Shown here piece after piece: positions 1-23,381 of a stretch of 23,381 nt of DNA. Location of the stretch: IMG/VR virus record IMGVR_UViG_3300013094_000285, positions 1 through 23,381 of that record; one strand, 5' to 3'. The notes beneath the pieces are model-generated. The model had not been told where the DNA came from and ran no database searches. It saw only the letters and a list, made by a program, of their open reading frames with translations. The DNA is from a virus. Each line of letters starts with the position of its first letter. Position 1 is the first letter of the stretch. The position numbers and the translations under genes were made by a program.

Positions 1-153
1 AGCGCCGGGTGGTTTTGGAGCACGCACAATTTGAATGCTGCGGCTGCGGCGGAAGATTGGACAAAAGTGACCAAGATCATCAATGGCGGCACGTTTGGGC
101 TTGAAGAGCGGGTAGCATTGACTCAGAAGGCTTATCAGGTTTTAGTCGGATAA
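1..153 (+). CDS. GH19-type endolysin, C-terminal end (partial)
   Basis: The first 50 codons in frame 1 read to a TAA at 151-153 and give a C-terminus with the motifs SAGWFW, INGGTFGLEER and LTQKAYQVL. These are characteristic of glycoside hydrolase family 19 (chitinase class I-like) phage endolysins, which cleave peptidoglycan glycan strands at lysis. The Gly-Gly-Thr plus Glu-Arg segment is the conserved end of the catalytic domain. The catalytic glutamates would lie upstream, outside the window. The last 12 bases overlap a convergent small gene on the other strand. The family assignment rests on motif recognition only, but the match is strong. Confidence 0.85.
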   Translation, partial: SAGWFWSTHNLNAAAAAEDWTKVTKIINGGTFGLEERVALTQKAYQVLVG

Positions 154-258
154 GGCTTCAATCATTACCCAACTGGCAATGAGCAATGCGGTAAAGAATC
201 CTGCTCCAAAAAACAGGATTGTGCAAAGCATGAGGATATTCCAAAAATCGTCATCCAT
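142..258 (-). CDS. 38-aa single-span membrane peptide
   Basis: A 38-codon ORF starts at the ATG at 256-258 and ends with the TAA at 142-144. An AAGGA Shine-Dalgarno lies nine bases upstream. After an acidic start (MDDDFW) the peptide is almost wholly hydrophobic over residues 8-34 and ends in a short acidic tail, so it should be one transmembrane helix with no signal-peptide cleavage site visible. It is the last gene of the leftward operon and overlaps the preceding gene by 8 bases. Its end overlaps the convergent endolysin. Lying next to an endolysin, a holin-like or spanin-like role is conceivable, but the early-strand orientation argues against it. Function unknown. Confidence 0.6.
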   Translation of the reverse strand: MDDDFWNILMLCTILFFGAGFFTALLIASWVMIEALSD

Positions 259-352
259 TGTTTTTATCCTTACATTTGTGAAACGGCATGATTCGACCAA
301 GACAGCCAATCATTTCTCCGCATTCTTGACAACAGTAAGACGGATATTTCAT
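251..352 (-). CDS. 33-aa cysteine-rich peptide
   Basis: A 33-codon ORF runs from the ATG at 350-352 to the TGA at 251-253. The start overlaps the stop of the upstream 129-aa gene as ATGA, and the stop overlaps the next gene, a layout typical of translational coupling. The peptide has five cysteines (C7, C8, C11, C17, C27) and a histidine, with a CxxxC-like cluster, suggesting a small zinc knuckle or a disulphide-bonded peptide. I do not recognise a named family. Confidence comes from the exact ATGA junction and the operon context. Confidence 0.55.
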   Translation of the reverse strand: MKYPSYCCQECGEMIGCLGRIMPFHKCKDKNNG

Positions 353-738
353 GTGTTCTTCTCCTTGAGTTTGGCTTCAATGGCTCGGGTCAGATTACGC
401 AACCACGATTCATCTTTTGCACAAGTGGTTGTTTCTTCAAGTGTTAGCATTTCCTCATCCGTCAGCCCAACCCATGTGCGTTGTTGTGGGCGAGTGTAGA
501 GCGCCATACCCACAGGTAATATCACAGATGCTTTGATTGGTGCGTAGGTAAACCGCCCACCGTACACACCGGTAACAAGCGCCACAGGTTCATCCTGCTC
601 TTGCTTGGGTTGTGGGTGAAAATCGCTATGCTCTTTCATGGCCTCGCGGCTGAAAAAGCAGGACGTAAACTCTTGCTGTTGCTTGGGTTGTGAATACTGA
701 CAAACACAATTCCATTTTCCACATAAGTTACATGGCAT
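349..738 (-). CDS. Conserved phage hypothetical protein with N-terminal Cys cluster
   Basis: This encodes 129 residues from an ATG with a clear AAGGAG site 6-7 bases upstream. The N-terminus carries CxxCxxxxCxC (C3, C6, C11, C13), a probable metal-binding knuckle. The middle has a motif of the form YGGRFTY...LPVGMALYT and then WVGLTDEEM, followed by a charged helix. I recall this LPxGMALYT...WVGLTDEE signature from many accessory proteins of phages and prophages of Burkholderiales and other proteobacteria, where it sits in strings of small early genes. Function is unknown. Its stop overlaps the next gene by four bases. Confidence 0.8.
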   Translation of the reverse strand: MPCNLCGKWNCVCQYSQPKQQQEFTSCFFSREAMKEHSDFHPQPKQEQDEPVALVTGVYGGRFTYAPIKASVILPVGMALYTRPQQRTWVGLTDEEMLTLEETTTCAKDESWLRNLTRAIEAKLKEKNT

Positions 739-749
739 CGCTTACTCCT

Positions 750-821
750 TTATGCCTTGGTGATGTTCAAGAAATTCCAGCATGTTTGAGAATACCGTTT
801 CATTGCTTCAATGGTCATCAT
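750..821 (-). CDS. Possible 23-aa peptide or gene remnant
   Basis: An ATG-ATG start at 816-821 lies inside the end of the upstream 38-aa gene and is followed by 22 codons to a TAA at 750-752. The start is similar to phage peptides beginning MTIEAxK. Another frame across the same bases reads MLEFLEHHQGIKE and stops two codons before the next gene (742-783). The pair may therefore be the two halves of a frame-disrupted peptide. No separate ribosome site is convincing. I list it because it fills an otherwise unexplained gap in a packed operon. Confidence 0.25.
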   Translation of the reverse strand: MMTIEAMKRYSQTCWNFLNITKA

Positions 822-924
822 CTTCTCCCCAAGGATGGTTAATTGCATCAGCGTACAACGCCAAGCAACCACCAACAATAAAAATGGCAACAATGCCGCC
901 AACAACAATATCAATCCAGTCCAT
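808..924 (-). CDS. 38-aa membrane peptide
   Basis: The ATG at 922-924 shares one base with the TAA of the gene upstream (TAATG), and a GGAGG Shine-Dalgarno lies seven bases before it. The 38-residue product starts MDWIDIVVGG, is strongly hydrophobic to about residue 28 (with GGIVAIFIVGG), and ends with an acidic His-containing tail (GEDDDH). It should be a single transmembrane segment with a charged end. Such one-span peptides are common in early phage operons, where some inhibit host functions, but nothing here identifies a target. Confidence 0.65.
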   Translation of the reverse strand: MDWIDIVVGGIVAIFIVGGCLALYADAINHPWGEDDDH

Positions 925-1085
925 TATTTACCTCCACGTTCTTTGATTAAAAAATATGTGTGTTTCAAATCTGGGTTTGATCTTCTTAATTGGACAAGGC
1001 AAATAGTTGCGGCTAATCTTTGATCATCTCTAAATCGAGCAACAACAATATTTCCGCCAAGAGTTTTTCGTTTAAGGTAAATCAT
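924..1085 (-). CDS. 53-aa basic hypothetical protein
   Basis: The ORF starts at the ATG at 1083-1085, overlapping the TGA of the winged-helix gene (ATGA), and ends with a TAA at 924-926 that shares a base with the following ATG. The product is basic (many Lys and Arg), begins MIYLKRKTLGGN and has a beta-rich start followed by RFRDDQRLAAT. It has no membrane segment or cysteine cluster. I do not recognise the family. The tight four-base and one-base junctions on both sides are the main evidence that it is translated. Confidence 0.6.
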   Translation of the reverse strand: MIYLKRKTLGGNIVVARFRDDQRLAATICLVQLRRSNPDLKHTYFLIKERGGK

Positions 1086-1381
1086 GTTTTTTCCCATTCA
1101 CGTTCTTGACGACCACTAAAAGATTCCACTGTTTTGCCTGTAAGCTTTACCAATCCAAGCTTTTGCATTTCAGGCAATCTGCGCCACACTTGATCAGGCC
1201 GTAAACCGCTTGCATAAGCAATCCCGTCCTTACCCATAGGGCCATTTAATTCAAGGGCTTCTAGGATTTTTTCAAAGTGTTTTGGAGCTGTATCAGTTAT
1301 TTGTTCACCAGCATCTTTGCTAGTCTGAGGATCATTCTTCCTCGCTCTGTTGAATAAAGTCGATAAAGTCGATTTGAACAT
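1082..1381 (-). CDS. Winged-helix-like phage protein
   Basis: The product has 99 residues. The start ATG has an AAAGGAAAG site just upstream, inside the preceding gene, with which it overlaps by 50 bases in another frame. From about residue 36 the sequence has the rhythm of a winged-helix domain: a helix (FEKILEALELNGPM), a turn with GKDGIAYASGLRPDQVWRRL as the probable recognition helix, and a wing with LGLVKLTGKTV. The start NDPQTSKDA and this GPMGKDGIA...RRLPEMxxLGLV pattern recur in phage and prophage hypotheticals. It probably binds DNA or a protein partner, but regulatory targets are unknown. Confidence 0.7.
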   Translation of the reverse strand: MFKSTLSTLFNRARKNDPQTSKDAGEQITDTAPKHFEKILEALELNGPMGKDGIAYASGLRPDQVWRRLPEMQKLGLVKLTGKTVESFSGRQEREWEKT

Positions 1382-1583
1382 TGTCTTTCCTTTGCTTTAA
1401 AACCATTAATTTGCCATGAAGATTTGTCCGTTGAGACTGTTCGTGGCATCTTTCTTTTTCAACCATGCTTTGCTTGTATTCTGGTGAACAATCGTCACAG
1501 ATACTGGAAACCTCTCTGACTACATTAGCCAGATAAATCCATTCCTTATACATTTTCAATGTGGGGAAACAATCAGGTTTCAT
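1332..1583 (-). CDS. 83-aa CxxC hypothetical protein
   Basis: The 83-residue product has a CDDCSPEY motif at about residues 29-36 and a later Cys, followed by a charged C-terminal region ending in EEE. The CxDCTPEYQxxM pattern is one I associate with small phage proteins of unknown function, probably a zinc-binding turn. The ATG at 1581-1583 has no good Shine-Dalgarno. It lies one base after the TAA of a 25-codon ORF, so it may depend on re-initiation. Its 3' end overlaps the start of the winged-helix gene by 50 bases, unusually long for this operon. Confidence 0.65.
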   Translation of the reverse strand: MKPDCFPTLKMYKEWIYLANVVREVSSICDDCSPEYKQSMVEKERCHEQSQRTNLHGKLMVLKQRKDNVQIDFIDFIQQSEEE

Positions 1584-1584
1584 A

Positions 1585-1662
1585 TTAGGTGGGTACTCGC
1601 TGCGTCTTCTGGGGCTTCACCTTATGAACTAAATCACTTGATTGGGCGTTATCCAGAAGCAT
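1585..1662 (-). CDS. Possible 25-aa leader peptide
   Basis: A 25-codon ORF begins at the ATG at 1660-1662 behind a GGGGAAA sequence. It ends with a TAA one base before the next start (TAATATG). The peptide (MLLDNAQSS...KVKPQKTQRVPT) is basic at its end and matches nothing I know. Its value is positional: the following 83-aa gene has no ribosome site of its own, so translation of this ORF could deliver ribosomes to it. It may instead be chance, or the tail of a gene cut down when the HNH gene arrived. Confidence 0.3.
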   Translation of the reverse strand: MLLDNAQSSDLVHKVKPQKTQRVPT

Positions 1663-1691
1663 CCGCTTTCCCCATTAATCATCAGAATGGG

Positions 1692-2165
1692 TTATTCATA
1701 AATTGGCTCGTTGTAGTTGTGCCAGTTTTTGTGGCACTTCTCGCAAAGCCAGCGTACCTCAAGAGGTTTGGTGTAATCATCGTGATGTCCTTCTATTTTG
1801 TGAGTGGAATTACATTCTGAACAATGTGTTGGCCTTAAAAGTTCTCGTCTTTTTACTGCGTTTCGAAAAATTCGATGTGCCGCAGTTTTCATTGGATAAC
1901 GAAATCTGTAATTTTCCAAAGCTTTTTTATGAGCTAATTTTCCTTTTTCAGACTGAGCATATTTTTTGTTTTTAGCCATCCTGTGAGGGGTTTTGGCTCT
2001 AGCAAGGTCATATGCTTTTATCTTGTCTAAATTCAATTCACGATGCTTTCCAATCCGTTCTTTGACGCATTCAATACACTTGTTAAGGTGTCCGTCTGCC
2101 ATCTTTGAATGTTTATAGAAAGCACTTAATTCTTTTTCAACTCCACATTCCCGACATACCTTCAT
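1692..2165 (-). CDS. HNH endonuclease-like zinc protein
   Basis: The product has 157 residues and a good AAGGA ribosome site. There are two metal-binding modules. The N-terminal one has CxxC at 4-7 and CxxC at 30-33, a zinc ribbon typical of phage HNH-associated proteins. The C-terminal one has CxxC at 115-118, a His-His-Asp at 127-129, then CxxCH at 141-145 and a final His149. This matches the Cys-flanked HNH fold, in which the HH motif supplies the nuclease base and metal ligand. The central part is a basic helical linker. Family members are DNA nicking or cutting enzymes, some mobile. It separates the SSB-like gene from the rest of the operon and is preceded by palindromic DNA, consistent with late insertion. 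Confidence 0.75.
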   Translation of the reverse strand: MKVCRECGVEKELSAFYKHSKMADGHLNKCIECVKERIGKHRELNLDKIKAYDLARAKTPHRMAKNKKYAQSEKGKLAHKKALENYRFRYPMKTAAHRIFRNAVKRRELLRPTHCSECNSTHKIEGHHDDYTKPLEVRWLCEKCHKNWHNYNEPIYE

Positions 2166-2180
2166 AATTTTTCCTTAAAA

Positions 2181-2212
2181 TGGTATGTGCAGTATATACC
2201 ATTCTAGAATGG
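2181..2212 (-). repeat. Paired inverted repeats between SSB-like and HNH genes
   Basis: Two inverted repeats sit side by side. CCATTCTAGAATGG is a perfect 14-bp palindrome at 2199-2212 that includes the stop codon of the SSB-like gene. TGGTAT (2181-2186) pairs with ATACCA (2196-2201). On the transcribed strand they could form alternative hairpins directly before the HNH ribosome site. No T-run follows, so this is not an ordinary terminator. It may be an RNA processing or translation-control element, or a trace of the HNH gene's insertion. Confidence 0.4.
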
Positions 2213-2488
2213 CAAGTCGGACCCATCATCCAAATCATCATGGGCTTGACGTCCAATAGGCTTGGCATTTTGACGGGTGGGCGCATTACTTTGACGGGGG
2301 GCGTCTTGTTTTGGCTTGATAGACAAAGACAAGAACTTGCTGCCATCCTTTTTGGCTATTTGCGTCCATCCGCTGATCCAGTATTCTGTGCCGTTCACGT
2401 TAAGTGAGCCGTTCATGTCTGGATGTTTCTCTGATTCTTTCTTTGTGTTTCTGAATAAAGAACCTCGGTTTGTGTTGTCGTATTCCAT
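2204..2488 (-). CDS. SSB-like protein with acidic DLPF tail
   Basis: The 94-residue product starts at an ATG with an AAAGGA site. The N-terminal part (MEYDNTNRGSLFRN, then GSLNVNGTEYWISGW and KFLSLSIKPK) looks like a short beta-barrel of the kind annotated in phages as a small OB-fold or hypothetical protein. The linker is rich in Gln, Ala and Pro, and the C-terminus is DDLDDGSDLPF. That end closely resembles the acidic tip of bacterial SSB, which recruits repair and replication partners. It lies 10 bases after the ERF gene, so the two are surely co-expressed. I infer a single-strand DNA-binding or SSB-mimicking role. The barrel assignment is less certain than the tail. Confidence 0.65.
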   Translation of the reverse strand: MEYDNTNRGSLFRNTKKESEKHPDMNGSLNVNGTEYWISGWTQIAKKDGSKFLSLSIKPKQDAPRQSNAPTRQNAKPIGRQAHDDLDDGSDLPF

Positions 2489-2498
2489 TTAATTTCCT

Positions 2499-3116
2499 TT
2501 AAGCCTTGTTGGCTTTTTTCATTGAAGACCGTGTTGAAGCAGACAGTTGCCCCCACAGCCACACTTTTTGGTCAGATTCAAGTTGAGCATCTTCAACCAT
2601 TTTGTTGGCCTCTGCTGCTTTCCCTTGATTGACCAATTCCTCGCAAGATGTTGCCATCTCACGCAAGAACTCTTTTTCATCTTCAGGCAAATCTTCTCCA
2701 ATATTGCCTTTAGGTGTAATGATTGGTGCATCACCTTTGCGACCTGTTGTTGCATCTAATGCGTCATGCTCAACAATTTCAAGCGCTGCAACCCACAAAT
2801 ACCGACGGATGTAACTTTCGACAGCACCTAAATTCTGGACAGGATGACACCCCTTAAGAGCTGCCTCTGACATTGGTGATGTAATCAAAATAAACTCTTC
2901 TGGATTGTCATCATTTACTAATCGCATTTCCGCCATTTCTTTGCCAAAAGAAATAATTGGAGTCAATCCAACATCTTGCATTACGTAAAGAGCAGGCACA
3001 ACAAAATCGGCTAACTCAAAATAATAATAGCCAGCAAATTTATTGTGACCACTTTTTTTGAGTTCCATTTTGTGAAAGCTATTACGCGCCAAGCTCAGTT
3101 TTTTGTAAACATTCAT
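2499..3116 (-). CDS. erf: ERF-family single-strand DNA annealing protein
   Basis: The 205-residue product begins with a GGAG ribosome site upstream. The core contains HNKFAGYYYFELADFV, a strand region MRLVNDDNPEEFILITSPM, and then GCHPVQNLGAVESYIRRYLW, followed by a conserved HDALDATTG. The last two are signature segments of ERF (essential recombination function) proteins. ERF forms rings on single-stranded DNA and anneals complementary strands in phage recombination. The C-terminal 60 residues are charged and helical. Its start overlaps the upstream gene by four bases (ATGA). Together with the SSB-like neighbour and the RuvC-type gene on the other arm it completes a recombination set. Confidence 0.88.
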   Translation of the reverse strand: MNVYKKLSLARNSFHKMELKKSGHNKFAGYYYFELADFVVPALYVMQDVGLTPIISFGKEMAEMRLVNDDNPEEFILITSPMSEAALKGCHPVQNLGAVESYIRRYLWVAALEIVEHDALDATTGRKGDAPIITPKGNIGEDLPEDEKEFLREMATSCEELVNQGKAAEANKMVEDAQLESDQKVWLWGQLSASTRSSMKKANKA

Positions 3117-3319
3117 ACTTTTTCTCCAAATGGGATTGATAACTCTTCGTTGATGATTTGTTTTTGACTGTTTTCGTCCAGCTCAGAAAAATGACGCCAT
3201 GCTCGTTGATCACAATCGCAACCATTACCGCCATTGATTACCAGACAATAAGCACAATACTGCTCGTCACTGGCACTGAACTCTTCTACGTACTGTTCGT
3301 ACATGCTTTTCGTTTTCAT
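3113..3319 (-). CDS. 68-aa Cys-containing hypothetical protein
   Basis: The product is acidic overall and carries CxxC (C22, C25) and CxC (C34, C36) within a NGGNGCDCDQRAW segment, so a small zinc site is likely. Both ends join neighbours by four-base overlaps (ATGA) with the ERF gene downstream and the 76-aa gene upstream. I know no name for the family. Sitting directly before erf, it is probably co-translated with it. Confidence 0.65.
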   Translation of the reverse strand: MKTKSMYEQYVEEFSASDEQYCAYCLVINGGNGCDCDQRAWRHFSELDENSQKQIINEELSIPFGEKV

Positions 3320-3546
3320 TTGACTATCCTTTCCAATCGTTCGATAAATCTATCTCTGAGCAAATCCAAAATGTCTTGTCCATCAAGGGTCAAAACCTTT
3401 TTGATGACGTACTCATCTATGTAGTTCATTGGTCTTGTGTACACAAGCCTAAACTTGTATCCATCAAACTCAACGTCTTTGATGAAATGATTGTTTTTGA
3501 TGTCATAAGACATCACATCTTTTTCCCAATTCACAATGCTGCCCAT
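3316..3546 (-). CDS. 76-aa hypothetical protein
   Basis: A hydrophilic protein with alternating beta-like stretches (FDGYKFRLVYTRPMNYIDEY) and a C-terminal amphipathic helix (ILDLLRDRFIERLERIVK). Two starts are possible: the ATG at 3544-3546, which overlaps the upstream membrane-protein gene by 16 bases, or the internal ATG at 3511-3513 (MSYDIKN). Neither has a strong ribosome site. The end overlaps the next start by four bases. No function is evident. Confidence 0.6.
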   Translation of the reverse strand: MGSIVNWEKDVMSYDIKNNHFIKDVEFDGYKFRLVYTRPMNYIDEYVIKKVLTLDGQDILDLLRDRFIERLERIVK

Positions 3547-3719
3547 AGGATTAGTGCTGCCACTATTGTTAACAATGCCAGAGCATAGGTAGCTGCTGAC
3601 TGAAAACTAATTGGACGTTGATGATATTCAAGCCATTTAGCTGTGTCGCGTGAGCTTGGGAAAGCTTCATTCAAGGTACGGGGGTACTTTCTTACAGTGG
3701 GGTGCAGATCAGGCAGCAT
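3531..3719 (-). CDS. 62-aa C-terminal-anchored membrane protein
   Basis: I take the ATG at 3717-3719 because AGGAG lies eight bases before it; the longer frame from 3749 would add ten residues with no better signal. The N-terminus has a conserved-looking LPDLHPTVRKYPRTLNEAFP, a motif I recall in many phage and prophage small membrane proteins. Residues 38-62 (SAATYALALLTIVAALILWAAL) form one transmembrane helix at the very end. Topology is probably N-in with a soluble head. It overlaps both neighbours, by 11 and 16 bases. Function unknown. Confidence 0.65.
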   Translation of the reverse strand: MLPDLHPTVRKYPRTLNEAFPSSRDTAKWLEYHQRPISFQSAATYALALLTIVAALILWAAL

Positions 3720-3945
3720 CTTTGATTCTCCTGATAACTTCTCGCTCAAGGTACTGTTGTTGGTCTGATGTCAATTCGTCCCAAACTTCGTCACCAATGC
3801 GAACTGCCATCTCCATGTCTTCCCATGCAGTGTCTAGAAGGATCACGCCAAACTCAACACTTTCTGACAAACCCCATGCAGGCTCGGCAGCAAAGTATTC
3901 AATGTCGATGATTTCAAATGTGAAGTCGCCGTATTCAATAACCAT
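3709..3945 (-). CDS. 78-aa acidic hypothetical protein
   Basis: The ATG at 3943-3945 follows a strong TTGGAG site, so I prefer it to a start 13 codons upstream. The product is strongly acidic, with an N-terminal beta stretch (MVIEYGDFTFEIIDIEYF) and two Asp/Glu-rich helices, ending DELTSDQQQYLEREVIRRI. High acidity and small size are seen in DNA-mimic and inhibitor proteins, but that is only a loose analogy. It overlaps the following gene by 11 bases and the preceding one by 11. Confidence 0.6.
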   Translation of the reverse strand: MVIEYGDFTFEIIDIEYFAAEPAWGLSESVEFGVILLDTAWEDMEMAVRIGDEVWDELTSDQQQYLEREVIRRIKDAA

Positions 3946-4147
3946 TTTTATCTCCAAAAGGATCGCCAAAGTTGGACATGACACCAGTATCTAAGTTGAT
4001 CTGTTGATGCTTGGTTTCGAGGATTGTTTTGTTGTTGTCGCCAAACCAAAAGCTGCCTGCTTTGACGAATGTTTCGCCAGTTGAGGAAACCTTAAAGTTC
4101 TTGGACTCAAGATAGGTGTTGCCAGAAAAAATGTTGAACTTAAACAT
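3935..4147 (-). CDS. 70-aa hypothetical protein
   Basis: The ORF starts at the ATG at 4145-4147 behind AGGAG. It has short beta-like segments rich in Gly, Ser, Asn and Phe (FNIFSGNTYLESKNF, GSFWFGDNN) and no cysteine or membrane span. It overlaps the first gene of the operon by eight bases and the next by 11. I do not recognise it. Placement second in the leftward operon makes early expression likely. Confidence 0.55.
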   Translation of the reverse strand: MFKFNIFSGNTYLESKNFKVSSTGETFVKAGSFWFGDNNKTILETKHQQINLDTGVMSNFGDPFGDKNGY

Positions 4148-4331
4148 ATTCCAGCTCCTGTTTCATGTCCCAGATTTTGGATGTCAGTTGGACAAGTGTT
4201 TTGCAATCTTCAATCTCTGCAAACTTGCTGATGTGCTCAACAGCTAAGTTGATGCCCTCTGATAGCCCAGCTTGGAATGCCATGATTGCATCCCCACTGT
4301 TTACGGCTTTAATTGCGTCTTTGCGTTCCAT
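4140..4331 (-). CDS. 63-aa hypothetical protein, first gene of leftward operon
   Basis: The ATG at 4329-4331 has a near-perfect AAAGGAG eight bases upstream. The product is mostly helical and charged (ERKDAIKAV...AVEHISKFAEIEDCKTLVQLTSKIWDMKQELEYV), with no recognisable domain. It is the promoter-proximal gene of the leftward operon, so it should be among the first phage proteins made. That position often holds host-takeover factors, which is inference from position only. Confidence 0.6.
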   Translation of the reverse strand: MERKDAIKAVNSGDAIMAFQAGLSEGINLAVEHISKFAEIEDCKTLVQLTSKIWDMKQELEYV

Positions 4332-4399
4332 CTATTACTCCTTTGATTGCTGAACGTATGAGGATGTTAATTCAACTTAGGCTATTGTCTACAAATAAA

Positions 4400-4429
4400 T
4401 ATCTATCACGTTTGCATTTGCGATAGATA
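4400..4429. promoter_or_regulatory. Candidate Cro-type operator in divergent control region
   Basis: TATCTATC at 4400-4407 and GATAGATA at 4422-4429 form a perfect 8-bp inverted repeat with a 14-bp centre. The related half-site TATCGC recurs at 4464-4469, inside the presumed rightward promoter and just before the Cro-like gene. The spacing between the TATC cores suits a dimeric helix-turn-helix repressor binding successive major grooves. The element lies midway between the two divergent early operons, so one regulator could control both. Confidence 0.55.
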
Positions 4430-4447
4430 AATTCAATCAACCATCTG

Positions 4448-4475
4448 TTGTCGCATGGTGTATTATCGCTATGTT
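4448..4475 (+). promoter_or_regulatory. Candidate rightward early promoter
   Basis: TTGTCG at 4448-4453 and TATGTT at 4470-4475, separated by 16 bases, resemble sigma-70 -35 and -10 elements. Transcription would start about 10 bases before the ribosome site of the Cro-like gene. A TATCGC half-site overlaps the spacer, so repression by the downstream product is plausible. The opposing leftward promoter must lie in the same 160-bp gap, but I see no single convincing candidate for it. Confidence 0.4.
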
Positions 4476-4493
4476 GTAAAACGAAAGGAACTT

Positions 4494-4664
4494 ATGAAAT
4501 TGTCTGAATTGCCAAAGCATGTAACGCTGTATGAGATTGCAAAGGTACTTGGAGTAACTGCTCCAGCCACTTACAAGTGGAAAAAGACTGGTGTGATCCC
4601 AAAGTTGCGTGTCTTTGAACTGAAAGAGAAAAAACCAGAGTGGTTTACTAAGGAGCAAAAATGA
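4494..4664 (+). CDS. Cro-like helix-turn-helix regulator
   Basis: I take the ATG at 4494 because AAAGGA lies six bases before it; an in-frame ATG at 4455 has no such site. The 56-residue product contains VTLYEIAKVLGVTAPATYKW at about residues 8-27, a compact helix-turn-helix in which VTAPATYKW is the recognition helix, followed by KKTGVIPKLRVFEL. The size and the GxIPxxRxFEL pattern match small Cro or YdaS-like DNA-binding proteins of phages. It is the first gene of the rightward operon and faces a leftward operon across operator-like repeats. A matching CI repressor is not seen. Confidence 0.78.
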   Translation: MKLSELPKHVTLYEIAKVLGVTAPATYKWKKTGVIPKLRVFELKEKKPEWFTKEQK

Positions 4665-4834
4665 AAGACTTGATTTCTCTACTGTTTGGCATCTTCATGG
4701 GATACATGATTATGTCCTTTGTTAATTTCACTTTTAACGCTGGATTGTGGACGCAAGCAGATCGAATCATGTCTGTAGTCACTGCTACGTTTTTTGCTGT
4801 CATCACCTATGAGAAGTTGAAAAAATATGAGTAA
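4661..4834 (+). CDS. 57-aa two-span membrane protein
   Basis: The ATG at 4661-4663 overlaps the stop of the Cro-like gene (ATGA) and is preceded by AGGAG. Hydrophobic segments at about residues 4-26 and 35-51 are separated by a short loop with TQADR, and the tail is lysine-rich (YEKLKKYE), so both ends probably face the cytoplasm. This shape fits a small inner-membrane protein. Holin-like or superinfection-exclusion roles are possible, but the early position gives no proof. Confidence 0.6.
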   Translation: MKDLISLLFGIFMGYMIMSFVNFTFNAGLWTQADRIMSVVTATFFAVITYEKLKKYE

Positions 4835-4931
4835 AGGAAGCAACCCAAGACCCATTCCCGATCCACAAAAATTCCGTGATAACTGGGATCAGATCTTTGG
4901 CAAGAAACCTAAACCTGAGGACAAAAAATGA
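4827..4931 (+). CDS. 34-aa basic phage peptide
   Basis: The product begins MSKGSNPRPIPDPQKFRDNW and continues DQIFGKKPKP. I recognise the pattern MSKGSxxRP...F..N.D.IFGxK from small early proteins of many phages, where it is conserved but uncharacterised. It overlaps the membrane-protein gene by eight bases and the MazG gene by four (ATGA). The GGAAG-like region before the MazG start lies inside it. It is too short for a stable fold and is likely a peptide acting on a partner. Confidence 0.65.
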   Translation: MSKGSNPRPIPDPQKFRDNWDQIFGKKPKPEDKK

Positions 4932-5236
4932 AGACGTTTGGATATTTGGAAAACGAAGTTGAAATCTGGGGTTATGCCCGTGGCATTGTCCAGAATGGGA
5001 AACCTCTAGGACAGGCTAAAAAGACCCTAGAAGAGACAAACGAGTTAATTGCAGCCATTGCCCTTAATGACCGTAAAGAAGTCATTGATGCTATTGGCGA
5101 CATTCTCGTAACGTTGATCATGCAGTGTGCTATTCAGAAGGTCACTTTGACTGAATGCTTAGAACATGCCTATGAACAGATCAAGGATCGCAAAGGCTAT
5201 TTGAATGCTGATGGTATTTTTGTAAAGGAGTCATGA
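4928..5236 (+). CDS. mazG: MazG-like nucleotide pyrophosphohydrolase
   Basis: The 102-residue product carries the MazG/all-alpha NTP pyrophosphatase signature: LEETNEL, giving the EExxE metal ligands at Glu35, Glu36 and Glu39, then EVIDAIGDIL with Glu51, Asp54 and Asp58. These residues bind Mg ions and hydrolyse nucleoside triphosphates to monophosphates and pyrophosphate. Single-domain phage MazG proteins have been linked to dNTP housekeeping and to host alarmone levels. Overlaps of four bases with both neighbours indicate co-translation. The start overlaps the preceding stop (ATGA). Confidence 0.85.
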   Translation: MKTFGYLENEVEIWGYARGIVQNGKPLGQAKKTLEETNELIAAIALNDRKEVIDAIGDILVTLIMQCAIQKVTLTECLEHAYEQIKDRKGYLNADGIFVKES

Positions 5237-5574
5237 TGATAAAAGATTGCAGTTCATGCAAATATATATGGCATAACAGCCTTGATGAACCTTGTTTAAG
5301 TTGTTTACAAATGAATTCAAGAAACTTAAATTTAAATTGGAAACCGCTTGAGCCAAGGGTAAATCCTGCATTGTCTAAACAAGTTGGTGGCGATCACTAC
5401 AAAGACAAAAAGATTCAACCCATTGAATACATCCATGCCAACAACCTTGGCTTTTGTGTCGGAAATGTCATTAAGTACGTTACCCGATACAAAGACAAAA
5501 ATGGCATTGCTGACTTAGAAAAAGCAAAGCATTACATTGAATTGTTGATTGAATTGGAGAGTAAAAATGAGTGA
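5233..5574 (+). CDS. DUF3310-family protein with N-terminal zinc knuckle
   Basis: From about residue 51 the sequence VGGDHYKDKKIQPIEYIHAN, then FCVGNVIKYVTRYKDKNG and LEKAKHYIELLIEL, is a textbook DUF3310 domain, found in many phages and sometimes annotated as nucleotide kinase from T7 gp1.7 relationships. The N-terminal 25 residues add CxxC (C6, C9) and CxxC (C21, C24), a likely zinc ribbon not present in all members. It directly follows mazG, which supports a role in nucleotide metabolism. The start is ATGATG; either codon could be used. Confidence 0.83.
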   Translation: MMIKDCSSCKYIWHNSLDEPCLSCLQMNSRNLNLNWKPLEPRVNPALSKQVGGDHYKDKKIQPIEYIHANNLGFCVGNVIKYVTRYKDKNGIADLEKAKHYIELLIELESKNE

Positions 5575-5728
5575 AGTAAACATCATCTTGACAGACAAAG
5601 AAGATGGCACATTAGGTGTGCGTATCGTGGCTGATCAACAGGAAGGTAAAGCAATGACCGTGGCTATGTTGTTTATGGATTTTTTGAAAGAAATTGATAA
5701 ACCTCAAATCATCACAGGAGCAAAGTAA
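5567..5728 (+). CDS. 53-aa hypothetical protein
   Basis: The ATG at 5567-5569 overlaps the end of the DUF3310 gene by eight bases and is preceded by TTGGAGAG. The TAA at 5726-5728 shares a base with the next ATG (TAATG). The product has a beta-like start (MSEVNIILTDKEDGTLGVRIV) and a helix (AMTVAMLFMDFLKEID). It resembles short phage proteins of the form DGxLGVRIVADQ...A..LA..., which are conserved in early operons but unnamed. Function unknown. Confidence 0.65.
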   Translation: MSEVNIILTDKEDGTLGVRIVADQQEGKAMTVAMLFMDFLKEIDKPQIITGAK

Positions 5729-6099
5729 TGACATTTGAAGACTTTTGGGCTGAATGGCCTAAATCTGTCCGTAAGGGTGGAAAGTCTGCTTGCAAAGCAA
5801 AGTGGGAAAAGCTCAAGCTTGACACTGACGTGGAGACAATAATTGCCCACGTGAAATACATGAAGACTACTGACGCTTGGAAAAAGTCTGATGGGGCTTT
5901 TATCCCTGCACCATTGGTCTACATTAACCAAATGCGCTGGGATGGTGCTGAAGTGCCTGAAGTAACTGTCAATGTGTCTATCAACTTCAAAGACCCTGCT
6001 TTGGAGAAGATTGAGCAAGACAGCAAAAGGGCGACACCAATTCCTGATAATGTCCGACAAAAATTGAGGGACTTGACAAAAGCTCTCAAGTCGGCATAA
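5728..6099 (+). CDS. Replication-type protein with FxEFWxxWP motif
   Basis: The 123-residue product starts with an AGGAG site. It begins FEDFWAEWPKSVRKGGKSAC and goes on with WEKLKLDTDVETIIAHVKYM and then GAFIPAPLVYINQMRWDGAE. This resembles the C-terminal region of phage replication or primosome-associated proteins, in which FWxxWP...K..A...W and FIPxPxxYLNxxRWD are the conserved parts. Here the domain stands alone without an N-terminal winged helix. I infer a role in replication initiation or helicase loading, with only moderate confidence. It is the last gene before a strong terminator. Confidence 0.6.
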   Translation: MTFEDFWAEWPKSVRKGGKSACKAKWEKLKLDTDVETIIAHVKYMKTTDAWKKSDGAFIPAPLVYINQMRWDGAEVPEVTVNVSINFKDPALEKIEQDSKRATPIPDNVRQKLRDLTKALKSA

Positions 6100-6142
6100 T
6101 TCAAACCGTTGTCGTGATAAGCAACATGTCGAAGCCTCTTAC

Positions 6143-6466
6143 TCATGCTCCTGAAGCCTTAAAAAAGCTTCTTATCACCGGGAGCAGCAGTAAGGGGCTT
6201 TTTTGTTTTTTATCACGCAGCTCGGAATCCATGCGGTACGTCGGTGGTGGTTTCTTAAACAACCCTGTTACATGAGCAAGCCAGAGCAGGGAGCGTGGGC
6301 GAATACCTAGAGCGCGGTGGTTGAAATAGTCTGGGTTAGTGTAATGCGATGACATGGCTCCATACAAAGGAACTTTCATCAAAGCACAGAGCGAACTTTG
6401 TTTTTGAACACGGTAAGGCTGTGCTTTGCTCCAACATTCACCACCAAAGGGTATGTTTAATACCAA
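6143..6466 (-). CDS. Doubtful antisense ORF in GC-richer region
   Basis: An open frame of 107 codons runs against the operon. It has no ATG until codon 30 (6377-6379) and no Shine-Dalgarno at either possible start. Its translation nevertheless looks protein-like over the segment HRALGIRPRSLLWLAHVTGLF followed by PPPTYRMDSELRD, which reminds me of orphan proteins annotated in proteobacterial prophages. The end of the frame runs through the terminator of the opposite strand. It may be a displaced gene, a chance frame, or the complement of a structured RNA. Confidence 0.25.
   Translation of the reverse strand: MVLNIPFGGECWSKAQPYRVQKQSSLCALMKVPLYGAMSSHYTNPDYFNHRALGIRPRSLLWLAHVTGLFKKPPPTYRMDSELRDKKQKSPLLLLPVIRSFFKASGA
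6161..6210 (+). terminator. Rho-independent terminator after replication-type gene
   Basis: AAAAAAGCTTCTT at 6161-6173 pairs with AAGGGGCTTTTTT at 6192-6204, giving a 13-bp stem with two wobble pairs and an 18-base loop. T-rich sequence follows to 6211. The A-run at the foot of the stem means it could also stop leftward transcription. It ends the first segment of the rightward operon, so genes from 6498 need read-through or their own promoter. Confidence 0.75.
6380..6428. repeat. Perfect 10-bp inverted repeat in non-coding region
   Basis: CAAAGCACAG at 6380-6389 is the exact reverse complement of CTGTGCTTTG at 6419-6428, with 29 bases between. A second stem, GGTGGTTT (6246-6253) with AAACAACC (6257-6264), has one mismatch. 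A perfect TGTGGATAA, the DnaA-box consensus, lies at 6473-6481. The 6205-6450 stretch is visibly richer in G and C than its flanks. It has no convincing gene on the + strand and looks like a structured RNA or regulatory element. Confidence 0.45.
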
Positions 6467-6497
6467 TCAATCTGTGGATAACTTGAAAGGATATGTA

Positions 6498-6700
6498 AAT
6501 GAAGTATCTGATAAACCTAAACAAACAAAAAAGCCGCGCACATCTTTGGGACGATGGCGATACTTATTGCAAGATGTACAGCACAGGAGGAATGAGAAAA
6601 AAAATATTCCGTACATGACTCAACTAACAATTGTGAAATTTGTTTGATGTGTCAAAACGTTTGGAATGAAATCCATCAATACAAGAAACAAAATGGATAA
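6498..6700 (+). pseudogene. Cys-rich HLWDGxDT phage protein, frameshifted at A8
   Basis: An ATG at 6498 behind GAAAGGA opens a frame reading MKYLINLNKQKSRAHLWDDG and then DTYCKMYSTGGMRKK, but it stops at 6616-6618. In the +1 frame the protein resumes at the A8 run (6597-6604) as YSVHDSTNNCEICLMCQNVW and ends with the TAA at 6698-6700. Joined, the product would be about 67 residues. It matches a phage family I know with HLWxGxDTxCxMxSTGGL...Y.V followed by CxxCxNV. The break falls exactly on a homopolymer, so a sequencing error, a recent mutation or transcriptional slippage are all possible. Four cysteines suggest zinc binding. Confidence 0.7.
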
Positions 6701-6902
6701 AGACAAAGCAAAGGAAGTACTGGATATGGCAAGATGGAATCCGCTAGTTCCAGTGAGGATGGTTAACGAAGCATTAATCACATTGGGAGACATTGATGTT
6801 CACACAGGTGATCCAGAAATCCGTAGATCACTACGCCACAATGGCAATGAATCCATCTACTGTAGATCACGCACGTTATATGGTGAGACAAATGAGGGAT
6901 GA
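6693..6902 (+). CDS. 69-aa hypothetical protein
   Basis: I place the start at the ATG at 6693-6695, which overlaps the stop of the shifted reading of the Cys-rich gene (ATGGATAA). The product opens with a lysine-rich helix (MDKDKAKEVLDMARWNPLVP) and continues with VRMVNEALITLGDIDVHTGD. This looks like a short helical DNA- or protein-binding unit. No family is recognised. It overlaps the following gene by 62 bases if that gene starts at 6841. The long overlap and weak ribosome site lower confidence. Confidence 0.45.
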   Translation: MDKDKAKEVLDMARWNPLVPVRMVNEALITLGDIDVHTGDPEIRRSLRHNGNESIYCRSRTLYGETNEG

Positions 6903-7008
6903 TCCTTCGGGTTTGTTCAAAGACCTGCCACAACTTGTAAAGCAAAGAATTGAGGAATTGAAAAGTGAAAAAGAAAAGCAAATACAAACCCAAGCCGATC
7001 AGAGTTGA
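6841..7008 (+). CDS. 55-aa hypothetical protein
   Basis: The frame ends at 7008, overlapping the next gene by 44 bases. A start at 6841 gives MAMNPSTVDHARYMVRQMRD followed by DPSGLFKDLPQLVKQRIEEL, matching a short phage pattern of the form STVxYARxLV...LF.DLP.LV. An earlier ATG at 6796 has a better GGGAG site but would overlap the upstream gene by more than 100 bases. The product is helical and basic at its end (lysine/glutamate-rich). Function unknown. Confidence 0.55.
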   Translation: MAMNPSTVDHARYMVRQMRDDPSGLFKDLPQLVKQRIEELKSEKEKQIQTQADQS

Positions 7009-7459
7009 TAACCTTTCATACGTAAAGTCTGGAATGCTTAAAGTAACTCAAGTGCCAAATGCAGGAGTAAACCTCCTCATAAAAAACCATGAGTCATTTG
7101 ATGAGATTCTGAAAGGCAACCCAACAAAAGCCCACGTTGATGACCTAGTGCATTCAATCAACATGACAGAGATTCTGGCCTTTGACTTTCGCATAGGCTC
7201 AGACTGGCTACCTGAAATCATGGATGCACAAGATGCTTTGTATCACATGGCACAGCGTGGCATCAGTGGGAAATCCTTTAGATTCACAGGCGAGGAAATC
7301 AAGTTAATTCAAGTAGCATTAGCGATTCACGATGAACAGCTCAAAGTCTGTGATGTACGCACGATGGAGAAGGCTTTAAACAAGCTTAATGTCGCTTACA
7401 TGAACAAACAAGCAAGAGTGATCGTACCTTTGGCTGCTGCTAATGAGGAGAAAGCATGA
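6965..7459 (+). CDS. 164-aa conserved phage hypothetical protein
   Basis: A GTG start at 6965 is preceded by GAGG. The N-terminus is very basic (KKKSKYKPKPIRVDNLSYV). The rest is mostly helical with a conserved-looking block: DFRIGSDWLPEIMDAQDALY, then GKSFRFTGEEIKLIQVALAI and HDEQL. Similar proteins beginning KKxKYRPKxI..NPLxYV occur in many phages directly before resolvase or nuclease genes and have no assigned function. The stop overlaps the RuvC-like start by four bases (ATGA), and an AGGAG for that gene lies within this one. Confidence 0.7.
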   Translation: MKKKSKYKPKPIRVDNLSYVKSGMLKVTQVPNAGVNLLIKNHESFDEILKGNPTKAHVDDLVHSINMTEILAFDFRIGSDWLPEIMDAQDALYHMAQRGISGKSFRFTGEEIKLIQVALAIHDEQLKVCDVRTMEKALNKLNVAYMNKQARVIVPLAAANEEKA

Positions 7460-7908
7460 TGTATATCGGCATAGATCCGGGCTTCAGCGGTGCATGGGGC
7501 ATGATTGACCACAATGGTAAGTATCAATCTTGTGGTGACATGCTGCATGACGAGCTATTCATTCTGTCTCACTTGGTCTATGCTGAAATCCGTCAAGCAT
7601 GTGAAAGACAAGATGTTGCTGTCATTATTGAGGCTGTCCATGCAATGCCCAAACAAGGAGTGTCTAGCACCTTTAAGTTTGGTATGGCATACGGGGCTGC
7701 TTTATCGGTCGCACAACGCATAAATACCAATTTCCATACCGTGAGTCCTAGAGTATGGAAAAAGGCTCTTAAACTAGATTCTGACAAGAATTTGAGCCTA
7801 TCTATGGCACGTGATCTTTGGCCTACTGCACCTTTAACAAGAAAGAAGGATAACGGCAGGGCTGAGGCTTTACTTTTAGCGGAGTACTTAAGACGTGAGC
7901 ACTTTTGA
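7456..7908 (+). CDS. ruvC: RuvC-type Holliday junction resolvase
   Basis: The 150-residue product has the RuvC order of motifs. IGIDPGFSGAWG carries the first catalytic Asp7, VIIEAVHAMP carries Glu59, and a final acidic helix KKDNGRAEALLLAEYL supplies Asp132 and Glu137. These acidic residues bind the metal ions that cut four-way DNA junctions. The short form with GVSSTFKFGMAYG is the phage branch used to resolve recombination intermediates before packaging. It has a strong AGGAG site. The next gene starts inside its last codons, 14 bases overlapping. Confidence 0.87.
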   Translation: MMYIGIDPGFSGAWGMIDHNGKYQSCGDMLHDELFILSHLVYAEIRQACERQDVAVIIEAVHAMPKQGVSSTFKFGMAYGAALSVAQRINTNFHTVSPRVWKKALKLDSDKNLSLSMARDLWPTAPLTRKKDNGRAEALLLAEYLRREHF

Positions 7909-8179
7909 AAGCCCATTCAACTATCCAGAGGAAGAGCCAGAGTGGTTAGCTGCTAAACGGATAGAAAAACAAAGAGAAAAACGGGCTGAAAAGCTTGGTC
8001 GTGAGATAGGTAGTTGGGGTGGCAAAAGACAAGGTGCTGGTAGAAAGCCTTGGAAAGAAAAACCAACTGGAGATACTATTGTCGTTAAGCTAAACAACAT
8101 TCAAAGAATGAGCTTAATGGAGATGGGAAATGGCGATGTTGCCAAAGGAATTGAAGAGCTGATCAATCAGTATTTGTGA
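7895..8179 (+). CDS. 94-aa protein with GGKRQGAGRKP motif
   Basis: Translation most likely begins at the GTG at 7895, with GGAG ten bases upstream. After a charged helix (LAAKRIEKQREKRAEKLGRE) comes SWGGKRQGAGRKPWKEKP, a Gly-Arg-Lys motif common at the start of phage DNA-binding and terminase-associated proteins. The sequence then runs TIVVKLNNIQRMSLMEMGNG into a helical end with VAKGIEELINQYL, similar to ribbon-helix-helix proteins. I infer nucleic-acid binding. It overlaps ruvC by 14 bases and the next gene by one base (TGATG). Confidence 0.65.
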   Translation: MSTFESPFNYPEEEPEWLAAKRIEKQREKRAEKLGREIGSWGGKRQGAGRKPWKEKPTGDTIVVKLNNIQRMSLMEMGNGDVAKGIEELINQYL

Positions 8180-8349
8180 TGAAAAAAGAATTTGTTAAGC
8201 TTCTGCAAGACGGAGAAGTCAAGCAAAGCAAGCCCTTTAAGGATCTTGACTGGCAGACCAAAGTAGATCTTTTAAAGGAATGGAGGTATGAGCTTGATCG
8301 CACGTACCAAATGTTGATAGTTGCACGTAATGCAAAGGAAATCGTATGA
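8179..8349 (+). CDS. 56-aa helical hypothetical protein
   Basis: The ATG at 8179-8181 shares a base with the preceding TGA, and the TGA at 8347-8349 overlaps the next ATG (ATGA). The product is charged and helical (MKKEFVKLLQDGEVKQSKPF, later DLLKEWRYELDRTYQMLIVA), perhaps a small coiled coil. I know no family. The junctions on both sides are the reason for confidence. Confidence 0.65.
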   Translation: MKKEFVKLLQDGEVKQSKPFKDLDWQTKVDLLKEWRYELDRTYQMLIVARNAKEIV

Positions 8350-8678
8350 CAGACGAAGAAGCAATGAAATGCGTTGATTACATACGTGATCATGCACCGA
8401 TATATGCCAAAGCTAAGGCCAAGCGTGTATTCACAGAGAATGGATTAAAGTCAACTAAAGCTAAGTTGATGGCACAAGAGACAGGAACATTAGGTGCAAA
8501 AGAAATCTACGCCTACGCCCACCCAGACTATCAAACAGTTCTCGAAGGGCTTAGAGAAGCAGTCCAAATCGAAGAAGAAATCAAGTACCGCATGGACGCA
8601 GCTAAACTTAAATTTGAGTATTGGCGCACACAATCATTTAATCAACGTAGTGAGACAAGGATGATGAGCAATGTATAG
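8346..8678 (+). CDS. 110-aa conserved phage hypothetical protein
   Basis: The product is almost wholly helical: an N-terminal DEEAMKCVDYIRDHAPIYAK, then AKAKRVFTENGLKSTKAKLM, then a small hinge (TGTLGAKEIYAYAHPDYQTV) and a long final helix with EEIKYRMDAAKLKFEYWRTQ. I recall the pattern AxxYAxAKAxRxYLEExRKxxKA.LM......REAYAHPxY..HLE...A....E..R...EAA...EAWR as a conserved early protein in many phages, unnamed. It lies directly before the nuclease-like gene, which it overlaps by eight bases. Confidence 0.7.
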   Translation: MTDEEAMKCVDYIRDHAPIYAKAKAKRVFTENGLKSTKAKLMAQETGTLGAKEIYAYAHPDYQTVLEGLREAVQIEEEIKYRMDAAKLKFEYWRTQSFNQRSETRMMSNV

Positions 8679-9030
8679 AGATCCTGACTTGCTAAAGCTG
8701 GCGCAGGGTGCTCAATGTTTGCTCCATGCACACCCTTATTGTGATGACGATTTGGGTGAGTCAACAGTGGCCTGCCATTCCAATCAGATTATTGATGGAA
8801 AAGGCAAAGGGATCAAAGCTGATGATTGCATGTCTGTATGGGGTTGCTACAAATGCCATACATGGCTAGATCAAAGTGGTGACTCCAAAAGAAAAAAAGC
8901 AAAGATCTTTGATGAAGCTTGGTACAAACAAGTACAGGAATGGCATAAATTAGCAGACAACCCTACAATTAAGCCTTGGCGACGAGAAGCTGCAAGACGA
9001 GTTCTTAAGCATATTGGAGCCAATCGGTAA
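8671..9030 (+). CDS. YbcO/DUF1364-family nuclease-like protein
   Basis: The 119-residue product has the DUF1364 signature: a Cys-His-rich start (CLLHAHPYC), then TVACHSNQIIDGKGKGIKAD, DDCMSVWGCYKCHTWLDQ and a basic helical tail. The E. coli DLP12 relative YbcO is annotated as a putative nuclease with an HNH-like zinc fold. The ligands visible here are Cys16, Cys24, Cys35-His36, Cys53, Cys59 and Cys62-His63. It begins behind AGGATGATGAG and ends the rightward early operon. A role in phage recombination or host DNA processing is inferred from family and neighbours. Confidence 0.82.
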   Translation: MYRDPDLLKLAQGAQCLLHAHPYCDDDLGESTVACHSNQIIDGKGKGIKADDCMSVWGCYKCHTWLDQSGDSKRKKAKIFDEAWYKQVQEWHKLADNPTIKPWRREAARRVLKHIGANR

Positions 9031-9067
9031 GTTCTCTAAGTTGGGATTTGAGGCTTTTCAGAAATGA

Positions 9068-9116
9068 GGGGTCTCTTTTTTTTAAGGGGGGGTCTATTTT
9101 TTAAGGGGGGAGGGGG
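9068..9116 (+). repeat. G-tract cluster / imperfect tandem repeat
   Basis: Four G-runs of 4, 7, 6 and 5 bases (9068-9071, 9086-9092, 9105-9110, 9112-9116) are separated by TCTC/TCTA plus T-runs and AA. The first two blocks look like an imperfect direct repeat of about 20 bases. Four such runs can in principle fold into a G-quadruplex in DNA or RNA. It begins 38 bases after the stop of the last early gene, where a terminator might be expected and no ordinary one is seen. Confidence 0.5.
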
Positions 9117-9216
9117 TCATTTACCCTGAAAAATCACATTATCATGTAGCGGAAAAGCATTACATATGTAGGGGTAAAGTAGTATAGCACTATCGATCAC
9201 GGGTTTTTTGTACAGT

Positions 9217-9245
9217 TTTACTGTATGCGCCAACAGTAGTATTAC
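9217..9245 (+). promoter_or_regulatory. Possible promoter overlapped by LexA-type box
   Basis: TTTACT (9217-9222) and TATTAC (9240-9245) with a 17-base spacer make a fair sigma-70 promoter. The LexA-type box fills the spacer. A transcript would start near 9252 and could end at the terminator around 9548-9577, about 300 bases long. Confidence 0.35.
9219..9238. promoter_or_regulatory. Perfect LexA/SOS-box match
   Basis: TACTGT-N8-ACAGTA has perfect six-base arms at 9219-9224 and 9233-9238. It fits the CTGT-N8-ACAG SOS-box consensus of E. coli and many beta- and gammaproteobacteria. A further TACAGT-TTT-ACTGTA inverted repeat overlaps it at 9211-9225. It lies in a non-coding gap over a possible promoter, where a real operator would be expected. 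Binding by host LexA is inference. Confidence 0.6.
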
Positions 9246-9272
9246 TGGCAAAAATTACATGCGAATCCATAC

Positions 9273-9359
9273 ATGCCGATTAAACGCATTAGATCAACGC
9301 TAGGAATGACAAACCAAGCGACAATAGGTAGATACTTAAAACATGGAAAAACCACGTAA
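9273..9359 (+). CDS. Doubtful 28-aa basic peptide
   Basis: An ATG at 9273 is followed by 27 codons to the TAA at 9357-9359. The peptide (MPIKRIRSTLGMTNQATIGR, then YLKHGKTT) is basic and has a helix-turn-helix-like rhythm. No Shine-Dalgarno is seen. The open frame extends upstream to a TAG at 9237-9239. It is the only ORF with any character downstream of the LexA-type box, so it is recorded, but it may be chance. Confidence 0.2.
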   Translation: MPIKRIRSTLGMTNQATIGRYLKHGKTT

Positions 9360-9509
9360 AACGTTGTTTAATCAATCCATGCCACTAAGCACGAAACCCA
9401 GCATATAACCCACAATTTATAGAACACTTTTAGACACTTTCGGACAATAAAAGACAATCGGGCACGCTACCGCCTACGCAATAGCGCATAAAAAGACAAA
9501 ACAAATCCA

Positions 9510-9526
9510 TGCGCTAAGTTAGCGCA
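9510..9526. repeat. 17-bp perfect palindrome
   Basis: TGCGCTAA at 9510-9517 and TTAGCGCA at 9519-9526 form a perfect 8-bp inverted repeat around a single G. It lies 16 bases before the A-run of the leftward terminator. The almost loop-less form suits a protein-binding site better than an RNA hairpin. Confidence 0.5.
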
Positions 9527-9541
9527 CAAAAAAGCAAGGCC

Positions 9542-9577
9542 AAAAAAAAGCCCCGACGGGCTTAATTAGCTTTTTTT
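9542..9577 (-). terminator. Terminator of GP88 operon, possibly bidirectional
   Basis: AAGCCC (9548-9553) pairs with GGGCTT (9558-9563) around a CGAC loop. Read leftward it is followed by eight T (A-run 9542-9549), a strong rho-independent terminator overlapping the stop of the GP88 gene. Read rightward, a T7 run follows at 9571-9577 after a short gap, so it may also stop transcription from the LexA-box side. Confidence 0.75.
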
Positions 9578-10206
9578 AGCATAATGACTTTTGACATTTT
9601 TAGACCATGCGCTGGATATGCGATTATTTCTATTGACTTATCCCAACAAGCCCGACAACCCGAACATTTCCCGCCATTCTCATAAGCTTTGCAAAGGGTT
9701 GCGCTGGTTTCAAAATCAGAGCTGGGCACAATAACAGAGCCATGTAAACCAGATATAAACTCTCCGGTGACCGAATCGCTAGAGAATCGCACCGACACAT
9801 TATCTAGTTCTGCCATAGTTTGGAGCACTAATTTAAACTTCGGAAATTTGTGCATTCTTGTAGGTAACCAATGTTTAACCCACGGAGTGCGCTGCATTAC
9901 TTCTAAAATTTTCTCTGCTAACCCTAGAGAATAGATATCTCCAGAATCAAACCAGCGAAAATATCGAGAATCTCCTAATGCATCTACCATGTCTTCTACC
10001 CAGTCCATGCGCTGCCAGTCGGTCTTATTGTGCTCTCTAGGGGCTTTCACGTTTGGATAGCGATAGTTTCCCGTTGTCGCATAGCATCCCTTACATGCAT
10101 CAACTAAAACGCCTGGTGATTCAATAGATCCTGGGCATGTGTCTAAGGCTTGCAAAGACCATGACTTGATCCCATCAAGTTTTGAAGTTACAGAAATTTT
10201 AACCAT
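9562..10206 (-). CDS. GP88-family phage protein
   Basis: The 214-residue product matches the GP88 family (Pfam-type phage protein, function unknown). Visible signatures are an N-terminal LDTCPGS with Cys24, then CKGCYATTGNYRYPNVKAPR with Cys38 and Cys41. These are followed by RYFRWFDSGDIYS, HWLPTRMHKFPKF, NVSVRFSSDSV and a C-terminal CSGCRACW with Cys181, Cys184 and Cys187. Seven conserved cysteines imply bound metal, zinc or possibly an iron-sulphur cluster, and FDSGD looks like an active-site or barrel loop. It is the last gene of the leftward accessory operon and ends in a terminator. Full length appears intact. Confidence 0.85.
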   Translation of the reverse strand: MVKISVTSKLDGIKSWSLQALDTCPGSIESPGVLVDACKGCYATTGNYRYPNVKAPREHNKTDWQRMDWVEDMVDALGDSRYFRWFDSGDIYSLGLAEKILEVMQRTPWVKHWLPTRMHKFPKFKLVLQTMAELDNVSVRFSSDSVTGEFISGLHGSVIVPSSDFETSATLCKAYENGGKCSGCRACWDKSIEIIAYPAHGLKMSKVIMLKKAN

Positions 10207-10218
10207 AATTACACCTTT

Positions 10219-10506
10219 TTATTTAACATTAATGATTGTGAAATGATCTTTTAGAAACTTAATAGGATCATTGAATTGTTTAGAGAATGATTCTCTAATG
10301 TTTAGTTCGTTGGCTAGATCAAAACCGCCATTGCGTCCTATCCAGCCCGAACCTATCCATTTTTTGTTAGATCCATTCCATTCAATAACAATCTGGTTTT
10401 CACCCCAAATTAGTTCGATAGTAGTTGCGCCCAATTCGTAAGCTTTGCGAATATCAGAACGTAAAGTGCGAATACTGGGTTTGTTAATGTAATTTAGTTC
10501 GTGCAT
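10219..10506 (-). CDS. 95-aa hypothetical protein
   Basis: The ATG at 10504-10506 follows AAGGGGCAAAAC, a strong ribosome site, so I prefer it to a start six codons earlier. The product starts MHELNYINKPSIRTLRSDIR and has a beta-type region (ATTIELIWGENQIVIEW, then KKWIGSGWIGRNGG) and a helical end. It contains no cysteines and no membrane span. I do not recognise it. It lies 12 bases before the GP88 gene and is probably co-transcribed. Confidence 0.65.
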   Translation of the reverse strand: MHELNYINKPSIRTLRSDIRKAYELGATTIELIWGENQIVIEWNGSNKKWIGSGWIGRNGGFDLANELNIRESFSKQFNDPIKFLKDHFTIINVK

Positions 10507-10516
10507 GTTTTGCCCC

Positions 10517-10774
10517 TTAGTCATTGATCAAGTCAAAAACATTGTTCGATTCTTTTGAAGATATCTGCATGGCCTGCTCAATAGCAAAAAGCATAGAATT
10601 CCAATTAATGCCAATATTTGCATCATGTGATCTAGCCATTAGTTCTAATGTTTTAATTGCTATATCTTCATTAATTGATAGATCGTTATCTTCGGCGCAT
10701 GAATAGACGTCTTCAGTTGTCCAAGTGTCTACTAATGCAATAGTGCCATTTTCATAGGTTTTGATATGTGCCAT
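10517..10774 (-). CDS. 85-aa acidic hypothetical protein
   Basis: I start at the ATG at 10772-10774 because GAGGCAAAAC precedes it, nearly the same leader as the following gene. The product is acidic, with TWTTEDVYSCAEDNDLSINE followed by a helix (IAIKTLELMARSHDAN) and a C-terminal helix ending DLIND. The order suggests a small helical protein. An earlier ATG lies four codons upstream. No family is recognised. Confidence 0.6.
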   Translation of the reverse strand: MAHIKTYENGTIALVDTWTTEDVYSCAEDNDLSINEDIAIKTLELMARSHDANIGINWNSMLFAIEQAMQISSKESNNVFDLIND

Positions 10775-10782
10775 GTTTTGCC

Positions 10783-10875
10783 TCACTTAGTTAAAACGTC
10801 AAAATACGCAAGCATTAAAGCTAATGCAGCGCAAAAAAGAAAAAAAGAAAACCCAAAATTGAGAATTGTTTTCAT
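10783..10875 (-). CDS. 30-aa hydrophobic membrane peptide
   Basis: The ATG at 10873-10875 is preceded by AAAGGC and lies four bases after the upstream gene's stop. The peptide starts MKTILNFGFSFFLFCAALAL and continues hydrophobic to residue 25, ending DVLTK. It could be one transmembrane helix or an uncleaved signal-like peptide. The stop lies just before the next gene's ribosome site, GAGGC, which overlaps it (TGAGGC). It fills the only gap in this operon, supporting that it is real. Confidence 0.5.
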   Translation of the reverse strand: MKTILNFGFSFFLFCAALALMLAYFDVLTK

Positions 10876-10878
10876 GGT

Positions 10879-11169
10879 TTAAGCCTTTACAAAGCGAATA
10901 GATTGAACAATGCTCTTAGTTGTATGAGCACTGATTAGTTGATAGCTGGGTTGAAACTTCTCCGCAATAGTTTTCCAGTCGGTAATTTCACGATCAGAAT
11001 CGATAACCTTTACATTGAAAACGAAGCCGCCAAAATCTCCAGCTCCTTCGGCTTTGATCTTTGCCTTCATAGTGTCTAATTGCTTAGTTAAGCGTTTAAT
11101 CTCTTGATCTAATGCACCAGCTTCGTCAATGAATGCAGCGAGATTAGGTGTGAGTTGAATGGTTGTCAT
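10879..11169 (-). CDS. 96-aa coiled-coil phage hypothetical protein
   Basis: The product begins MTTIQLTPNLAAFIDEAGAL and forms a coiled coil from about residue 15 to 42 (ALDQEIKRLTKQLDTMKAKI). It then has a beta-rich end: FGGFVFNVKVIDSDREITDW, KTIAEKFQPSYQLISAHTTK. I recall this arrangement, coiled coil followed by F.A.V....R.TVDWKAIAEKL.PS.QLI.AHT, from early proteins of many phages. Their function is not established. A TAGGAG-type site is upstream (AGGAGCAATTCAAA). Confidence 0.7.
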   Translation of the reverse strand: MTTIQLTPNLAAFIDEAGALDQEIKRLTKQLDTMKAKIKAEGAGDFGGFVFNVKVIDSDREITDWKTIAEKFQPSYQLISAHTTKSIVQSIRFVKA

Positions 11170-11195
11170 TTTGAATTGCTCCTAAAATTTGACGT

Positions 11196-11390
11196 TTAAA
11201 TTAGATCGATCACTAAACCGTTATCATCTGAAGTAATACTAATTACATTAGAAGATACAAGAATATCAATTGCTGCAATAAATCCAGATTTAGAAATATT
11301 CAATTGATTTTCAGACCATGCTGCAACACTAAAAAAACTACATGGTGCAGAAGCTTCAATATGTGTGCGAATAAAATCTAAGTTTTCCAT
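11196..11390 (-). CDS. 64-aa hypothetical protein, first gene of accessory operon
   Basis: The ATG at 11388-11390 has AGGGG ten bases upstream, so the longer frame reaching 11447 is unlikely. The product (MENLDFIRTHIEASAPCSFF, then SVAAWSENQLNISKSGFIAA) looks like a small winged-helix or two-helix unit, with a beta-type end ISITSDDNGLVIDLI. It is the promoter-proximal gene, about 155 bases from an excellent leftward promoter. Regulatory function is possible but unproven. Confidence 0.6.
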   Translation of the reverse strand: MENLDFIRTHIEASAPCSFFSVAAWSENQLNISKSGFIAAIDILVSSNVISITSDDNGLVIDLI

Positions 11391-11546
11391 GTTGATAACC
11401 CCTATTTTTTGCATCTGCCAAAATTGGCATTGCTTTATATGTTGCACGAAGTATGCCAGTTAATAAACCTTAGTTTATGAAACCTAAGGACAACACAATT
11501 ACAATCTACAGCATTACATTAATTGTCCGTATTGGTGCAAAGTATA

Positions 11547-11574
11547 ATTATACTTATCTATAACAGTGCATCAA
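11547..11574 (-). promoter_or_regulatory. Strong leftward promoter of GP88 operon
   Basis: On the - strand TTGATG (11569-11574) and a perfect TATAAT (11547-11552) are separated by 16 bases. The -10 is embedded in the 14-bp palindrome AGTATAATTATACT (11541-11554), so a second TATAAT faces right. A repressor could bind the palindrome. Transcription would begin near 11540 and leave a leader of about 150 bases before the first gene. Confidence 0.65.
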
Positions 11575-11593
11575 GCACAATATAGGTGCAAGC

Positions 11594-11630
11594 TGTGGAT
11601 ACTGTGCATAACTATTGTCGTTGTGTATAA
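11594..11630. promoter_or_regulatory. Cluster of DnaA-box-like sites
   Basis: Three nonamers on the same strand, TGTGGATAC (11594-11602), TGTGCATAA (11603-11611) and TGTGTATAA (11622-11630), each differ by one base from the DnaA-box consensus TGTGGATAA. Two are directly adjacent. AT-rich sequence lies to the left (11460-11580). The arrangement suits an origin used with host DnaA, which fits a phage window with no polymerase. The sites may instead belong to an unknown regulator. Confidence 0.5.
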
Positions 11631-11965
11631 CTATCTTGATTAGTTGATAGATTCAAGTTATCGAGAGCCGCGCAAAAAGAAAAGAGAAAACCCCTAGGTC
11701 TATCCATGCCTTAATAGTCAATCAGATAGGAGAGATACAAGAGAGTAGAGAGACAAACCAGCGCATTTCCCTAGTTTATTAAACCAGCCTGAAACCCGCA
11801 TAAAACCTAGAAGCCCCTAAATCAGCTATTGCGAATAGCTAAGGGATAGACATAAGGGAAGATAAGAATAGTTAGCTTCGCTCTTCGCTTCGCTCCAGCT
11901 CAAAACTAATAAAACCATACCTCGCCCCTGAAGACTATTCCAGCGTGCGTTAATCGCGCAACAAA

Positions 11966-11995
11966 CAGTACACTGATGATCAGTACACTGATGAT
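11966..11995. repeat. Tandem 15-bp direct repeat
   Basis: CAGTACACTGATGAT occurs twice in perfect tandem at 11966-11980 and 11981-11995. It lies between the DnaA-box cluster and the late promoter. Iteron-like protein binding or a duplication by slippage are both possible. Confidence 0.7.
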
Positions 11996-12107
11996 TTATG
12001 GCATGGCCTAGAGATTCGCTGGGCATCTATTCGGCACGATACCCCTAGGGGGTAGGGCTGGGTTAGGTACTGCGGAGAGGGGGGCCCACTCACCCATTCC
12101 CAAATTT

Positions 12108-12138
12108 TTTACAAAAACTTTTCTAACCTGCGTATAAT
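12108..12138 (+). promoter_or_regulatory. Candidate late-operon promoter
   Basis: A perfect TATAAT lies at 12133-12138. Upstream, TTTACA (12108-12113) is a possible -35 with a long 19-base spacer, preceded by an A/T-rich run. An activator may compensate for the spacing. Transcription would start near 12145, immediately before the structured leader. Confidence 0.5.
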
Positions 12139-12151
12139 AAACATACACGCA

Positions 12152-12274
12152 TGAGGATTAAATTGTCGGTCTAATCCGAACTGGATAAACATAACCAGAG
12201 TCCTCAGCCGTGTTGGTGAATAACCCGAGATAAGAGTGCCAAGGTTGATGCACGGATTGGCAGTGCCACCAACA
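12152..12274 (+). ncRNA. Candidate structured 5' leader RNA (two domains)
   Basis: Domain 1: TGAGGATT (12152-12159) pairs with AGTCCTCA (12199-12206), with one wobble pair. It encloses TCGG/CCGA (12166-12169, 12176-12179) and CTGG/CCAG (12181-12184, 12195-12198), and so forms a three-way junction. Domain 2: TGTTGGTG (12211-12218) pairs perfectly with CACCAACA (12267-12274) and encloses TGCCAA (12237-12242) with TTGGCA (12257-12262). The leader starts just after a TATAAT and ends about 10 bases before the ribosome site of the first late gene. I could not assign a known riboswitch class. No T-run follows, so any control would be of translation or processing. Confidence 0.5.
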
Positions 12275-12294
12275 ATCTAATTGAAAGGAATAGT

Positions 12295-12855
12295 ATGGAA
12301 TGGACATTGGCACATCCTCTGCATGACGTAGAGGACATAGTGAGTTTGGCTGACATGAACTATGGGTCAGAGATAGACGGGATATTGAAGAGGGATCGCA
12401 ATGTTTTCCGGCATCGGGTTACAGTTGCGACTACCGAGCAGATCTTTAATAAGTCCCGAGAGTTCATTGCAGTGTGTAGACAAGAACAAGAAATTCCTTT
12501 GGTAAATCTCCAAGGCGATATTGTTGGACGAACTACTGATTACAAGCTCCTTGGGTTTTGCTGGTTTGATCGGGGTGGTTATACAACCTACTCTAATGAA
12601 GAGATCAGCAATGCAAAATTTCACCACATTGATCTTTCTCTTAGTCCTCGCACTCGGGTTCGTCTTGTTAATGAGATGATTGACCAACATATCCTATGGG
12701 CGCATACTTACGGGATACCTATTATTTGCTCAACTTCCATCAGGGCGGAGCATAATGGGTTTATAAAGATTCACCAAAAGCGTGGGTTCACAGTGAATGG
12801 CTCCTATGCTTGGATTCGTACAGAAGAGGCAATGAAGTGTTTGACCAACCAATAA
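12295..12855 (+). CDS. GNAT-like acetyltransferase fold protein
   Basis: The 186-residue product follows GAAAGGA. The sequence has the layout of a degenerate GNAT fold: central strand LGFCWFDRGGYTTYSNEEIS, then KFHHIDLSLSPRTRVRLVNE, a helix (MIDQHILWAHTYGIPIICST) and an end with GFIKIHQKRGFTVNGSYAWI. The HQKRGFTVNGSYAWIR tail corresponds to the strand 6-7 region of acetyltransferases. Similar genes open the structural module of many marine and freshwater podoviruses, where the target is unknown. It is the first late gene, behind the structured leader. It overlaps the next gene by 19 bases. Confidence 0.7.
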   Translation: MEWTLAHPLHDVEDIVSLADMNYGSEIDGILKRDRNVFRHRVTVATTEQIFNKSREFIAVCRQEQEIPLVNLQGDIVGRTTDYKLLGFCWFDRGGYTTYSNEEISNAKFHHIDLSLSPRTRVRLVNEMIDQHILWAHTYGIPIICSTSIRAEHNGFIKIHQKRGFTVNGSYAWIRTEEAMKCLTNQ

Positions 12856-13316
12856 GACCTGAGGGTTCTGACGTCTCTGACGAAAAAAAGAAAGAGATAG
12901 CTCGTGCCGCTTATAGGGCTAAAAAGGCTGAAAAAAAAGCCCTTGCTATCGCAAGTGGGGAAAGACAACCTCGTGGTGGTTTTGCTGAAGGGGTTATAAC
13001 TAATCCTAAAGGCCGTCCTAAATCCATTGTTAACCGTGTCACTGAATACGGGGCTTTGTTCAATAAGCTGAATGAAGAACGGGTGTCCAAAGGGTTAGCT
13101 CCTTTGAAGACTGCTATGGAAGTCTTGATTGATGCCATGCAATCTGATGAACTAGATATTAAAGATAAGGCTAGAATTGCCGACAAGTTAGCTCCTTTTG
13201 AGTCTTCACGAGCACCTGTCATTTCTATCGAGCACGTTCAAAACGTATCCCGAGAAGAGGAGACAGACGCTGATGAGGCTTTGGATGACTTCATTGAATC
13301 GCTAAGGAAGGTATGA
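12837..13316 (+). CDS. DUF5681-like protein, candidate small terminase subunit
   Basis: I take the GTG at 12837, with AAGAGG seven bases upstream; a TTG nine codons earlier is the alternative. The 159-residue product has a basic Lys/Arg-rich start (KKKEIARAAYRAKKAEKKAL), a NPKGRPKSIVNR motif (about residue 56-67) typical of DUF5681-type phage proteins, then helices with TAMEVLIDAMQSDELDIKDK and RIADKLAPFESSRAP. It ends with an acidic tail. Position near terL and DNA-binding features make it a candidate small terminase, but the 62-aa gene directly before terL competes for that role. Confidence 0.6.
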   Translation: MFDQPIRPEGSDVSDEKKKEIARAAYRAKKAEKKALAIASGERQPRGGFAEGVITNPKGRPKSIVNRVTEYGALFNKLNEERVSKGLAPLKTAMEVLIDAMQSDELDIKDKARIADKLAPFESSRAPVISIEHVQNVSREEETDADEALDDFIESLRKV

Positions 13317-13317
13317 T

Positions 13318-13470
13318 ATGCCCTTGAAAAAGTCTAAATCCGAAAAAGCTTTTGGTTCCAACGTCAAGAAGGAAATGGAAGCTGGTAAACCTCAAAAGCA
13401 AGCTGTTGCGATTGCCTACGCAGTCAAACGGGATGCTGATGACAAACGCAAACCGAAAGGCAAAAAATGA
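13318..13470 (+). CDS. 50-aa basic protein of DUF6496-like type
   Basis: The ATG at 13318 follows AAGGAAGG and comes two bases after the preceding stop. The product is very basic (MPLKKSKSEKAFGSNVKKEM) with the conserved segment EAGKPQKQAVAIAYAVKRDA. I recognise this GKPQKQAVAIA pattern from a widespread short phage protein (DUF6496-like) of unknown function found near head genes. The stop overlaps the next start (ATGA). Confidence 0.7.
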   Translation: MPLKKSKSEKAFGSNVKKEMEAGKPQKQAVAIAYAVKRDADDKRKPKGKK

Positions 13471-13775
13471 GCGCTTATACATCTGGCAACAAAGCTCCCA
13501 CACTGGAGCGTCAACATGCCGTTAAAGCTGGCAACGTCAATGGTGCTAAACCATCGCACAAGGGTGGTGCTACTGATCAGCCTAAAGCTAAGGGTTCGAC
13601 TGCTTATGGCGCAGGCCATGTTGCTGGTCCTAAAGTTGCAGCTAATGGCGGCAAAGAATCTGGCGTTACTTCTGGTCGTGGTCAAAAAGTGACTGTGCAT
13701 TACGGTACAGGCAACTACGAAGTTAAAAAGTCACAAGCTTACATGGCTGGTGGCGACAAATTTGAACGTAAGTGA
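13467..13775 (+). CDS. 102-aa Gly/Lys-rich hypothetical protein
   Basis: The product is rich in Gly, Ala, Lys and Thr and probably largely disordered for the first 70 residues, with SGNKAPTLERQHAVKAGNVN and later KSTA-like and GGKESG stretches. The C-terminus (KVTVHYGTGNYEVKKSQAYM) is more ordered. It starts inside the preceding stop behind AAAGGC. Such flexible basic proteins occur in virion modules as internal or assembly proteins. No family is recognised. Confidence 0.6.
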   Translation: MSAYTSGNKAPTLERQHAVKAGNVNGAKPSHKGGATDQPKAKGSTAYGAGHVAGPKVAANGGKESGVTSGRGQKVTVHYGTGNYEVKKSQAYMAGGDKFERK

Positions 13776-13782
13776 GATAACC

Positions 13783-14007
13783 ATGTCCTACGGCAAAATC
13801 ATCAGTGGCGGCAAACAGATGTCTAAAGGCTTGACCAAAGGCATCAACGACAAACTGTCTACCTTCAGCGAAGGACATGAACGTTCAGCAAAGATTGCTG
13901 GCGCTGTTCGTGAAGCATTTGTGGGTCGCTCATTGTCTGACATGCAGACTAATGACATTCACCAACGTGGCAAATTCAAAACTGTCAAATCCCCCAAAAA
14001 CGTTTAA
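13783..14007 (+). CDS. 74-aa basic hypothetical protein
   Basis: I start at the ATG at 13783 after the preceding TGA; the longer frame from 13750 lies inside the previous gene. The product (MSYGKIISGGKQMSKGLTKG, later HERSAKIAGAVREAFVGRSL) is basic and helical, with GGKQMSKG and SDMQTNDIHQRGKF. No known domain is seen. It lies in a series of small genes leading to the terminase and is probably part of the virion or packaging module. Confidence 0.55.
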   Translation: MSYGKIISGGKQMSKGLTKGINDKLSTFSEGHERSAKIAGAVREAFVGRSLSDMQTNDIHQRGKFKTVKSPKNV

Positions 14008-14016
14008 AGGAAAAGT

Positions 14017-14658
14017 ATGGCAACGTATGACATTGAAGCCTTAAAGGCAGACTTACCCACGGCTAAAGAACTGTCTCAGTTCGTTTACGACAAGACTGGC
14101 ATTGCGCTTGATCTTGTTGGCAAACCAAAAGAAGATCAGTACTTGGCTGCTAAGAATGCTCTTGAAGGCAAAAAAATTCCATCAGAATTCTTGACTGATG
14201 AAAACCCTTACGTGGAAAAGAGAGACTTGGTTCCTGAAGACCCAATGCCTTCCGTCCCTCCCCGTGAAGCTGGCTTGCTGGATCCTGAAGCAATGGTTCA
14301 TCACTTTGGTGCTACCAACATGCCTCATCCTTTGGATCCACAGTCTGATCGCAAAGTTCACATTACCTTCCGCAAGTATGAAGATGGTTCATTGACTTTT
14401 GAAGTTGTTGGCCCATTGGAAAAACAAGCTAAGGGTTCACGTTTGAACAAATACGGTCAAGTGCAGCCCGAAAAATACACATGGCTTGATCCCCGTACTG
14501 GTGAACGTCTAATGCGTAAAGCTGATGGCTCGTTTACCAAAGAAGGCCGTGGTATGTATGCGTATTGTGTTGGTGAAAAAGGCGGCGGTATTTGGCCTTT
14601 GATTGACAAAGAAGCTGTACGTATTTCTGAGAAAAACATCGCCAACCCTTGGGCTTAA
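14017..14658 (+). CDS. 213-aa conserved late protein
   Basis: The product has a good AAAGGA site. The N-terminal 60 residues look helical (MATYDIEALKADLPTAKELS, then DKTGIALDLVGKPKEDQYLA), resembling a small DNA-binding or SAP-like unit. A proline-rich linker (EDPMPSVPPREAG) follows. The rest is beta-rich: KVHITFRKYEDGSLTFEVVG, and GQVQPEKYTWLDPRTGERLM. I have seen similar proteins upstream of terL in environmental podoviruses, without a name. A structural or packaging role is inferred only from position. Confidence 0.6.
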   Translation: MATYDIEALKADLPTAKELSQFVYDKTGIALDLVGKPKEDQYLAAKNALEGKKIPSEFLTDENPYVEKRDLVPEDPMPSVPPREAGLLDPEAMVHHFGATNMPHPLDPQSDRKVHITFRKYEDGSLTFEVVGPLEKQAKGSRLNKYGQVQPEKYTWLDPRTGERLMRKADGSFTKEGRGMYAYCVGEKGGGIWPLIDKEAVRISEKNIANPWA

Positions 14659-14847
14659 ATGGAAGATTTTTCTGCAAAATTTCAGCAGAAACTTTCAGGC
14701 CAAGCCGAAGTCTGTGCTCGTAAAACCCTTGAATGGTTACAAAAAGACCTTCAGGGGGATAAGCAACTGACTCCGGCTGACGTCTATTACCTGTCGAAAG
14801 CTGCTGATGTCTTGCTGACGATCAGGGACGACTATGGCAAAAAGTGA
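14659..14847 (+). CDS. 62-aa protein, alternative small-terminase candidate
   Basis: The ATG directly follows the TAA of the preceding gene (TAAATG), and the end overlaps terL by 14 bases. The product is helical and charged (MEDFSAKFQQKLSGQAEVCA, then KTLEWLQKDLQGDKQLTPAD and VYYLSKAADVLLTIRDDYGKK). Coupling to terL suggests a packaging accessory or small terminase, although it is shorter than most known small subunits. No helix-turn-helix is clear. Confidence 0.6.
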   Translation: MEDFSAKFQQKLSGQAEVCARKTLEWLQKDLQGDKQLTPADVYYLSKAADVLLTIRDDYGKK

Positions 14848-16426
14848 AGCATCTGATTACATCCAGCCGATCTACAAAGATCGTGCTTTAAAACACCTCG
14901 TCAAACTTGCTGGTGGCAAACGTGCCGTCAAAGAACTTGATGCTGAACAACTCCGCAAAATGAAAGTTGCCAGAGACAAGATTGCAACTGATATGCAGTT
15001 CAATCAGCTCAAATGGTTCCGTCCTTTTGAATACCAAAAGAAATTCTTTGAGACTGGCGCTCATTTTGCTCGTCGTGGCATGATTGCTGCCAACCGTGCT
15101 GGCAAAACCATTGCGTCTACTTATGAAACTGCCTATCACCTGACTGGCAGATACCCTGATTGGTGGAAAGGCAAGCGCTGGGACAAGCCAATCATTGCTA
15201 TGGCGGCTGGTGAATCATGGGAACAGGTGGCTAAGACCTTGCAATCCAAGTTGTTGGGTTGCGACGACATCAAGCAAACGTATAAACTAGGGACAGGATC
15301 AATCCCCAAGGAATACATTGATGAAAAATCATACCGATCTGATGGGCAAAACGTGCTTAGTATCGAGATCTGGCACGTTACTGGGGGAAAGTCCAAGCTT
15401 TACTTCTCCAACTACACGCAGCAAGTACGTCACCTCCAAGGGTTCGAGCTTGATTTGGTTGTCCTTGATGAACAGCCACCAGATGAAACTTTTTCAGAAC
15501 TTGTTGTGCGTACAGCGGCTAGAAATGGACAGGTTATCTGCTCATTTACCCCACTCAAAGGGTTGTCAGGACTCGTCCGAAAATTCTGGGATCAAATAGA
15601 AGGCTATTCTCATGTGCGTGTAACGTGGGATGACATTCCTTACGAGAACGAATGGGGCGAAGTATTCTTTTCCAAGCAAGAGCGTGAACAACTTTCACGA
15701 GACTTTATGCCTTGGGAGCGTGAATGCCGCATAAACGGTATTCCTTTGGTGGGCAAAGGCGTTGTTTTCCCAATGCTGACGTGGCCTACCTACAAATCCA
15801 TTGACAAAGACCTGCTCAACAATGAAAAACTTGAGCGATTGATTAGTTTTGATTTGGGAATTAAGAATGACCCGACGATTATCTCGTTCCTATTTAGAGA
15901 CCCTGTTGAAGAAAAGATTTACCTTCACAGGCAAATCAAAATCCCTTCTGGCGAGACGCCTGACGAATACGTACATTATTTACTTGATCGAGAGTCCCGA
16001 GGGGTTCCAATTGCGCTCCCACATGATGCTGGTTTGGCGGGACGATATACGCTTACTGAGCAGTCAGTTAGGGAAGTTTTTGAAGACTCCTACGGCCTTA
16101 ACTGCATTCCGGGCGCGATTCTTAACCCGCCAAACGACCAAGGCAAAGTAACAAACCATAAAGCGTATGGAATCAATATAATGCGCCTAGGCATGGAACG
16201 TGGAACCTTCTTGATTAACGAATCTTGCACGGAATTCCTTGATGAAGCTAGAAATTATGCGATTGATGACAATGGCAGATTCACAGACCCTGATGACTGC
16301 ATTGACTCAGCCCGTATTGGCGTTCTAGCATTGATTCAAGGCCACGGAGAAGCTATGGTGAGCCGAGCCAATATGTTGGCAACAAAACGATTTGCCCCGT
16401 TGTCGGGTAAGTATCAGAGGATTTAA
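14834..16426 (+). CDS. terL: Terminase large subunit
   Basis: The 530-residue product is the DNA-packaging motor. The ATPase half has a Walker A motif AANRAGKT at about 85-92 and a Walker B LDLVVLDE at 206-213 with the catalytic Glu213. A coupling motif is probably SFTPLKG near 237. The nuclease half begins LISFDLGIKNDPTIISFLF, whose Asp340 is the first metal ligand, and ends with DPDDCIDSARIG, whose Asp cluster (485-491) supplies the last. Length is normal for the family. The start overlaps the 62-aa gene and an AGGG lies upstream. The enzyme cleaves concatemers and fills the prohead through the portal encoded next. Confidence 0.93.
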   Translation: MAKSEASDYIQPIYKDRALKHLVKLAGGKRAVKELDAEQLRKMKVARDKIATDMQFNQLKWFRPFEYQKKFFETGAHFARRGMIAANRAGKTIASTYETAYHLTGRYPDWWKGKRWDKPIIAMAAGESWEQVAKTLQSKLLGCDDIKQTYKLGTGSIPKEYIDEKSYRSDGQNVLSIEIWHVTGGKSKLYFSNYTQQVRHLQGFELDLVVLDEQPPDETFSELVVRTAARNGQVICSFTPLKGLSGLVRKFWDQIEGYSHVRVTWDDIPYENEWGEVFFSKQEREQLSRDFMPWERECRINGIPLVGKGVVFPMLTWPTYKSIDKDLLNNEKLERLISFDLGIKNDPTIISFLFRDPVEEKIYLHRQIKIPSGETPDEYVHYLLDRESRGVPIALPHDAGLAGRYTLTEQSVREVFEDSYGLNCIPGAILNPPNDQGKVTNHKAYGINIMRLGMERGTFLINESCTEFLDEARNYAIDDNGRFTDPDDCIDSARIGVLALIQGHGEAMVSRANMLATKRFAPLSGKYQRI

Positions 16427-16427
16427 T

Positions 16428-18611
16428 ATGCTGGACAAACAAAACGTAGTCGTTCAAAACTTAGCAAGTGGTGAGGGCAAGCGTAGCGTTGTCGAAAAAA
16501 TTGCACATGAGGTGTATTTGAAGATGGTGGATTATCTCCGCCTGACTCAAGCAAAAAACACACTCAACCGATTCAATGATTACCATTACCTGACAATTCC
16601 TGTCTCTGAATCCACTGAGCCAATTCGAGGCATTGATTACATTCACCCAGTGGTCGCCCCGGGCATTGACTATGCTACAGCCATCATCACCAAGTGTTTG
16701 ATGCCAGATGGAAAGGTCAATTTTGAGTTCCAAAAAACCCATGACAATGATGAGGGCGCTCAACAGTCCACTGAAATGGTCATGCGGATGATTAACAACA
16801 AAAACGACTCTTACGCTTTGGTTCGTGACTGGGCGCAAGACGGTTTGTTGCATAAAAACGGCATTGTGATGGTGATGCCTATCCGTGAACCTTTGGTGCA
16901 ATACAAGGAAGTCGAAGGCACAAAAGATCAGTTGCGTTCTTTTGAAATCATGGCGGCTGACAAAGGGCTGAGTGCTAAACGTCAGCAAATGCGCCGGATT
17001 GATGTCAACTTGCAAGGTGTTGCTCAAGAAATGATGCAGCCTGACGAGCTTGAGACAGAAGAAACGGCTGAAAGCGAAACTCCTGCTGATGAAATGCAAG
17101 AGGCCATTCGTCACAACACAATTTACCGTGCCAAATACAAGCTGACTGGCTACAGCACCAATGTGCGTATCAAACACATTGCCCAACATTATTTTGTCTG
17201 CAACCCAACTATTCCGCAAATCCATCGTCAAGATTTTGTTGGTTTTTATGACCCAATGACAATCCACGAAGCCAAAGCTCAATATCCATTTATTGACTTG
17301 GAAGAGTTTGCCGACCATGCTGCCTATGGCCCTGCTGGTGCTTACCAAGCTGGCGCTCTGGAAAACGACTTGGCGCTCCATGCACGGGACTCTACCCCCG
17401 TCCCCGGTCAAGGTGTGATTGCCTCACAAGGTGCAGATCGCTACAGCCGTGTAGTTATGTTGACTACAGCATGGATCCGCCGAGACATTGATGGTGACGG
17501 TGAAGAAGAGATTGTTGAATGCTGCTTCTCTGGTTCGTACATCGTTTACGTAAAAGAAGTTGAGTTCATTCCTTTGGGCAACATGTGTCCCAAACCAATT
17601 GTTGGCAACTTCTTTGGTTACTCAATGGGTGAGCGTTTGGTTCCTATGCAGGAATACGCAACATCTATTGCCCGTGCTGAAATGTCGTTTGCCATGCAGG
17701 CGTCTACACCACGTATTGGTGTTAACCCTGAGTTTGTGGATGCTGAAGAAATCCAGCGTGGCGTATCGTCAATGTTTGTTTTGGATCGAAAATTTGATCC
17801 CAATAAGCACGTCTACGAATTTGCTCCGTTGCAAGGCAACTTGGGCTACATCCAATCGTCGATGGAGCGCTTTGAGCAAGACAAAAACAGTATGCTGGGT
17901 ATGACAAGCCCCGGCGATATGATGAATCCTGAAGTGATGAAGGACGGCAACAGTGGCTACAAGCTGCAACTTGCCATGAGTCCTAATCAACTTATTCAAG
18001 ATGAGATGGTCAAAAACTGTGCAATTGGCTTGCGTGACGTGATTCACCTTGTTTGGCGCACGATGATTCAATACTCTGACGACTACAACATCCAGCAATT
18101 GGCTGAAGCTTGTGGTGGCAAGGGTCGTGGTTGGCTTGATGCCAAATCAATGGAGAACTACGAGTTCATTGACCGCAAAGACATTGAAATTGACTTGGCT
18201 TTGGGCTTCATGTCTGAAGAAAACCGCTTGACCCGCCAGCAATTGATTACTCAATGCCAGCAACAATTTGCACAAGCAATGATGCAGCTTGATCCATCAA
18301 TGCCTGAAATGTTTGAAAAATTACGCAAACCTTACGAAGACACTTTGTATGTGTTGGGCGTCAAAGATTGTGATTCTTACCTGCCAACATTGGAAGAAGC
18401 AATGAAGATTGCCCAAGCCAAGGCTAAACAAGGTCCTAATGCTGTTGAGAAAGAGCAAGAAGGTAAAGCACAATTGAGCATTGCCAAAGCTCAAGAAGCT
18501 ATTGCTAATGTTGGTTTGATCAAGAAGAAAACTGAGGACATTGACGTGGATAATATGTTTGAAGCGATGGCTGCAAAACAAGGCCACCTGAAAGCAGTAC
18601 AGATAGATTAA
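16428..18611 (+). CDS. Portal protein (P22-type)
   Basis: I start at the ATG at 16428 behind GAGG, not 12 codons upstream within terL. The product of 727 residues is long, like podovirus portals. Segments such as DYIHPVVAPGIDYATAIITK, DIDGDGEEEIVECCFSGSYI and GNFFGYSMGERLVPMQEYAT, then ARAEMSFAMQASTPRIGVNP, fit the P22-type portal family. A charged, Gln- and Ala-rich coiled-coil end (about 640-725) would form the barrel or be disordered. It follows terL after one base and, as the dodecameric vertex, docks the motor and the adaptor. Confidence 0.87.
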   Translation: MLDKQNVVVQNLASGEGKRSVVEKIAHEVYLKMVDYLRLTQAKNTLNRFNDYHYLTIPVSESTEPIRGIDYIHPVVAPGIDYATAIITKCLMPDGKVNFEFQKTHDNDEGAQQSTEMVMRMINNKNDSYALVRDWAQDGLLHKNGIVMVMPIREPLVQYKEVEGTKDQLRSFEIMAADKGLSAKRQQMRRIDVNLQGVAQEMMQPDELETEETAESETPADEMQEAIRHNTIYRAKYKLTGYSTNVRIKHIAQHYFVCNPTIPQIHRQDFVGFYDPMTIHEAKAQYPFIDLEEFADHAAYGPAGAYQAGALENDLALHARDSTPVPGQGVIASQGADRYSRVVMLTTAWIRRDIDGDGEEEIVECCFSGSYIVYVKEVEFIPLGNMCPKPIVGNFFGYSMGERLVPMQEYATSIARAEMSFAMQASTPRIGVNPEFVDAEEIQRGVSSMFVLDRKFDPNKHVYEFAPLQGNLGYIQSSMERFEQDKNSMLGMTSPGDMMNPEVMKDGNSGYKLQLAMSPNQLIQDEMVKNCAIGLRDVIHLVWRTMIQYSDDYNIQQLAEACGGKGRGWLDAKSMENYEFIDRKDIEIDLALGFMSEENRLTRQQLITQCQQQFAQAMMQLDPSMPEMFEKLRKPYEDTLYVLGVKDCDSYLPTLEEAMKIAQAKAKQGPNAVEKEQEGKAQLSIAKAQEAIANVGLIKKKTEDIDVDNMFEAMAAKQGHLKAVQID

Positions 18612-18620
18612 AGGATTGCA

Positions 18621-18956
18621 ATGCAAAGCTTGGTATCGAACATTCGAGGTTTTTTTAATAAACGGACAAGGGCAATAGATTCCCAGAAAGGAGCGAGTGT
18701 TGAAAGAAAAACTCTAGCAATAGAAAACGGTGAAGCCGCTAGTCGGCTTATGAAAAACAATGATTTCGCATTGATGTTTAACCTTTATAGGTTCAACATG
18801 CTTGATCGGTTGGAAGAAAGTACAACTGATCTTGAACGAATTAGCAACGCACACTATGTTGCAGGAGTCCGAGATTTCATCGACTACATTGAGAAGATGG
18901 AACTCTTGGGTAAAGTAGCACTCAAACGTTCTGATACACAGGACGAAAAGGAATAA
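18621..18956 (+). CDS. 111-aa helical hypothetical protein
   Basis: The gene has an AAAGGA site and begins nine bases after the portal. The product is basic at its start (SNIRGFFNKRTRAIDSQKGA) and helical throughout (NDFALMFNLYRFNMLDRLEE, then DFIDYIEKMELLGKVALKRS). It lies between portal and scaffold, a place where head-assembly or early internal proteins are often coded. I do not recognise the family and infer only a morphogenesis role. Confidence 0.6.
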   Translation: MQSLVSNIRGFFNKRTRAIDSQKGASVERKTLAIENGEAASRLMKNNDFALMFNLYRFNMLDRLEESTTDLERISNAHYVAGVRDFIDYIEKMELLGKVALKRSDTQDEKE

Positions 18957-18964
18957 GGTAATAT

Positions 18965-20083
18965 ATGTCAGACGCTATCGAAACATCGACCGTCAATGAG
19001 CAAACTGGTGGAGTCAATCCTGCCGATGCTATTGCTTCAATGATCGCTGCCAATCGGCAAAACGTTCAGAAGCCTGTTAGCACCGAGCAACCACCAGCCG
19101 GACAAGAAGAAGCGAAAGCTGAATCCCCGGAGGCGGCTCCAGAAGTGGAAGCTGAACCTGAAAATGTTAATGGTGAAACTGAAGAAGCAGCGGAATCTGA
19201 GAATGCTGGCGAACCCTCCGATGGAGATAGTGACCCAGTTAACTTCTTTGAATTTGCTGACGAGAATCCGAACTTAAAAATTCGTATTCCCAATAAAAAC
19301 GCCGAGGGTGGATTTGTTGAGATCACTGCCAAAAAAGCAGCGACACTTCTTGGTCAAACTAGCGACATTGATGAGAATTCCCGCAAGCTTAAAGCCTCAA
19401 GGGCAGAGTTTGAGGAGTATGAGTCGAATCGTCGGAAAGAACTTGATGGTTTGCAGATCGGCTTAGAACTGACAATTGCCCCACAGTTACAAACTGCGGC
19501 GGATGAGTTGGTTACTTTGCAGGGCTACAACCAGCAATGGAAGAATATTCTTGATCAGGCAACTGATGAAGTGCAACGTTCAGAAGCAATGGCTGCAATT
19601 CGTCAAAACCAAGCTTTGATCGAGGAAAAATCCAAGTTCATTCAGACAAATCGTCCTAAAGTTGATCAGTTTTATAAACAGCGAAGTGAGTATGTCCAAC
19701 AAGCATTGGAACAAGCTCGTCAAAACTTCACTGATAAAGAACTGGCTAACAAGGCCAACTACAACGAACTTCGTGATAAGTTGTCCAAGGATTGGAAGGC
19801 GGCTAGTGGTTCTTTTGTGCCGGGTGTGCCAAACATTGATTTGGTTTCTTCGGACGAATACTTGTTGGGCTTGATTCGTGACGGGATGAAATTCCGTGAA
19901 GGCCCTAAAGTGAAGAACGCTGGTGGCTCTTTGGCTGCTGCTACAAAAATTGTGGCTCGGGCAAAAACTTCGCCTAGAGATGAGACTTCAGACCTCCAAG
20001 AGCGTGCCAACAAAGGCGATAAACGTGCAGGCCAAGAGCTTTTAGCTAAAATGTTGTCGGCAAACAAACAACGCCGACGTTAA
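18965..20083 (+). CDS. Scaffolding-like protein
   Basis: The 372-residue product precedes the capsid gene by 15 bases. The N-terminal 95 residues are disordered and acidic, dominated by Glu, Ala, Ser and Pro. Next is a short ordered segment (FFEFADENPNLKIRIPNKNA). A long helical and coiled-coil stretch (about 145-275) follows: ENSRKLKASRAEFEEYESNR, QSEAMAAIRQNQ-like, and KVDQFYKQRSEYVQQALEQA. The end is basic (ELLAKMLSANKQRRR), as expected for a scaffold that binds the capsid lining. No protease is fused. The assignment rests on composition and gene order. Confidence 0.75.
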   Translation: MSDAIETSTVNEQTGGVNPADAIASMIAANRQNVQKPVSTEQPPAGQEEAKAESPEAAPEVEAEPENVNGETEEAAESENAGEPSDGDSDPVNFFEFADENPNLKIRIPNKNAEGGFVEITAKKAATLLGQTSDIDENSRKLKASRAEFEEYESNRRKELDGLQIGLELTIAPQLQTAADELVTLQGYNQQWKNILDQATDEVQRSEAMAAIRQNQALIEEKSKFIQTNRPKVDQFYKQRSEYVQQALEQARQNFTDKELANKANYNELRDKLSKDWKAASGSFVPGVPNIDLVSSDEYLLGLIRDGMKFREGPKVKNAGGSLAAATKIVARAKTSPRDETSDLQERANKGDKRAGQELLAKMLSANKQRRR

Positions 20084-20098
20084 CTTCTGGAGTAAAAA

Positions 20099-21256
20099 AT
20101 GAGTACTATCACCTCTGCATCGTTGGGTAACGGTAACGGTTCGTACACAACCGACATCGTTGTGAAAGACATGGACTTGACCGTGTCGAACTATGTCAAA
20201 GACCGCACACCTTTGACAAACATGGCTATGTCCAAAAAACGCAAGATCAATTCGACTTTGCACATTTGGCCTAACGATTATTTCCGTACCCCTGCTTTGA
20301 ACGCCAAATTGGAAGGTGCATCTGTTGACTCAACAACCGCTGCTTCTAACACCCGTTCTAACTTGGGCAATTACACACAAATTTTCACAACCGTGATTGG
20401 TGCTACTGGCACTGCACGTGCTGTTGAACAAGCTGGTGGCGATCCCCAAGCCTACCAAGAAGTCAAGCAATTGACTGAAATTATGTTTGACGTCGAGCTG
20501 CAAATGGTTCGTGCTGACGGTGCTTCTATCAAGTACGCTGGTCAAGCCGCTACCCAAGGTTCTACGCCTAACAACGGTCGTCGTTTTGGTTCGTTGTTTG
20601 CCTTTGCTGGCACTCGTTCTGGCAACGACACCGATGGCACTTCCGTGTTGAACTTGGCTACTTCTGACAGCAATGACTCCACAACCGTCGCTAACACTAA
20701 CACTCCTTTCAACGGCGTGTTGGCAAATGCTGGTTTGGGTTATTTCACTTTCAGCACTGGCGTGACTTTGCAACAATTCAGCCCCTTCCTGTACAAACAG
20801 TTGGTGACTACTGCTGAACAACGTTTCAACGCTAAGATTACTAACATGGTTGTCCCCACTTCCATGCGTACTCACATCAGCGATCAAATGCCTACCAGCC
20901 GTTCGATTAACCGTTTTAACCCCGCTGACAAAGGCGACACTATCTCGACATACGAAGGTGATTTCAACTACACCTACCAAATCGACGATAGCTGGGTGAT
21001 GGATCAAACTGGTTCGGACAACACCTCTGCTCTGTTCTTGAATCCTGACGTGATTCAATGGGGTAGCTTGCGTGAACTTGGCCCTAACAATGAAGTGTTC
21101 TCCAATGCTGACGCCAGCTTGGATCAATACATCATGGAAGGCACATTGATCGTGCGTAACCCTGCTGGTGTTGCTGTGTTGGCTGCTATCAGCTCAACTG
21201 GTGCTGCTGTGACTACCCCACGTCCTTCTGCACAAGTTCAACGCTACCTCGCTTAA
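20099..21256 (+). CDS. Major capsid protein (SU10/DUF5309 type)
   Basis: The 385-residue product follows GGAGTAAAAA. It has DUF5309-family features: a start with DIVVKDMDLTVSNYVKDRTP, then RKINSTLHIWPNDYFRTPAL, and LGNYTQIFTTVIGATGTARA, and an HK97-fold backbone with FNAKITNMVVPTSMRTHISD and TLIVRNPAGVAVLAA. Codon use is strikingly uniform (GGT, GCT, CGT, TTG), stronger than in neighbouring genes, which fits very high expression. A terminator lies just downstream. The phage SU10 capsid belongs to the same family. It probably assembles an icosahedral head with the preceding scaffold. Confidence 0.9.
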   Translation: MSTITSASLGNGNGSYTTDIVVKDMDLTVSNYVKDRTPLTNMAMSKKRKINSTLHIWPNDYFRTPALNAKLEGASVDSTTAASNTRSNLGNYTQIFTTVIGATGTARAVEQAGGDPQAYQEVKQLTEIMFDVELQMVRADGASIKYAGQAATQGSTPNNGRRFGSLFAFAGTRSGNDTDGTSVLNLATSDSNDSTTVANTNTPFNGVLANAGLGYFTFSTGVTLQQFSPFLYKQLVTTAEQRFNAKITNMVVPTSMRTHISDQMPTSRSINRFNPADKGDTISTYEGDFNYTYQIDDSWVMDQTGSDNTSALFLNPDVIQWGSLRELGPNNEVFSNADASLDQYIMEGTLIVRNPAGVAVLAAISSTGAAVTTPRPSAQVQRYLA

Positions 21257-21271
21257 TTGTCGAGCTTATAG

Positions 21272-21298
21272 AGGAGGCCCTTCGGGGCTTCCTTTTTA
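21272..21298 (+). terminator. Terminator after the capsid gene
   Basis: GGAGGCCC (21273-21280) and GGGCTTCC (21285-21292) form an 8-bp stem with one wobble pair around a stable TTCG tetraloop, followed by five T and more T-rich sequence. It would end or attenuate transcription after the capsid gene and so raise capsid over tail gene expression. Confidence 0.85.
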
Positions 21299-21315
21299 TA
21301 TTTTTGGAGCAAAGC

Positions 21316-21822
21316 ATGGGATTGAACGCAAACAACGAAGAAGCGCTGATCAACGAGGATTACTACACCAAAGGAATTCTTGAGGCTGGTGTTGATGCTG
21401 TTTTGAGAAAAAACAATAATCTGTTCAACGAAGTAAAGTCTGGCACATGGTCGCAAAACTTCAATACTGGCAATCTGAAATACAAGGTTGGCGCTATTGA
21501 TGGCGAACGGTATGTGCAATATGAGCAAATGAACGTAGAAGCTGTGCGTGAAAAATGCAAACAAATGCGTGAGTTTTACAAAGAACATGGCACTAACAAT
21601 CCATTTTTTGCTGGAACATTTCATGCAATGGATTTGCCTAAATGCTTTGTTCATGAAATCACATCAAAATGGTTTAACAACCGTCCTTGGGAATTGATTA
21701 AGCAAGACAAAAAAGACAAGATTTTGTTTTATGCAATCGTGAACGAATACTATTCAGATTTCGTTTGTCATCCCACAGGAAAAATCCCTCTGCCTTACAA
21801 TCCAAGCATACCGACACGATGA
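21316..21822 (+). CDS. 168-aa hypothetical virion-module protein
   Basis: I use the ATG at 21316, with GGAG seven bases upstream; a longer frame from 21304 starts inside that ribosome site. The product is helical and contains NNEEALINEDYYTKGILEAG, later DGERYVQYEQMNVEAVREKC and a C-terminal WELIKQDKKDKILFYAIVNE followed by YYSDFVCHPTG. It lies between the capsid and adaptor genes, where decoration or internal proteins are coded in related phages. No family is named with confidence. Confidence 0.55.
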   Translation: MGLNANNEEALINEDYYTKGILEAGVDAVLRKNNNLFNEVKSGTWSQNFNTGNLKYKVGAIDGERYVQYEQMNVEAVREKCKQMREFYKEHGTNNPFFAGTFHAMDLPKCFVHEITSKWFNNRPWELIKQDKKDKILFYAIVNEYYSDFVCHPTGKIPLPYNPSIPTR

Positions 21823-21831
21823 GGAATTACA

Positions 21832-22821
21832 ATGGCTCTATTCATTCAATCTGCTAACGTTTTAGTTAGTCGTGTTGCCCAATGGGTAGGCGCTATACCT
21901 CAACAAGCAGGTATCAATTTCACATCAATCAATACTGCTACTGGCGTTATGAACGTCAATGCTAATCCAACTTCAACAGTGCAAGTTGGTGACTTTATTG
22001 GACCAAGTTCAATTCTTCCTTTTACCGTTGTTATTGGTGTGACTACATCAACAATTACGGTAAATGATCCTGATGGCTCATGGATTGGAATTAGTTCTGG
22101 TACGCCCATTCTTAAATTACCTACAACATCGGCTGTTGAGATTCAAAACTGCATTCAATTTGCAGAATTGAAAATGCGTACATTGGAACTGCCTTCATTG
22201 CGTACCAATCCATACGACTCAAATACACCCACTGTTTTGACAACAGACATTAATGGCATGGCTCCTATTCCTGCGGATATGAACTGGCCTATTTTGTTTT
22301 TCCAAGAAACGCCTAATTCATCTGTGCCACCCGGAACTCCTGCTGCAAGCATGGGTCCTTGGATTATTTATGATCGTGTGGGTGATCGTGAGATTATTCG
22401 TCGCCGCATGATTGACCAACTTTATGTGCGTCCATTTGGTGTGCCTCGTGTTATTCGTGCCAGCTTTTCTGAAGTTGGCCCTAACTATGTTTTTACGCCA
22501 AACCCCGGCGCAAACGTGGCAATCAAAGCGTATTACCAACGCACATTCCCATTTTTGTTTAGCCCAACATCAGATTCATTAAATCCTTTGGTGCAAAACA
22601 ATGCTGTGTTGGCTAGTTTTCCAGAAGGTTACTTTTATGGTACTTTGGAAAGCTATTACGACAAGAACAAAAACACTGAAGAAGCTCAAAAATGGGCTGT
22701 CAGACTTGAAGAATCTTATGGCAACATTGAAGACCAAAACTTCAAAGATAAATGGCGTGGTGGAGATACCCATTTGACATCAGAGTTCCAGCCTCGCACT
22801 TATCGTTATAACTTCAAGTAA
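21832..22821 (+). CDS. Adaptor / head-tail connector protein (SU10-type)
   Basis: The 329-residue product has a GAGGAAT site. An N-terminal beta-rich region (residues 1-100; GDFIGPSSILPFTVVIGVTT) is followed by helix and strand segments resembling SU10-type adaptors: VEIQNCIQFAELKMRTLELP, FTPNPGANVAIKAYYQRTFP and, near the end, LASFPEGYFYGTLESYYDKN. That last segment, with its helix and the downstream AQKWAVRLEESYGNI, is the common signature of the adaptor ring that binds beneath the portal. The N-terminal beta domain is an extra part. Gene order after the capsid supports the call. Confidence 0.65.
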   Translation: MALFIQSANVLVSRVAQWVGAIPQQAGINFTSINTATGVMNVNANPTSTVQVGDFIGPSSILPFTVVIGVTTSTITVNDPDGSWIGISSGTPILKLPTTSAVEIQNCIQFAELKMRTLELPSLRTNPYDSNTPTVLTTDINGMAPIPADMNWPILFFQETPNSSVPPGTPAASMGPWIIYDRVGDREIIRRRMIDQLYVRPFGVPRVIRASFSEVGPNYVFTPNPGANVAIKAYYQRTFPFLFSPTSDSLNPLVQNNAVLASFPEGYFYGTLESYYDKNKNTEEAQKWAVRLEESYGNIEDQNFKDKWRGGDTHLTSEFQPRTYRYNFK

Positions 22822-22830
22822 GGACTCAAC

Positions 22831-23381
22831 ATGGCAACAGGTGGTCTTTACGGAAGTGCTCCAAACGGGACATTAATTGCAGGTCCTGAAGCTGAATCTG
22901 CTGGCTTATACGGTCAAGCTGTGGTTTATGGCGGCACTTATTTTGAGTGGTTTGTGTTTCAGGTTTCTCCAACACAACCAGCTACTCCTACTGGCGGCTC
23001 ATGGAACTTTCAAACCAACGTAGGAACTCCTCCTAGCGGTTGGTCAAGCTCAATTCCTAATTCTCCTACAGGTACTGTTTGGGCATCTATTGCGATTGTT
23101 AACTCACGTAGCACATCTGCATTAGTTTGGTCAACGCCCGGTTTGTTTTACATGCAAGGCGCTCAAGGACCGACTGGCCCTACAGGAGCTCAAGGTAATA
23201 CTGGACCGACTGGTCCTACTGGTGCTCAAGGGCAACAAGGTATTCAAGGTATTCAAGGTATTCAAGGTAATACAGGCGCTACAGGTCCTACAGGTAATAC
23301 AGGTCCTACAGGTAATACAGGTCCTACAGGTAATACAGGTCCTACAGGTAATACAGGTCCTACAGGTCCTACAGGAGCCCA
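22831..23381 (+). CDS. Collagen-like tail or fibre protein (partial)
   Basis: The ATG at 22831 follows AAGGA. The first 108 residues are a small globular head with [20 protein letters not shown] and [19 protein letters not shown], rich in aromatic and small residues. From residue 110 the frame is a strict Gly-X-Y repeat ([12 protein letters not shown]..., then GIQ and GNTGPT triplets) running to the edge of the window. This builds a collagen-like triple helix, found in trimeric phage fibres and needles. Few prolines are in the Y position and Thr is common, as in bacterial collagens. The C-terminal, probably receptor-binding, part lies outside. Confidence 0.85.
23239..23373 (+). repeat. Coding tandem repeats in collagen region
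   Basis: GGTATTCAA is repeated three times in tandem (23239-23265). Four copies of an 18-base unit GGTCCTACAGGTAATACA follow from 23284 to 23355, then two half-units. The copies are identical at DNA level, so they are recent and prone to slippage. All lengths are multiples of nine, so changes keep the Gly-X-Y frame. Confidence 0.9.

What the first reader, a model, noticed from the sequence alone, without database searches (positions are those of the whole stretch)
12139..12290. Unassigned two-domain structured RNA leader in front of the late operon
Between a TATAAT and the first late gene, two independent stem systems nest cleanly: a three-way junction closed by TGAGGA/TCCTCA, and an 8-bp perfect TGTTGGTG/CACCAACA stem enclosing TGCCAA/TTGGCA. 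The region is non-coding on both strands, and I cannot match it to a known riboswitch class by eye. A phage sensing a host metabolite or state before making its virion would be new.
Basis: partly seen in the sequence, partly recalled or inferred. Interest (0 to 1): 0.65.

Follow-up and report, generated by a model that had tools for sequence, protein, structure and literature searches.

The report
Mix-and-match phage RNA modules
The stretch in front of this phage's late genes is one copy of a previously uncatalogued family of phage RNAs in which one fixed hairpin scaffold carries more than a hundred different, freely exchanged inserts, possibly a stock of RNA decoys against bacterial defences, although that function is inferred and not shown.

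Summary
The RNA leader is real, but it is not a lone riboswitch. Window 12142-12278 is one unit of a modular RNA family found in at least 127 loci (189 units), nearly all from uncultivated phages. A constant hairpin (CCAA[C/G]ACG-CA-UGRRGAUUG … CAGUCYYCA-GC-CGUGUUGG) encloses an insert that falls into 109 sequence clusters. A second variable domain, closed by UUGG…CCAA, follows. The scaffold stems covary strongly (73 double-change cells against 19±3 in shuffles). Inserts are shuffled: 34 of 41 repeated first-domain inserts occur with more than one unrelated second domain. The window's first insert recurs in five other contigs and its second domain in one more, next to other genes. Units occur in tandem, next to tRNA genes (twice directly after a tRNA's CCA), and mostly in terminase operons of unrelated phages. 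The window's closest relatives have the same promoter and ribosome-binding site but no leader, so it is optional cargo and not an essential sensor. Rfam has no match, and only one of 50,697 phage records carries it. Most likely these are trans-acting structured RNAs, such as decoys or antitoxin mimics aimed at host RNA-targeting defences. One array ends in an abiF antitoxin RNA. The function is inferred (confidence about 0.4); the architecture is shown.

The parts
12133..12138 (+). TATAAT, -10 box of the probable late promoter; no good -35, but an A/T-rich element (12102-12123) is conserved in relatives
   Evidence: Sequence. The same box and A/T element occur in relatives with and without the leader. 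Transcript start not shown.
12142..12278 (+). The accessory RNA unit (domain 1 + domain 2 + tail), absent as one block from L002, L003 and L004
   Evidence: Match to relatives stops at 12142 (AATAAAC) and resumes at 12279 (AATTGAAAGGAATAG), with 7 other nt between. The model R2 hit starts at 12142.
12145..12149 (+). 5' strand of outer stem A (ACACG), pairs 12209-12213 (CGTGT); 8 positions long (CCAAxACG) in most relatives
   Evidence: Covariation over 100 scaffolds: 740 paired cells against 731±1.2 and 10 double changes against 1.1±1 in shuffles. Pair probability in the window 0.3-0.8.
12152..12159 (+). 5' strand of the inner scaffold stem (TGAGGATT)
   Evidence: Pairs 12199-12206; 891/900 cells paired and 73 double-change cells against 19±3.
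12160..12198 (+). Variable insert of domain 1: two hairpins, 12166-12179 and 12181-12198, making a three-way junction
   Evidence: Same insert in L148, L156, L215, L216 and L217 with other neighbours (one C-to-T change in L216/L217). Hairpin probabilities 0.86-0.98.
12199..12206 (+). 3' strand of the inner scaffold stem (AGTCCTCA)
12207..12216 (+). Constant GCCGTGTTGG: 3' side of stem A; its TTGG also opens domain 2
   Evidence: Constant across the family. TTGG pairs upstream or downstream with mean probabilities 0.44 and 0.48 over 89 units; in the window 0.08 and 0.84.
12211..12274 (+). Domain 2: closing stem TGTTGGTG/CACCAACA around a variable body
   Evidence: 98.8% identical in L100 with a different domain 1 and a different gene. 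The closing stem covaries across the family (second pair beyond TTGG 71/84 against 52.8±2.6). The body fold in the window is not significant.
12275..12278 (+). Tail ATCT after CCAACA; usually ACCA, ACCT or ACTA in relatives, where the next unit or the gene leader follows
12284..12289 (+). AAAGGA, ribosome-binding site of the GNAT-like gene
   Evidence: Conserved in relatives without the leader.
12295..12855 (+).
   Evidence: ORF; 80 relatives in viral contigs; no PHROGs family.
14834..16426 (+). Large terminase subunit (operon context)
   Evidence: phrog_2, E 1.8e-21.

Best explanation
SHOWN: The leader is one unit of a modular phage RNA family. A constant, covarying hairpin scaffold carries an exchangeable insert, followed by a second exchangeable domain that shares UUGG with the scaffold. 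Units are optional at this site, occur singly or in tandem, keep company with tRNA genes, and lie co-directionally at the head of or inside phage operons. INFERRED: They are trans-acting structured RNAs that the phage makes with its late (sometimes early) transcripts. The constant stem acts as a folding, processing or stability scaffold and as the homology at which inserts are swapped. The inserts are the active part. The most likely targets are host RNA-binding or RNA-cutting defence proteins (RNA-antitoxin systems, tRNA nucleases), which the inserts titrate or mimic. An arms race of that kind would explain why the scaffold is fixed while the inserts turn over.
For: (1) Covarying scaffold with a fixed U·G wobble that gives the RNA strand, and the same strand as the next gene in 107 of 124 loci. 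(2) Insert turnover: 109 domain-1 clusters among 189 units, and 34 of 41 repeated clusters paired with several unrelated second domains. Some inserts move between domain-1 and domain-2 position (L078 with L019/L042; L199 with L158). (3) Optional at the site: empty in L002-L004 and at least 15 relatives in all, or replaced by tRNA genes. (4) tRNA company: units start directly after a tRNA's CCA in L001 and L154; L121 has a domain 2 that Rfam calls a tRNA; T-arm-like elements in 5 of 141 inserts against 0.18 in shuffles. (5) One domain-2 family is an H-type pseudoknot with all 7 pairs of its second helix compensated. (6) The array in L102 ends in an Rfam abiF RNA, 55.2 bits, with no AbiF-like gene seen in that 4-kb contig; abiF RNA is an experimentally shown antitoxin RNA (PMC12373285). 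(7) Precedents: phage pseudo-ToxI RNA that neutralises ToxN (PMC5449768), RNA anti-CRISPRs (PMC10651486), and phage tRNA amplification against Septu (PMC13096335).
Against: No target, expression or phenotype is shown. The abiF case is 1 of 50 records tested. Inserts fold only slightly better than shuffled sequence on average (mean z -0.58 for domain 1, -0.30 for domain 2). No host counterpart of an insert was found: the pseudoknot family had no match in 399 Burkholderiales or 398 same-phylum genomes, although those searches lacked a positive control. Fixed scaffolds with changing inserts could also arise from recombination alone.
Confidence: 0.4

Rival explanations
1. A cis-acting mRNA leader element: a 5' structure or processing site that stabilises or matures the late operon mRNA, built from tRNA-like parts because RNase P, RNase E or RNase III act on it. 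The inserts are neutral filler.
For: In the window the unit begins a few nt after the -10 box. It is co-directional with the next gene and keeps company with tRNAs. The scaffold is strictly conserved while the insides vary.
Against: At least 15 relatives have the same promoter and gene with no leader. Identical inserts are retained across unrelated phages, and inserts fold with their own compensatory changes, which neutral filler would not do. Many units lie inside operons and not at a 5' end.
Confidence: 0.22
2. A selfish or recombination-driven cassette system: scaffold stems are sites at which inserts are exchanged, like integron attC hairpins, with no benefit to the phage needed.
For: Combinatorial reassortment, tandem copies, clean presence/absence at one site, and short identical ends at every unit.
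Against: The stem asymmetry (fixed U·G wobble, CA/GC internal loop) and the strand bias point to RNA and not DNA hairpins. No linked recombinase or transposase family emerged among shared neighbour proteins. Inserts carry compensated RNA structure.
Confidence: 0.15
3. A riboswitch or attenuator in which UUGG pairs either with the upstream CCAA (stem A) or with the downstream CCAA (domain 2), switching late expression in response to a ligand.
For: UUGG is shared: predicted pairing is split 0.44 upstream and 0.48 downstream over 89 units. In L222 the upstream ATCA, the middle TGAT and a downstream ATCA all differ together from the usual CCAA/TTGG/CCAA.
Against: No conserved ligand core; inserts are unrelated. 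No constant downstream gene. The leader is absent in many relatives. No terminator was predicted between the unit and the gene in the window.
Confidence: 0.1
4. An RNA that acts on the phage's own machinery: a put-like antitermination RNA, or a packaging RNA, given the position beside terminase genes.
For: Many arrays lie within 2.5 kb of terminase genes of several unrelated types. In the GNAT group the unit often directly follows the late promoter.
Against: Some arrays lie between a DUF2815-type gene and DNA polymerase (gene names from memory) or before a Cro/YdaS-like gene. Close relatives lack the unit. Such an RNA should keep its recognition core.
Confidence: 0.08

Closest known systems
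Type III toxin-antitoxin RNA antitoxins (ToxI, abiF RNA) and phage pseudo-ToxI
   Same: Short structured RNAs, often tandem, some pseudoknotted; phages can carry mimics (PMC5449768). One array here ends in a bona fide abiF RNA.
   Different: No toxin gene identified next to the arrays. Unit size and sequence unlike ToxI. The scaffold is constant while the inserts belong to over 100 unrelated types.
Phage tRNA genes and tRNA arrays
   Same: Same genomic slots; units can start right after a tRNA CCA; a few inserts have a T-arm, and one domain 2 is called a tRNA.
   Different: The window unit has no tRNA call. Most inserts lack D- and T-arms. Constant scaffold sequence is shared by all.
GOLLD and ROOL RNAs
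   Same: Large ornate non-coding RNAs; GOLLD is lake-derived and phage-linked (my recollection; structures in PMC12286853).
   Different: No Rfam match to either in any locus scanned. Units are 60-200 nt with exchangeable inserts, not one conserved RNA of several hundred nt.
Integron attC sites and cassettes
   Same: Conserved imperfect inverted repeats bounding exchangeable content.
   Different: Here the inverted repeat is an RNA stem with a fixed U·G wobble. Inserts are 26-106 nt and non-coding. No integrase-like neighbour family was seen.
RNA anti-CRISPRs (Racr, PMC10651486)
   Same: Phage-encoded short RNAs that work by mimicry.
   Different: No CRISPR-repeat resemblance was tested for or noticed. 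Inserts are longer and very diverse.

Membership tests
Riboswitch (any Rfam class) | Match to a described family at its curated threshold | tested here: not met
   0 matches in the window; only chance-level hits at E up to 10.
Riboswitch (any Rfam class) | Conserved ligand-binding core across members | tested here: not met
   The inner part is replaced wholesale: 95 clusters in 170 inserts, 109 in 189 units.
Riboswitch (any Rfam class) | Constant regulated gene or pathway downstream | tested here: not met
   Units precede several types of terminase, polymerase, regulator and other genes; in close relatives the gene occurs without the unit.
Riboswitch (any Rfam class) | Ligand-dependent structural switch | not testable with these tools
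   Only a predicted competition for UUGG.
tRNA | Cloverleaf with D-, anticodon and T-arms | tested here: not met
   ARAGORN: none in the window. A few relatives have a tRNA-like domain.
Type III antitoxin RNA | Adjacent cognate toxin gene | tested here: inconclusive
   No toxin family emerged among shared neighbours, but defence libraries were not run on the neighbours.
Type III antitoxin RNA | RNA neutralises a toxin protein | not testable with these tools
   Needs experiment. Only the abiF RNA in L102 belongs to a family with that function shown elsewhere (PMC12373285).
GOLLD/ROOL | Match to the Rfam models | tested here: not met
   No match in the window, nor in 33 further loci at gathering score and 19 at a permissive threshold.
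Integron cassette/attC | DNA-level recombination site with linked integrase | tested here: inconclusive
   No shared integrase among neighbour proteins. RNA-type asymmetry of the stem. Recombination itself not testable.
The modular family described here (model R2) | Scaffold stems A and inner with variable insert | tested here: met
   Window 12142-12216, 42.4 bits, E 1.9e-12; the window was not in the training set.

The most novel reading that the evidence does not exclude
A previously unknown class of phage RNA in which a constant hairpin scaffold displays a large, recombining repertoire of structured RNA inserts, used in trans to neutralise many different host RNA-targeting defence systems: in effect a natural combinatorial library of RNA decoys passed between unrelated phages.
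Probability: 0.35. Interest if true: 0.93.

Novelty: categorically new. Interest (0 to 1): 0.8.

Why it matters
No RNA family I know of, and none in Rfam 15, has a fixed scaffold with more than a hundred unrelated exchangeable bodies. If the inserts are decoys, each one points at a host RNA-binding defence, so the arrays would be a map of unknown defence systems in uncultivated bacteria. If they are not, the family is still a test case for how structured RNAs shuffle modules. It was probably missed because only one of 50,697 catalogued phage records carries it.

Tried and rejected
Rfam at gathering and permissive thresholds gave nothing in the window. The direct phage-record search with the leader gave only chance 20-24-mers apart from the MW202484 scaffold. 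Scaffold-only queries found MW202484 alone. The genome scan gave 14 exact 18-mer hits; full units were found only in two Burkholderiales MAG contigs (L201, L209), with one more divergent unit, next to an endolysin-like gene, in a 37-kb contig (L222). Of the weaker model hits in bacterial genomes, L223 and L224 lie in a near-identical, apparently coding stretch and were discounted, and the rest were not followed. The host search for the pseudoknot family was empty but had no positive control. I considered and rejected: lone riboswitch (empty sites, no core), integron attC (RNA asymmetry), pRNA or put site (variable core, other contexts), GOLLD (no match). Two regexes for the pseudoknot family failed before the right spacing was used. 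A literature search for this family found no description; the library lacks most subscription journals and nearly all preprints.

Full report
WHAT IS THERE. The window is a 23,381-base IMG/VR virus record. Position 12142-12278 lies between a TATAAT box (12133-12138) and the ribosome-binding site of the first gene of the packaging operon (12295-12855), followed by large terminase, portal and major head genes. The 5' domain folds better than chance (z -3.15), the 3' domain does not (z -0.54), and Rfam is silent.

IT IS A FAMILY. Searching with the downstream protein gave 80 related phage loci. Their leaders are not simply homologous. Many carry ACACGCATGRRGATTG…CAGTCYYCAGCCGTGTTGG around unrelated inserts. 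In the loci held I counted 189 units. Up to four units stand in tandem. ACACGC is usually preceded by CCA, CTA or TCA, so the full scaffold stem reads CCAA[C/G]ACG - CA/GC internal loop - UGRRGAUUG, then the insert, then CAGUCYYCA - CGUGUUGG.

THE SCAFFOLD IS AN RNA STRUCTURE. Over 100 distinct scaffolds the inner stem is paired in 891 of 900 cells, with 73 double-change cells against 19±3 in shuffles. The outer stem has 740 paired cells against 731±1.2 and 10 double changes against 1.1±1. A 30-unit alignment gives 8 pairs with double changes against 2.7 in shuffles, and sliding the partner destroys the pairing. RNAalifold, given 12 units, finds both stems unprompted. A conserved U·G wobble and a CA/GC internal loop define the RNA strand, and the next gene lies on that strand in 107 of 124 loci. 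A model built without the window finds it at 42.4 bits. Caveat: loci were chosen by an exact 18-mer on the 3' side, which understates variation there.

THE INSERTS ARE EXCHANGED. Domain-1 inserts of 26-106 nt form 109 clusters at 85% identity. Of 41 clusters with more than one member, 34 occur with more than one domain-2 type; the reverse holds for 32 of 37. The window's domain-1 insert is found in L148, L156, L215, L216 and L217, and its domain 2 in L100, with other partners and other genes. Some inserts have moved between the two positions. Inserts have structure of their own. The AAGCCAG…CTGGCTT domain-2 family is an H-type pseudoknot: its second helix has compensatory changes at all seven pairs, and 44 double-change cells were seen against 13.9±3.8. 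Average folding z-scores are only mildly negative (-0.58 and -0.30).

SHARED UUGG. UUGG ends domain 1 and opens domain 2. Predicted pairing is split almost evenly between the upstream and downstream CCAA over 89 units (0.44 and 0.48). In L222 all three segments differ together (ATCA/TGAT/ATCA, read). In the window the downstream pairing is favoured (0.84).

IT IS OPTIONAL CARGO. Relatives L002 (98.6% identical over 12001-12142), L003 and L004 have the same promoter and then directly AATTGAAAGGAATAG. Among 70 GNAT-group loci, 15 are empty, 22 carry units, 6 carry only tRNA genes, and the rest carry second-domain-like modules, other ORFs, or could not be classed. This argues against an essential sensor and for cargo. 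The tRNA company is close: units follow a tRNA's CCA directly in L001 and L154, L216/L217 look the same by eye, and L121 has a domain 2 that Rfam scores as a tRNA.

WHERE ELSE. Arrays sit before or between terminase genes of several unrelated types, but also between other phage genes and before Cro/YdaS-like genes. Of 50,697 phage records only MW202484 carries the scaffold. In bacterial genomes full units were confirmed in two Burkholderiales MAG contigs and, in divergent form, beside an endolysin-like gene in a third genome.

HOW IT MAY WORK. The best reading is a trans-acting RNA whose constant stem folds, processes or protects the insert and offers homology for exchange, while the insert is aimed at a host target. 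The only direct functional hint is L102: its array is followed within a few bases by an Rfam abiF RNA (55.2 bits) and its 4-kb contig shows no AbiF-like protein. That RNA is a demonstrated antitoxin (PMC12373285). Phage RNA mimics of ToxI (PMC5449768), RNA anti-CRISPRs (PMC10651486) and tRNA amplification against Septu (PMC13096335) are precedents. The hint is one case in 50 records. Rivals are listed with their tests. I put the functional reading at about 0.4 and the architectural description above 0.95.

NOVELTY. No Rfam family and no paper found here describes it, with the limits of the library noted. I call it categorically new as an architecture, not as a proven function.

Noticed in passing
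L102:1269-1305 (+): An Rfam abiF antitoxin RNA (RF03085, 55.2 bits) lies just after a unit array, between small- and large-terminase-like genes, and doubles as a terminator hairpin; no AbiF-like protein in the 4-kb contig.
   Followed up: partly
window 12047-12123: A G/C-rich then A/T-rich block (AGAGGGGGGCCCACTCACCC…AAATTTTTTACAAAAACTTTT) is strongly conserved at DNA level in most relatives, with or without a leader; it may be a late-promoter activator site or a packaging site.
   Followed up: no
window 11966-11994: Tandem repeat CAGTACACTGATGAT on the + strand, which forms a terminator-like hairpin on the - strand.
   Followed up: no
L121:482-622 (-): A domain-2 module scored as a 141-nt tRNA, apparently a tRNA with a long insertion, inside a tandem array of three units.
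   Followed up: partly
L216 and L217, reverse strand: A unit follows what looks like a tRNA-Met gene ending in CCA, has no domain 2, and is followed at once by a ribosome-binding site and a gene.
   Followed up: no
window 22831-23379: An open frame with a collagen-like [10 protein letters not shown] repeat runs off the end of the window, probably a tail or appendage protein.
   Followed up: no
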